Translations under genes and position numbers: made by a program
In this document: positions 1 to 64,000 of the stretch, piece by piece
How the letters are laid out: every line of letters starts with the position of its first letter
Position numbering within the stretch: the first letter of the stretch is position 1
Notes under the pieces: generated by a model
The model's input: the letters and a program-made list of their open reading frames with translations, nothing else
Databases searched by the model: none
Told to the model about the DNA's origin: nothing
DNA from: Pseudomonas taetrolens
GTDB lineage: Bacteria; Pseudomonadota; Gammaproteobacteria; Pseudomonadales; Pseudomonadaceae
Assembly (NCBI RefSeq): GCF_900475285.1
Contig: NZ_LS483370.1
Span: forward strand, 1,564,001 to 1,628,000
Direction of reading: 5' to 3'
DNA length: 64,000 nucleotides

Positions 1-1312
1 GACGTGCCTTGCGCAGGTCGAAGTCGCAACCGGTCGAACGCAGGCCGGCACCGGTGACGCCCCATTCCAGGGCCTCTTTGGTGTTGTAGGCGGCAACGCC
101 GATGGTACGGCCACGCAGAATGCTGTTGTCCAGAGCGGCTTTCTGGTATTCGTCCAGGCGCTTGGGCATCCAGTCGATGAATTCCTTGACCAGACGCTCC
201 CAGCCGTTCGGCAGGTCGTGGGCAACGCCACCGATGCGGTACCAGGCCGGGTGCAGACGGAAGCCGGTGATGGCCTCGATTACCTTGTAGGCACGCTGAC
301 GGTCGGTGAAGGTGAAGAACACCGGGGTCATGGCGCCCACGTCCTGGATATAGGTACCCAGGAACAGCAGGTGGCTGGTGATACGGAAGAACTCGGCCAT
401 CATGATGCGGATGGTATCGACCCGATCCGGAACCTTGATGCCGGCCAGCTTTTCGACCGACAGCACGTACGGCAGGTTGTTCATCACGCCGCCGAGGTAG
501 TCGATACGATCGGTGTACGGGATGAAGCTGTGCCAGGACTGGCGCTCGGCCATTTTTTCGGCACCACGGTGGTGGTAGCCGACGTCTGGCACGCAGTCGA
601 CGATTTCTTCACCGTCCAGCTGCAGGATGATACGGAAGGCACCGTGAGCCGAAGGGTGGTTCGGGCCCAGGTTGAGGAACATGTAGTCCTCGTTTTCGCC
701 GGAACGCTTCATGCCCCAGTCTTCCGGGCGGAAACGCGCGGCTTCTTCTTCCAGCTGCACCTTGGCCAGGGTCAGGCTGTACGGGTCAAACTCGGTGGCA
801 CGGGCCGGGAAGTCCTTGCGCAGCGGGTGACCTTCCCAGGTCGGCGGCATCATGATGCGCGACAGGTGCGGGTGACCTTTGAAGTCGATACCGAACATGT
901 CCCAGACTTCGCGCTCGTACCAGTTGGCGTTCGGCCAGATACCGGTCACGGTCGGTACGCTGAGGTCGCTCTCGGACAAGGCGACCTTGATCATTACGTC
1001 ACTATTACGTTCAAGCGACATCAGGTGGTAGAAGACGGTGAAGTCTGCACCCGATGGCGGGCCCTGACGCTTGGTACGTAGACGTTCGTCCACACCATGC
1101 AAGTCATAGAGCATGACGTAAGGTTTTGGCAGGTTGCGCAGGAAAGTCAGTACTTCGACCAGTTTTGCGCGGGCAACCCAAAGCACCGGCATGCCGGTGC
1201 GCGTGGTCTGTGCGGTGAACGCATCAGGGCCAAAACGAGTGTTCAGTTCGACAACCACATCTTGGTCGTCAGCCTTATAAGGCGGGATGTACAGAGCGGA
1301 GCCTGTAGTCAT
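1..1312 (-). CDS. nuoC: NADH-quinone oxidoreductase subunit C/D (fused), partial
   Basis: Peripheral-arm subunit of respiratory complex I, which moves electrons from NADH to quinone. About 437 N-terminal residues are visible and the reading frame stays open to the left edge, so the 3' end is missing. The NuoC (30 kDa) domain fills roughly residues 1-190. The NuoD (49 kDa) domain begins near residue 213 with [11 protein letters not shown], part of the quinone site. The C-D fusion is normal for Pseudomonas and enterics (about 593 aa complete). The ATG at 1312 starts [13 protein letters not shown]. It lies 71 bases after nuoB in the same operon. Confidence 0.97.
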
Positions 1313-1383
1313 GGTTTTTTATCGCTTTCGGTCAACGTAAAGAATGAAGCCAGGGTTTCGTTCTATGTAAGAAGCGGTCTGGA

Positions 1384-2058
1384 TCAGACTTCGTCGGGGC
1401 TGCGCAGGTTAGTGACCTGAATACGCTGTTCACGGCGCTGTTCCTTTTGCGACGGCATCTCGGCGCGGTAAACGCCTTGTTCGCCGACAACCCAGGAAAG
1501 TGGGCGACGCTCCTGGCCAATCGACTCTTGCAAGAGCATCAAGCCTTGCAGGAAAGCCTCAGGGCGGGGTGGGCAGCCTGGCACGTAAACGTCCACGGGC
1601 AGGAACTTGTCGACCCCTTGAACCACGGAGTAGATGTCGTACATGCCACCGGAGTTGGCGCAAGAACCCATGGAGATAACCCATTTAGGCTCGAGCATTT
1701 GCTCATAGAGGCGCTGGATGATGGGCGCCATCTTGATGAAGCAGGTACCGGCAATAACCATGAAATCCGCCTGACGCGGCGATGCCCGGATAACTTCGGC
1801 GCCGAAGCGCGCGATGTCGTGGGGCGCCGTGAAGGCGGTGGTCATTTCCACGTAGCAGCACGACAGGCCGAAGTTGTACGGCCACAGGGAGTTTTTACGC
1901 CCCCAGTTGACCGTGCCGTTCAGCACGTCTTCAAGCTTGCCCATGAAGATGTTTTTGTGGACTTGATCTTCTAACGGATCGGCAACGGTTTCCCGTGTGC
2001 CGATCGGATACTGCTCGTTAGGAGCGTCCGGGTCGATCCTGGTAAGTTCGTATTGCAT
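1384..2058 (-). CDS. nuoB: NADH-quinone oxidoreductase subunit B
   Basis: Complex I subunit carrying the N2 [4Fe-4S] cluster, the last electron carrier before quinone. The 224 residues contain the expected ligands: adjacent Cys67-Cys68 (GLSCCYVE), Cys133 (MGSCANSGG) and Cys162 (VPGCPPRPE). I chose the ATG at 2058 (MQYELTRID) because a GAGG Shine-Dalgarno lies 9 bases upstream. A TTG two codons earlier would sit too close to that GAGG. It follows nuoA by about 10 bases and precedes nuoCD, the usual operon order. Confidence 0.97.
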
Positions 2059-2068
2059 CGCCAAAGCC

Positions 2069-2482
2069 TCATTGTTTCAGCTTGGCCTGCCGCTTGCGAC
2101 GAGCTTCCGGTGCCCAATCAAGAGCACCCACCCGAAATAGGTAGACAAGGCCTGCCAACAGAATTGCTATGAAAACGAGAGCTTCGACGAATCCGGTCCA
2201 GCCGCTTTCGCGTACAGACACAGACCAGGCAAAGAGAAAAAGGGCTTCGATATCGAAGATCACGAACAGCATCGCGACCAGATAGAATTTGGCTGAGAGC
2301 CGTAAGCGGGCGCCACCTGTAGGTAGCATGCCGGACTCGAACGGTTCGTTTTTGCTGCGACCCCAGGCTTTTGACCCAAGGAGGCTGGACACGCCAAGCA
2401 TGAAGGCGCAAAGGCCGACAACGCCGAGAAGGAAAATGGCAAAGCCCCAGTTGTGGGCTATGAGTCCTGTCGCTTCGGGCAT
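2069..2482 (-). CDS. nuoA: NADH-quinone oxidoreductase subunit A
   Basis: Small membrane subunit of complex I at the junction of the membrane and peripheral arms. The 137 residues show three hydrophobic segments (about 15-37, 68-88 and 95-117) and the family motif KNEPFESG in the first cytoplasmic loop. The start is ATG 2482 (MPEATGL), with AAGGA 7-8 bases upstream. The longer ORF reaching 2560 has no good ribosome site and no family similarity. It is the first gene of the nuo operon, and its promoter region lies just upstream. Confidence 0.95.
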
Positions 2483-2572
2483 GCTGGTAATCCTTAACAG
2501 AGAGCAACGGTCTCTGAGCTTGAAAAGGTAATAAAGCAGTGACGATATGTCGCAGCTCAATTGATGGGCGCG

Positions 2573-2601
2573 ATTTTATGGCTAAACACCCAGCAAGTAA
2601 A
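2573..2601 (-). promoter_or_regulatory. Candidate sigma70 promoter of the nuo operon
   Basis: On the minus strand TTTACT (-35, 2596-2601) and TAAAAT (-10, 2573-2578) are exactly 17 bases apart, about 90 bases upstream of nuoA. The hexamers match consensus at 4/6 and 5/6. No other good pair was seen closer to nuoA. This is prediction only. Confidence 0.35.
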
Positions 2602-2737
2602 TTTTCTAAGATGAATTAATTCAATCCTTTAGTGGTATAGCCTTCCGTAAAGTCTGTGTAAGCCGTGCAGTGCGGGCATTACAGCAAATTTTGATGATTG
2701 TGTTTTGTTGGCGGGATAATCAACAACAGCAACTCTA

Positions 2738-2753
2738 AATGATAATTAATATC
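2738..2753. promoter_or_regulatory. Fur-box-like site upstream of nuo
   Basis: AATGATAATTAATATC matches 14 of 16 bases of the Fur consensus core AATGATAATCATTATC. It is about 140 bases upstream of the candidate nuo promoter. The area is AT-rich, so chance similarity is possible. Confidence 0.3.
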
Positions 2754-2956
2754 GTTTGGGCGCTTGCCGGAAGTGCTGATTACCGCTGAACCCTCCCAAG
2801 TTGGCTTATATATGTACGGTTGGCAAGTTTGGGACTTGGCTTTGTAACCGGGTCTGGATGTTGGGGTATGGATCTGGGTCAAGGTTTTGGTGATCTGGTG
2901 TGATCGCCTCGTTCCTGCGCCAGTTGCTACGTGAAGAGGTCAGTCACCTTTTGGAT

Positions 2957-2983
2957 AAAAAACGCCCCGAACCAGTCGGGGCG
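2957..2983 (-). terminator. Rho-independent terminator of aceA
   Basis: On the minus strand CGCCCCGA-CTGGT-TCGGGGCG forms an 8-bp GC-rich stem with a 5-base loop, followed directly by six T. It lies 60 bases after the aceA stop codon. Confidence 0.85.
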
Positions 2984-3042
2984 TAATGTTCAAGGCCTTG
3001 CGCTTGTTCTGTGCATGTCAGGCAATGGCCATGGTTCTGCTG

Positions 3043-4368
3043 TCAGTGGAACTGTTCTTCTTCGGTGGAGCCGGTCAGGGCGGTGACCGATGACGAGCCA
3101 CCCTGAATTACGGTGGTCATGTCGTCGAAGTAGCCAGTACCCACTTCCTGCTGGTGCGCCACAAAGGTGTAGCCTTTGGCGGCGTCAGCAAATTCCTGTT
3201 CTTGCAGTTTCACGTAGGCGGTCATGTCGTTGCGGGCGTAATCGTGCGCCAGATTGAACATGCTGTGCCACATGTTGTGAATGCCGGCCAGGGTGATGAA
3301 CTGGTGCTTGTAGCCCATGGCTGACAGTTCGCGCTGGAACTTGGCGATGGTCGCGTCGTCCAGGTTTTTCTTCCAGTTGAAGGAAGGCGAGCAGTTGTAG
3401 GACAGTAGTTGGTCCGGGTATTCCTTTTTGATCGCTTCAGCAAAGCGGCGCGCTTCTGCCAGATCCGGTTTGGCGGTTTCGCACCAGATCAGGTCGGCAT
3501 ACGGTGCGTAGGCCAGGCCACGGGCAATGGCTTGATCAAGACCGGCGCGGACTTTGTAGAAACCTTCCTTGGTGCGTTCACCTGTGACGAAGGGTTGGTC
3601 GTAAGGGTCGCAGTCCGAGGTCAGCAGGTCGGCGGCGTTGGCGTCGGTACGGGCCAGAATGATTGTCGGTGTACCGGCAACGTCAGCAGCCAGTCGGGCA
3701 GCCGTCAGCTTTTGTACGGCTTCCTGGGTAGGCACCAGCACCTTGCCGCCCATATGGCCGCATTTCTTAACCGAGGCCAGCTGATCTTCGAAGTGAACGC
3801 CGGCGGCGCCTGCTTCAATCATGCTTTTCATCAGTTCGTAGGCGTTCAGTACGCCGCCGAAACCGGCTTCGGCGTCGGCCACGATCGGTGCGAAGTAATC
3901 GATGTAACCTTGGTCACCCGGGTTCTTGCCTGCTTTCCACTGGATCTGGTCGGCGCGGCGGAATGAGTTATTGATGCGCTTGACCACGGTAGGTACGGAG
4001 TCCACCGGGTACAGCGACTGGTCGGGGTACATGGATTCGGCAGAATTGTTGTCTGCCGCCACTTGCCAGCCCGACAGGTAAATAGCCTGGATGCCGGCTT
4101 TAACCTGTTGTACTGCCTGGCCCCCGGTCAGGGCGCCCATGCAGTTGACGAAATCTTTCTCAGGACGGAAGGACGGGTGTGCGCCCTGTGTCACCAGTTT
4201 CCACAGCTTATCGGCGCCCATTTTCGCAAAGGTGTGCTCGGGTTGAACCGAGCCGCGCAGGCGGACCACGTCAGCAGCGGAGTAATCGCGAGTCACGCCT
4301 TTCCAGCGCGGGTTTTCGGCCCAGTCTTTTTCAAGGGCTGCAATTTGCTGTTCGCGTGTCAGTGCCAT
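3043..4368 (-). CDS. aceA: Isocitrate lyase
   Basis: Glyoxylate-shunt enzyme splitting isocitrate into glyoxylate and succinate, allowing growth on acetate and fatty acids. The 441 residues match the short, E. coli-like class. The catalytic signature KKCGH lies at about 201-205, with nucleophile Cys203. I chose the ATG at 4368 (MALTREQQ), the start usual for Pseudomonas. An in-frame start at 4422 would add 18 residues without family similarity. It is transcribed alone, with its own terminator. Two isocitrate dehydrogenases that compete for the same substrate lie 7-10 kb away. Confidence 0.97.
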
Positions 4369-4546
4369 GGAGATAAACCTCGTCGCATAGGTCTGGGTTG
4401 AAAATTCTGCTCCACCAGGCACACAAAATGTTGTTTGAGTGAGTGCGTGAATGGCTGCTCGCTAACGATCCGGGGCGCTTGGCAGGGCCTCTGATCAGCG
4501 GGAGCGGGGCCATCATGCCTCTGCTTTTTTGTGTCGTCAAACGTTT

Positions 4547-4572
4547 TGTAGTGCTTTTTTTGCGGCACTACA
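4547..4572. promoter_or_regulatory. Palindrome upstream of aceA, possible operator
   Basis: TGTAGTGC-N10-GCACTACA is a perfect 8-bp inverted repeat about 180 bases before the aceA start. The spacer contains seven T on the plus strand. No T-run follows it in the direction of the upstream minus-strand gene, so it is a poor terminator. An operator is my preferred reading. Confidence 0.35.
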
Positions 4573-4612
4573 TATTTGGTCTAATACGACCTGTCAGTCA
4601 GTTTTGGCCCTG

Positions 4613-5185
4613 TTAGTCGAGCGCATCGACTTTGACCCGTAAACTCAGGCCGTCCCGGCTTTGAGTAGAGTACGTAAGGGTTGAGCCTTGTTGTCCGGTC
4701 TGATTGTGAGCGTTGAAGCTGGCCAGGGTGATCCACTGGCCGAGTGGGCCACTGATCTGCGTGTTGGCTCTTCGTATTTCTACTACATCGCGACGTTCCT
4801 GGCTGATTCGGTCCTGTTCGGTGCTGATGGCGAGATTTACGATGTCATTCTTTACATTGGCCGTGACATAGAAACCTTGTGTGACGTCGCGATACTCCGT
4901 CTGCGCCATCGGGCGGCCATAAGCATCGGTCCCCATGCTGGTAAGGGGGACGCTTTGCCCGGTCTGAATGAAGGCGGGTACACCTTCGGTGACCTGGATT
5001 TGTTGAGTGCCTCCCTCCCGGCTGTCGGTGCTGATCGTGCGGGTCTGGCTGTTGTCGGCGGGCAGGTTGCCGTCACGGGTTTCGACGGTGATCAGCAGGC
5101 GTCGGGGGGGTGAAGGCTGAGTGTCGGCGACGGCGCTGATGCTTGAAAGCATCAGCAAACCGACGATGAAGGGGCGTAGGGACAT
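4613..5185 (-). CDS. Secretin-like exported protein of unknown role
   Basis: A 190-aa protein with a clear signal peptide (MSLRPFIVGLLMLSSISAVA, cut near residue 20). The mature part is beta-rich, with motifs like the start of the secretin barrel domain (IQTGQSVPL around 72, QGFYVTANV around 106, ISGPLGQWITLASF around 144). Full secretins are over 500 aa, so this is an isolated domain that cannot build a normal outer-membrane channel. It probably acts in the periplasm or outer membrane. A similar gene lies between aceA and nuo in other pseudomonads. Function unknown. Confidence 0.75.
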   Translation of the reverse strand: MSLRPFIVGLLMLSSISAVADTQPSPPRRLLITVETRDGNLPADNSQTRTISTDSREGGTQQIQVTEGVPAFIQTGQSVPLTSMGTDAYGRPMAQTEYRDVTQGFYVTANVKNDIVNLAISTEQDRISQERRDVVEIRRANTQISGPLGQWITLASFNAHNQTGQQGSTLTYSTQSRDGLSLRVKVDALD

Positions 5186-5237
5186 GTCCGTTATCTCCGC
5201 AATGCTCGAAAGTGCTTGTGGAGAGTGTGCCAGATAG

Positions 5238-5275
5238 CAAAACGCCCTGCGATCCGGGGAGGATGGCAGGGCGTT
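5238..5275 (-). terminator. Terminator downstream of the GNAT gene
   Basis: AAACGCCCTGC (5240-5250) and GCAGGGCGTTT (5265-5275) form an 11-bp perfect stem. Read on the minus strand it ends GGGCGTTTTGC, a short T-run, before the secretin-like gene. Confidence 0.6.
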
Positions 5276-5288
5276 TAATACAGAGCCT

Positions 5289-5372
5289 GTAGCCGCTGCC
5301 GCAGGCTGCGACGGGTTACAAAGTGACCCTGAAGGTCCTTCGGTCCTTTTCGCAGCCTTCGGCAGCGACTAC
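5289..5372. repeat. REP-type inverted repeat pair
   Basis: The arms GTAGCCGCTGCCGCAGGCTG (5289-5308) and its near-inverse around 5351-5372 (CGCAGCCTTCGGCAGCGACTAC region) face each other across about 40 bases. The same family recurs at 10858-10988. It resembles the extragenic palindromic repeats common in Pseudomonas. Confidence 0.75.
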
Positions 5373-5408
5373 ACCTGTACGATCTGTAGCGCCAGTCGCA
5401 AGGTTTGC

Positions 5409-5831
5409 TCAGCCCTCGCGCACCATATCAACGTGCGGAATTCCTGCTTCCAGAAATTCCGCGCTGACGATTTTGAAGCCCAGGCGCTCGTAGAACGGGG
5501 TGGCATGCACTTGTGCGCTGAGCATCTGTTGCTTGAGCCCGCGCTTTTCAGCTTCGCTGATGGTCGCTTGCATCAGGGCGTCACCGACTTTAAGTCCGCG
5601 CCAGTCCTTGAGGACCGACACGCGGCCGATATGACCGTCCGGCAGCAGCCGGGCGGTACCGATCGGAAAGTCGCCTTCGTAGGCCAGGAAATGCACGGCG
5701 TCGGCATCATCTGCATCCCACTCCAGTTCTGGAGGAACTGATTGTTCTGCAATAAACACCGCCTCACGGATGCGTCGAAGTTCGGCGTTGTCCTTTTGCC
5801 AGTCGGCGACACGTACGTGAATGCTATTCAT
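5409..5831 (-). CDS. GNAT family N-acetyltransferase
   Basis: A 140-aa single-domain acetyl-CoA-dependent acetyltransferase of unknown acceptor (ElaA/YjcF-like: begins RVADWQKDNAELRRIREAVFIAEQSVP). It shows the GNAT core: a beta strand around IGTARLLPDG, the acetyl-CoA segment RVSVLKDWRGLKVGDALM and the C-terminal PFYERLGFK. The ATG at 5831 overlaps the end of the upstream oxygenase gene by 8 bases, so the two are probably co-transcribed and translationally coupled. Longer in-frame starts would extend far into that gene and add only its shadow. Confidence 0.9.
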   Translation of the reverse strand: MNSIHVRVADWQKDNAELRRIREAVFIAEQSVPPELEWDADDADAVHFLAYEGDFPIGTARLLPDGHIGRVSVLKDWRGLKVGDALMQATISEAEKRGLKQQMLSAQVHATPFYERLGFKIVSAEFLEAGIPHVDMVREG

Positions 5832-6990
5832 CAGCGAACCCCAGGCTTCCTTGTTTAACCAGCTCACAGAGCAGGTTGCGTCCATCTTCATCGGCCAGCC
5901 ATTGGCCGAGGTTGTCGCTGTGCAGCGCGTCGGCGGCACAGATCATTTTCAGCAAATCGCGCAGCTTGCCCGGCAGCAGGCGGCTTTGGCCGCTGGCGAA
6001 CAGTAGCAGGTCTTCGTCCACTTCAGACCAGGCCAGGCGGGCGCTCGGGTTGCGAATCAGGACGGCGCCCTGTTCCAGGCTGCCCAACAGGTCTTCTTCT
6101 TCGAGCTCAGGGCCCACCACGAGTTCCGGATAACGCGGCTCGGTCATGAACTGACCGAACCAGGTCAGCAGCATGCGCTCATCGCTCATGTGCTCGGTCA
6201 GCAGGCCTTTCAGGCGATCGAGAGCGTCGTGCTGGATCTGGTGCGGATCGCTGACCGGTTGCGCATCGGCATCGGTGTAGCGCTCTTCATCCGGCAGGTA
6301 CTGGCTGAGGAAGTCGGTGAAATGAGTCAGCACTTCAGCGGCGCTTGGTGCACGGAAGCCCACCGAGTAGGTCAGGCAGTCATCCACGGCAACGCCGCAA
6401 TGGGCCAGGCGCGGTGGCAGGTACAGCATGTCGCCGGGTTCCAGGGTCCACTCGTCAGTCGCCTGGAAGTCGGCAAGGATGCGCAGGTCGGCATGCTCCA
6501 GCAATGGGCTGTCCGAATCGCACATTTGACCGATCTGCCAGTGGCGCTTGCCGTGGCCTTGCAGCAGGAACACGTCGTAGTTGTCGAAGTGCGGACCGAC
6601 GCTGCCACCCGGGGCGGCGTAGCTGATCATCACGTCGTCGATGCGCCAGCTTGGCAGAAAGCGGAAGTTTTCCAGCAATTCGCCGACTTCCGGCACGAAC
6701 TGGTCAACCGCTTGTACCAGCAAGGTCCACTCGCGCTCTGGCAATTTGCCGAATTCGTCTTCGCCGAACGGGCCGCGGCGCAACTCCCATGGGCGCTCGC
6801 CGTGTTCGATCACGAGGCGCGATTCGACTTCTTCTTCAAGTGCCAGGCCGGCCAGTTCGTCGGCGTCGATCGGGCTTTCGAAGTCAGGAATGGCCTGGCG
6901 GATCAGCAGCGGTTTCTTCTGCCAGTAATCGCGCAGGAATTCGCGTGCAGTGATGCCGCCCAGAAGTTGAAGAGGAGTATCAGGATTCAT
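5824..6990 (-). CDS. roxA: Ribosomal oxygenase, JmjC/cupin type (YcfD/RoxA-like)
   Basis: A 2-oxoglutarate/Fe(II) oxygenase. The E. coli homologue YcfD hydroxylates an arginine of ribosomal protein L16. The 388 residues carry the JmjC iron triad: HFD in SVGPHFDNYDVF (around 132-134) and a distal His in LAHCGVAVDD, plus a C-terminal winged-helix region. I chose the ATG at 6990 (MNPDTPLQ). The in-frame start at 7044 would lie inside the purB terminator. It shares an operon with the GNAT gene. Confidence 0.9.
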   Translation of the reverse strand: MNPDTPLQLLGGITAREFLRDYWQKKPLLIRQAIPDFESPIDADELAGLALEEEVESRLVIEHGERPWELRRGPFGEDEFGKLPEREWTLLVQAVDQFVPEVGELLENFRFLPSWRIDDVMISYAAPGGSVGPHFDNYDVFLLQGHGKRHWQIGQMCDSDSPLLEHADLRILADFQATDEWTLEPGDMLYLPPRLAHCGVAVDDCLTYSVGFRAPSAAEVLTHFTDFLSQYLPDEERYTDADAQPVSDPHQIQHDALDRLKGLLTEHMSDERMLLTWFGQFMTEPRYPELVVGPELEEEDLLGSLEQGAVLIRNPSARLAWSEVDEDLLLFASGQSRLLPGKLRDLLKMICAADALHSDNLGQWLADEDGRNLLCELVKQGSLGFADE

Positions 6991-7027
6991 GTGTAACCTA
7001 TTGAAAAATTGCGCTTTGTATTCGGGA

Positions 7028-7055
7028 ATAAAAACGCCCGGCACGGCCGGGCGTT
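7028..7055 (-). terminator. Rho-independent terminator of purB
   Basis: AACGCCCGGC-ACG-GCCGGGCGTT forms a 10-bp stem with a 3-base loop. On the minus strand it is followed by a T-run. It sits 19 bases after the purB stop. Confidence 0.85.
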
Positions 7056-7073
7056 AGTAGGTCGTTGCAGCAA

Positions 7074-8546
<1,473 letters not shown>

Positions 8547-8572
8547 TTACAAGGTGTGCCTGCTGGCGTGTT

Positions 8573-9193
8573 TCAGTTGCGCAGCATGGGGTAAAGCTCT
8601 TTGAGCAGCTTGCGGCGGCTGATGACCAGCTGCCAGCGGTGACCACCCAGTTGACGCCAAAGCCGCGCCGAGCGGATACCGGCCAGTAGCAGGGCACGAA
8701 TTTTTGCAGCATTGTTCGGTTGTTGCAGGTTGCGCATGTCGCCATGCACCTGGATGCGTTGGCGCAAAGTGCTCAGGGTGTCCTGATACAGCGCGCCACA
8801 CGCGGCAACCACGTTTTCGTGCGCCGGGCCGAAGTGCTCGACCTGCGACTGGATCTGCGGCAAGCGTTTGCCGATCAGCTCCAGCATGTCGTTGCGTTTG
8901 GCCAGTTGGCGCTCCAGGCCCAGCATCGACAGGGCATAGCGCAAGGGTTCGCGCTGCAGGGTGTTGGGGTCGCGTTCGAGGGCGCCGATCAGGGCGCGAT
9001 AACCTTCGCGCAGGTTGATGTCGTCACCGCCGTAGACTTCCAGCGTGTCTTTGGGGTCGCGAATCAACAGGCTGCCGAGCATGCAGCTCAGGTCGGCCTC
9101 GCTGACCTGACCGGTCTTGGCTATCTTGTCCACCAGCACGGCGGCGAGAAACACGCCACCCAGGGCGATCAGTTGCTCCTGAGTGGGAGTCAT
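8573..9193 (-). CDS. hflD: High frequency lysogenization protein HflD homologue
   Basis: A 206-aa HflD/YcfC family protein. In E. coli HflD is peripheral at the inner membrane and affects lambda CII. Its housekeeping role is unclear. The N-terminus ([28 protein letters not shown]) matches the family. Its ATG overlaps the mnmA stop codon by 4 bases (ATGA at 9190-9193), which indicates translational coupling. It is the last gene of the nudJ-mnmA-hflD group. Confidence 0.93.
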
Positions 9194-10320
9194 GCGCGGC
9201 TGTCCCGGGTGCAGGGCTCTGCGACTTCGATCACGCCACCGCCCAAGCAGATGTCGCCATCGTAAAACACCACGGACTGGCCGGGTGTCACGGCGCGTTG
9301 CGGGTCATCGAACGTGGCGCGATAACCGTTGGCGGTCTTTTCTAGGGTGCAGGGCTGGTCGCTCTGGCGATACCGGACCTTGGCGGTCAGGCGCAGCGGG
9401 CTGCTCAGGTCGATCGGGTTGACCCAATAGATTTCCGAGGCGAGCAGGGCGCGGGAGAACAACCAGGGGTGGTCATTGCCCTGGCCAACGATCAGCTCGT
9501 TGTGCTCGAGGTCCTTGACCAGCACGTACCACGGCTCGTCACTGGCGTCTTTCAGGCCTCCGATGCCCAGGCCCTGGCGCTGGCCGATGGTGTGGTACAT
9601 CAGGCCGTGGTGGCGGCCGATGACTTCACCTTCGGTGGTTTTGATCTCGCCCGGTTGGGCAGGCAGGTATTGCTTGAGGAAGTCGCTGAAGCGGCGCTCG
9701 CCAATAAAGCAGATACCGGTAGAGTCTTTTTTCTTGGCGGTGGCCAGGTCATGCTTTTCAGCAATCTTGCGTACTTCCGGCTTTTCCAGTTCGCCGACCG
9801 GGAACAGGGTCTTGGCGATCTGCTCGCCGCCGACGGCGTGCAGGAAGTAGCTCTGATCCTTGTTCGGATCCAGCCCCTTGAGTAGCTCGGTACGGCCGTC
9901 GATGTCGCGGCGGCGCACATAGTGCCCGGTGGCGATCAGGTCGGCGCCCAGCATCAGGGCATAGTCAAGGAACGCCTTGAACTTGATTTCACGGTTGCAC
10001 AGGATGTCCGGGTTCGGGGTGCGACCGGCCTTGTATTCGGACAGGAAGTGCTCGAACACGTTGTCCCAGTACTCGGCGGCAAAGTTGGCAGTGTGCAGCT
10101 TGATGCCAATTTTGTCGCACACGGCCTGGGCGTCCGCCAGGTCATCCATGGCGGTGCAGTAATCCGTTCCGTCGTCTTCCTCCCAGTTCTTCATGAACAG
10201 GCCTTCCACCTGGTAGCCCTGCTCCATGAGCAGAACGGCGGAAACGGAAGAATCTACACCGCCGGACATGCCGACGATGACACGCTGTTTTTCGGGGGCG
10301 ACTAAGGCTGGATCACGCAT
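9190..10320 (-). CDS. mnmA: tRNA-specific 2-thiouridylase
   Basis: Inserts sulfur at C2 of the wobble uridine of Lys, Glu and Gln tRNAs, using sulfur from the Tus relay. The 376 residues include the PP-loop SGGVDS (19-24) that adenylates tRNA, catalytic Cys108 ([10 protein letters not shown]) and Cys204 (STGICFIGE). The start is ATG 10320. It is coupled to hflD by a 4-base overlap. mnmC, acting on the same nucleotide, lies 28 kb away in this window. Confidence 0.97.
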
Positions 10321-10379
10321 AAGGTTTCAATGAGTGTCTTGAAAAAGGACGCGATTCTAACAGGCCCGAGCGCTCAAGG

Positions 10380-10826
10380 CTAAACCGAAGGGCGGATTAA
10401 CGTGAGGTCGAACAGTTTGCCGTCCAGATAATCGTCGATGCACTGCAGGCTCAGCTCGCTGCGCCAGCGGTGACGTTGCTCCAGCAGTTCGTCACGGGTC
10501 AGCCAGAGCGGGCCGATGATGCCGGTGTCCAGGGCGTAGTCGGGGTGGTGCTGAAGGGCTTTGCCGGCGAAGCAGACACGCTGATAGGTCACGCCATTGC
10601 TGGGGGCGGTGTAGAGGTAAATGCCGATGACGCCGGTCAGCTCGACGTCATAGCCGGTTTCTTCGAGGGTTTCGCGGATTGCGGCGTCGATCAGGCTTTC
10701 GTTCGGGTCAAGGTGGCCCGCCGGTTGGTTGAGTACGGCACGTTCGCCCTTGAGCTCCTCGACCATCAGGAAGCGGCCATTGTCTTCGACAACGGTGGCG
10801 ACGGTGATATGGGGTTTCCATTCCAT
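10380..10826 (-). CDS. nudJ: NUDIX hydrolase, phosphatase NudJ-like
   Basis: A 148-aa Nudix enzyme. E. coli NudJ hydrolyses nucleoside tri- and diphosphates and HMP-PP. The Nudix box is complete: GHLDPNESLIDAAIRETLEETG (about 37-58), containing the REXXEE core. The position directly upstream of mnmA-hflD-purB matches the E. coli order and supports NudJ over other Nudix types. I chose the ATG at 10826 (MEWKPHITVATVV). The longer ORF to 11015 reads through a REP repeat. The gap to mnmA is 59 bases. Confidence 0.88.
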   Translation of the reverse strand: MEWKPHITVATVVEDNGRFLMVEELKGERAVLNQPAGHLDPNESLIDAAIRETLEETGYDVELTGVIGIYLYTAPSNGVTYQRVCFAGKALQHHPDYALDTGIIGPLWLTRDELLEQRHRWRSELSLQCIDDYLDGKLFDLTLIRPSV

Positions 10827-10857
10827 GGGCAGGTCTCGTTGTATCGGATGATGAGTC

Positions 10858-10988
10858 GTAGCCGCTGTCAAAGGCTGCGTCGGTTGCGAAGCAATCGTAA
10901 AACCTGAGAACCGGGTTTGTACTGACGGGTCGCGGGAATTGATTCTACGACGACTGTGTCGCCATACGCAGCCTTTGGCAGCGGCTAC
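10858..10988. repeat. REP-type inverted repeat pair
   Basis: The arm at 10858-10880 (GTAGCCGCTGTCAAAGGCTG and three more bases) is the inverse of 10966-10988 (CGCAGCCTTTGGCAGCGGCT region), separated by 85 bases. Same family as 5289-5372. It lies between nudJ and idh. Confidence 0.75.
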
Positions 10989-11006
10989 GGCATTTCTGTC
11001 TCTCGG

Positions 11007-11043
11007 AAAACACAAACCCCGGCGTCGTGGGCCGGGGTTTGTG
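11007..11043 (-). terminator. Rho-independent terminator of idh
   Basis: CACAAACCCCGGC (11011-11023) and GCCGGGGTTTGTG (11031-11043) form a 13-bp perfect stem with a 7-base loop. On the minus strand TTTTCC follows. Confidence 0.8.
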
Positions 11044-11059
11044 GTGTTGCCTGTTGCTC

Positions 11060-13737
<2,678 letters not shown>

Positions 13738-14994
13738 ATGGGATACAACAAGATCAAGGTTCCAGCCGCAGGTGAGAAAATCACCGTGAATGCAAACCAC
13801 TCCCTGAATGTGCCTGACAACCCGATCATTCCCTACATTGAAGGTGATGGCATCGGTGTCGACATCAGCCCCGTCATGATCAAGGTTGTCGATGCAGCCG
13901 TCAGCAAGGCGTATGGCGACCGGCGCAAAATCTCCTGGATGGAGGTGTATGCGGGCGAGAAGGCGACCCAGGTCTATGATCAGGACACGTGGTTGCCTCA
14001 GGAAACACTGGATGCCGTCAAAGACTACGTCGTATCGATCAAAGGCCCGTTGACCACTCCGGTCGGTGGCGGCATCCGTTCCCTGAACGTCGCGCTTCGC
14101 CAGCAGCTTGACCTGTATGTGTGTCTGCGCCCGGTGCGCTGGTTCGAAGGCGTGCCCAGTCCGGTCAAAAAGCCCGGCGATGTCGACATGACTATCTTTC
14201 GCGAGAACTCCGAGGATATTTATGCCGGTATTGAGTGGAAGGCCGGTTCGCCGGAAGCGATCAAGGTCATCAAGTTTCTGAAAGAAGAAATGGGTGTGAC
14301 CAAAATCCGCTTTGATCAGGACTGCGGCATTGGCGTCAAGCCGGTCTCCCGGGAAGGCACCCGGCGCCTGGTGCGCAAGGCGCTGCAGTACGTGGTCGAC
14401 AACGACCGCGAGTCGCTGACAATCGTCCACAAGGGCAACATCATGAAGTTCACCGAAGGTGCCTTCAAAGAGTGGGCGTATGAAGTGGCTGCTGAGGAAT
14501 TTGGTGCCACCTTGCTTGACGGTGGACCGTGGATGCAGTTCAAGAATCCCGCGACCGGGCGTAACGTGATCGTCAAAGACGCCATCGCCGATGCCATGCT
14601 GCAGCAAATCCTGTTGCGTCCGGCAGAGTATGACGTAATTGCGACGCTCAACCTCAATGGCGACTACCTGTCTGACGCCCTGGCTGCCGAGGTGGGCGGT
14701 ATCGGTATTGCGCCGGGGGCCAACCTGTCTGACACAATTGCCATGTTTGAGGCGACCCACGGTACCGCGCCCAAGTACGCAGGCAAGGACCAGGTCAACC
14801 CAGGGTCACTGATCCTGTCCGCTGAAATGATGTTGCGGCACATGGGCTGGACCGAGGCTGCGGACCTGATCATCAAGGGCACCAATGGTGCGATTTCGGC
14901 CAAAACCGTGACTTATGACTTCGAGAGGCTCATGGACGGTGCCCGGTTGGTGTCGTGCTCCGGTTTCGGTGATGCCCTGATCTCCCATATGTAA
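13738..14994 (+). CDS. icd: Isocitrate dehydrogenase (NADP+), dimeric type
   Basis: TCA-cycle isocitrate dehydrogenase of the E. coli Icd class, 418 aa. Visible features are the substrate loop with the phosphorylatable Ser region ([13 protein letters not shown]), the [13 protein letters not shown] segment and the signature [18 protein letters not shown] chose the ATG at 13738 (MGYNKIKVP) because GGAG lies 6 bases upstream. An ATG four codons earlier overlaps that site. Substrate competition with AceA suggests control at the isocitrate branch point. Confidence 0.96.
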
Positions 14995-15005
14995 ACGTGT
15001 GGCCA

Positions 15006-15043
15006 ACAAAAAGGCCGACTCATTGAATGAGTCGGCCTTTTTT
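15006..15043. terminator. Bidirectional terminator between icd and cspD
   Basis: AAGGCCGACTCATT and AATGAGTCGGCCTT form a 14-bp stem with a minimal loop, flanked by A-rich sequence on the left and six T on the right. It can end transcripts from both converging genes. Confidence 0.88.
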
Positions 15044-15067
15044 GCAGATGGCGACGGTTCCGTCAGG

Positions 15068-15346
15068 TCAGACCGACACCGTGTGTACCTGTGTCACTGC
15101 CGTTTGAGGCAGCAGGATGGCATTGGCGTCGGTAATGTTGACTGCATGCAAACCCTTGGGGCCTTGGGTGATTTCAAAGCTCACGGGCTGGCCAGCCTTG
15201 AGTGTTTTATAGCCGTCCATCTGGATAGCTGAAAAATGGGCAAAAAAGTCGATCGGGTGTCCGTGTTCATCAATGCCTTCCTTGGCTTCCGTATTGATAA
15301 AGCCGAAGCCTTTGGCGTTGTTGAACCACTTGACTTTGCCTTGCAT
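15068..15346 (-). CDS. cspD: Cold-shock domain protein (CspD-like)
   Basis: A 92-aa single-stranded nucleic acid binding protein with RNP1 (KGFGFI, about 13-18) and a diverged RNP2 (DFFAHFSAI). It carries an insert ([12 protein letters not shown]) between them and a tail longer than in 67-70-aa Csp proteins. I chose the ATG at 15346 (MQGKVKWFN) because AGAGGG lies 8 bases upstream. The ATG two codons earlier nearly touches that site. The position divergent from clpS-clpA is the CspD context in gammaproteobacteria. Confidence 0.85.
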
Positions 15347-15570
15347 ACTCATATCCCTCTGCTGCAAACGACTCCATCACTGGAGTATCATCCAGTTGAC
15401 TCGCACATTGCCCACTAAAATGGTTGACTGTGCGGACCTTTATTCCACATTGTGGCTTCTAATGGTTGTAACACCGTTTTACCGATAGTCAAGGCCACGC
15501 GGCAGCGCTGTTGAAATTTGATACGTTTGCCTCCATCACTGTATTCGCTCAACGACGAACCTTTCTTTCC

Positions 15571-15933
15571 ATGCATGCAATTAGCCAGACTCGACTAACA
15601 TTCAATCAGGATCAGCCCGATTTTGATGGCGAAGACTCCGCGGGCTTGGCTGTGCAAGAGGCTAAGCCTGCGCTTCAGGCGCCACCGATGTACAAGGTGG
15701 TTTTGTTCAATGATGACTACACGCCCATGGACTTTGTTGTCGAAGTACTTGAGGTGTTTTTTAACTTGAATCGCGAATTGGCGACCAAGGTTATGCTGGC
15801 CGTTCATACAGAAGGACGGGCCGTGTGCGGCATTTTTACCCGCGATATTGCCGAGACCAAGGCGATGCAGGTAAACCAGTACGCACGCGAAAGCCAGCAT
15901 CCGCTACTCTGTGAAATCGAGAAGGACGGTTAA
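15571..15933 (+). CDS. clpS: ATP-dependent Clp protease adaptor ClpS
   Basis: N-degron adaptor that delivers proteins with N-terminal Leu, Phe, Trp or Tyr to ClpAP. The 120 residues include the core [19 protein letters not shown] and the hydrophobic pocket/ClpA-contact region around [14 protein letters not shown]. The start ATG 15571 (MHAISQ) gives the length usual in Pseudomonas. clpA follows 29 bases later. The transferases aat and bpt, which make N-degrons, lie 8 kb downstream. Confidence 0.96.
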
Positions 15934-15962
15934 CGCCGACCACTTGGGTATGAGGTGAAGCC

Positions 15963-18233
15963 ATGTTAAATCGCGAGCTCGAAGTCACCCTCAATCTTGC
16001 CTTCAAGGAAGCCCGCTCCAAGCGTCATGAGTTCATGACGGTTGAGCACCTCCTTCTTGCGCTTTTGGATAATGAGGCGGCCGCAACCGTTCTACGCGCC
16101 TGTGGCGCAAACCTCGACAAACTCAAGCATGACCTGCAAGAGTTTATTGATTCTACGACCCCGCTGATCCCCGCTCACGATGAAGACCGCGAAACCCAGC
16201 CAACCCTGGGTTTTCAGCGTGTCTTGCAACGTGCCGTCTTCCATGTGCAAAGCTCCGGCAAGCGCGAAGTTACGGGGGCCAACGTCCTGGTTGCGATTTT
16301 CAGCGAGCAGGAGAGCCAAGCGGTGTTCCTGCTCAAGCAGCAGAGCGTTGCCCGCATTGATGTGGTCAACTTTATTGCCCACGGGATCTCCAAGGTGCCC
16401 GGGCATGGGGATCACTCCGATGGCGATCATGACATGCAGGATGAAGAGGGCGGCGAGTCGTCGTCCTCCAGCAACCCGCTGGATGCCTACGCCAGCAACC
16501 TGAACGAGCTGGCTCGTCAGGGGCGTATTGATCCGCTGGTCGGGCGTGAAATGGAAGTTGAGCGTGTCGCTCAGATTCTGGCGCGTCGACGCAAAAACAA
16601 CCCGCTGCTGGTCGGCGAGGCGGGTGTGGGTAAAACTGCCATCGCCGAAGGTCTGGCCAAGCGCATCGTGGACAACCAGGTGCCGGATCTGCTGGCTAAC
16701 AGCATCGTCTACTCACTGGATCTCGGGGCCTTGCTGGCCGGTACCAAATACCGCGGCGACTTTGAGAAGCGCTTCAAGGCGCTGCTGGGTGAGTTGAAAA
16801 AACGCCCGCAGGCCATTCTGTTCATCGATGAAATCCATACCATCATCGGTGCCGGCGCTGCTTCCGGCGGCGTGATGGATGCATCCAACCTGCTCAAACC
16901 GTTGTTGTCTTCGGGCGACATCCGTTGCATCGGGTCGACGACGTTCCAGGAGTTCCGCGGGATCTTCGAAAAAGACCGTGCCCTGGCGCGACGTTTCCAG
17001 AAAGTCGACGTCTCCGAGCCTTCGGTTGAAGACACGATCGGTATTCTTCGTGGCCTGAAAGGGCGTTTCGAGCTGCATCACGGTATCGAATACAGTGACG
17101 AAGCCCTGCGCGCGGCGGCTGAACTGGCCTCGCGTTACATCAATGACCGGCACATGCCGGACAAGGCAATTGATGTGATTGACGAAGCGGGCGCTTACCA
17201 GCGTTTGCAACCGGTTGAAAATCGCGTCAAGCGCATCGAAGTGGCACAGGTCGAAGACATCGTGGCGAAAATCGCCCGTATTCCTCCAAAGCATGTTTCC
17301 AGCTCGGACAAAGAGCTGCTGCGTAATCTGGAGCGCGATCTGCGCCTGACCGTATTCGGTCAGGATGCCGCGATTGATTCGTTGTCGACCGCGATCAAGT
17401 TGTCGCGTGCCGGCCTCAAGTCGCCTGACAAACCAGTGGGTTCCTTCCTGTTCGCCGGGCCTACCGGTGTGGGCAAGACCGAAGCTGCCCGTCAACTGGC
17501 CAAGGCGCTGGGGATCGAGCTGGTGCGTTTCGACATGTCCGAGTACATGGAGCGCCATACCGTTTCACGTTTGATCGGTGCACCTCCAGGTTACGTGGGC
17601 TTTGATCAGGGCGGTCTGCTGACTGAGGCCATCACCAAGCAACCGCACTGCGTATTGCTGCTCGATGAGATCGAGAAGGCGCACCCCGAGGTCTTTAACC
17701 TGCTGCTGCAGGTTATGGATCACGGCACGCTGACCGATAACAACGGGCGCAAGGCCGACTTCCGCAACGTCATCGTGATCATGACCACTAACGCCGGTGC
17801 CGAAACAGCGGCGAGGGCTTCGATCGGTTTTACCATTCAGGACCACGCGTCCGATGCCATGGAAGCGATCAAGAAGAGCTTCACTCCGGAGTTCCGCAAC
17901 CGTCTGGACACCATCATTCAGTTTGGTCGCCTCAGCCATGAGGTCATCAAGCATGTGGTGGACAAGTTCCTGACCGAGCTGCAGGCCCAGCTGGACGACA
18001 AGCACGTGCAGCTCGTGGTGTCAGATGCTGCCCGCGGCTGGCTGGCTGCCGGAGGCTACGATGTGCAAATGGGTGCGCGGCCAATGGCTCGCCTGATCCA
18101 GGACAAGATCAAGCGTCCTCTGGCCGAGGAAATCCTCTTCGGAGAGCTGGCCGATCACGGCGGTGTGGTTCACGTCGATCTCAAGGATGGCGAGCTGGTC
18201 TTTGAGTTTGAAACGGCTGTCGAGATGGCTTGA
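15963..18233 (+). CDS. clpA: ATP-dependent Clp protease ATP-binding subunit ClpA
   Basis: AAA+ unfoldase that feeds substrates to ClpP. The 756 residues contain an N-domain (1-150), first Walker [10 protein letters not shown] (about 217-225), Walker B FIDEIHT, second Walker [10 protein letters not shown] (about 499-507), Walker [13 protein letters not shown] and the ClpP-binding IGF-type loop (ASIGFTIQ). A GAGGTGAAG ribosome site precedes the ATG. It pairs with ClpS directly upstream. Confidence 0.98.
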
Positions 18234-18247
18234 TGTAGTCACGCAGT

Positions 18248-18273
18248 AAAAAAGGCGCCTTCGGGCGCCTTTT
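18248..18273. terminator. Bidirectional terminator after clpA
   Basis: AAAGGCGCC-TTCG-GGCGCCTTTT is a 9-bp stem with a stable TTCG tetraloop, A-rich on the left and T-rich on the right. It sits between clpA and the converging Na/Pi transporter gene. Confidence 0.88.
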
Positions 18274-18285
18274 CGCTGTCTGGAG

Positions 18286-18861
18286 TTAGATCAGGATCGG
18301 GGTTGGTGCATGCTCGGCGTTGCGCTCCAGCACCGGGTAGCCTAGGGCGGCTATGTGGTGATGAACGCGACGGTAGTCGCGCAGCACACGCTGAAAGATA
18401 TCCCCTGATTCTGCCCATGCCGTCTTGTCATTTTGCAGCTTGCGAAAGTGCTCACGGCTGGCTCTTGCTTCCAGCTTGCGCATGGTTTCCTTGTGGCTGA
18501 TCAGCGTGTCAGCCGCGACTACGTCTTCGCGTAGAAACGCAGTAATGGCCAGGTTCAGGCTGTCCAGCAGGGCCAGGTGCATGGCCTGGATATGAACCAG
18601 TTCGAACGAGGAAAAGCGCTCACCCCGGCGAGTTCTGCGAATAGCCAACTGCGCCAGGTTGTTGAGGATGTCACCGGCATGCTCCAGGTTGATCACAAAC
18701 ATCAGGACTTCCTGCGCGCGGTCGGCATCGGCATCGCTCAGGCCATCCTGGCCAATGTCGGCAAGATAGGCGCGGATCGCCGCACTGAGCAGGTCCACGG
18801 AGTGATCCAGTTGGCGCACCTTATCCATCGTCTGCTGGTTAGGCTTCTCGAACAGCTGCAA
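18286..18861 (-). pseudogene. PhoU-like C-terminal part of the Na/Pi cotransporter, cut off by a stop codon
   Basis: This segment encodes about 191 residues of the helical PhoU-like domain that normally forms the cytoplasmic C-terminus of YjbB-type Na/Pi cotransporters (FEKPNQQTMDKVRQLDHSVDLL through VRDYRRVHHHIAALGYPVLE). It is in the same frame as the upstream membrane part and separated from it by a single TAG codon at 18865-18867. The first possible restart, TTG 18861, has no ribosome site, so translation on its own is doubtful. Read through, the whole gene would be about 545 aa, the E. coli YjbB length. Confidence 0.75.
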
Positions 18862-18864
18862 GAC

Positions 18865-19923
18865 CTAGTTAAGCATCAAGGATGTCATGTCCGCCAGGCG
18901 CAAGGCTTCCCGTACGCTATTTGACAGCCCGATGTTGGCGACTTCCAGCCCGGCCTCGTCTAGATATTGCGGCATGCCCGGGTCTGCTGGCGGCTCCTGC
19001 TGTGCAAACAGGCGGGTCAGCAGGCGAGCGCAAGGCTCGGTCAAACCGATAAACACCACTGCCAGCAGCAGATTGAACGCGGTGTGCAGGTACACGACCC
19101 ACTGCGCGAGACCGCTATCGGTGCTGGTTATGTAGGTGGCCATCAGCGGCAGACATGGCAGCAATGCCAAGGTGCCGAGCAGGCGGATCAACAGGTTGCC
19201 CACGGGCAGGCGTCGCGCTACTGGCGAGCTGGCACTCATCACGGATGGCAAGGCGCCGCCGATATTGGCGCCGAGCATCAGGGCGATGGCGGTGGTCGGG
19301 GTCATCATGCCAGCGCCTGCCAAAGAGGCGATAAGCAGCACGACCGCGACGCTGGAGTGGCAGATCCAGGTCAGCAGCACGGCGGCGACCACCGCAATGA
19401 TCACGTCACCTTCCAGACTTTGCATTACGGCGCGAAACACCGAGGTCGCTTCCATCTGGCCCAGGCTGGCGCTGAGCAAACCCAGGGCCAATAGCATCAG
19501 GCCCAGGCCAATCAGTGCGCAGCCCACGCTTTCATGGCGCGAATCATCGCGCAGGCGAAAGACGATAAAGCCCACCAGCAAGATGACAGGCATCGCCAGC
19601 GAGGTATCGAAACTCAGAAGCTGCACCACTAAGGTCGAGCCGATGTTGGCACCCAGCATCACTGCCAGGGCGGGTGCCAGGCTCAGGGTGCCCGCGGCGG
19701 TGAACGAGGTTGCCATCAGGCTGACCGCCGTACTGCTTTGCAGTACGCCGGTAATACCAATCCCGGAGATCAGCGCCATCCAGCGGTTATTGAGGTTGCG
19801 CCCCATCCAGTTGCGCAGTTGAGTACCGAATCCACGTAGCAGGGCGGTAGAAATCATATGGGTGCCCCACAGCAAAAGTGCGATGGCGCCCGCGAGGTTG
19901 AGTAACAGAGTGGTTCCCGACAT
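18865..19923 (-). CDS. Na/Pi cotransporter family protein, membrane part, truncated by an in-frame amber stop
   Basis: A 352-aa sodium/phosphate symporter domain with two inverted repeats. Both carry the family motif (TGVLQSSTAVS around 68-78 and the LMLGANIG motif after both halves) and about 8-9 membrane segments. The ATG at 19923 (MSGTTLLLNLAG) has GGAG upstream. The reading frame ends at TAG after MTSLMLN and then continues in the same frame into the PhoU-like domain (18286-18861). The membrane part is intact, so phosphate transport or export may survive without the regulatory domain. Confidence 0.85.
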   Translation of the reverse strand: MSGTTLLLNLAGAIALLLWGTHMISTALLRGFGTQLRNWMGRNLNNRWMALISGIGITGVLQSSTAVSLMATSFTAAGTLSLAPALAVMLGANIGSTLVVQLLSFDTSLAMPVILLVGFIVFRLRDDSRHESVGCALIGLGLMLLALGLLSASLGQMEATSVFRAVMQSLEGDVIIAVVAAVLLTWICHSSVAVVLLIASLAGAGMMTPTTAIALMLGANIGGALPSVMSASSPVARRLPVGNLLIRLLGTLALLPCLPLMATYITSTDSGLAQWVVYLHTAFNLLLAVVFIGLTEPCARLLTRLFAQQEPPADPGMPQYLDEAGLEVANIGLSNSVREALRLADMTSLMLN

Positions 19924-20018
19924 GAGGAATCTCCACAGAACAAACATTCATGTTTTACGAGGTCGTAATACGAAGGCATGGGCTGGCGCAGTACTGCACC
20001 AGCCCATGGCGATTCAAG

Positions 20019-22733
20019 TCAGTACCACTGCTTGAAACGACGGATGTAGAGGGTTTTCATAAGCTGTGCGACGCAGCAATAGCTGAACAGGGTGGCAACC
20101 AGCCAAGGGAAGTACGACAGCGGCAGCGGCTCCAGGCCGACCATGGTGCCCAGCGGCGAGAACGGTACGTAGATCCCCAGCACAATCACAATGATGGTCA
20201 TCATGGTGACGGGCCATGCAGCCGTGCTCTGGAAGAACGGGATCTTGCGGGTACGCAGCATGTGGACCACCAGGGTTTGCGACAGCAGTCCTTCGATAAA
20301 CCAGCCGGACTGGAACAGGGTCTGCATTTCCACGCTGTTGGCCGAGAACACGTACCACATCAGGGCGAACGTTGTGATGTCGAAGATCGACGACGTTGGC
20401 CCGATCCAGATCATGAAGCGCCCGATATTCTTGGCGTCCCACTTGCGCGGTTTTTGCAGGTATTCCTTATCCATCTTGTCCCAGGGCAACGCCAGCTGGG
20501 AGATGTCGTACATCAGGTTTTGCAGCAGCAGGTGAATCGACAGCATCGGCAAAAAGGGGATAAAGGCGCTAGCCACCAGTACTGAGAACACGTTGCCGAA
20601 GTTGGAGCTGGCAGTCATGTTCAGGTATTTCATGATGTTACCGAAGGTCTCGCGACCCTTTAGCACACCTTCTTCCAGCACCATCAGGCTCTTTTCCAGG
20701 AGGATGATGTCAGCCGACTCTTTGGCGATATCCGTTCCGCTGTCCACCGAAATGCCTACGTCGGCATCGCGCAGGGCAGGGGCGTCGTTGATGCCATCGC
20801 CGAGGAACCCAACGGTGTGGCCATTGGCTTGCAACGCTTTAAGCACACGGGATTTCTGCAGCGGGGTGAGCTTGGCGAACACCGTGCGCTGTTCGACCTC
20901 CAGTTGGAGCGCGGTGTCGTCCATTGTCTCGATCTGCGGGCCCAGCAGCGGGGTACCAGGCTCCAAGCCCACCTGACGGCAAATCTTGCTGGTGACCACG
21001 GCGTTGTCACCGGTCAGTACCTTGACCGCTACGCCGATATCTTGAAGGGCGGCAATCGCCGGGCCAGCGGTTTCCTTTGGAGGATCAAGGAAGGTCAGAA
21101 AACCACGTATTACCAGATCGCGCTCATCCGCGGTGTTGTATTGCTTGTGCGAATGGGCTTTCGGGATTTCGCGGGTGGCGACCAGTAACACGCGGAAACC
21201 ATCCTCGTTGTACTCGGTGGCCAGGGCCAGCAATTGTTCGCGGCGAGCAGCGTCCAGCGAGACGACGGTATCGCCTTCCATCACATGGGTGGCAATGCCC
21301 AGCATCTCTTCCACGGCGCCCTTGCACACCATCAGGTGGTCGCCACGGGTGTCCTTGACGATGATCGACAGACGCCGACGCACGAAGTCAAAGGGCAGCT
21401 CATCCACCTTGCTGTAGTTGAGAGGTTCGTTGAACTGTGGGTCCTGCCGGGAAAACTGCACCACTGCCTGATCCATCAGGTTGCGTATGCCGCTCTGGTG
21501 ATGGCTGTTGAGCCAGGCTAGGGCCAGCACCGACTCGTCGCGTTTGCCGGTGGAATCGACATGGTGCTCAAGGATGATGTGGTCCTGGGTCAGCGTGCCG
21601 GTCTTGTCGGTGCACAGCACATCCATCGAGCCCAAGTTCTGAATCGCATTCAGGCGCTTGACCACGACTTTGCGCTTGGCCATGGCGTTAGCGCCCTTGG
21701 CCAGGTTAGCGCTGACAATCATGGGCAGCATTTCAGGGGTCAGGCCTACGGCCACCGCCAGGGCAAACAGGAAGGCATCGCCCCAATCGCCCTTTGAGAA
21801 CCCATTGAGGAAAAACACGATGGGCACCATGACCAGCATGAAGCGGATCAGCAGCCAGCTGACGCTGTTGACCCCGCGGTCGAACGCGGTTTGCGTGCGA
21901 GAGCCGACGATGGCCTTGGCCAGCGAGCCGAAGTAGGTGCGCGGACCGGTGGCCACCACCACGGCCCGGGCCGTGCCGCTGACCACGTTGGTGCCCATGA
22001 AGCAGATGTTGGGCAGGTCCAGCAGGTTGCTCTGGTCTGCGGCGGTACTGGAGGCGGACTTTTGTGCAACATCTCCCAGGGTGTCGTATTTCTCTACGGG
22101 CAAGGCTTCGCCAGTGAGCACGGCCTGGCTGATAAACAGGTCCCGGGATTCGATCAGGCGAACGTCTGCCGGAATCATGTCGCCAGCGGATAGCCAGACG
22201 ATATCGCCGGCGACTAGTTCGCGCATCGGCACTTCGTGCACCGAGGTTTTTCCGCTGGTCTTGTCTCGCCGAACAACGGTAGCGGTGGTGCGGACCATGG
22301 CCTTGAGTGCCTCGGCAGACTTCGCAGAGCGGTGTTCTTGCCAGAAGCGCAGCAAGCTGCTGAGGCCGACCATCAAGCCAATGATGATGACTTTGGTCAG
22401 GTCGCCTTCTTCGCCATCGCGCTCCGGCAGCCAATAGTCGGTGAAAAAGCTGATAACGCCCAGGGTCAGAAGTACATAAATGAATGGGTTATGCAGGGCC
22501 AGCATGAACTGAACGAAGGCGTGAGGCGGCTTGTCATGGGCCACCTCGTTGTAGCCGTCGTCCTTCAGGCGTTCTGCGGCGTCCTGTTCGGTCAGGCCGG
22601 TGGTTGTTGTGCGCACATTGGCCAGGGTGGCGCTGAGGCCGTTTTGTGCTTCCCGTGCGGCACGCATGGACAGTTTGCTGTTGTCGCTGGCGCTGTTCTT
22701 GTCTCGAACTTTAGTGTTTTTTACGGCGCTCAT
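20019..22733 (-). CDS. mgtA: Magnesium-translocating P-type ATPase
   Basis: Inner-membrane ATP-driven Mg2+ importer (P-IIIB type), 904 aa. It has the phosphorylation motif DKTGTLT with Asp376, the actuator motif LTGEALPVEK, the TM4 motif PEMLPMI, the hinge GDGINDAPALRDADVG and about 10 membrane helices. The ATG at 22733 (MSAVKNTK) has AGGAGT 7 bases upstream. The 500-base region before it carries a small-protein gene, two small leader ORFs and several hairpins. In enteric bacteria mgtA is controlled both by PhoPQ and by its leader RNA. Confidence 0.96.
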   Translation of the reverse strand: MSAVKNTKVRDKNSASDNSKLSMRAAREAQNGLSATLANVRTTTTGLTEQDAAERLKDDGYNEVAHDKPPHAFVQFMLALHNPFIYVLLTLGVISFFTDYWLPERDGEEGDLTKVIIIGLMVGLSSLLRFWQEHRSAKSAEALKAMVRTTATVVRRDKTSGKTSVHEVPMRELVAGDIVWLSAGDMIPADVRLIESRDLFISQAVLTGEALPVEKYDTLGDVAQKSASSTAADQSNLLDLPNICFMGTNVVSGTARAVVVATGPRTYFGSLAKAIVGSRTQTAFDRGVNSVSWLLIRFMLVMVPIVFFLNGFSKGDWGDAFLFALAVAVGLTPEMLPMIVSANLAKGANAMAKRKVVVKRLNAIQNLGSMDVLCTDKTGTLTQDHIILEHHVDSTGKRDESVLALAWLNSHHQSGIRNLMDQAVVQFSRQDPQFNEPLNYSKVDELPFDFVRRRLSIIVKDTRGDHLMVCKGAVEEMLGIATHVMEGDTVVSLDAARREQLLALATEYNEDGFRVLLVATREIPKAHSHKQYNTADERDLVIRGFLTFLDPPKETAGPAIAALQDIGVAVKVLTGDNAVVTSKICRQVGLEPGTPLLGPQIETMDDTALQLEVEQRTVFAKLTPLQKSRVLKALQANGHTVGFLGDGINDAPALRDADVGISVDSGTDIAKESADIILLEKSLMVLEEGVLKGRETFGNIMKYLNMTASSNFGNVFSVLVASAFIPFLPMLSIHLLLQNLMYDISQLALPWDKMDKEYLQKPRKWDAKNIGRFMIWIGPTSSIFDITTFALMWYVFSANSVEMQTLFQSGWFIEGLLSQTLVVHMLRTRKIPFFQSTAAWPVTMMTIIVIVLGIYVPFSPLGTMVGLEPLPLSYFPWLVATLFSYCCVAQLMKTLYIRRFKQWY

Positions 22734-22861
22734 GATGAGTACTCCTGTCGCCAACTCTTGACCCGACTAACAGTGGTTTACCTTTTTAAAGGCGCGCCAA
22801 TGCAGGCCGAGTCGCAAACTTCGCAATCGGTTTAATTGAAGTGTTAAGTGCGCTTCAAATG

Positions 22862-22898
22862 CCCGCTGCTACGAGGTAATTAATACTCGCGCAGCGGG
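22862..22898 (-). promoter_or_regulatory. Hairpin overlapping the mgtA leader ORF
   Basis: CCCGCTGC and GCAGCGGG form an 8-bp perfect stem with a 21-base loop. In the minus-strand RNA the 5' arm lies inside the Pro-Leu-Arg codons of the 12-codon leader ORF and the 3' arm lies after its stop. A ribosome on the ORF would open the stem. Attenuation or start-site control of mgtA is inferred. Confidence 0.5.
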
Positions 22899-22918
22899 TA
22901 ACTACTGGCGTCTTCCAT
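22880..22918 (-). CDS. Putative 12-aa leader peptide of mgtA
   Basis: The short ORF MEDASSYPLREY lies 147 bases upstream of mgtA. GGAG precedes its ATG at the ideal 6-base spacing. It starts with acidic residues and includes a proline, and a hairpin overlaps its 3' half. Enteric mgtA has a 17-aa acidic and proline-rich leader peptide (MgtL) that senses Mg2+ and proline. The similarity here is of design, not of sequence. Expression is unproven. Confidence 0.45.
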   Translation of the reverse strand: MEDASSYPLREY

Positions 22919-22962
22919 AAGGAGCTCCAGTTAACTAACAGGTGTTATTAATTGATTTAAAA

Positions 22963-23202
22963 TCAGCGCAAGAAGCGACTCTGCGGGTCCTGAGAGTCGG
23001 CCATGCTCCAGCGCTGTTCCAGTTGGCCTGTGGCCGGGCTGACGCGCCAATGCACCTGGCGGTGCGCTGGTTTATTGCCGGGAACGGCTGTGGAAAAAGG
23101 TGATTTTGCCGAGCGAGCATAGGTGGGCTCGCGGGACAGTTTTACGCGCATGCTGGAGGTAAAGGCGCGAACGCCGGGTAGAACATGGGTTTTAAAGGTC
23201 AT
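22963..23202 (-). CDS. Small conserved-looking protein upstream of mgtA, function unknown
   Basis: A 79-aa basic protein (begins MTFKTHVLPGVRAFTSSMRVKLSREP, then HWRVSPATGQLEQRWS). No membrane segment or signal peptide is visible. A GAGGTG ribosome site precedes the ATG at 23202 by 4-5 bases. The HWRV-P-TG-LE-RW pattern looks like a small protein family seen in gammaproteobacteria, but I cannot name a function. It lies between the putative promoter and mgtA, 229 bases from mgtA, so co-transcription and a role in Mg2+ stress are plausible. Its ribosome site is inside a hairpin. Confidence 0.7.
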   Translation of the reverse strand: MTFKTHVLPGVRAFTSSMRVKLSREPTYARSAKSPFSTAVPGNKPAHRQVHWRVSPATGQLEQRWSMADSQDPQSRFLR

Positions 23203-23207
23203 AACAC

Positions 23208-23237
23208 ACCTCGTGACCGGACTGATGCCGGTGAGGT
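23208..23237 (-). promoter_or_regulatory. Hairpin hiding the ribosome site of the 79-aa gene
   Basis: In the RNA, ACCTC-ACCGG-loop-CCGGT-CAC-GAGGT pairs 5+5 bp with a 3-base bulge. The 3' arm GAGGT is the Shine-Dalgarno of the gene starting at 23202. Confidence 0.55.
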
Positions 23238-23252
23238 CGTTACGTTGGAGCG

Positions 23253-23366
23253 TCAGGCTCTAGCGCAGTTGACCTCGCCGTGCAGGCGAGTCCCGTCAAT
23301 GTCTGGGTTAGGCGTCCGGTACTCCGTATACACGGTGACCGGACAGCGTCTAGATACTGTGTCCAT
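23253..23366 (-). CDS. Putative 37-aa upstream ORF in the mgtA leader
   Basis: An ATG at 23366 opens a 37-codon frame ending in TGA at 23253 (begins MDTVSRRCPVTVYTEY, then RTPNPDIDG). It sits 49 bases after the -10 of the predicted promoter. Its ribosome site (AAAGAAG) is weak. The PNPDID stretch is proline- and acid-rich, the composition reported to destabilise translating ribosomes at low Mg2+. Two hairpins lie within it. It could be a sensor ORF or a chance frame. Confidence 0.35.
   Translation of the reverse strand: MDTVSRRCPVTVYTEYRTPNPDIDGTRLHGEVNCARA
23269..23299 (-). promoter_or_regulatory. Leader hairpin with alternative pairing
   Basis: TTGAC-bulge-CTCGCC-loop-GGCGAG-GTCAA makes an 11-bp stem. 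Its 3' side includes GAGGTC (plus 23271-23276), which could instead pair with GACCTC (plus 23233-23238), the strand that masks the downstream ribosome site. Confidence 0.5.
23314..23344 (-). promoter_or_regulatory. First leader hairpin of the mgtA region
   Basis: GTCCGGT and ACCGGAC (7 bp), an internal loop, then CCGT and ACGG around a 4-base loop form a strong two-part hairpin within the 37-codon ORF. Confidence 0.5.
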
Positions 23367-23414
23367 TGGCTTCTTTTGTGAAGTTTATAGGCGGCCTGAA
23401 TGACCGGCCTGTGC

Positions 23415-23443
23415 AATCTACTCACTGGGCGGTGGTCCGTCAA
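23415..23443 (-). promoter_or_regulatory. Candidate promoter of the small gene-mgtA unit
   Basis: On the minus strand TTGACG (23438-23443) and TAGATT (23415-23420) are 17 bases apart (5/6 and 4/6 matches). No clear PhoP box (two GTTTA-type repeats 11 bases apart) was found upstream. Confidence 0.45.
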
Positions 23444-23577
23444 CTTTAAAGCCCGGAAAGTGTGTCCGGTACAGCATCGGTTCAGGTAGTTTGAAGGGTG
23501 TGGAAGTTTGAGTTAGATCTATAACTAATAAGACAAAATAGTGACAGCGGCTCAAGATTTATATATTAAGCCATCCT

Positions 23578-23664
23578 TGTGGGGGCGAGCCTGCTCGCGA
23601 AGGCAGCGCAGTGGTTTTTCCAAAAGATCGCCTCGCTTGCTTCGCGAGCGGGCTCGCTACCACG
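23578..23664. repeat. REP inverted pair of the GCGAGC type
   Basis: Arms GGGGGCGAGCCTGCTCGCGA (23581-23600) and its near-inverse GCTTCGCGAGCGGGCTCGCT region (23638-23658) face each other. This is the typical Pseudomonas REP with the GCGAGC/GCTCGC core. A single copy recurs at 59567-59592. Confidence 0.8.
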
Positions 23665-23685
23665 GGTACACAAATCGCAGACAAA

Positions 23686-23711
23686 CAAAAACGCCCGGCA
23701 GAGCCGGGCGT
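23686..23711 (-). terminator. Rho-independent terminator of infA
   Basis: ACGCCCGGC-AGA-GCCGGGCGT forms a 9-bp stem. On the minus strand TTTTTG follows, 16 bases past the infA stop. Confidence 0.85.
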
Positions 23712-23726
23712 TTTGTATTGACTTGC

Positions 23727-23945
23727 TTAGCGAGCGCGGTAAGTAATACGCCCTTTGCTCAAGTCATAGGGCGTCAGCTCGACGCGCACTTTGTCACCGG
23801 TAAGAATACGAATGTAGTTCTTGCGCATCTTGCCGGAAATATGCGCGGTTACGACGTGCCCATTTTCCAACTCCACGCGAAACATGGTGTTGGGCAGGGT
23901 GTCGACGACAGTGCCTTCCATTTCGAAGCTGTCTTCTTTCGACAT
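23727..23945 (-). CDS. infA: Translation initiation factor IF-1
   Basis: A 72-aa OB-fold protein that binds the 30S A site during initiation. The sequence [30 protein letters not shown] and the [17 protein letters not shown] segment are near-universal. The start is ATG 23945. The upstream in-frame extension to 24011 is rejected because the length is fixed in the family. It follows the transferases bpt and aat in the same direction, as in P. aeruginosa. Confidence 0.98.
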
Positions 23946-24043
23946 GCAGTAAAGCCCTCGGTGTCCAATGAATGGCCCGGTGCAACTGCGCCAGGCAAAA
24001 GCGGCGTGCATTGTGCCCGAAAAATGGGGTTTAAGCCAAGGGT

Positions 24044-24751
24044 TCAGTTAAGAGTGCTCCATCTCTGATTGATGAGCAGCTCAATGGGCCGATATTCGGT
24101 CTTGTAATTCATCTTTTTGCAGTTTTTGATCCAGTACCCCAGATAGAGCGCGTCCAGCCCCAGTCGCCGGGTTTCGGCGATTTGCCAGAGAATCCCGTAG
24201 CGACCCAGACTGCGGCGTTCTTCGGTGGGTTCGTAAAAGGTGTAGACCGCCGATAAACCGTTGGGTAGCACATCGGTGACAGCGACGGCGAGCAAGCGTG
24301 GGCCAAGGCGGAACTCGTAAAAGGTCGAGAACGGCAGGTCGCGTACCAGGAAGGTCGAAAATTGATCGCGGCTCGGTGGAAACATGTCGCCATCGGCATG
24401 CCGCTGCTCGATATAGCGTTTGTAAAGGTCAAAATGCTCTTCGCTGAAGCCGGGTTTTTTGGCTTGTACCTGTAAGTCGGCATTGCGCTTGAAAATACGT
24501 TTTTGCTGACGATTGGGGGTAAATAGCGCCACAGGAATGCGCGCAGGCGTGCAGGCGTCGCACTTCAGGCAATGCGGCCGATAAAGATGGTCGCCACTGC
24601 GCCGAAAGCCCATTTCGGACAAGTCGGCGTAGACCTGCACATCCATCGGCTGGCTGGGATCGAGGAACAGCGTGGTGGCCTGTTCGTCGGGCAGGTAGCT
24701 GCAAACGTGAGGTTGAGTGGCATAAAACTTCAAGCGCGCCAGCTCGGTCAT
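24044..24751 (-). CDS. bpt: Aspartate/glutamate leucyltransferase (Bpt; Ate family)
   Basis: Adds leucine to proteins with N-terminal Asp or Glu, creating N-degrons for ClpS-ClpAP. The 235 residues contain the N-terminal Cys cluster region (HVCSYLP, then [15 protein letters not shown], around 60-74) and the C-terminal acyltransferase fold ([16 protein letters not shown]). Often annotated as arginyltransferase (ate), but bacterial members of this group use Leu-tRNA. It sits between aat and infA, near clpS-clpA. Confidence 0.94.
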
Positions 24752-24805
24752 GATTGGCCCTCGGAAAATCTTTGAATTAAGTGTAAGCCAGCGTACAGAA
24801 CTCGC

Positions 24806-25486
24806 CTACAAAACCCATTGAGCAGTTGCAGGCTGATCCAGATGATTGCGCAGATACTCGGCGAACTGGTTGCGGGCAATAGAGCGGGCGCCCAGGCTTT
24901 GCAGGTGGTCGGTGGGCATTTGGCAGTCAATCAGGACGAATCCCCAGGCCTGGAGTTGCTTGACCAGCGTCGCAAACCCGAATTTCGAGGCGTTATCGGC
25001 GCGGCTGAACATGGATTCACCGAAAAACAGCTGGCCCATTGCCAGGCCATACAGGCCGCCCACCAGTTCGCCGTTGTCCCATACTTCAACCGAATGGGCG
25101 TGGCCCCGTGCATGAAGCTCGATGTAGGCCGCTTGCATGTCATCGGTGATCCATGTGCCATCCGCATGGGCGCGGGGCGCTGCGCACGCTCGTATGACGG
25201 TCGCGAAGTCGCGGTCAAAGCTCACGTCATAGCGCTGTTGGCGCAATAGCTTGCCCAGGCTGCGCGAAACGTGAAGTTCTTCGGGGAACAGCACGGTACG
25301 CGGGTCCGGTGACCACCAGAGGATCGGCTGGCCTTCGGAAAACCACGGGAAGCAGCCGTGGCGATAGGCCTGGATCAACCGGTCGGCCGACAGGTCGCCG
25401 CCTGCCGCCAACAGTCCATTGGGCTCGCGCATGGCCTTGTTCAAGGGCGGGAAGGTGAGGGTGTCGCGTTTTAACCAGGTCAGCAT
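24806..25486 (-). CDS. aat: Leucyl/phenylalanyl-tRNA--protein transferase
   Basis: Adds Leu or Phe to N-terminal Lys or Arg in the N-degron pathway. The 226 residues show the motifs [42 protein letters not shown] and [19 protein letters not shown]. The start ATG 25486 ([10 protein letters not shown]) is the family start. An extension to 25525 adds nothing conserved. It is followed by bpt after 54 bases, making a transferase pair that shares ClpS-ClpAP as destination. Confidence 0.96.
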
Positions 25487-25911
25487 GGCAATCAGTCTTA
25501 CTGAAGTAGGGGAGGGCGGCTGCAACTCTGTCGCACGGGTGTGGTCTCAGTCGATCTGCCAGTTAAATGCAACGTCGGTTTTGACAGTGGTATAAGTCTT
25601 TGTCACAAAAGGCAATGCATGCTCAAATTAGCGCCTCTCAGGCCTATGGACGGTAAATGTCAGCGTCCCTGGCGGCGGCATGGCATCCACGGCTTAAACC
25701 CGTACAATGGCCCGCTTGTTTGAGCTGTTCTAAACTGCACAGAATTCACTGGGTTGCATGGCGGGCTGGTCATGCAGTTGCAGGTAATCATACAAGGCCG
25801 TGTGCAAGGCTAGTCCAGTTTCATGTCTGAACTTGTCACCTGCTCGATGCGAGCAGTATTTTGCAGTCAATCAATAGTTGGGCGCGCCACAGGCGCAGGA
25901 AAAGACGCGTT
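25487..25911. other. Divergent intergenic region between aat and ftsK
   Basis: 425 bases without a convincing gene. P. aeruginosa has trxB between these neighbours; nothing of it remains here. I looked for a LexA box (CTG-N10-CAG), known at E. coli ftsK, and did not find one. A TTGACA hexamer near 25580 lacks a good -10. Confidence 0.5.
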
Positions 25912-28314
25912 TTGAAGAAATCCACAGCAGCACCCAAAGCAGTTCCTCTCTGGCGTCAGCAATTGCACTACCGGCTCAAGGAAGGTGCATTGATCGCTAT
26001 TGGGGCCTTATGTCTGTTTTTGATGATGGCCCTGCTGACCTACGGCAAGGACGATCCCGGCTGGAGTCATAACAGCCGCGTAGTGGATGTACAGAACTTC
26101 GGCGGGCCGGCAGGCTCCTACAGCGCTGACATCCTGTTCATGGTGCTGGGTTATTTCGCCTACATCTTCCCGTTGTTGCTGGCGGTCAAGGCTTACCAGA
26201 TTTTTCGTGAGCGGCATCAGCCGTGGCAGTGGAGCGGCTGGCTGTTCTCGTGGCGCCTGGTCGGGCTGCTGTTTCTGGTGCTCTCGGGCGCGGCCCTGGC
26301 TCATCTGCACTTCCACTCGGCGGCGGGCCTGCCCGCAGGTGCCGGGGGGGCCTTGGGCGAGAGCCTGGGAGATCTGGCCAAGAACGCGTTGAACGTCCAG
26401 GGCAGCACTTTGCTGCTGATTGCATTGTTCCTGTTTGGCCTGACGGTATTTACTGACCTGTCATGGTTCAAGGTGATGGACGTGACCGGCAAGATCACCC
26501 TGGACCTGTTTGAGCTGATCCAGGGGGCTGCCAATCGCTGGTGGGCGGACCGTAACGAGCGCAAGCAACTGGTGGCTCAATTGCGTGAAGCCGACAGCCG
26601 GGTCAATGAAGTGGTTGCGCCGAGCGTCTCCGACAAGCGTGAGCAAGCCAAGGCCAAGGAACGCTTGATCGAACGCGAGCAGGCGCTGACCAAACATATG
26701 TCCGAGCGCGAAAAACACGTGCCGGCTGTGATTGCGCCCGCACCTGCCAAAGCCCCCGAGCCAAGCAAGCGTGTGCAGAAAGAAAAGCAGGCCCCGTTGT
26801 TCGTCGACAGCGCGGTGGAAGGTACGCTGCCCCCAATCTCGATTCTTGACCCGGCCGAGAAGAAACAGCTCAACTATTCCCCTGAATCCCTGGCGGCCGT
26901 TGGCCACCTGCTTGAAATCAAGCTCAAGGAGTTTGGGGTCGAGGTGTCGGTCGATTCGATTCACCCGGGGCCGGTGATCACCCGTTACGAGATTCAACCT
27001 GCAGCCGGGGTCAAGGTCAGCCGTATTGCCAACTTGGCCAAAGACCTTGCCCGTTCGCTGGCCGTGACCAGTGTGCGGGTGGTTGAAGTGATTCCGGGCA
27101 AGACCACGGTGGGGATCGAGATCCCTAACGAGGACCGTCAGATCGTACGGTTCTCCGAAGTCTTGTCGACCCCGGAGTTTGATGATGCCAAGTCCCCTGT
27201 GACCCTGGCGTTGGGGCATGACATCGGTGGCAAGCCGGTGATTACCGATCTGGCGAAAATGCCGCACTTGCTGGTGGCCGGTACAACCGGTTCCGGTAAG
27301 TCGGTGGGTGTGAACGCCATGATCCTGTCGATCCTGTTCAAGTCGGGCCCGGAAGACGCCAAGCTGATCATGATCGACCCGAAAATGCTTGAGCTGTCGA
27401 TCTACGAAGGCATTCCGCACCTGCTGTGCCCGGTGGTAACGGACATGAAAGACGCCGCGAACGCCTTGCGCTGGAGCGTGGCCGAGATGGAGCGTCGCTA
27501 CAAGTTGATGGCCAAGATGGGCGTGCGTAACCTCGCCGGCTTCAACCAGAAGATCAAAGAGGCTGAAGCGGCAGGCGAGCCGTTGACCGATCCGTTGTAC
27601 AAGCGAGAAAGCATTCACGACGAAGCGCCGCTGTTGACCAAGTTGCCGACCATCGTGGTGGTGGTCGACGAATTTGCCGACATGATGATGATCGTTGGCA
27701 AGAAGGTTGAAGAGCTGATCGCCCGTATTGCCCAGAAAGCCCGTGCCGCAGGCATTCACTTGATCCTGGCCACCCAGCGTCCGTCGGTGGATGTCATCAC
27801 CGGCCTGATCAAGGCCAACATCCCGACCCGTATGGCGTTTCAGGTTTCGAGCAAGATCGACTCGCGCACCATCATCGACCAGGGTGGCGCGGAGCAACTG
27901 CTGGGGCATGGTGACATGCTCTACATGCCGCCAGGTACCAGCTTGCCGATTCGTGTTCACGGCGCGTTCGTTTCCGATGAAGAAGTTCACCGCGTCGTTG
28001 AAGCCTGGAAGTTGCGCGGCAGCCCGGATTACAACGATGACATCCTGGCTGGCGTCGAAGAACCTGGCAGCGGGTTTGACGGTGGCAGCAGCGAAGGCGG
28101 CGATGACGCTGAAACCGATGCGCTCTATGACGAGGCCGTGCAGTTCGTCCTTGAGAGCCGCCGTGCTTCAATTTCTGCCGTACAGCGCAAACTGAAAATC
28201 GGCTACAACCGTGCGGCCCGTATGATCGAGTCCATGGAAATGGCCGGGGTTGTGACCTCGATGAACACCAATGGCTCCCGCGAAGTGCTGGCGCCAGCCC
28301 CTGTACGCGATTGA
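25912..28314 (+). CDS. ftsK: DNA translocase FtsK
   Basis: Septal DNA pump that clears chromosome ends from the division site and activates XerCD at dif. The 800 residues comprise about four N-terminal membrane helices (30-160), a short linker, a RecA-like motor with Walker [11 protein letters not shown] (about 458-467) and Walker [13 protein letters not shown], and a C-terminal gamma winged helix (740-800) that reads KOPS. I chose TTG 25912 (LKKSTAAPK), matching known Pseudomonas N-termini. An upstream TTG at 25861 adds an arginine-rich stretch unlike the family. Confidence 0.95.
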
Positions 28315-28366
28315 CCGGCCTGCGGAAAATCCGCAAGCGGCCTTGCACTAATCAATGAGGAATTCC

Positions 28367-28990
28367 ATGCGTTTTGCCAGCCTGCTTTTGCTACCGGTAT
28401 TGGCTTTTTCTTCGCTTTCGGCCCACGCTGACGCTGACAGTGTGAAGCGTCTTGGCCAATTGCTCGGGCAGTCGGACACCATCACTGCGCGTTTCTCCCA
28501 GCTGACGCTGGATGGCAGCGGCACCCAGCTGCAGGAAACCGCCGGTGAGATGGCGGTCAAGCGTCCGGGCCTGTTCTACTGGCACACCGATGCTCCGCAA
28601 GAGCAGACGATGATATCCGACGGGCAGAAAGTGACGCTCTGGGACCCGGACCTGGAACAGGCCACTATCAAGAAGCTGGATCAGCGTCTGACCCAGACCC
28701 CGGCCCTGCTGCTGTCCGGTGATGTGTCGAAGATCAGTGAAAGTTTTGACATCACCTCAAAACAGGCCGGTGACGTGATGGACTTCACCCTCAAGCCGAA
28801 AACCAAGGACACCTTGTTCGACTCCCTGCGTCTGTCGTTTCGCGGCGGCAAGATCAACGACATGCAACTGATCGACAGCGTAGGACAGCGCACCAACATT
28901 CTGTTCAACGGGGTTGAGGTCAACAAGCCGATCCCAGCCTCAAAATTCAAGTTCGAGATCCCGAAAGGGGCTGACGTCATCCAGGAGTAA
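28367..28990 (+). CDS. lolA: Outer-membrane lipoprotein carrier protein LolA
   Basis: Periplasmic chaperone that carries lipoproteins from LolCDE to LolB. The 207 residues begin with a signal peptide ([21 protein letters not shown], cut after about 21). The family core follows: [27 protein letters not shown] and [24 protein letters not shown] precedes the ATG at 28367. The gene is 52 bases after ftsK, 30 before rarA, in one run of same-strand genes. Confidence 0.96.
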
Positions 28991-29020
28991 TCCTGGAACA
29001 AGAGGTTTGAAACGCTGCCC

Positions 29021-30342
29021 ATGGATTTGTTTCGAAGTGCCCCGATCGCTCAACCGCTGGCTGCCCGTCTGCGCGCAGCCAACCTGGATGAGTATGTCGG
29101 TCAGGAACACCTGCTCGCTCGCGGTAAGCCCTTGCGCGAAGCGCTGGAGCAGGGTGCGCTGCATTCGATGATCTTCTGGGGCCCGCCGGGGGTGGGTAAA
29201 ACCACCCTGGCGCGGTTGCTGGCTGAAGTCTCGGATGCGCACTTTGAGACGGTTTCGGCGGTATTGGCCGGGGTCAAGGAGATCCGCCAGGCCGTTGAGA
29301 TCGCCAAGCAGCAGGCCGCGCAGTATGGCCGGCGCACCATCTTGTTCGTCGACGAAGTGCATCGCTTCAACAAGTCGCAGCAGGATGCGTTTTTGCCCTA
29401 CGTCGAAGACGGTACCTTGATCTTCATCGGGGCGACTACTGAAAACCCCTCCTTTGAACTCAATAACGCGTTGTTGTCCAGGGCGCGGGTGTATGTGCTC
29501 AAAAGCCTCGATGAAGCGGCTCTGCACAAGCTGGTGCAGCGTGCGTTGACCGAAGAACGTGGTCTGGGCAAGCGTGATCTGACCCTTAGCGATGAAGGCT
29601 TCCAGACGCTGCTGCGGGCGGCGGATGGTGACGGCCGGCGCTTGCTCAACCTGCTGGAGAACGCCTCGGACCTGGCTGAAGACCACAGCGAAATTGGCAC
29701 CGAACTGTTGCAAAGCTTGCTGGGCGACACCCAGCGTCGTTTCGACAAGGGCGGCGAAGCGTTCTACGACCAGATCTCGGCCCTGCACAAGTCGGTGCGC
29801 GGTTCCAACCCGGATGGTGCCCTGTACTGGTTTGCCCGCATGATCGATGGCGGCTGCGACCCGTTGTATATCGCCCGGCGAGTGGTACGCATGGCCAGTG
29901 AAGACATCGGCAACGCCGACCCCAGGGCCTTGAGCCTGTGCCTCTCGGCCTGGGACGTGCAAGAGCGGCTCGGCAGTCCGGAAGGTGAGCTGGCAGTGGC
30001 GCAGGCCATTACCTACCTGGCCTGCGCGCCAAAAAGCAACGCCGTATACATGGGCTTCAAGGCTGCACTGCGCAGCGCGGCCGAATATGGCTCGCTCGAA
30101 GTGCCGCTGCACTTGCGCAATGCGCCGACCAAGCTGATGAAGCAGCTCGGCTACGGTGACGAATACCGCTACGCCCATGACGAGCCCGAGGCTTATGCTG
30201 CGGGCGAAGACTATTTTCCGGACGAGCTGGAGCCCTTGGCGCTCTACCAACCGGTGCCTCGCGGGCTGGAACTCAAAATCGGCGAGAAGCTCAAGCACCT
30301 TGCCGCTCTGGACCGTGCCAGCCCGATACAGCGGAGAAAACC

Positions 30343-30346
<4 letters not shown>
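29021..30346 (+). CDS. rarA: Replication-associated recombination protein A (RarA/MgsA)
   Basis: A 441-aa AAA+ clamp-loader-like ATPase that acts at stalled replication forks. It has Walker [10 protein letters not shown] (about 54-62), Walker [10 protein letters not shown] (about 108-116), the sensor [11 protein letters not shown] and the C-terminal tetramerisation domain ([22 protein letters not shown]). It begins 30 bases after lolA, and its TGA overlaps the TTG start of crcB. Confidence 0.96.
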
Positions 30347-32014
<1,668 letters not shown>

Positions 32015-33409
32015 ATGGAGTTTCTGCCGCTGTTTCATAACCTGCGTGGCCGCCGTGTGCTGGTGGTTGGCGGCGGGGAGATTGCCTTGCGCAAATCCCG
32101 GCTGCTGGCCGATGCCGGCGCGGTGCTGCGGGTTGTCGCACCCGAAATAGAACCTCAGTTGTGCGAGTTGGTAAACAGCAGTGGCGGCGAGCAAGTGTTG
32201 CGCGGCTATGTTGAAGCGGATCTGGACGGCTGCGTCCTGATCATCGCAGCGACCGACGATGAGCCGCTCAATGCCCAGGTGTCCGCGGATGCCAATCGCC
32301 GGTGCGTACCGGTCAATGTGGTGGATGCTCCGGCCTTGTGCAGTGTGATTTTTCCGGCGATTGTTGACCGTTCGCCCTTGGTGATTGCCGTCTCCAGCGG
32401 CGGCGATGCACCGGTACTGGCGCGGTTGATTCGCGCGAAGCTTGAAACCTGGATACCTTCGACTTACGGGCAGCTTGCCGGTCTTGCGGCGCGTTTCCGG
32501 ACTCAGGTCAAAGGCCTGTTTCCGGACGTACAGCAGCGCCGCGGCTTCTGGGAAGACGTGTTTCAGGGGCCGATTGCCGACCGTCAACTGGCCGGGCAGG
32601 GGGCTGAAGCCGAGCGCATGTTGCTGGCGAAAATCAAGGGTGAACCGGTCAAGACCACCGGTGAGGTTTATCTGGTGGGGGCAGGGCCGGGTGATCCCGA
32701 TCTGCTGACCTTCCGCGCCTTGCGTCTGATGCAACAAGCGGATGTGGTGTTGTACGACCGCTTGGTGGCACCGGCGATTCTTGAGCTGTGCCGTCGTGAT
32801 GCCGAGCGGGTGTATGTCGGCAAGCGTCGCGCTGACCACGCCGTGCCGCAAGATCAGATCAACCAGCAATTGGTGGACCTGGCTCGGCAAGGCAAGCGGG
32901 TGGTGCGGCTCAAGGGCGGCGACCCGTTCATCTTCGGCCGAGGTGGCGAAGAAATTGAAGAGCTGGCAGCCCATGGCATTGCCTTTCAGGTGGTGCCGGG
33001 GATTACGGCTGCCAGTGGTTGCTCGGCGTATGCCGGGATTCCACTGACCCATCGTGATTACGCGCAATCCGTGCGTTTTGTCACGGGGCATTTGAAGGAC
33101 GGCACCAGCAATCTACCCTGGAGCGATCTGGTCGCGCCGGCACAGACACTGGTGTTCTACATGGGCCTGGTGGGCTTGCCGGTCATCTGCGAACAACTGA
33201 TTAAACATGGTCGTTCGGCGGATACCCCGGCAGCCTTGATTCAGCAAGGCACCACCGCGAACCAGCGGGTGTTCACCGGTACGCTGAAGGATTTGCCATC
33301 ATTGGTGGCAGAGCACGAAGTTCATGCGCCAACCCTGGTGATTGTGGGTGAAGTGGTGCTGTTGCGTGAAAAGCTTGCCTGGTTCGAAGGCGCGCAGTCT
33401 CAGGTCTGA
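32015..33409 (+). CDS. cysG: Siroheme synthase (trifunctional)
   Basis: Converts uroporphyrinogen III to siroheme, the cofactor of sulfite and nitrite reductases. The 464 residues carry an N-terminal dehydrogenase/ferrochelatase domain with the NAD motif [15 protein letters not shown] (about 20-34) and a C-terminal SAM methyltransferase domain starting near 215 ([15 protein letters not shown]) with [16 protein letters not shown]. The ATG immediately follows the serS stop, with no spacer, so the two are coupled. Same arrangement as in P. aeruginosa. Confidence 0.97.
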
Positions 33410-33426
33410 GGCCTCCGGCCTTTCCC

Positions 33427-33461
33427 GCAGGAGCAATCGGTTTTCCGCCGGTTGCTCCTGC
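33427..33461. terminator. Stem-loop between cysG and the M42 peptidase gene
   Basis: GCAGGAGCAATCGG and CCGGTTGCTCCTGC pair over 14 bp with one G-U wobble and a 7-base loop. There is no T-run on either side. It may terminate both converging transcripts, or be a REP-like element. Confidence 0.55.
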
Positions 33462-33470
33462 AGGCCATGA

Positions 33471-34658
33471 CTAACTCCGGTTATCCCCTACCAGACTGTC
33501 GACCGACGGCACCCGTGTGTCGCTTTCCATTTGTGCATCATGCTCAAGCTGATGGCTGAAGCGGTCCAGTGACCCCTGTGCCGGTTGTGCATCGCTGGCA
33601 AACACCGGCGGGCTGAGCATATAGGCACCCAGCAAGCGACTCAGCGCTGCGAGGCTATCAATGTGGGTGCGCTCATAGCCGTGGGTGGCATCACAGCCGA
33701 AGGCCAGCAACGCGGTACGAATATCGTGCCCTGCGGTCACCGCTGAATGGGCATCGCTGAAGTAGTAGCGGAACATGTCCCGGCGCACCGGCAGTTCGTT
33801 TTCGCTGGCCAGGCGCAACAAGTGCCGTGACAAGTGGTAGTCGTAAGGCCCGCCTGAATCCTGCATGGCCACACTGACCGCATGTTCACTGGAGTGCTGC
33901 CCCGGCGCTACCGGCGCAATATCAATACCGACAAACTCACTCACATCCCACGGCAAGGCTGCGGCCGCACCGCTTCCGGTTTCTTCGGTAATGGTGAAGA
34001 GCGGGTGGCAGTCGATCAAGGGTTGCTGACCGCTCTCGACAATCGCCTTCAAGGCGGCGAGCAGGGCCGCGACACCGGCTTTGTCATCCAGATGCCGAGC
34101 GCTGATATGACCGCTTTCAGTGAATTCCGGCAGAGGGTCAAAGGCGACGAAATCGCCGACGTTGATCCCCAGAGAGTCGCAGTCGGCACGGGTGACGCAG
34201 TACGCGTCCAGACGCAGCTCGATGTGATCCCAACTGATCGGCAGCTCATCGACGCCGGTATTGAACGCATGACCCGAGGCCATTAACGGCAATACGCTGC
34301 CGCGAATCACGCCGTTGTCGGTAAACAGGCTGACGCGGCTGCCTTCGGCAAAGCGACTGGACCAGCAGCCCACGGGGGCCAGGACCAGCCGGCCGTTGTC
34401 CTTGATTGCCCGCACGCTGGCGCCGATGGTGTCGAGGTGAGCGGAGACGGCGCGGTCCGGGCTGTTTTTCTGGCCCTTGAGCGTGGCGCGCAACGTGCCA
34501 CGCCGGGTCAGTTCAAACGGAATCCCCAGCTCTTCGAGGCGTTCGGCGACATAGCGCACGATGGTGTCGGTAAAGCCGGTAGGGCTTGGAATGGCGAGCA
34601 TTTCCAGCAATACCCGTTGCAGGTACTCGAGGTCGGGTTCAGGGATTGTGGGATTCAT
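33471..34658 (-). CDS. M42 family peptidase of the NAGGN osmoprotectant locus
   Basis: A 395-aa metallo-aminopeptidase-like protein. Likely metal ligands are in SAHLDTIGAS, DDKAGVAALLAAL, ITEETGSGAA and the final GCDATHGYERTHID. It lies 73 bases after the NAGGN synthetase gene and regularly accompanies the NAGGN genes in pseudomonads. Its job is not settled; breakdown or recycling of the dipeptide when osmotic stress ends would fit. Confidence 0.88.
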   Translation of the reverse strand: MNPTIPEPDLEYLQRVLLEMLAIPSPTGFTDTIVRYVAERLEELGIPFELTRRGTLRATLKGQKNSPDRAVSAHLDTIGASVRAIKDNGRLVLAPVGCWSSRFAEGSRVSLFTDNGVIRGSVLPLMASGHAFNTGVDELPISWDHIELRLDAYCVTRADCDSLGINVGDFVAFDPLPEFTESGHISARHLDDKAGVAALLAALKAIVESGQQPLIDCHPLFTITEETGSGAAAALPWDVSEFVGIDIAPVAPGQHSSEHAVSVAMQDSGGPYDYHLSRHLLRLASENELPVRRDMFRYYFSDAHSAVTAGHDIRTALLAFGCDATHGYERTHIDSLAALSRLLGAYMLSPPVFASDAQPAQGSLDRFSHQLEHDAQMESDTRVPSVDSLVGDNRS

Positions 34659-34731
34659 GAAAGCTCCAGAGGCGAGGCCCGCTGCGTCTTGTGAACGCAG
34701 CGCGGCTCGGGATGACGTTCAGCGACGCGGG

Positions 34732-36477
34732 TCAGGGCGCCGGCTGACTATGGGGGAACAACAAATCGATAAAGCGTTCTGCCGTCGGTTGCGGGTCATG
34801 GTTGGCCAGGCCGGCACGTTCGTTTGCCTCGATAAACACATACTCGGGTTGATCGGCGGCCGGGACCAGCAGGTCCAGGCCTACCACGGGAATGTCCAGT
34901 GCCCGGGCCGCGCGAATCGCCGCGTCGGCCAACGTCGGGTGCAGTATGTCGGTGACATCTTCCAGGCAGCCGCCGGTGTGCAAATTGGCAGTGCGGCGTA
35001 CGACAAGGGGTTCACCTGCGGGCAAAATGCTTGTGTACTCGTAGCCTGCCGCCTGCACCGTGCGCAGGGTTTCGGCGTCTTGCGGAATGCGGCTTTCGCC
35101 TTCGGTGGCGGCCTGCCGCCGACGGCTTTGGGCCTCGATCAATTGTGCAACGCTGTGCAGGCCATCGCCCGTCACTTGTGCGGGTCGGCGGATGGCGGCG
35201 GCGACGACTTCAAAGCCGATCACCACAATCCGCAGATCGTGCCCTTCATGGAAGCTTTCGAGGAGCACCCGGCTGTCGAACGCACGCGCCGTTTCGATGG
35301 CCTGTTGCACCTGTTCGAGGGTGTCCAGGTTCACCGCCACACCATTGCCTTGCTCGCCATCCACGGGCTTGACCACGATCCGCGCGTGCTCCTCCAGAAA
35401 TGCCAGATGGTCATCGGCATTGCTGGCCAGTTGCTGGACCGGCAAATTCAGCCCCGCCTGGCTCAATACTTTGTGGGTCAGCCTTTTGTCCTGGCACAGG
35501 TTCATGCTGATGGCGCTGGTCAGATCACTCAGCGATTCCCGGCAGCGGATCCGGCGCCCGCCATGGCTGAGGGTGAATAGTCCGGCTGCGGCGTCATCAA
35601 TCTGCACGTCGATACCGCGCCGGTAGGCCTCTTCGACCAGGATCCGCGCATAGGGATTGAGCCCGGCTTCAGGACCGGGGCCAAGGAAGAGCGGCTGGTT
35701 GATGCCGTTTCTGCGTTTGATGGCAAACGTCGACAGGTTGCGAAACCCCAGCTTCGTATAAAGATTCTTGGCCTGTGCGTTGTCGTGCAGCACCGACAAG
35801 TCCAGATAGCTCAGGCCGCGACTCATGAAGTGTTCGATCAAGTGCCGCACCAGCACTTCACCGACCCCGGGTCGGGTACAGTGAGGATCAACCGCCAGGC
35901 ACCACAGGCTGCTGCCGTTCTCCGGGTCATGAAACGCTGCATGGTGATTCAAGCCCATGACGCTGCCAATCACCGCGCCACTGTCTTCATCCTCGGCCAT
36001 CCAGTACACCGGCCCGCCTTTATGCCGCGCGGTCAGCAGGGCAGGGTCGACAGGCAGCATATTGCGCGCCAGATACAGGCTGTTGATGGCTGCCCAGTCG
36101 GACTCGCTTTGCACGCGCCGGATCCGGAAGCCGCGGTATACCCGGGTGGCCGGGCGATAGTCACTGAACCACAGACGCAAGGTGTCCGAGGGATCGAGAA
36201 ACAGCTGTTGCGGAGATTGCGCCAGCACCTGCTGGGGCGCGGCCACATAGAGCGCGATATCGCGCTCGCCGGGGCGTTCCTTGAGTAACTCGTTGGCCAG
36301 GCTCAGCGGGTCGGGGAAAGTATGCCCGATCAGTAGCCGGCCCCAGCCGCAATGCACGGCGACAGGTAGGGCGCCCAATTCACTGCCGTCTTCGGCGAAG
36401 CGCGCCTGGAGGCGCTCATAAGACGGTGTTTGCCCGCGTATCAAGCGCTGGCTGTAAGCCGTAGCGAGGGGTTTCAT
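34732..36477 (-). CDS. ngg: N-acetylglutaminylglutamine synthetase
   Basis: Second biosynthetic enzyme for the osmolyte N-acetylglutaminylglutamine amide. The 581 residues combine a GNAT acetyltransferase domain (about 110-260, with DPHCTRPGVGEVLVRHLIEHF) with a C-terminal ATP-grasp ligase (about 300-575, with VVKPVDGEQGNGVAVNL and VFIEANERAGLANHDP). The start ATG 36477 lies 3 bases after the asnO stop, so the genes are coupled. Also named ggnB in some species. Confidence 0.92.
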   Translation of the reverse strand: MKPLATAYSQRLIRGQTPSYERLQARFAEDGSELGALPVAVHCGWGRLLIGHTFPDPLSLANELLKERPGERDIALYVAAPQQVLAQSPQQLFLDPSDTLRLWFSDYRPATRVYRGFRIRRVQSESDWAAINSLYLARNMLPVDPALLTARHKGGPVYWMAEDEDSGAVIGSVMGLNHHAAFHDPENGSSLWCLAVDPHCTRPGVGEVLVRHLIEHFMSRGLSYLDLSVLHDNAQAKNLYTKLGFRNLSTFAIKRRNGINQPLFLGPGPEAGLNPYARILVEEAYRRGIDVQIDDAAAGLFTLSHGGRRIRCRESLSDLTSAISMNLCQDKRLTHKVLSQAGLNLPVQQLASNADDHLAFLEEHARIVVKPVDGEQGNGVAVNLDTLEQVQQAIETARAFDSRVLLESFHEGHDLRIVVIGFEVVAAAIRRPAQVTGDGLHSVAQLIEAQSRRRQAATEGESRIPQDAETLRTVQAAGYEYTSILPAGEPLVVRRTANLHTGGCLEDVTDILHPTLADAAIRAARALDIPVVGLDLLVPAADQPEYVFIEANERAGLANHDPQPTAERFIDLLFPHSQPAP

Positions 36478-36480
36478 TGG

Positions 36481-38253
36481 TTAGATTCCTTGTTCGCTCA
36501 GCCACAAGTTCAAGGCTGCCAGTTGCCACAGCTTTGAACCGTTCAAGGGGGTCAACTGACCTTGGGGATTGGTCAGCAACTGGTCAAGCATGGCCGGCTT
36601 GAACAGCCCGCGGTCTTGACTCGGATCCAGCAGCAGGTCCCGTACCCAATTCAAGGTGTCGCCTTGCAAATGTTTGAGCCCAGGAACCGGGAAATAACCC
36701 TTTTTACGGTCGATGACTTCGCTGGGAATCACCAGTCGCGCCGCTTCCTTGAGCACTTGCTTGCCACCGTCCGGCAGTTTGAAACGGGCCGGAATCCGGG
36801 CCGACAGTTCAGCCAGACGGTAATCGAGGAACGGTGTGCGGGCTTCAAGGCCCCAGGCCATGGTCATGTTATCGACCCGTTTTACCGGGTCATCCACCAG
36901 CATCACCGTGCTGTCCAGGCGCAGGGCCTTGTCCACTCCGGCGTCGGCACCCGGTTGGGCGAAATGTTCCCGGACAAAATCTCCCGCCGCATCATTGGCG
37001 GTTAACCACTGTGGCTGGACAGTGGCTTTGTACTCGTCATGGCTGCGGTCGAAAAATGCTTCGCGGTAGGCGGCGTAGGGATCGCGGGCGCCATCCACTT
37101 GCGGGTACCAGTGATAACCGGCAAACAGTTCGTCCGCGCCCTGACCGCTCTGTACCACTTTGCAATGCTTGGCGACTTCGCGGGACAGTAAGTAAAAAGC
37201 GATGCAGTCATGGCTGACCATCGGCTCGCTCATGGCACGGAAGGCCGCTGGCAACTGTTCGATGATTTCGTTTTCGCCAATCCGCAACTGGTGGTGCTGC
37301 GTGCCGTAGTGCCGGGCGATCAGATCCGAGTACTGGAATTCGTCACCGCGCTCGCCGCCAGCGTCCTGGAAACCGATCGAAAAAGTCGACAGGTCTTGTA
37401 CACCGACCTCGCGCAATAACCCCACCAGCAGGCTCGAATCGACCCCGCCCGACAGCAATACACCGACATCCACGGCTGCACGCTGGCGTATGGCGACGGC
37501 TTCGCGGGTGCTGTCGAGCACGCGGTCGCGCCAGTCTTCAAGGGTCAGATGAGTTTCATCGGCATGGGGGCCGTAGGGCAGTGTCCACCAGGTTTTCTGT
37601 TCGGTACTGCCGTTGGCGTCGATGCGCATCCAGGTGGCCGGCGGCAGTTTCTCAATCCCGGCAATCAGCGTCCTGGGGGCGGGCACTACAGAGTGGAAAT
37701 TCAGGTAATGGTTGAGCGCTACCGGGTCGAGCAAGGTGTTGATGTCACCACCCTTGAGCAGCGCCGGCAGGCTGGAAGCAAAGCGCAGGCGTTCACCGGT
37801 ACGCGACAGGTACAGCGGTTTCACCCCAAGGCGGTCACGGGCGATGAACAGACGCCGGGCGTCGCGTTCCCAAATGGCGAAGGCAAACATGCCATTGAGT
37901 TTGGGCAGTAAGGCTTCGCCCCAGGCGTGATAGCCCTTGAGCAGGACTTCGGTGTCACCCTCGGAGTAAAAGGTGTATCCGAGGTCTTGCAGTTCAGCTC
38001 TTAATTCGGGGAAGTTATAGATCGCGCCATTGAAGGCCAGCGACAAGCCAAGTGAGTTGTCGACCATCGGCTGCGCGGAACCGTCTGACAAGTCCATGAT
38101 CTTGAGGCGCCGATGCCCCAGGGCAACTGGCCCCTGACTGTAAAATCCCCAAGCGTCGGGTCCGCGTGGTGCAAGGTGATGGGTGATGCGTTCGATGGCT
38201 GCCAGGTTGGCAGGTTGGTGATCAAAACGTAACTCTCCAGCTAATCCGCACAT
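36481..38253 (-). CDS. asnO: N-acetylglutaminylglutamine amidotransferase
   Basis: First gene of the NAGGN operon, an asparagine-synthetase-like enzyme of 590 aa. The N-terminal Ntn glutaminase domain begins with the catalytic Cys (MCGLAGELRFDH), and the C-terminal synthetase domain has the PP-loop VLLSGGVDSSLL (about 263-274). It forms the terminal amide using glutamine. Upstream lies a 385-base leader region with an AlgU-like promoter and a possible pseudoknot. The ribosome site (AAAGGG) is weak. Confidence 0.93.
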   Translation of the reverse strand: MCGLAGELRFDHQPANLAAIERITHHLAPRGPDAWGFYSQGPVALGHRRLKIMDLSDGSAQPMVDNSLGLSLAFNGAIYNFPELRAELQDLGYTFYSEGDTEVLLKGYHAWGEALLPKLNGMFAFAIWERDARRLFIARDRLGVKPLYLSRTGERLRFASSLPALLKGGDINTLLDPVALNHYLNFHSVVPAPRTLIAGIEKLPPATWMRIDANGSTEQKTWWTLPYGPHADETHLTLEDWRDRVLDSTREAVAIRQRAAVDVGVLLSGGVDSSLLVGLLREVGVQDLSTFSIGFQDAGGERGDEFQYSDLIARHYGTQHHQLRIGENEIIEQLPAAFRAMSEPMVSHDCIAFYLLSREVAKHCKVVQSGQGADELFAGYHWYPQVDGARDPYAAYREAFFDRSHDEYKATVQPQWLTANDAAGDFVREHFAQPGADAGVDKALRLDSTVMLVDDPVKRVDNMTMAWGLEARTPFLDYRLAELSARIPARFKLPDGGKQVLKEAARLVIPSEVIDRKKGYFPVPGLKHLQGDTLNWVRDLLLDPSQDRGLFKPAMLDQLLTNPQGQLTPLNGSKLWQLAALNLWLSEQGI

Positions 38254-38444
38254 GCTGCTTTAACCCTTTTGAATCCGGGCCTGCAGCGCTACTGCTGATT
38301 CCTGGGTACCTGATGCGTACCCTCTACAGCCTTTTCGGGTTCACCGGCTCGCTCCCGTCAATCGGCGAGCGGGTCCACCGTGCAAAGGCGCAAGCCGAAA
38401 AAATCCGGCAATGCTTGCACCCCGTAGCGCTCAGGTCCTGTTTT

Positions 38445-38508
38445 GGATCGGACACAGCGCTCTGACCTTTCTCCCGATCCTTGCGGCGCGAACACACTGT
38501 CAGAGCGC
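38445..38508 (-). promoter_or_regulatory. Interleaved inverted repeats, possible pseudoknot in the asnO leader
   Basis: GGATCGG (38445-38451) pairs with CCGATCC (38474-38480). GCGCTCTGAC (38457-38466) pairs with GTCAGAGCGC (38499-38508). The two perfect repeats cross, which is the topology of an H-type pseudoknot with loops of 5, 7 and 18 bases. It lies within the predicted untranslated leader of asnO. Confidence 0.45.
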
Positions 38509-38530
38509 GCCGCCGCGAGTAATCGTTTTT

Positions 38531-38558
38531 TTCGAGTACCCAGGCGTCGCAATCGTTC
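38531..38558 (-). promoter_or_regulatory. AlgU-like promoter of the NAGGN operon
   Basis: On the minus strand GAACGA (38553-38558), 17 bases, then TCGAA (38531-38535) resembles the AlgU/sigma22 pattern GAACTT-N16/17-TC-A. The start would be about 270 bases upstream of asnO. Envelope-stress and osmotic control would suit an osmolyte operon, but the match is short. Confidence 0.3.
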
Positions 38559-38638
38559 AATAAATTTTCACGTCGGGTGGATGAGTGGCACCCGGCCGCC
38601 TGCCTGAAGGGCGTCCCGAGCGCCCGTCCAGAGGGGGG

Positions 38639-40618
38639 TTACAACCCTTTGATCAACGCCCTGAGTGCAAAGCGATTGGGGTGGCAGGCTTCGGCGATGC
38701 TGCGGGGGACAGGCAAGGGTGCACCATCGATCCAGGCCGCCAGTAGCTCGCCGGAGATCGGGGCGGTGATCAGGCCGCGCGAACCGTGACCGCTGTTGAC
38801 GTACAGGCCGTGCAGCCATGGGCATTCGGTGCCGGGCACCTGGCGTGCGTCCTTGCGCAGCACAGCATAAGCCTCGGTGAAGGCCTCGGGGTCGGCCAGC
38901 GGCCCGACGATCGGCAGGTAGTCAGGGCTGGTGCAACGGAAAGCTGCCCAGCCGCTGAGATGTTCGGGGTCCAGGTGCTCGCCACCCAGGCGTTGCGCCA
39001 TGTCCGGGGAGATCTCCTGGAGCAGATCGAGATTGCCCTGATGGCCGGCTGGTGTCGTGGTCAGGTCTTCATTATTGAAATCGAAACTGGCGCCCAGGGT
39101 GTGCTCACCCAAGCGCCCGGGGGCAACGTAACCTTCCGCGCATACCACGGTGTTCAACGCGGCGCTGTCCTGGGTCTCGACCAGTTGGGTGATCTGGCCG
39201 CGAATGCGTTTGAGCGGCAAGCCGCTGCTGGCGGCAAAACGCTTGACCTCGGCAGCCCCGGCCAGAATCACCACCGGCGCACTGGCCAGTACCTCATCGC
39301 CCTGGCAGGCCTGCCACTGGCCGTCGACGTTGCGCAGTTGCACGACATCATGGTGGGTCAGGACTTGAATGCCTGGGCGCTGCGCCTGGTAATGGCACAG
39401 TGCTGGTGGATGCACCCAGCCACCTTCCGGGTAGAACAGGCCGCCATGGGCCAGTTCGATGCCGGCCAATGCCTGGGCCTGGGGCTGGTCGAGCAAGTGC
39501 ACCAGCGCCGGAGGAAAGGCACCCGCCAATTGCGCCTGACGTTCGCTCTCTTTGGCGTTGAAGCCCAATTGCAGCACACCGCAGTCATCCCAGTCGCGTC
39601 CGCGCTGCAGTTGCTCCAGCAAGCGGCGGGTATAGCCAAAACCGCTGACAATCAGTTGCGACAGGGTTGTGCCGTGGGCGGAAAGCTTCAGATACAGCAC
39701 CCCTTGCGGATTGCCCGAGGCTTCCTTGGCCAGTTTCTCATGGCGCTCCAGCAAGCTGACTTGCCAACCTCTTTTGGCCAGGCTATTGGCACTGGCACAG
39801 CCCGCCAGACCACCACCGATCACCAGGGCTTTACGCTCGCCCTCGATCTGAGGCGGGCGGGCGTACCAAGGCTTGATGGTTGGGCTGGGGGTTGCTTGCT
39901 CCGGCAAACCGATAAAAGCGCCGCGCAGGATTTCCCACTTGTGGCCAATGCCTGGCGTACGGCGCATTTTGAAGCCGGCGTCGTTTAACGCCCGGCGCAC
40001 CCAGCCAGTACTGGTAAAGGTGCTGATGGTGGAGTCGGGCGCCGCAAGGCGAGCCAGTTGCGCGAACAGCTCGGGGGACCACATGTCCGGATTTTTCGCC
40101 GGGGCGAAGCCGTCGAGAAACCAGGCGTCGATGCGTGCGTCGAGTTGCGGCAGCTGTTCCAGTACATCACCGATCAGCAGGGTGAGCGTCACTCGACCGT
40201 TGTCCAGGCACAGGCTCTGAAAACCGGGGTGAATCGCGAAATAGACCGCCAGCAATTGCTCGCTGTAGCGCGTCAGCTCTGGCCACAGGGCGAGGGCGCG
40301 CTGCAAGTCGTCGCGGGTCAGGGGGTATTTTTCGACGCTGATGAAGTGCAGACGGGCATCGGGCCGTGCTGTCTGCTCAAACAGTTGCCAGGCGCACAAA
40401 AAATTGAGCCCGGTGCCGAATCCGGTTTCGCCAATCACCAGCTCGCCATGGGCGGGCAGGGCGCTGAAGCGCTCTTTGAGAGCGTTCTGCTCGATAAATA
40501 CGTAACGGGTTTCTTCGAGACCGGACTGGTCCGAAAAATACACATCATCAAACGCCCGAGAATGAGGGCGGCCTTGGTCATCCCAGTCAATCTGGGCATT
40601 GGGCGTTTCAATAGTCAT
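38639..40618 (-). CDS. mnmC: Bifunctional tRNA mnm5s2U34 biosynthesis protein MnmC
   Basis: Completes 5-methylaminomethyl-2-thiouridine at tRNA position 34. The 659 residues join an N-terminal SAM methyltransferase domain (1-240, VIGETGFGTGLNFLCAW and WFLDGFAPAKNPDMW) to a C-terminal FAD oxidase domain that opens with ALVIGGGLAGCASANSLAKRG-type dinucleotide motif near 262-280. The start ATG 40618 (MTIETPNAQIDWDDQG) is conserved. It acts on the same base as MnmA (9190-10320). The gene stands alone, divergent from pap. Confidence 0.96.
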   Translation of the reverse strand: MTIETPNAQIDWDDQGRPHSRAFDDVYFSDQSGLEETRYVFIEQNALKERFSALPAHGELVIGETGFGTGLNFLCAWQLFEQTARPDARLHFISVEKYPLTRDDLQRALALWPELTRYSEQLLAVYFAIHPGFQSLCLDNGRVTLTLLIGDVLEQLPQLDARIDAWFLDGFAPAKNPDMWSPELFAQLARLAAPDSTISTFTSTGWVRRALNDAGFKMRRTPGIGHKWEILRGAFIGLPEQATPSPTIKPWYARPPQIEGERKALVIGGGLAGCASANSLAKRGWQVSLLERHEKLAKEASGNPQGVLYLKLSAHGTTLSQLIVSGFGYTRRLLEQLQRGRDWDDCGVLQLGFNAKESERQAQLAGAFPPALVHLLDQPQAQALAGIELAHGGLFYPEGGWVHPPALCHYQAQRPGIQVLTHHDVVQLRNVDGQWQACQGDEVLASAPVVILAGAAEVKRFAASSGLPLKRIRGQITQLVETQDSAALNTVVCAEGYVAPGRLGEHTLGASFDFNNEDLTTTPAGHQGNLDLLQEISPDMAQRLGGEHLDPEHLSGWAAFRCTSPDYLPIVGPLADPEAFTEAYAVLRKDARQVPGTECPWLHGLYVNSGHGSRGLITAPISGELLAAWIDGAPLPVPRSIAEACHPNRFALRALIKGL

Positions 40619-40757
40619 GTGCGGCTCGGCAACGGCAAGGCGGCCATTCTAGCTGATCAGCCCCCAAGGTATTGCTCTGTGACAGGTTTGTGCGGATTGT
40701 TCCTACACCTTAGAGAGCACTCCGCTAGTCTTGTGACAACTTGCCAGGGAGCTCTCC

Positions 40758-42272
40758 ATGTTCGAATCTGCGGAAATCGGTCATTTCATAGACAAAGAAA
40801 CCTACGAAAGAGAGGCTCCTGCCTTACGTGAGGCGTTGCTTGAAGTTCAGTTTGAGCTTCACCAACAGAAGAATGCTGCGGTGATTGTGCTGATCAACGG
40901 CATTGAAGGAGCCGGCAAGGGTGAAACGGTCAAGTTGCTCAACGAGTGGATGGACCCGCGCCTGATTGAGGTACGCACCTTTGACCGCCAGACCGACGAA
41001 GAGCTGGCGCATCCACCGGCCTGGCGTTATTGGCGGTTGCTCCCGGCCAAAGGCCGCATGGGTGTGTTCTTTGGCAACTGGTACAGCCAGATGTTGCAAG
41101 GTCGGGTGCACGGCCTGTTCAACAACGCGGTGCTTGATCAGGCGATCAATGGTGCCGAGCGTCTGGAAAAAATGCTTTGCGATGAAGGTGCGATCATTTT
41201 CAAGTTCTGGTTTCACTTGTCCAAAAAACAAATGAAGGCGCGCTTGCACACACTTAAGGACGATCCGTTGCACAGCTGGCGCATCAGCCCGCTCGACTGG
41301 CAGCAGTCAAAGACGTATGAAAAATTTGTGCGCTATGGCGAGCGAGCCATTCGCCGCACCAGCCGTGACTATGCCCCGTGGAACATTGTCGAGGGTGTTG
41401 ATCCGTACTATCGCAGCCTTACGGTGGGCAAAATCCTGCTGGAAGGGCTGCAGGCAGCGCTCAATGCGCCCCCCGTCACGGCGCACTCTACCCATGAAGC
41501 GCCTTTTATCGACGACTTCAGTGGCGTGAGCCTGCTTGATTGCCTGGACATGAGCTTGCGCCTGGGCAAGAACGATTACGAGGAGCAACTGATTACCGAG
41601 CAGGCCCGCTTGTCAGGGCTGATGCGTGACAAGCGCATGCGTCGCCACGCACTCATTGCAGTATTTGAAGGCAACGACGCCGCCGGTAAAGGGGGCTCGA
41701 TACGCCGGGTAGCGGCTGCGCTGGACCCGCGTCAATACGACATCGTGCCCATTGCGGCACCTTCGGAAGACGAGCGTGCGCAACCCTATCTCTGGCGCTT
41801 TTGGCGACAAATTCCGGCACGGGGCAAATTCACCATCTTCGACCGCTCCTGGTATGGCCGGGTACTGGTTGAGCGGGTCGAGGGGTTTTGTACGCGGGTC
41901 GACTGGATGCGTGCTTATGGCGAGATCAACGACTTTGAAGAACAACTGACCAATGCGGGAGCGATCGTCGTCAAGTTCTGGTTGGCAATCGACAAGGACA
42001 CGCAGCTGGAGCGCTTCCAGGAGCGTGAACAAATCCCCTTCAAACGCTTCAAAATTACCGAAGACGACTGGCGCAACCGGGAAAAATGGGACCTGTATCG
42101 GCGTGCAGTGTGCGACATGGTTGACCGTACCAGCACTGAAATCTCGCCCTGGACACTGGTCGAAGCCAATGACAAGCGCTGGGCGCGGGTCAAGGTGTTA
42201 CGCACGATCAACGAAGCCCTGGAAGCGGCCTTCGACAAGCGCGATAAACACGATAAAAAGCGTAAGAAGTAA
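40758..42272 (+). CDS. pap: Polyphosphate:AMP phosphotransferase
   Basis: Class II PPK2 enzyme that makes ADP from AMP and polyphosphate. The 504 residues contain two tandem PPK2 domains, each with a Walker A: GIEGAGKGE (about 48-56) and GNDAAGKGG (about 305-313), and each with a lid/Walker B segment (NWYSQMLQGRVHG and DRSWYGRVLVERVEG). The tail is lysine-rich (DKHDKKRKK). GGGAG precedes the ATG at 40758. Two-domain length and order match the AMP-specific type. Confidence 0.93.
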   Translation: MFESAEIGHFIDKETYEREAPALREALLEVQFELHQQKNAAVIVLINGIEGAGKGETVKLLNEWMDPRLIEVRTFDRQTDEELAHPPAWRYWRLLPAKGRMGVFFGNWYSQMLQGRVHGLFNNAVLDQAINGAERLEKMLCDEGAIIFKFWFHLSKKQMKARLHTLKDDPLHSWRISPLDWQQSKTYEKFVRYGERAIRRTSRDYAPWNIVEGVDPYYRSLTVGKILLEGLQAALNAPPVTAHSTHEAPFIDDFSGVSLLDCLDMSLRLGKNDYEEQLITEQARLSGLMRDKRMRRHALIAVFEGNDAAGKGGSIRRVAAALDPRQYDIVPIAAPSEDERAQPYLWRFWRQIPARGKFTIFDRSWYGRVLVERVEGFCTRVDWMRAYGEINDFEEQLTNAGAIVVKFWLAIDKDTQLERFQEREQIPFKRFKITEDDWRNREKWDLYRRAVCDMVDRTSTEISPWTLVEANDKRWARVKVLRTINEALEAAFDKRDKHDKKRKK

Positions 42273-42288
42273 GGTGTTTTGAACCCGC

Positions 42289-42320
42289 GCCTGGGCTTCT
42301 CCTGCCGGAGAAGCCCAGGC
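42289..42320. terminator. Long stem-loop between pap and fumC
   Basis: GCCTGGGCTTCTC-CTGCCG-GAGAAGCCCAGGC is a perfect 13-bp stem with a 6-base loop between converging genes. No T-run follows on either strand, so it is either a weak or Rho-assisted terminator or a transcript-stabilising hairpin. Confidence 0.6.
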
Positions 42321-42329
42321 TAACGCGGC

Positions 42330-43721
42330 TTAATGCTTGCCAGGCCCCAGCATGTTTTCCGGGCGTACCCACTGATCGAACTCGGCATCAGTGAGATAGC
42401 CAAGCTCCAGTGCCGCTTCGCGCAAGGTTAAATCCTCGGCATAGGCTTTCTTGGCGATTTCGGCAGATTTGTCATAGCCGATGTGAGGGTTGAGCGCCGT
42501 CACCAGCATCAGCCCCCGCTCCAGGTGCTCGGCCATTTTTGCGGCATCCGGTTCAAGACCTGTAACGCAGTGTTTTTGGAAGTTACTGCAGCCGTCCCCC
42601 AGCAACTGGATGGACTGCAACAGGTTATGGATGATCACGGGCTTGTACACGTTCAGTTGCAGATGCCCCTGGCTGGCGGCAAAACCGATCGCCACATCAT
42701 TGCCCATGACCTGGCAGGCCAGCATGGACAGCGCCTCGCATTGGGTCGGGTTGACCTTGCCCGGCATGATGGAGCTGCCGGGCTCGTTGGCCGGCAGCTT
42801 GATTTCGGCCAGCCCGGCCCGTGGCCCGGAACCCAGCAGGCGAAAGTCATTGGCCAGCTTCATCAAGGTCACGGCGAGGGTCTTGAGCGCACCCGACAAA
42901 GTGGTCAGTGGTTCGTGCCCGGCCAGGGCGGCAAACTTGTTCGGTGCAGTGACAAACGGCAAGCCGGACAGGGCGGCGACTTCAGCGGCGATGGCTTCAG
43001 CAAAACCGTGGGGGGCGTTAAGCCCGGTGCCGACGGCAGTGCCGCCCTGGGCCAGTTCGCAGACGGCCGGCAAGGCTGCACGGATGGCCCGCTCGGCGTA
43101 GTCCAGCTGTGCGACGTACGCTGACAGCTCTTGGCCAAAAGTAATCGGCGTGGCATCCATCATGTGGGTACGGCCGGTTTTAACCAGCTTCATGTGGCGC
43201 GCCGACAACTCGGCCAACCCCCCGGACAATTCATTGATGGCAGGCAGCAGATGCTCATTGACCGCTTTGGCGGCGGCAATGTGCATGGCGGTCGGGAAAC
43301 AGTCATTCGAGCTTTGCGAGCGATTGACATGGTCATTGGGGTGGACCGGCGACTTGCCCCCCCGACCTTTGCCTGCCAGCTCATTGGCTCGTCCGGCAAT
43401 CACTTCGTTGGCATTCATGTTGCTCTGGGTGCCGCTACCGGTTTGCCACACAACCAGCGGAAACTGGTCGTCGTGTTCGCCATCGAGTATCTCGTCGGCG
43501 GCCTGTTCGATCAGGCGGGCGATATCGGCAGGCAGGTCACCGTTGCGGTCGTTGACCCGTGCGGCGGCTTTTTTGATCAACACCAGGGCATGCAGCACGG
43601 CAAGCGGCATTTTTTCCTTGCCGATTGCAAAATTGATCAGCGACCGCTGGGTTTGGGCGCCCCAATAGGCCTCATCGGCGACGCTAACTTCACCCAGACT
43701 GTCGGTTTCGATACGGCTCAT
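42330..43721 (-). CDS. fumC: Fumarate hydratase class II
   Basis: Iron-independent, heat-stable fumarase converting fumarate to malate. The 463 residues include the superfamily signature [15 protein letters not shown] and the [13 protein letters not shown] and [15 protein letters not shown] segments. I chose the ATG at 43721 ([10 protein letters not shown]): GGAG is 10 bases upstream, while a GTG two codons earlier is only 3 bases from it. The position before a DUF2059 gene, bolA and trhO is usual in pseudomonads. In P. aeruginosa a related fumC is induced by iron starvation. Confidence 0.96.
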
Positions 43722-43913
43722 CGTCACTTTCTCCTTAAGGTCTGACCAGACAGCTTAGGCGTAGATTGCGGGCAGGGGTTCAATCTTGTGTTTAGAGGGC
43801 TTTTGGTCGGTTGATGAGAACGTCTATCAGTCTCGGGGTTGAGTGACGCACTTTGTTAGGCGCAGAATGGGCGCCCTTGGGGTTCTGCCTCGCTTGCTAG
43901 AAAAGGAAACTCG

Positions 43914-44429
43914 ATGACCCGTCTTCGCGCCATCTGTACTGCGGTTGCTCTGGTTTGCGCCAGCGGCCAGGTTTTCGCCGATACCGCCAGTCACGCCGCC
44001 AGTGCTGAAACGTTCCTGAAGCTGGCACATGCCGACAAGCTGGGTACCCCGGTGTACATGCAAGTGCAGCAAATGTTTGCTCAGCGTTTTGAGCAGACAA
44101 AGGCACCTGCTTCCAAGAAAGCCTTGCTGGAAACCTACCAGGCCAAAGCCAACACGGCTCTGGATCAGGCCATTGGCTGGGACAAGCTGAAACCGGACAT
44201 GGTCAAGCTGTACACCACCAACTTCAGCGAATCCGAACTCAAGGATCTGGTGGCGTTCTATCAGTCGCCCCTGGGCAAAAAAGTCCTGGAAAAAATGCCG
44301 CAGCTGACCCAGCAATCGGCGCAAATGACCCAGGCCAAGCTGGAAGGCGCAGTGCCGGTCGTCAACAAGTTGCTTGAAGACATGACGACAGAACTGGCGC
44401 CAAAAGCGGCCCCGGCCAAAAAGAAGTAA
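43914..44429 (+). CDS. Exported DUF2059 protein
   Basis: A 171-aa protein with a signal peptide (MTRLRAICTAVALVCASGQVFA, cut near 22) and one DUF2059 domain with the family pattern YTTNFSESELKDLVAFYQSPLGKKVLEKMPQL (about 100-131). It is likely periplasmic. It ends in a Pro-Ala-Lys rich tail (APKAAPAKKK). Function unknown. bolA starts 11 bases later, so the two are probably co-transcribed. Confidence 0.88.
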   Translation: MTRLRAICTAVALVCASGQVFADTASHAASAETFLKLAHADKLGTPVYMQVQQMFAQRFEQTKAPASKKALLETYQAKANTALDQAIGWDKLKPDMVKLYTTNFSESELKDLVAFYQSPLGKKVLEKMPQLTQQSAQMTQAKLEGAVPVVNKLLEDMTTELAPKAAPAKKK

Positions 44430-44440
44430 GCGGAGCCTGA

Positions 44441-44737
44441 ATGGACATGCAACATCGTATCGAATTGGCGCTTGGCGCATTGCAACCCGAGCATCTGAGC
44501 GTGCTGGATGAAAGCCACATGCACAGTCGCGGGCTACAGACCCACTTCAAGGCGGTGGTGGTCAGCGAGCAGTTCACCGGGCTCAACCGGGTCAAGCGTC
44601 ACCAGAAGGTTTACGCCGCACTGGGTGACCTGATGGGCGAATTCCATGCGTTGGCCTTGCACACATACACGCCTGAGGAATGGGCAGAAATCGGCACAGC
44701 CCCGGCCTCGCCGACCTGTGCCGGCGGTGGGCACTGA
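44441..44737 (+). CDS. bolA: BolA family protein
   Basis: A 98-aa BolA-type protein. Such proteins pair with monothiol glutaredoxins to handle Fe-S clusters, and in E. coli BolA also controls cell shape and biofilm genes. The core [13 protein letters not shown] and the helix-turn-helix-like [19 protein letters not shown] are present, with conserved His in SHMHS and [12 protein letters not shown] chose the first ATG at 44441 because GGAG lies 5 bases upstream. An ATG two codons later is possible. Confidence 0.92.
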
Positions 44738-44773
44738 GTTAGCGCAGTCAGCTGGCTTTTTGTTAGAATCTGC

Positions 44774-44803
44774 AACGCGCCGCTTAGTCGGCGCGTTTTT
44801 TTT
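44774..44803 (+). terminator. Rho-independent terminator of bolA
   Basis: AACGCGCCG-CTTAGT-CGGCGCGTT has a 9-bp stem followed by eight T, 37 bases after the bolA stop. Confidence 0.9.
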
Positions 44804-44850
44804 GCATCCGGTTCACCCTTTACGAGGGTAGCCACCTGGAGAGAGACGCG

Positions 44851-45789
44851 ATGACATCGCCGATTGTAGTAGCTGCACTGTACAAATTCGTCACCCTTGA
44901 AGATTACGTCGAACTGCGTGAGCCCTTGCTCAAGGCCATGGTCGATAACGGCATCAAGGGGACATTGCTGATTGCCGAAGAAGGTATCAACGGCACTGTA
45001 TCCGGTAGCCGCGAAGGAATTGACGGGCTGATGGACTGGTTGAAGTCCGACCCGCGCATGATCGACATCGATCACAAGGAATCCTACTGCGATGACCAGC
45101 CGTTCTACCGGACCAAGGTCAAACTGAAGAAAGAAATCGTCACCCTCGGCGTAGAAGGCGTAGATCCGAACAAAAAAGTCGGAACCTATGTTGACCCCGA
45201 GAACTGGAACGCGCTGATCAGCGATCCAGAGGTGCTGCTGATCGATACCCGTAATGATTACGAAGTGTCCATCGGTACGTTTGAGGGGGCAATTGACCCC
45301 AAGACCACCAGCTTTCGCGAGTTTCCCGACTACATCAAGGCCAACTTCGACCCGGCCAGGCACAAGAAAGTCGCCATGTTCTGCACCGGTGGCATTCGCT
45401 GTGAAAAAGCTTCGAGCTACATGCTCAGCCAAGGGTTTGACGAGGTGTATCACCTTAAGGGCGGGATCCTGAAGTACCTCGAAGAAGTGCCGCAGGAAGA
45501 AACCAAATGGCAGGGCGACTGCTTCGTGTTTGATAATCGTGTCACCGTGCGTCACGATTTGAGCGAAGGCGAATACGACCAGTGCCACGCCTGCCGCACC
45601 CCGATCAGCGCGGCCGACCGCGAGTCCGAGCACTATCAGCCGGGTATCAGTTGCCCGTATTGCTGGGACAAACTGAGCGAGAAGACGCGGCGCAGTGCCA
45701 TTGATCGCCAAAAGCAGATCGAACTGGCCAAGGCCCGCAATCAACCACATCCGATCGGTCATAACTACCGTAAACCTGCCGAGGCCTGA
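44851..45789 (+). CDS. trhO: tRNA uridine(34) hydroxylase TrhO (rhodanese-like)
   Basis: Oxygen-dependent enzyme that hydroxylates wobble uridine to ho5U (YceA family). The 312 residues comprise an acylphosphatase-like N-terminal domain, a rhodanese domain with Cys178 in [13 protein letters not shown], and a C-terminal zinc-like cysteine motif (CHACRTP then CPYCWD). GGAGAGAG precedes the ATG. The TGA overlaps the ATG of the next gene (TGATG). Confidence 0.94.
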
Positions 45790-46427
45790 TGATGTCTGCG
45801 CGCTTGCTCTATGTGATGGACCCGATGTGCTCGTGGTGCTGGGGTTTTTCACCCGTCGCCGAAGCCCTGGTAGAGCAGGCGCAGGCCGCAGGTGTCGAGT
45901 TGCACCTGGTGGTGGGTGGTCTGCGTACCGGCAGCGGCGCGTCAATGGACGCCGCAAAGCGTCGCTACATCCTTGAGCATTGGCAGGCCGTCGCAGACGC
46001 CACCGGTCAACCGTTTACCTTTGAAGGTGCTTTGTCCGAGGGCTTTGTGTACGACACCGAGCCCGCTTGTCGGGCATTGGTGGCAGCCCGCAGTCTGGCC
46101 CCCGATTGCGCCTGGAAACTGGTAAAGCTGATCCAGCAGGCGTTTTACATGCAGGGTCGGGATGTCACTCAAGCCAGTGTCCTGGTTGAGCTGGCAGAGG
46201 CATCAGGGTTGCCGCGTATCGAGTTTGCGGCAGCCTTTGACACTGCGGAACAACACGCCGCCACCGCTGCCGACTTCAGTTGGGTGCAAGACCTGGGCAT
46301 TGCCGGGTTCCCGACCTTGCTGGCTGAGCGCGACGGGCAACTCGCGTTACTGACCAACGGTTATCAACCGCTTGGGCCTTTGTCGGACTTGCTCGGTCGC
46401 TGGCTAGAACGCGCTACGCGTGTTTGA
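45789..46427 (+). CDS. DsbA family thioredoxin-fold protein (FrnE-like)
   Basis: A 212-aa cytoplasmic protein (no signal peptide) with a thioredoxin fold. The active site CSWC lies at residues 14-17 (MDPMCSWCWGF), a helical insert follows, and the cis-Pro loop GIAGFPTLL is near 176. It resembles the FrnE/GSH-S-transferase kappa branch of DsbA proteins, which act as disulfide oxidoreductases or isomerases. Substrate unknown. Its start is coupled to trhO by one shared base; its end overlaps the ABC transporter start by 8 bases. Confidence 0.9.
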   Translation: MMSARLLYVMDPMCSWCWGFSPVAEALVEQAQAAGVELHLVVGGLRTGSGASMDAAKRRYILEHWQAVADATGQPFTFEGALSEGFVYDTEPACRALVAARSLAPDCAWKLVKLIQQAFYMQGRDVTQASVLVELAEASGLPRIEFAAAFDTAEQHAATAADFSWVQDLGIAGFPTLLAERDGQLALLTNGYQPLGPLSDLLGRWLERATRV

Positions 46428-48237
46428 TCCTTCTGAGGTGCCGCCTTGCGGAAAAACACCGGATCGCCTGACTTGGGGCGAGATCCGGCGCTTGGCCCTG
46501 CGCCATAAAAAAGCCTTGTGGATTGCCAACGGGGTCGCCGTACTGGCCACCTTGTGCAGTGTTCCCATCCCCTTGCTGCTGCCCTTGCTGGTCGATGAGG
46601 TGTTGCTGGGCAATGGCGATGCGGCCCTGAAAATCATGAATCACGCGTTGCCACAGGCCTGGCAAGGCGCGGTGGGCTATATCGGCCTGATGCTGGCGAT
46701 TACCCTTGTGCTGCGTTGCGGAGCGTTGCTGTTCAACGTGCTTCAGGCCCGGCTGTTTTCGAGCCTGGCCAAGGATATTGTGTTTCGCATCCGCTTGCGT
46801 TTGATCGAGCGCCTGAAGCGCATTTCGCTGGCCGAGTACGAAAGCCTGGGTAGCGGCACCGTGACCACGCACCTGGTCACGGATCTGGATACGCTGGACA
46901 AGTTTGTCGGTGAGACGCTGAGCCGCTTTCTGGTCGCCATGCTCACGCTGGTGGGGACTTCGGCGATTTTGCTGTGGATGCACTGGCAACTGGCGCTGCT
47001 GATCCTGCTGTTCAACCCGTTGGTGATTTACGCCACGGTGCAATTGGGCAAGCGCGTCAAACACCTGAAAAAACTGGAAAACGACAGCACGGCACGCTTT
47101 ACCCAGGCCCTGACCGAAACCCTGGATGCCATTCAGGAAGTACGCGCAGGCAATCGCCAGGGGTTTTTCCTGGGTCGCTTGGGACAACGTGCTCGTGAAG
47201 TGCGTGACTTTGCGGTGGCTTCGCAGTGGAAAAGCGACGCTTCGAACCGGGCCAGCGGTTTGTTGTTCCAGTTCGGGATCGACATTTTCCGTGCGGCGGC
47301 GATGTTGACTGTGCTGTTTTCGGATCTGTCGATCGGCCAGATGCTCGCCGTGTTCAGTTATCTGTGGTTCATGATCGGTCCTGTCGAGCAATTGCTTAAC
47401 TTGCAATACGCTTTTTATGCGGCAGGCGGGGCGGTGACGCGGATCAACCAGCTGTTGGCCCGTGCCGATGAACCGCAATATCCCGGCGGCGTGAATCCCT
47501 TTGCGGGGCTCCAGACCGTAGGCATAGAAGTGCGGGACCTGAGCTTCAGCTACGGCGAAGAAAAGGTGCTGGATCACCTGAACCTGAACATTGCAGCAGG
47601 TGAGAAGGTGGCCATTGTGGGAACCAGTGGCGGTGGCAAGAGCACGCTGGTGCAGCTGCTATTGGGGCTTTACACCCCACAGTCGGGAGATATTTACTTT
47701 GCCGGCGCCAGTCAGTCGCAAATTGGTCTGCAAACCATTCGCGAACACGTTGCCGTGGTACTGCAGCACCCGGCACTGTTCAACGACACGGTACGCGCCA
47801 ACCTGACCATGGGCCGTGAGCGCTCTGACGAAGCCTGTTGGCGGGCGCTGGAAATCGCTCAGCTCGACGGCACCATTCTGAACCTGCCGCAAGGGCTGGA
47901 CAGTATTGTCGGGCGTTCGGGTGTGCGCCTGTCGGGAGGTCAACGCCAGCGCCTGGCGATTGCCCGAATGGTCCTGGCCGAGCCTCGCGTGGTGATTCTC
48001 GATGAGGCCACCAGCGCGCTCGATGCGGCCACGGAATACAACCTGCATCACGCTTTGGGAAAATTCTTGAATGGTCGCACCACATTAATCATCGCTCATC
48101 GCCTGTCTGCGGTAAAACAGGCAGATCGGGTGCTGGTGTTTGATGGTGGACGCATTGCCGAAGAGGGTGATCACCAGCAGTTGATCGCCGATGGCGGCCT
48201 TTACGCAAGGCTGTACGGACACCTGCAACAGAACTGA
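46420..48237 (+). CDS. ABC exporter, fused permease and ATPase
   Basis: A 605-aa half-transporter that should work as a homodimer. A six-helix transmembrane domain (about 30-330) is followed by an ATPase with Walker A GTSGGGKST (about 402-410), signature LSGGQRQRLAIARM and Walker B VVILDEATSALD. The likely start is GTG 46420, overlapping the previous gene by 8 bases; its ribosome site is poor and the true start could lie slightly downstream. The MsbA-like layout suggests lipid or drug export, but the substrate cannot be told. Confidence 0.9.
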   Translation: MFDPSEVPPCGKTPDRLTWGEIRRLALRHKKALWIANGVAVLATLCSVPIPLLLPLLVDEVLLGNGDAALKIMNHALPQAWQGAVGYIGLMLAITLVLRCGALLFNVLQARLFSSLAKDIVFRIRLRLIERLKRISLAEYESLGSGTVTTHLVTDLDTLDKFVGETLSRFLVAMLTLVGTSAILLWMHWQLALLILLFNPLVIYATVQLGKRVKHLKKLENDSTARFTQALTETLDAIQEVRAGNRQGFFLGRLGQRAREVRDFAVASQWKSDASNRASGLLFQFGIDIFRAAAMLTVLFSDLSIGQMLAVFSYLWFMIGPVEQLLNLQYAFYAAGGAVTRINQLLARADEPQYPGGVNPFAGLQTVGIEVRDLSFSYGEEKVLDHLNLNIAAGEKVAIVGTSGGGKSTLVQLLLGLYTPQSGDIYFAGASQSQIGLQTIREHVAVVLQHPALFNDTVRANLTMGRERSDEACWRALEIAQLDGTILNLPQGLDSIVGRSGVRLSGGQRQRLAIARMVLAEPRVVILDEATSALDAATEYNLHHALGKFLNGRTTLIIAHRLSAVKQADRVLVFDGGRIAEEGDHQQLIADGGLYARLYGHLQQN

Positions 48238-48430
48238 TGCCGGGCAGGCTTGCGGGCTGATTGGCTGACGTCTTTCAGGCATTTAGCTGTGCGTGGCAGG
48301 GACTGGCTGCAGGCTTTTTGCTAGTGCCCTTCCTGCCGTTGCTCTGTTATTCGCAAATTAGCCTAGGCTGATGTGTTGTGGAGAGGTTGTTCTCTGGTTT
48401 TTGACCGGTCAGCTGACGCAAAGGGAGCTC

Positions 48431-50890
48431 ATGAAGCAAGAACGTACCCTCGACGCGCCGCGGTTGTTGGGCATTGTCTGGCCCTTTATCGCAGTCGTGC
48501 TGTTTCAGGCGTTATTGGGGTGTGTCAGCCTATACATGCTCTCGGCCGTGAGAGGCTATGTCGCAGGCGAGAGCTTATGGTCCAAGGGGCAAAAAGACGC
48601 CATCTACTTCCTCACACTGTATGCCGACGGCCAGGACCCGGCCATTTTCGCCAAATATGAACAAGCGATCAGGGTGCCCAAGGGCGGCTACGTCCTGCGT
48701 AAGGCGCTGGACCAGACGCCCCCTGATCTGGACGCTGCTCGCGAAGGTATTTTGCAGGGCGGCAATAGCCCGGAAGACGTCTCGAGCATTATCTGGTTCT
48801 ACCGGTACTTTCGGAACTTCAGTTACCTGGACCGGGCCATTGAGAAATGGGTCGTGGGTGACAGCTATCTGGATCAGCTCGATGCGCTGGCCCGGGAAAT
48901 ACACCGGGATACATCTGCCCATCAAGCGAGCGCTGCCGATATCCAGCGCTGGAAGGCTGATATCTTCGCCATCAATGAAGGCGTCACGCCAACGGCCAAA
49001 GCCTTTAGCGACGCCTTGGGCGAAGGGTCGCGATTTATCCTGAACCTGTTGGTGTTGACGAATCTCGCTACTGCGCTTGGCCTGATTCTGCTGGCCCTGT
49101 TGCGCACACGCAAAATACTTGCCCAGCGCCGCGCATTTGCCGAAGCGTTGCAAATGGAAAGGGAGCGGGCGCAAATAACCCTGGAGTCCATTGGCGACGG
49201 GGTCATCAGCACGGACGTCAATGGCGCAATTGCCTACATGAACCCTGCAGCGGAGCAACTGACCCGCTGGAGGTCCGAGCATGCTCAGGGCATACCCTTG
49301 GCCGCGCTGTTCAAGTTGCTCGACGAAAATGCCCAGGATGATGGCTTCAAGTTGATCGACCGCATTCTCGGCGGCGAGCTGGGCAACCACAGTGAGCACG
49401 CCAAGCTGATTCAGCGCGCGGATGGCAGTACGGTTTCTGTCACGCTGGTGGGTGCCCCGATCCTTCACGCCGGACAAGTGAGCGGGGCCGTGCTGGTACT
49501 GCACGACATGACCCGTGAGCGGCAATACCTCGCCAATCTGTCCTGGCAGACGACCCATGACTCGCTGACAGGGCTGACCAATCGCCGTGAGTTTGAATAC
49601 CGGCTGGAGCTGGTATTGCAAAACCTGGCTCGCCAGCAAGGCCGTCATGCCTTGCTGTATCTCGATCTTGACCAATTCAAACTGGTCAACGATACCTGCG
49701 GCCATGCGGCGGGCGATGAGCTTTTGCGTCACGTTTGTGCGTTGCTGCAAGCCGGTTTGCGTGAGGGAGACACGCTTGCGCGCCTCGGAGGAGATGAGTT
49801 TGGCATCCTGCTGGAAAACTGCCCGCCCGATGTCGCGGAGACAATCGCTGATGGCCTGCGCCAGACGGTACAGAGTTTGCATTTTGTCTGGAAGGGCCGG
49901 CCATTCCTGACCACCATCAGTATCGGACTGGTACACATTCACCTGGCCCCCGTAACGATTGAAGGCCTGCTGCAGGCAGCGGACATGGCGTGCTACATGG
50001 CCAAGGAGAAGGGCCGCAATCGGGTCCAGGTCTACCACGCCGATGACTCCGAGCTGTCTCTGCGTTTTGGCGAAATGGCATGGGTTCAGCGTTTGCATGT
50101 TGCCCTGGAAGACAACCGTTTTTGCCTGTATGCACAAGAAATTGCCGAGCTGGGTAGCACTCGGGACGCTGCTGGCCACATCGAGATTTTATTGCGTTTG
50201 TATGATGAAAGCGGGCGAATGATCTTGCCTGACAGTTTTATACCCGCCGCTGAGCGTTATGGCTTGATGTCTTCAATTGACCGTTGGGTGGTCGAAAACG
50301 TGTTCAGGATCATTTCTGAATGCGCAGCCCGGTCTCCGGGCCGTCCGATGGCGGTATGCGCTATCAACCTGTCGGGTACCACCATTGGTGACGAGGACTT
50401 TTTAGCGTTCCTGCATGAGCAGTTCGAATGTTATGGCGTCGCCCCCGAGATGATCTGTTTTGAAATTACCGAAACCAGTGCCATTGCCAATTTGGGCAGC
50501 GCGATTCGCTTTATCAATGATTTGAAGGGGCTGGGTTGCCAGTTTTCCCTGGATGATTTTTGTGCCGGTATGTCCTCGTTTGCCTACTTGAAGCATTTGC
50601 CGGTGGATTTTTTGAAAATTGATGGCAGCTTCGTCAGGGACATGCTCGATGACCCGATAAACCGGGCTATGGTTGAGGTCATCAATCACATTGGTCATGT
50701 GATGGGTAAACGTACGATTGCCGAGTTCGTCGAGAGCCCGCAAATTGAGCGGGCATTGATCGAGATCGGTGTCGATTTTGCCCAAGGGTATACAATTGAA
50801 CGTCCAAAGTTATTCAACTGCGAAAGCTTGTTGTGTCGACCTGAGCGACGTAAATCCCAGGTTTTAAAGTCGCCAGGAGCGTTGCGTTGA
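48431..50890 (+). CDS. Membrane PAS-GGDEF-EAL protein, c-di-GMP metabolism (RbdA-like)
   Basis: An 819-aa inner-membrane sensor. Order: helix (about 12-35), periplasmic domain (about 36-200), helix (about 202-222), PAS (about 240-360), GGDEF with an intact RLGGDEFG (about 450-457) and EAL. The EAL motif reads EIL (around 584), but other catalytic residues are present: INLSG, EITETSA, SLDDFCAG, FLKIDG and AEFVES. It may both make and hydrolyse c-di-GMP. The layout matches P. aeruginosa RbdA, a biofilm-dispersal phosphodiesterase. ATG 48431 follows GGGAG; the in-frame start at 48371 lacks a ribosome site. Confidence 0.93.
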   Translation: MKQERTLDAPRLLGIVWPFIAVVLFQALLGCVSLYMLSAVRGYVAGESLWSKGQKDAIYFLTLYADGQDPAIFAKYEQAIRVPKGGYVLRKALDQTPPDLDAAREGILQGGNSPEDVSSIIWFYRYFRNFSYLDRAIEKWVVGDSYLDQLDALAREIHRDTSAHQASAADIQRWKADIFAINEGVTPTAKAFSDALGEGSRFILNLLVLTNLATALGLILLALLRTRKILAQRRAFAEALQMERERAQITLESIGDGVISTDVNGAIAYMNPAAEQLTRWRSEHAQGIPLAALFKLLDENAQDDGFKLIDRILGGELGNHSEHAKLIQRADGSTVSVTLVGAPILHAGQVSGAVLVLHDMTRERQYLANLSWQTTHDSLTGLTNRREFEYRLELVLQNLARQQGRHALLYLDLDQFKLVNDTCGHAAGDELLRHVCALLQAGLREGDTLARLGGDEFGILLENCPPDVAETIADGLRQTVQSLHFVWKGRPFLTTISIGLVHIHLAPVTIEGLLQAADMACYMAKEKGRNRVQVYHADDSELSLRFGEMAWVQRLHVALEDNRFCLYAQEIAELGSTRDAAGHIEILLRLYDESGRMILPDSFIPAAERYGLMSSIDRWVVENVFRIISECAARSPGRPMAVCAINLSGTTIGDEDFLAFLHEQFECYGVAPEMICFEITETSAIANLGSAIRFINDLKGLGCQFSLDDFCAGMSSFAYLKHLPVDFLKIDGSFVRDMLDDPINRAMVEVINHIGHVMGKRTIAEFVESPQIERALIEIGVDFAQGYTIERPKLFNCESLLCRPERRKSQVLKSPGALR

Positions 50891-50936
50891 CAGCGCGCAG
50901 GATACTGAAACATCACCCATCAAAAGGAATTCGATA

Positions 50937-51722
50937 GTGATTGATGCATTCAACCGTACTGGGCCGCTCATGGAGCCAGCCAGTTATCCGGACTGGGCTC
51001 AGCAGTTGATTCGTGACTGTAGCGAGAGCAAGCGTCGGGTTGTCGAGCATGATTTTTACAGGCGCATGCGCGATAACACGCTGAGCCCCAAAACCTTGCG
51101 CTTGTATCTGATCGGCGGCTGGCCTGTAGTCGAGCAGTTTTCGTTGTATATGGGGCGTAATCTGGGCAAAACCCGTTATGGGCGTCATCCCGGCGAAGAC
51201 AAGGCGCGTCGCTGGCTGATTCGTAATATACGGGTTGAGCTCAACCATGCCGATTACTGGGTGAACTGGGCCGGGGCACACGGCATAACCCTTGAAAAGA
51301 TGAGCGCGCAGGACATTCCGGTTGAGTTTCAGGCGCTCAATGATTGGTGCTGGCACACCTGCGTGAGTGATTCTCTGGCGGTGGCCATGGCCGCAACCAA
51401 CTATGCCATTGAAGGGGCGGTGGGCGAGTGGTCCGCGGTGGTGTGCTCCAGCCCTGTCTATGAGGAGTCATTTCCCCCTGAGGAGCGCAAGCGCGCAATG
51501 AAGTGGCTTAAAATGCACGCTCAGTATGATGATGAGCATCCGTGGGAGGCGCTGGACATCATTTGTACGCTGGCGGGCATGAACCCGAGCCGGGCGCTGC
51601 AGACGGAGCTTCGCAAGGCTATTTGCAAGAGTTATGACTACATGCACCTGTTTTTACAAAGCTGCCTGCAGTTCGAAAAGAACCTGGTGGTGTCTGAGCG
51701 ACGGGAACTGGCTGAAGGTTGA
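50937..51722 (+). CDS. TenA/PqqC-like iron-containing redox enzyme family protein
   Basis: A 261-aa all-helical protein of the haem-oxygenase-like fold shared by TenA, PqqC and CADD. Possible metal or substrate residues are in EHDFYRRM, VELNHADYWVNW and KWLKMHAQYDDEHPWEAL. It starts at GTG 50937 with AAGGA 8 bases upstream. It lies 46 bases after the GGDEF-EAL gene and may be co-transcribed. It is not a thiamine-operon TenA by context, so the reaction is unknown. Confidence 0.85.
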   Translation: MIDAFNRTGPLMEPASYPDWAQQLIRDCSESKRRVVEHDFYRRMRDNTLSPKTLRLYLIGGWPVVEQFSLYMGRNLGKTRYGRHPGEDKARRWLIRNIRVELNHADYWVNWAGAHGITLEKMSAQDIPVEFQALNDWCWHTCVSDSLAVAMAATNYAIEGAVGEWSAVVCSSPVYEESFPPEERKRAMKWLKMHAQYDDEHPWEALDIICTLAGMNPSRALQTELRKAICKSYDYMHLFLQSCLQFEKNLVVSERRELAEG

Positions 51723-51741
51723 CTCCGGCCGGATCCGGCAT

Positions 51742-51783
51742 AAAAAAACCGCAGGCTGCGCTTGTCGCAATCTGCGGTTTTTT
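51742..51783. terminator. Bidirectional terminator between the TenA-like gene and yciK
   Basis: AAAAAAACCGCAG and CTGCGGTTTTTT form a long stem with a smaller inner TGCG/CGCA helix, flanked by A-run on the left and T-run on the right. It serves two converging genes. Confidence 0.9.
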
Positions 51784-51794
51784 ATGTGGCCGTG

Positions 51795-52535
51795 TTATTG
51801 CGCGTCGAATGCCTGACCGTTGATTCCTGTGCTGTCAGGGCCCATCAGGTACAGGTAAACCGGCATGATTTCTTCCGGTTTCGGGTTGTTCTCGGGGTTT
51901 TCTCCCGGGTACGCCAGTGCGCGCATGCTGGTGCGAGTCGCACCAGGATTGATGCTGTTGGAACGCACGGCAGCCACACCGTCGACTTCGTCTGCCAGGG
52001 TTTGCATCAGACCTTCGGTGGCAAACTTTGACACGCCATATGCACCCCAGTAAGCGCGACCTTTGCGGCCGACGCTGCTGGAGGTGAATATCACCGAGGC
52101 GTCTTGCGACAGCTTGAGCAGAGGCAGCAGCGTGCTGGTGAGCATGAACATGGCGTTGACGTTAACCTGCATGACCCGCATGAAGTTTTCGCCTGACAGC
52201 TGTTCCAGGGGCGTGCGCGGGCCAATGATCGAGGCGTTGTGCAGCAGCCCGTCCAGGTGGCCGAATTCATTTTCGATCATCGCGGCCAGCTCATCGTATT
52301 GATGGGGCTGGGCCGTTTCGAGATTGAACGGTATCACTGCGGGTTGTGGGTGCCCGGCAGCTTCGATTTCGTCGTAAACCTGGCTCAGGTTGGCCTCGGT
52401 TTTACCCAGCAGCAGCACGGTCGCACCGTGGCTGGCATAGATTTTCGCAGCCGCAGCGCCAATGCCGCGACCCGCGCCTGTGACCAGAATCACCCGGCCT
52501 TGAAGCAGGTCGGGTCGGGCGGAGTAATCAAACAT
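51795..52535 (-). CDS. yciK: YciK-type short-chain dehydrogenase/reductase
   Basis: A 246-aa NAD(P)-dependent oxidoreductase. It has the Rossmann glycine motif TGAGRGIG (19-26), LLHNASIIGP, catalytic Ser in FTSSSVGRKG and Tyr-Lys in YGVSKFA (about 164-168). Substrate unknown. It is the last gene of ubiG-mupP-yciK on this strand, an order also found in P. aeruginosa (PA3171-PA3173), which supports the identity. Confidence 0.92.
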   Translation of the reverse strand: MFDYSARPDLLQGRVILVTGAGRGIGAAAAKIYASHGATVLLLGKTEANLSQVYDEIEAAGHPQPAVIPFNLETAQPHQYDELAAMIENEFGHLDGLLHNASIIGPRTPLEQLSGENFMRVMQVNVNAMFMLTSTLLPLLKLSQDASVIFTSSSVGRKGRAYWGAYGVSKFATEGLMQTLADEVDGVAAVRSNSINPGATRTSMRALAYPGENPENNPKPEEIMPVYLYLMGPDSTGINGQAFDAQ

Positions 52536-52576
52536 AAAAAACCTCAGCAGTATTCATCGATAGCCCGACGTGCATG

Positions 52577-53248
52577 TCAGCAGCTGCACATCGCGTTATC
52601 AAGGACTTTGCGCAACTCACTCGGGTGATCGACAACGATGTCGGCCCCCCAGTGATCCGGGTTGTCGTCCGGGTGGATATAGCCAAAGCGTACGGCGGCC
52701 GTCTTGGTCCCGGCATCGCGTCCGGACTCGATATCGCGCAGGTCATCGCCTACAAACAGCACGCTGGCCGGATCAAGATCGAGCAGCTTGCAGGCCAGTA
52801 TCATCGGCTCGGGATCGGGCTTGCTGCGTGTTACGTGATCCGGGCAGATCAGCACCGCTGAGCGCTCGGCCAGGCCCAGTCGCTCCATGATGGGCTGAGC
52901 AAAGCGCACCGGTTTGTTGGTGACAACACCCCAGACCAGATGAGCTTTTTCGATATCGCTCAGCAATTGGGCCATGCCGTCAAACAGCCGGGTGTGCACC
53001 GCGCAATCGCGCTGGTAGCGCTCAAGGAACTCCAGGCGCAGCGCCTCGAAGCCCGGGGCTTGCGGGTCCATGTTGAAGGTAACGGCAACCATGGCGCGGG
53101 CGCCGCCGGAGATTTCATCGCGGATCAGTTTGTCTGCAAGAGGAGGCAGGTCGCGCTCGGCACGCATGGCCTGGCAGATGGCGATGAAATCCGGCGCGGT
53201 GTCGAGCAGGGTGCCGTCCATGTCAAAAAGAACTGCTCTTAAACGCAT
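52577..53248 (-). CDS. mupP: N-acetylmuramic acid 6-phosphate phosphatase MupP
   Basis: A 223-aa HAD phosphatase of the Pseudomonas cell-wall recycling route, which removes phosphate from MurNAc-6P so that MurNAc can be reused. HAD motifs: [11 protein letters not shown] (8-17); II, VVTNKP; III with Lys in [23 protein letters not shown]. It is 3 bases downstream of ubiG and about 40 before yciK. Often labelled phosphoglycolate phosphatase; the ubiG neighbour fixes it as MupP. Confidence 0.9.
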
Positions 53249-53251
53249 GTA

Positions 53252-53950
53252 TTACTCCTCGCGAAGGGTCTGGATCATGTAGTTGACGTCAACATCGTCG
53301 GCCAGCTTGTAATGCTTGGTCAGCGGGTTGTAGGTCAGGCCTATGATGTCTTTGACGCTCAGGCCGGCCTGACGGCTCCAGGCACCCAGTTCGGATGGAC
53401 GGATGAATTTTTTGAAGTCGTGTGTCCCGCGGGGGATCAGCTTCATGATGTATTCCGCGCCAATGATCGCGAACAGGTAGGATTTCGGGTTGCGGTTGAT
53501 GGTCGAGAAGAAGACCTGGCCACCGGGCTTCACCATGCGATAGCACGCTTGAATCACTGAGGCAGGATCCGGAACGTGTTCCAGCATTTCAAGGCAGGTA
53601 ACGACATCGAATTGCTCGGGCATTTCGACGGCCAGCTCCTCGGCGGTGATCTGCCGGTATTCAACACTCACCCCGGACTCGAGCTGATGCAGTTGCGCCA
53701 CGGCCAGCGGGGCTTCGCCCATATCGATGCCCATTACGGTCGCACCGCGTTGAGCCATGGATTCGCTGAGAATGCCGCCGCCGCAACCGACGTCCAATAC
53801 TTTTTTGCCTGCCAGTTGCACGCGCTCGTCAATCCAGTTGACGCGTAGCGGGTTGATATCGTGCAGCGGCTTGAACTCGCTTTCGCGATCCCACCAGCGA
53901 TGGGCAAGGGCTTCGAATTTAGCGATCTCGGCGTGGTCGACGTTGCTCAT
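53252..53950 (-). CDS. ubiG: Ubiquinone biosynthesis O-methyltransferase
   Basis: Performs both O-methylations of the ubiquinone head group. The 232 residues contain the SAM motif [14 protein letters not shown] (about 49-62) and the membrane-binding [14 protein letters not shown] segment near 172-185. It starts [21 protein letters not shown]. The gene is 63 bases after mtaD and tightly linked to mupP. Its product feeds the quinone pool used by the nuo complex at the left edge. Confidence 0.97.
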
Positions 53951-54013
53951 GGGTCATTCCTCTAAAGCTGAAAAATCCTGGTAATGCTTCGGGCGCAGGC
54001 CCAAGCGTCTGAA

Positions 54014-55345
54014 TCAGTGAGTATGGTTGCTGATGCGCTCGCCCCAGGCTTTGGCTGTTGCGCAGAGCTGTTGCTCGTCCATGCGGGTCAGGCGGCCATC
54101 GTCCAGCAATTGTTTGCCGGCAACCCAGACGTGTTTCACGCAATCGCGGCCGCAGGCATAGATCAATTGTGAAACAGGGTCGTAGACGGGTTGCTGGGCC
54201 AGCCCGGAGAGGTCGAACGCAACCAGGTCGGCCGCCTTGCCCTTCTCGATCGAGCCGATATCATTTTCAAGGCCCAGGGCGCGGGCGCCGTTCAGGGTTG
54301 CCATGCGCAGGGCGCGGTGGGCATCCAGGGCGGTGGCCGAACCTGCGACGGCTTTGGCCAGCAGGGCGGCGGTGCGAGTTTCGCCAAGCAGGTCGAGGTC
54401 ATTGTTGCTGGCCGCGCCGTCGGTGCCGACCGCGACATTGACTCCCGCTTGCCACAGGCGTTCTACAGGGCAGAAACCGCTGGCCAGCTTGAGATTGGAC
54501 TCGGGGCAATGAATCACGCAGGCGTTACTTTCAACCAGCATGGCCAGGTCGTCGTCGCTGATCTGGGTCATATGCACGGCCTGGAAGCGGGGCCCCAGCA
54601 TGCCCAGTCGGGCAAGACGGGCCATGGGGCGCTCGCCATTGAGTTCGACAGCCTGCTGCACTTCGAAAGCGGTTTCATGCACATGCATCTGAATGGCTGC
54701 GTCAAGCTCGTCGGCGATGATCCGGACTTTTTCGAGATTTTCGTCGCTGACGGTGTAGGGCGCATGAGGGCCGAAAGCGATTTTTATCCTCGAATGGTGT
54801 TTCAGGTCGCCGAACAATTCGATGGCCTGGCGCAGGGCCTCATCGGCCGAGCTTGCACCGGGGATCGGAAAGTCGAGGATCGGAATCGCAATTTGTGCGC
54901 GGATGCCGCTGTTGTGCACGCGTTCGGTCGCGATCCCGGGGTAGAAATACATGTCGCTGAAACACGTGATTCCCCCCTTCAGTTGCTCGGCAATGGCTAG
55001 GTCGGTGCCATCGCGTACGAAGCCTTCATCGACCCATTTGGCCTCTGCCGGCCAGATATGTTGCTCTAGCCATGTCATCAAAGGCAGGTCGTCGGCCATG
55101 CCGCGGAACAGCGTCATGGCGGCATGGCCGTGGGCGTTGATCAGGCCCGGGCCGAGCAGCGTGTCGGGCAGCTCGCGGGTTTCGAGGGCGGTGTACTGCA
55201 AGGCTTCGTGGCGTGGACCAATGAACACGATCCGCCCGTCCCGGATGCCGACCCCGTGGTCCTTGAGGACGACACCGGCAGGTTCGACCGGCACGAGCCA
55301 GGTAGGCAAGAGTAGTAAGTCGAGGGGCGTGGTCGGTGTCGGCAT
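54014..55345 (-). CDS. mtaD: Amidohydrolase, TRZ/ATZ family (5'-methylthioadenosine/SAH deaminase, MtaD-like)
   Basis: A 443-aa zinc-dependent deaminase. In P. aeruginosa the equivalent (PA3170) turns 5'-methylthioadenosine into methylthioinosine. Metal ligands are HxH in NAHGHAAMT (about 70-72), His in [10 protein letters not shown] and MHVHETAFE, and Asp in [17 protein letters not shown] chose the ATG at 55345 ([12 protein letters not shown]). The in-frame extension to 55492 runs into mtnA. It diverges from mtnA, which also handles the methylthioadenosine skeleton. Confidence 0.92.
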
Positions 55346-55451
55346 CAAAAACGGCTTCCAGTGCTTTCTAAAAGGAGACGAAGTATACCCGAGCGCCTTA
55401 CAGGTGGGCTCGCTATAATCGGCGGCTTTGTTTCTGGGTTTGGGGGAAGGC

Positions 55452-56528
55452 ATGCGCGATCGACTGTTGGCGGCGGAAAAGGTTAAGTCCATCGATTGGC
55501 GGGGTGAAGCCCTTTACCTGCTGGATCAGCGCAGTCTGCCCTTTGAGGAAAACTGGCTGGCATGCGCGGATGCGCAGGGTGTCGCCGAGGCGATCCGCGA
55601 CGCAGTGGTGCGCGGTGCGCCCGCGATTGGTATAGCCGCGGCCTATGGTGTGGTGCTGGCGGCGCGTGAGCGAAAGGCTGCCGGAGGTGACTGGGTAGCA
55701 GCACTGGAAGACGACTTCACGTTGCTGGCCGATTCTCGCCCGATGGCAGCGAACCTGACCTGGGCCTTGAACCGGATGCGTGACCGGTTGCGGCGAATCC
55801 AGGCCAGCGCTGATGCGCTTCAGGTGCTTGAAGCTGAGGCGGTCTCGATTCATGAGAGTGATCGTGAGGCCAATCTGACGATGGCGCAACTGGGTGTCGA
55901 GCTGATTCGTCGGCACCAGGGAAATGCGCAGGCCGTGCTGACCCACTGCAACACCGGTGCGTTGGCAACCGGTGGTTTCGGGACGGCGCTGGGAGTGATT
56001 CGGGCGGCCTGGCTGGACGGCATGATCGAGCAGGTTTACGCAGGCGAAACCCGGCCCTGGTTGCAAGGTTCCCGCCTGACCGCGTGGGAGCTGGAGAGCG
56101 AGGGTATCCCGGTGGCGCTCAATGTCGACTCGGCGGCGGCGCATATCATGAAAACCAAGGGTGTGACGTGGGTGATTGTGGGAGCGGACATTATTACCGC
56201 CAACGGTGATGTGGCGAACAGGATAGGCACGTACCAATTGGCGGTTAACGCCATGCACCACGGTGTGCGCTTTATGGTGGTTGCCCCCAGCGCTACGATC
56301 GACATGGCACTGGCCAGCGGTGAGGACATTGCCCTTGAAGAGCGTGACGGCAGCGAGCTGCTGGATGTAGGTGGCGTTCGGGTGGGTGCCAATGTCCGGG
56401 GGTTCAACCCGGTGTTTGATGTGACGCCGGCCGATCTGATCGACGTCATCGTGACCGAGAAGGGTATTGTCGAGCGTCCGGATGCGGCAAAAATGGCGCA
56501 GCTGATGTGTCGCAAGCGTTTGCATTGA
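55452..56528 (+). CDS. mtnA: Methylthioribose-1-phosphate isomerase
   Basis: Methionine-salvage enzyme isomerising methylthioribose-1-phosphate to the ribulose form. The 358 residues include [15 protein letters not shown] (about 46-60), the catalytic Cys in [18 protein letters not shown], and the Asp in [19 protein letters not shown]. The ATG at 55452 ([10 protein letters not shown]) has GGGGGAAGG upstream. A perfect TATAAT at 55414-55419 could be its -10 element, though no good -35 is visible. Confidence 0.95.
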
Positions 56529-56857
56529 GGTGCATCGCGGCCGCATGAAGCAGTCAATCACGAGCCTGGTGGCGCGGGTCATTTGCCGCTCTCGGCCCCT
56601 CTGAGCGCGCTCAGGCCGATAACCGGCTCGCTTACTGTGATCCATGCGCATCTGAGGGATAGGTGCGTGGCGGCGTTTGTGATAACATTCGGCGGTTTCC
56701 AGGGTGGCCCACAATGGTTGCCCTTACTGCGCAAATCCGTAGCATAACTCGTTGATTTGTCGTAAGTCGTTGCATGGCACGTGGTCAGCAGCGGCGAGCT
56801 TCGTTCGTCCCGAATGGATGTGGCGAAGTTTCACCCGAAAAAGGAATCAGGCTTCTC
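56529..56857. other. Upstream region of gyrA
   Basis: 329 bases without a convincing gene. It includes the perfect 14-base palindrome CTGAGCGCGCTCAG (56601-56614), which could be an mtnA transcript end or an operator. An in-frame extension of gyrA to 56774 has no similarity to GyrA and is rejected. Confidence 0.6.
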
Positions 56858-59494
<2,637 letters not shown>

Positions 59495-59505
59495 GCGGAC
59501 ACACA

Positions 59506-59533
59506 GGGGGGGCGGATGAAAATTCGCCCCCTT
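59506..59533 (+). terminator. Terminator of gyrA
   Basis: GGGGGCG (59508-59514) pairs with CGCCCCC (59525-59531) around a 10-base loop, followed by TTGTTGT. It lies 13 bases after the gyrA stop. Confidence 0.7.
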
Positions 59534-59566
59534 GTTGTATGTCCCGTATGAAAGTATCGACCACCT

Positions 59567-59592
59567 GCAGGAGCGAGCTTGCTCGCGATAGC
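59567..59592. repeat. Single REP element of the GCGAGC type
   Basis: GCAGGAGCGAGCTTGCTCGC and the following GATAGC match the common Pseudomonas REP core, a palindrome GCGAGC-TT-GCTCGC. It lies between gyrA and serC. The related pair is at 23578-23664. Confidence 0.8.
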
Positions 59593-59697
59593 AGCAACGC
59601 GGTTTGCCGTTCGGGCCGCAGTTCGCTCCGCATCAGGTCAGTGTCGACTGATATCATGATTTATCGCGTGACCCACCAAATCAGAGTGAGAGTGGAT

Positions 59698-60783
59698 GTG
59701 AGCAAACGAGCCTATAACTTCTGCGCAGGTCCTGCTGCGCTCCCTGAAGCCGTCCTGTTGCGTGCCCAGTCCGAGTTGCTCGACTGGCACGGCAAGGGCC
59801 TCTCCGTCATGGAGATGAGCCACCGCAGTGATGAGTTTGTATCCATTGCGACCAAGGCCGAGCAGGATCTGCGGGACCTGCTGTCTATTCCCTCGAACTA
59901 TAAGGTCCTGTTTCTGCAGGGTGGCGCCAGCCAGCAATTTGCTCAAATTCCGTTGAATCTGCTGCCCGAGAATGGCAAGGCAGATTACATCGACACCGGC
60001 ATCTGGTCGCAAAAGGCGATTGAAGAGGCTTCGCGCTTTGGTCGCGTGAACGTGGCAGCAACGGCCAAGCCTTATGATTACTTCGCCATTCCAGGCCAGA
60101 ACGAGTGGAAGCTGTCGAGTGATGCGGCTTACGTTCATTACGCGCCAAATGAAACCATTGGTGGCCTGGAATTCGACTGGATCCCGCAAACCGGTGATGT
60201 ACCGTTGGTCGCTGACATGTCCTCCGACATTTTGTCGCGCCCGGTGGATGTCTCGCGTTTTGGCATGATTTACGCAGGCGCCCAGAAAAACATCGGGCCA
60301 AGCGGTATTGTGGTCAACATTATTCGTGAAGACCTGCTGGGGCGTGCGCGCACTATCTGTCCAACGATGCTTGACTACAAGGTCGCAGCGGATAACGGTT
60401 CGATGTACAACACGCCGCCGACACTGGCCTGGTATTTGTCTGGCCTGGTGTTCGAGTGGCTCAAAGAGCAGGGCGGGGTTGAGGCGATCGGCAAGCTCAA
60501 CGAAGTCAAGAAGCGCACTCTGTATGACTTTATCGATGCAAGCGGCCTGTACAGCAACCCGATCAACAAGTCTGACCGGTCCTGGATGAACGTGCCGTTC
60601 CGTCTGGCGGATGACCGTCTCGACAAGCCATTCCTCGTGGGTGCCGAAGCGCGCGGCCTGCTGAACCTCAAGGGGCATCGTTCGGTAGGCGGCATGCGTG
60701 CATCGATCTATAACGCTGTGGACATCACCGCGGTTAATGCGTTGGTGGCGTACATGGCAGAGTTCGAAAAGGAACACGGCTAA
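59698..60783 (+). CDS. serC: Phosphoserine aminotransferase
   Basis: PLP enzyme of serine and pyridoxine biosynthesis. The 361 residues begin SKRAYNFCAGPAALPEAVL and include FLQGGASQQFAQIPLN and the PLP lysine in YAGAQKNIGPSG (about 190-201). I chose GTG 59698, which gives the family length; the ORF extends upstream through a REP element to 59539, which is unlikely. The stop TAA overlaps the pheA ATG by one base (TAATG), so the genes are coupled. Confidence 0.96.
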   Translation: MSKRAYNFCAGPAALPEAVLLRAQSELLDWHGKGLSVMEMSHRSDEFVSIATKAEQDLRDLLSIPSNYKVLFLQGGASQQFAQIPLNLLPENGKADYIDTGIWSQKAIEEASRFGRVNVAATAKPYDYFAIPGQNEWKLSSDAAYVHYAPNETIGGLEFDWIPQTGDVPLVADMSSDILSRPVDVSRFGMIYAGAQKNIGPSGIVVNIIREDLLGRARTICPTMLDYKVAADNGSMYNTPPTLAWYLSGLVFEWLKEQGGVEAIGKLNEVKKRTLYDFIDASGLYSNPINKSDRSWMNVPFRLADDRLDKPFLVGAEARGLLNLKGHRSVGGMRASIYNAVDITAVNALVAYMAEFEKEHG

Positions 60784-61877
60784 TGTCTGAGCAAGAACTC
60801 AAGGCGCTGCGCGTGCGTATCGACAGCCTGGACGAAAAGGTTCTGGAGCTGATCAGCGAGCGCGCCCGCTGCGCTCAAGAAGTTGCGCGGGTCAAAATGG
60901 CTTCGCTGGCAGAGGGTGAAGTGCCGGTATTTTATCGGCCTGAACGTGAGGCGCAGGTGCTCAAGCGCGTCATGGAGCGCAACAAGGGGCCGTTGGGTAA
61001 TGAAGAGATGGCGCGTTTGTTCCGCGAGATCATGTCTTCCTGCCTGGCGCTGGAGCAGCCGCTGAAAGTGGCGTACCTGGGGCCGGAAGGTACCTTCACT
61101 CAGGCCGCGGCGATGAAGCACTTCGGGCATGCCGTCATCAGTAAGCCAATGGCTGCGATCGATGAAGTTTTCCGTGAAGTGGCGGCGGGTGCTGTCAATT
61201 TCGGTGTGGTGCCGGTGGAAAACTCCACTGAAGGGGCTGTGAACCATACGCTGGACAGCTTCCTTGAGCACGACATGGTGATTTGCGGCGAAGTCGAGCT
61301 GCGCATTCACCATCACCTGCTGGTTGGCGAGAACACCAAGACCGACAGCATCAGTCGCATCTACTCCCACGCACAGTCGCTGGCTCAATGCCGCAAATGG
61401 CTGGACGCGCATTACCCGAATGTCGAGCGTGTTGCTGTGTCGAGCAATGCCGAGGCAGCCAAGCGGGTCAAGGGCGAGTGGAACTCGGCGGCCATTGCGG
61501 GTGATATGGCCGCAGGCTTGTATGGGTTGACCCGTCTGGCTGAAAAGATCGAGGACCGTCCGGACAACTCCACGCGGTTCCTGATGATTGGTAATCAGGA
61601 AGTGCCGCCGACCGGTGACGACAAGACCTCGATCATCGTGTCGATGAGCAACCGTCCAGGTGCGTTGCATGAGCTATTGGTGCCGTTCCATGAGAACGGT
61701 ATCGACCTGACGCGCATCGAAACACGTCCTTCGCGTAGCGGTAAATGGACCTATGTATTCTTCATCGATTTTGCTGGCCACCACCGCGACCCATTGGTTA
61801 AAAGTGTGCTGGAGCAAATCAGTCAAGAAGCAGTCGCACTTAAAGTGCTGGGTTCTTACCCTAAAGCGGTTCTCTGA
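60783..61877 (+). CDS. pheA: Bifunctional chorismate mutase/prephenate dehydratase (P-protein)
   Basis: Turns chorismate into phenylpyruvate for phenylalanine. Its 364 residues comprise an AroQ-type chorismate mutase (1-90; LRVRIDSLDEKVLELISERARCAQEVARVK), prephenate dehydratase (about 95-275; AYLGPEGTFTQAA and NSTEGAVNHTLDSF) and a C-terminal ACT domain that senses Phe (NRPGALHELL, IETRPSRSGKW). It lies in the serC-pheA-hisC-tyrA/aroA cluster. Confidence 0.97.
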   Translation: MSEQELKALRVRIDSLDEKVLELISERARCAQEVARVKMASLAEGEVPVFYRPEREAQVLKRVMERNKGPLGNEEMARLFREIMSSCLALEQPLKVAYLGPEGTFTQAAAMKHFGHAVISKPMAAIDEVFREVAAGAVNFGVVPVENSTEGAVNHTLDSFLEHDMVICGEVELRIHHHLLVGENTKTDSISRIYSHAQSLAQCRKWLDAHYPNVERVAVSSNAEAAKRVKGEWNSAAIAGDMAAGLYGLTRLAEKIEDRPDNSTRFLMIGNQEVPPTGDDKTSIIVSMSNRPGALHELLVPFHENGIDLTRIETRPSRSGKWTYVFFIDFAGHHRDPLVKSVLEQISQEAVALKVLGSYPKAVL

Positions 61878-61888
61878 GGCGGTCATAC

Positions 61889-63001
61889 ATGAGTGGTGAT
61901 TTTCTCGCCCTGGCACAGCCGGGCGTGCAACAACTTTCGCCTTACGTCCCGGGCAAACCCGTGGATGAACTGGCGCGTGAACTGGATATCGATCCGGCCA
62001 CCATCGTCAAGCTGGCAAGCAACGAAAACCCGTTGGGTGCAAGCCCTCGCGTGCTGGCGGCCATTGGTGAAGCGCTGGCTGAGCTGACGCGTTATCCGGA
62101 CGGCAATGGTTTCGCGCTCAAGCAGCTGTTGGCCGGGCGCTGCGGTGTGCAGCTCGATCAGGTGACGCTGGGCAACGGCTCCAACGATATTCTGGAGCTG
62201 GTCGCACGGGCTTATCTGGCGCCGGGTCTGAATGCCGTGTTCAGTGAGCATGCATTTGCCGTGTATCCGATCGTCACTCAGGCGGTGGGCGCGCAGGCGC
62301 GTGTCGTGCCGGCCAAGGAATGGGGGCATGACCTGCCAGCCATGCTTGAGGCCATCGACAGCAATACCCGCGTGGTCTTCCTGGCGAACCCGAACAACCC
62401 CACCGGTACCTGGTTTGGTGCGGATGCGTTGAACGAGTTTTTGCAGGATGTACCCGAGCGCGTTCTGGTCGTGCTGGACGAGGCTTACATCGAATATGCA
62501 GAAGGTGGTGATCTGCCGGATGGCCTGGAATTCCTTTCGGCTTATCCAAACCTGCTGGTGTCGCGTACGTTTTCCAAGGCTTATGGTCTGGCTGCCCTGC
62601 GAGTGGGCTACAGCCTGTCAACGGCGGTGGTTGCAGATGTGCTGAACCGGGTTCGTCAGCCATTCAATGTCAACAGCCTGGCGCTGGCTGCGGCCTGTGC
62701 CGCGCTGCAGGATGTTGACTACCTTGCTGAAAGTCGCCGTCTTAACGAAGCGGGCATGCTGCAGTTGCAGGACGGCTTTCGTGAGCTGGGGCTGGGCTGG
62801 ATTCCTTCGCGGGGCAATTTCATTGCGGTGGACCTTGGGCGAGAGGCAATGCCGGTTTATCAAGGCTTGCTGCGCGAAGGCGTGATTGTGCGTCCGGTGG
62901 CCAACTACGGCATGCCGAACCACTTGCGTATCACCATTGGCCTGCCGGCAGAAAACGCGCGTCTGCTTGAAGCGCTAGGCAGGGTTCTTGCTCGTGGTTG
63001 A
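61889..63001 (+). CDS. hisC: Histidinol-phosphate aminotransferase
   Basis: PLP enzyme of class I/II. The 370 residues show KLASNENPLGASPRV, NGSNDILELVARAYL, ANPNNPTGTWF, the PLP lysine in SRTFSKAYGLAALRVGY (about 222-238), and NHLRITIG. Within an aromatic cluster this paralogue (HisC2 in P. aeruginosa) probably also transaminates aromatic 2-oxoacids. It begins 11 bases after pheA; tyrA/aroA starts 4 bases after its stop. Confidence 0.95.
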   Translation: MSGDFLALAQPGVQQLSPYVPGKPVDELARELDIDPATIVKLASNENPLGASPRVLAAIGEALAELTRYPDGNGFALKQLLAGRCGVQLDQVTLGNGSNDILELVARAYLAPGLNAVFSEHAFAVYPIVTQAVGAQARVVPAKEWGHDLPAMLEAIDSNTRVVFLANPNNPTGTWFGADALNEFLQDVPERVLVVLDEAYIEYAEGGDLPDGLEFLSAYPNLLVSRTFSKAYGLAALRVGYSLSTAVVADVLNRVRQPFNVNSLALAAACAALQDVDYLAESRRLNEAGMLQLQDGFRELGLGWIPSRGNFIAVDLGREAMPVYQGLLREGVIVRPVANYGMPNHLRITIGLPAENARLLEALGRVLARG

Positions 63002-63005
63002 TGTC

Positions 63006-64000
63006 ATGTCGGTAAAGCCTGTCGTAGGTCGGCTGGTCGTTGTCGGGTTGGGCCTGATTGGTGGATCCTTCGCTAAAGGCATGCGCGAAAGCGGTTTGTG
63101 CACGGAGGTGGTGGGGGTCGATCTTGACCCGGAATCCCGTGCGCTTGCCGTGGAGCTGGGTGTTGTCGATCGCTGTGAGGCGGATTTGGCAACAGCGTGC
63201 CGTGATGCAGATGTCATTCAACTGGCCGTGCCGATCCTGGCCATGGAAAAAATGCTCGGGTTGCTGGCGGGCATTGATCTTGGCAAGGCCGTGTTGACCG
63301 ATGTGGGCAGTGCCAAAGGCAATGTCGTGCGGGCTGCGGCGCAGGCATTCGGTGCGATGCCTGCATGCTTTGTTCCCGGGCATCCGATTGCCGGTTCCGA
63401 GCAAAGCGGCGTCGAGGCTTCCAATGCCAGCCTGTTCCAGCGGCACAAGGTGATTTTGACGCCTGTGGCTGAAACTGACGCGCAGGCGCTGGCGCTGGTC
63501 GACATGATGTGGCGAGCGCTGGGGGCGGACGTCGAGCACATGCAGGTCGAGCGTCACGATGAGGTGTTGGCTGCAACCAGTCATTTGCCTCATTTGTTGG
63601 CTTTCGGGCTGGTGGACTCTCTGGCCAAGCGTAATGAAAATCTGGATATCTTTCGTTATGCGGCGGGTGGTTTTCGCGATTTTACAAGAATCGCCGGAAG
63701 CGACCCGGTAATGTGGCATGACATTTTTCTCGCCAATCGCGAAGCAGTGTTACGCACATTAGATACGTTTCGCAGCGATCTCGACGCCTTGCGCGACGCG
63801 GTCGATGCTGGGGACGGGCATCAATTGCTGGGCGTTTTTACCCGCGCCCGGGTTGCTCGCGAACATTTCAGTAAAATCCTGGCCCGCCGGGCTTATGTGG
63901 ACCCTATGAATTCAAATGATCTGATTTTCCTGGCTGAACCTGGTGGCAACGTAACCGGGCAGATCCGTGTGCCGGGCGACAAGTCCATTTCGCACCGTTC
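63006..64000 (+). CDS. tyrA: Fused prephenate dehydrogenase / EPSP synthase, partial
   Basis: The frame opens at ATG 63006 (MSVKPVVGRLVVVGLGLIGGSF) with the NAD Rossmann glycines, followed by GHPIAGSEQSG and TSHLPHLLAFGL, all typical of TyrA. Without a stop it runs into MNSNDLIFLAEPGGNVTGQI and PGDKSISHRS, the start of AroA (EPSP synthase), at about residue 301. The gene leaves the window at 64000 with 331 codons visible. This tyrA-aroA fusion, about 745 aa when complete, is known in Pseudomonas. It joins the shikimate step with tyrosine synthesis. Confidence 0.95.
   Translation, partial: MSVKPVVGRLVVVGLGLIGGSFAKGMRESGLCTEVVGVDLDPESRALAVELGVVDRCEADLATACRDADVIQLAVPILAMEKMLGLLAGIDLGKAVLTDVGSAKGNVVRAAAQAFGAMPACFVPGHPIAGSEQSGVEASNASLFQRHKVILTPVAETDAQALALVDMMWRALGADVEHMQVERHDEVLAATSHLPHLLAFGLVDSLAKRNENLDIFRYAAGGFRDFTRIAGSDPVMWHDIFLANREAVLRTLDTFRSDLDALRDAVDAGDGHQLLGVFTRARVAREHFSKILARRAYVDPMNSNDLIFLAEPGGNVTGQIRVPGDKSISHR

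What the first reader, a model, noticed from the sequence alone, without database searches (positions are those of the whole stretch)
23203..23443. Bistable-looking leader RNA that hides the ribosome site of the small gene ahead of mgtA
Seen: a TTGACG-N17-TAGATT promoter, then three hairpins in series on the minus-strand RNA. The last one (23208-23237) buries the GAGGTG ribosome site of the 79-aa gene. The middle one (23269-23299) contains GAGGTC, which is complementary to GACCTC, the masking strand of the last hairpin, so the two folds exclude each other. A 37-codon ORF with a PNPDID stretch overlaps the first two hairpins. Known: enteric mgtA leaders sense Mg2+ through RNA switching and leader translation, but this layout shares no sequence with them that I recognise. 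Inferred: a Mg2+-responsive switch or attenuator specific to pseudomonads.
Basis: partly seen in the sequence, partly recalled or inferred. Interest (0 to 1): 0.78.

Follow-up and report, generated by a model that had tools for sequence, protein, structure and literature searches.

The report
Two-state leader RNA before mgtA
Ahead of a magnesium pump gene, Pseudomonas bacteria carry a conserved stretch of messenger RNA that can fold in two mutually exclusive ways, one of which hides the start signal of the next small gene, and a tiny gene read across it probably decides which fold wins.

Summary
The ~210-nt leader before the 79-aa ORF (ORF2) and mgtA is a strongly conserved RNA element without an Rfam 15 match. 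A covariance model finds it in 114 of 398 Pseudomonas genomes. It tracks one mgtA subtype: 37 of 38 such genes in 149 genomes have it, and diverged copies occur in three other Pseudomonadaceae genera. A masking segment M pairs either with upstream segment A or with ribosome-site segment S, and the three change together between lineages: GAGGUC/GACCUC/GAGGUG in the window, GGCAAG/CUUGCC/GGCAAG in putida-like leaders. uORF1 is probably translated: open in 152 of 152 unique leaders, first residues kept across genera, stop in A or P4 in 79 of 85. Best reading: an uORF-controlled two-state switch on ORF2 translation and so on mgtA; it works like enteric mgtL/corL leaders but is not shown to be homologous. 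Mg2+ response and direction are inferred. A second uORF-plus-switch lies directly before mgtA. Caveats: formal covariation is significant only for hairpin P2, and 12 of 15 single leaders fail a blind bistability test.

The parts
23415..23443 (-). sigma-70-type promoter TTGACG-N17-TAGATT
   Evidence: TTGAC is kept in at least 97% of 60 aligned leaders, and a loose TTGAC-N16-19-(-10) pattern fits 139 of 150 unique upstreams
23393..23409 (-). P1, short hairpin at or near the transcript 5' end; in most relatives followed by a U-run, not in the window clade
   Evidence: longest T-run of 5 or more in 110 of 150 unique upstreams
23344..23368 (-). nearly invariant stretch CAAUGGACACAGUAUCUAG(A/U)CGCUG with the uORF1 start
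23253..23366 (-). uORF1, 37 codons, MDTVSRRC...CARA; stop in the P4c loop
23314..23344 (-). P2 hairpin, the only helix with significant covariation
23274..23290 (-). P3 hairpin CUCGCC/GGCGAG; its 3' arm overlaps segment A
23271..23276 (-). segment A, GAGGUC, alternative partner of M
23241..23267 (-). P4b/P4c hairpin UGCG CUA GAGC CUGAC GCUC CAA CGUA
23233..23238 (-). segment M, GACCUC, pairs with A (ON) or S (OFF)
23208..23237 (-). P5, the ribosome-site hairpin (M:S plus CCGG/CCGG)
23207..23212 (-). segment S, GAGGUG, ribosome site of ORF2
22963..23202 (-). ORF2, 79 aa, translated but loosely constrained; no Pfam or NCBIfam family
22880..22918 (-). uORF3, MEDASSYPLREY
22862..22898 (-). hairpin CCCGCUGC.../...GCAGCGGG over uORF3
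22811..22815 (-). proposed segment A2 (GCGAC)
   Evidence: assigned by eye
22764..22767 (-). proposed segment M2 (GUCG)
   Evidence: assigned by eye
22742..22750 (-). proposed segment S2 (CGAC) followed by the mgtA ribosome site AGGAG
   Evidence: assigned by eye
20019..22733 (-). mgtA, magnesium-translocating P-type ATPase
   Evidence: TIGR01524, 1399.6 bits

Best explanation
The region is the 5' leader of an ORF2-mgtA transcription unit and acts as an uORF-controlled two-state switch on translation of ORF2. uORF1 is translated across P2 and P3 and stops on segment A or in P4. If A pairs with M (ON), the ORF2 ribosome site S is open; if M pairs with S (OFF), it is closed. Because the uORF1 stop lies on or just after A, a ribosome that completes uORF1 covers A and favours OFF; when uORF1 is not completed (the inferred low-Mg2+ state) A:M forms and ORF2 is translated, which lets expression proceed towards mgtA, possibly by preventing polarity. 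Shown by computation: the element, its association with one mgtA subtype, both helices in nearly all relatives, the conserved open uORF and its stop position. Inferred: cotranscription, direction of control, Mg2+ as signal, the polarity step.
For: Conserved leader in 114 of 398 genus genomes and with 37 of 38 genes of this mgtA subtype in 149 genomes. Over 85 aligned leaders M:S pairs at 85, 85, 85 and 85 of 85 in four core positions, and A:M at 79, 83, 85 and 84 of 85. Cognate A:M and M:S duplexes are more stable than swapped ones: 29 distinct triples, p = 2e-4 each; 11 hand-picked lineages, p = 0.001 and 5e-5; neither test corrects for relatedness. Window ON and OFF folds differ by 0.7 kcal/mol. 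uORF1 open for at least 25 codons in 152 of 152 unique leaders against 59 and 3 in the other frames; stop in A or P4 in 79 of 85, in the P3 loop in 6; first residues MDTVSSRC / MDSIPSRC across genera with Arg CGC against AGA. ORF2 dN/dS 0.16-0.78, median 0.27, in 17 pairs.
Against: No P3, P4a or P5 pair covaries significantly in a tree-aware test (best E = 0.21). Blind bistability test not significant in 12 of 15 leaders. In the largest clade the A:M core is only four or five pairs and OFF is favoured by 3.9 kcal/mol on average over 85 leaders; within 3 kcal/mol in 32. The uORF1 frame after P2 shifts between clades and the codons over P3 are not conserved. uORF1 lacks a strong ribosome site (read by eye). 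No expression data.
Confidence: 0.55

Rival explanations
1. Direct riboswitch: the nearly invariant 5' stretch and the P4 internal loops form an ion- or ligand-binding fold that itself chooses between A:M and M:S; uORF1 is incidental.
For: The first 25 nt of the uORF region are more conserved than coding needs within the genus; P4b and P4c are nearly invariant.
Against: In other genera the invariant stretch is reduced to AUGGACA...AG.CG-like letters while the first residues of the peptide are partly kept; uORF1 stays open in 152 of 152 unique leaders.
Confidence: 0.15
2. Stall-type attenuation: a ribosome that pauses in uORF1 over the 5' arm of P3 frees A, so A:M forms and ORF2 is switched ON, as in amino-acid or antibiotic-sensing leaders.
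For: P3 and A overlap, so P3 plus P5 exclude A:M; acidic and proline residues occur in that part of uORF1 in several clades (NPDID, NPEND, EPE).
Against: The codons over P3 change with clade and frame; the largest clade has no such residues there.
Confidence: 0.15
3. No switch: a structured leader with a fixed ribosome-site hairpin and a uORF; A:M complementarity is a by-product of segments that resemble ribosome sites.
For: Twelve of 15 single-sequence tests are not significant; no formal covariation of P4a or P5.
Against: A, M and S change in concert between lineages; A repeats six letters of S (GGCAAG) in the putida-like group, which a static leader does not need.
Confidence: 0.15

Closest known systems
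Enteric mgtA leader with uORF mgtL (E. coli, Salmonella)
   Same: Leader of a Mg2+-transporting P-type ATPase gene; short translated ORF; two mutually exclusive folds; efficient uORF translation lowers transporter expression (passages of PMC11552253, and PMC11282234).
   Different: No Rfam match here. The proposed output is a hidden ribosome site of an intervening ORF rather than a Rho site, and there are two uORF-switch units in series. The EPDP motif of MgtL has no equivalent in uORF1; acidic-proline starts (MDEPP, MEEPP) occur in uORF3 of other genera.
corA leader with uORF corL
   Same: uORF translation inversely related to transporter expression, two alternative folds (passages of PMC11552253).
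   Different: Different target gene and organisation; no similarity was searched for beyond Rfam.
Salmonella mgtCBR leader with mgtM and mgtP (recalled)
   Same: More than one short ORF with alternative stems in one Mg2+-related leader.
   Different: Recalled, not compared here.
ermC-type translational attenuators (recalled)
   Same: Segments that pair 1:2 and 3:4 or 2:3, hiding or freeing a ribosome site, under control of a leader ORF.
   Different: The trigger there is drug-stalled ribosomes; no conserved stall codons were seen here.
M-box (ykoK) Mg2+ riboswitch (recalled as an Rfam family)
   Same: RNA leader of Mg2+ transporters.
   Different: No match among 4227 Rfam families in the window or in five relatives' loci at relaxed E-values.

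Membership tests
Enteric mgtA/mgtL leader | Match to a described RNA family | tested here: not met
   no match to any mgtA, Mg sensor or M-box model
Enteric mgtA/mgtL leader | Lies in the leader of a Mg2+-translocating P-type ATPase | tested here: met
   transcription through to mgtA not tested
Enteric mgtA/mgtL leader | Two mutually exclusive folds | tested here: inconclusive
   both folds possible and cross-lineage matching, but no significant covariation of the switch helices and no probing
Enteric mgtA/mgtL leader | Translated uORF with early acidic and proline residues | tested here: inconclusive
   uORF1 probably translated but without a conserved early acidic-proline motif; uORF3 has one in other genera
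Enteric mgtA/mgtL leader | Mg2+-dependent expression and Rho-dependent termination | not testable with these tools
   needs experiments
M-box riboswitch | Match to the family model | tested here: not met
   Rfam release 15
Translational attenuator of the ermC kind | Alternative 1:2 plus 3:4 against 2:3 pairing at a ribosome site | tested here: inconclusive
   P3, A:M and M:S have this topology; not proven to exchange
Translational attenuator of the ermC kind | Programmed ribosome stall in the leader ORF | not testable with these tools
   needs toeprinting or ribosome profiling; codons over P3 are not conserved

The most novel reading that the evidence does not exclude
Pseudomonadaceae control this mgtA with two tandem, possibly duplicated modules. 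Each is a short ORF that begins M-(D/E)-x-x with S-(S/R) close behind, followed by a hairpin and then by two near-identical segments that compete for one masking segment at a ribosome site. With translated ORF2 between them they form a two-gate sensor in which uORF translation is measured twice before the pump is made.
Probability: 0.4. Interest if true: 0.8.

Novelty: new variant of a known kind. Interest (0 to 1): 0.68.

Why it matters
Leader RNAs that adjust Mg2+ transporters are known mainly from enterics, where it is still debated whether the RNA itself or uORF translation is the sensor (passages of PMC11552253). A leader of similar design but without detectable relation ahead of mgtA in Pseudomonas would be an independent instance of uORF-plus-bistable-RNA control. 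The natural matched variants of A, M and S serve as ready-made compensatory mutants, and two modules in series allow the question to be tested one gate at a time.

Tried and rejected
Rfam at gathering and relaxed thresholds gave nothing on the leader; the relaxed hits nearby are below family cut-offs. A link to P. aeruginosa PA4826-mgtA-PA4824, whose expression responds to Mg2+ (passages of PMC11218974), was followed because the layout is similar; I did not establish which mgtA subtype P. aeruginosa has and claim no homology. Four leaders of 56-58% mgtA genes in genera g230 and g227 (L247-L250) have no convincing R1 match (best E 0.9). A long-range pairing of the invariant UCUAG.CGC with GCGCUAGA appears in some OFF folds but is not kept where the letters vary, so it is not proposed. 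A conserved PhoP box was looked for by eye and not found across clades. The class-wide R1 scan (own genome only, 1 of 274) used stricter filters and cannot exclude diverged copies; G003 was missed by such filters and found. A first structure string mispaired one helix and was corrected before use. A first landmark regex for the uORF1 stop placed only 50 of 152 leaders and was replaced by alignment columns (85 leaders). The blind bistability test was significant in L001, L007 and L093 and not in the other 12 of 15, including L240 (g230), L241 (g233) and all three g234 leaders tried; in g234 the A/M/S segments were assigned by eye. The search for second-leader segments picks the best match and is biased towards finding one. 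Rows dropped: L061 (no leader) from 61 loci; L104 (decayed leader with an mgtA remnant), L031 and L037 were not given; L229 and L239-L246 were fetched later and are not among the 85; the 113 stretches were used for the uORF count and promoter count but not for the alignment.

Full report
What is there. The window (minus strand) reads promoter 23443-23415, leader, ORF2 (79 aa, 23202-22963), a second leader, and mgtA (22733-20019; NCBIfam TIGR01524, 1399.6 bits). ORF2 and uORF1 match nothing in Pfam or NCBIfam at E <= 0.1. ORF2 has 56 relatives in a search of 5.8 billion proteins; the names given by sources say hypothetical or uncharacterized protein, and those that name an organism name Pseudomonas. 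Among the loci the leaders nearest to the window's are L137 (Pseudomonas sp. NKUCC02_KPG), L140 (P. psychrophila), L203 (not in the printed list) and L184 (P. fragi).

Conservation. ORF2 was found in 61 of 298 genus genomes. Of these 61 loci, 60 carry the leader motif, and 59 have mgtA within reach (L054 ends at a contig edge, L061 has neither leader nor mgtA). A covariance model of the leader (R1, from 29 sequences) finds it in 114 of 398 genus genomes, in the own genome only among 274 class genomes (strict filters), and in 6 of 148 family genomes, five of them in the genus and one at E = 0.04. Of 20 diverged loci fetched, 19 have mgtA downstream and one (L104) keeps a 28-aa remnant beside a decayed leader.

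Association with one mgtA subtype. In 149 genus genomes, 81 have an mgtA-like gene at E <= 1e-200. Of the 38 genes at 73% identity or more, 36 lie in genomes on the list, G003 has the leader when filters are off, and G134 lacks it. The eight sampled leaders of the 55-57% paralogue give at best E = 0.017, 11.9 bits. In 229 class genomes the best mgtA outside the family was 55% identical. Within the family, one g230 genome and three g233 genomes have 76-77% mgtA with diverged leaders (R1 E 1e-4 to 0.05, filters off), and four g234 genomes have 71-72% mgtA with leaders recognised by eye. An exact-pattern scan of 84,980 species genomes gave 113 stretches; the 80 listed are all Pseudomonas.

Structure. 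Eighty-five leaders were aligned to R1 and re-aligned around the switch. The first six P2 pairs form in 81 to 85 of 85; P4c and three of four P4b pairs form in 84 or 85 of 85. An own tree-based permutation null in the manner of R-scape gives E = 1e-4 and 0.011 for two P2 pairs within the 44 structure pairs (0.04 and 4.3 over all pairs) and nothing significant for the other helices (best 0.21, in P4a). The tool's count on A3, where the M region of one clade is misaligned, gives 133 cells changed on both sides against 41.8 in shuffles, and 84.2% of cells paired against 26.7-50.2% when partners are slid; these controls do not remove relatedness.

The switch. There are 29 distinct A/M/S triples, among them GAGGUCAA/C-GACCUC/GAGGUGUG (window), CGGGUGAG/CUCGCCUC/GAGGUGUG (L007 group), CCGGUAAG/C-UGCCUC/GAGGUGUG (largest class, 18 of 85) and CGGGCAAG/CUUGCCGC/GAGGCAAG (13 of 85, putida-like). 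Cognate duplexes beat swapped ones: p = 2e-4 for A:M and for M:S over the 29 triples, and 0.001 and 5e-5 over 11 hand-picked lineages that include other genera. Related sequences are not independent, so these are not clean probabilities. With core pairs enforced, the window folds differ by 0.7 kcal/mol; over 85 leaders OFF is favoured by 3.9 on average, the two are within 3 kcal/mol in 32, and ON is favoured in 8. The blind single-sequence test finds the arrangement beyond chance in L001, L007 and L093 and not in the other 12 of 15.

The uORF. uORF1 is open for 25 codons or more in 152 of 152 unique leaders; the +1 and +2 frames are in 59 and 3. The frame after P2 shifts between clades, yet in the 85 aligned leaders the stop falls in the P4c loop in 51, in A in 25, between P4b and P4c in 3 and in the P3 loop in 6. 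In genus g233 the start reads MDSIPSRC (L239, L242) or MDSTPSSR (L241) and in the g230 genome MDSIPSSR (L240), against MDTVSSRC, with Arg AGA in place of CGC in L239 and L242: a sign of selection on the peptide. ORF2 has dN/dS 0.16-0.78 (median 0.27) in 17 pairs against 0.04-0.12 for mgtA. In the putida-like loci ORF2 is 36-89 aa in 19 of 20 and keeps little beyond a C-terminal EPPSR-like motif in many. In L060 ORF2 is broken while the leader is intact.

Second leader. Between ORF2 and mgtA lies uORF3 (window MEDASSYPLREY; elsewhere MDEASRRFAA, MESASRKFAA, MDEPPSR, MEEPPSSDLSEPEP) with a hairpin, then segments that compete for one strand beside the mgtA ribosome site: GCGGC/GCCGC/GCGGC in 15 of 77 loci examined, related sets in others (biased towards finding a match). 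In the window they are CGAC/GUCG/CGAC, assigned by eye. This stretch folds at -71.0 kcal/mol, z -3.2.

Mechanism. The stop position of uORF1 suggests that a ribosome finishing uORF1 masks A, so M closes S; failing to finish leaves A:M and opens S. This direction agrees with enteric mgtL and corL, where efficient uORF translation represses the transporter (passages of PMC11552253; PMC11282234), but here it is inference. That ORF2 translation then protects the message from termination before mgtA is speculation; cotranscription itself was not tested.

Literature. Eight searches (open-licence PMC papers only) listed no paper whose title or abstract describes this element; the lists were capped. 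I saw passages only of PMC11218974, PMC11552253 and PMC11282234; other papers as search listings.

Noticed in passing
window 22734-22961 (minus strand): A second conserved leader directly before mgtA: uORF3, a hairpin, and two near-identical segments (CGAC in the window, GCGGC in many relatives) that could compete for one strand beside the mgtA ribosome site.
   Followed up: partly
L231-L238, upstream of the 55-57% mgtA paralogue: The other mgtA subtype has its own conserved leader; by eye a GTG-started short ORF (MGTCSSDSSRPV...) followed at once by a hairpin GCCGGUU...AACCGGC. Only low-scoring miRNA-type Rfam hits.
   Followed up: partly
window 23393-23409 and the same place in relatives: A hairpin at the start of the transcript followed by a U-run resembles an intrinsic terminator placed right after the promoter; a T-run of 5 or more is present in 110 of 150 unique upstreams but missing in the window clade.
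   Followed up: no
L104 (G278): A decayed leader that has lost P4 and P5 lies beside a 28-aa mgtA remnant, as if leader and pump decayed together.
   Followed up: no
window 23574-23667: A long GC-rich inverted repeat between the upstream gene and the promoter, probably a dispersed repeat; it gives a spurious mir-627 hit far below the family cut-off.
   Followed up: no
window 56760-56846 (+): gyrA RNA (Rfam RF01740), 74.2 bits.
   Followed up: no
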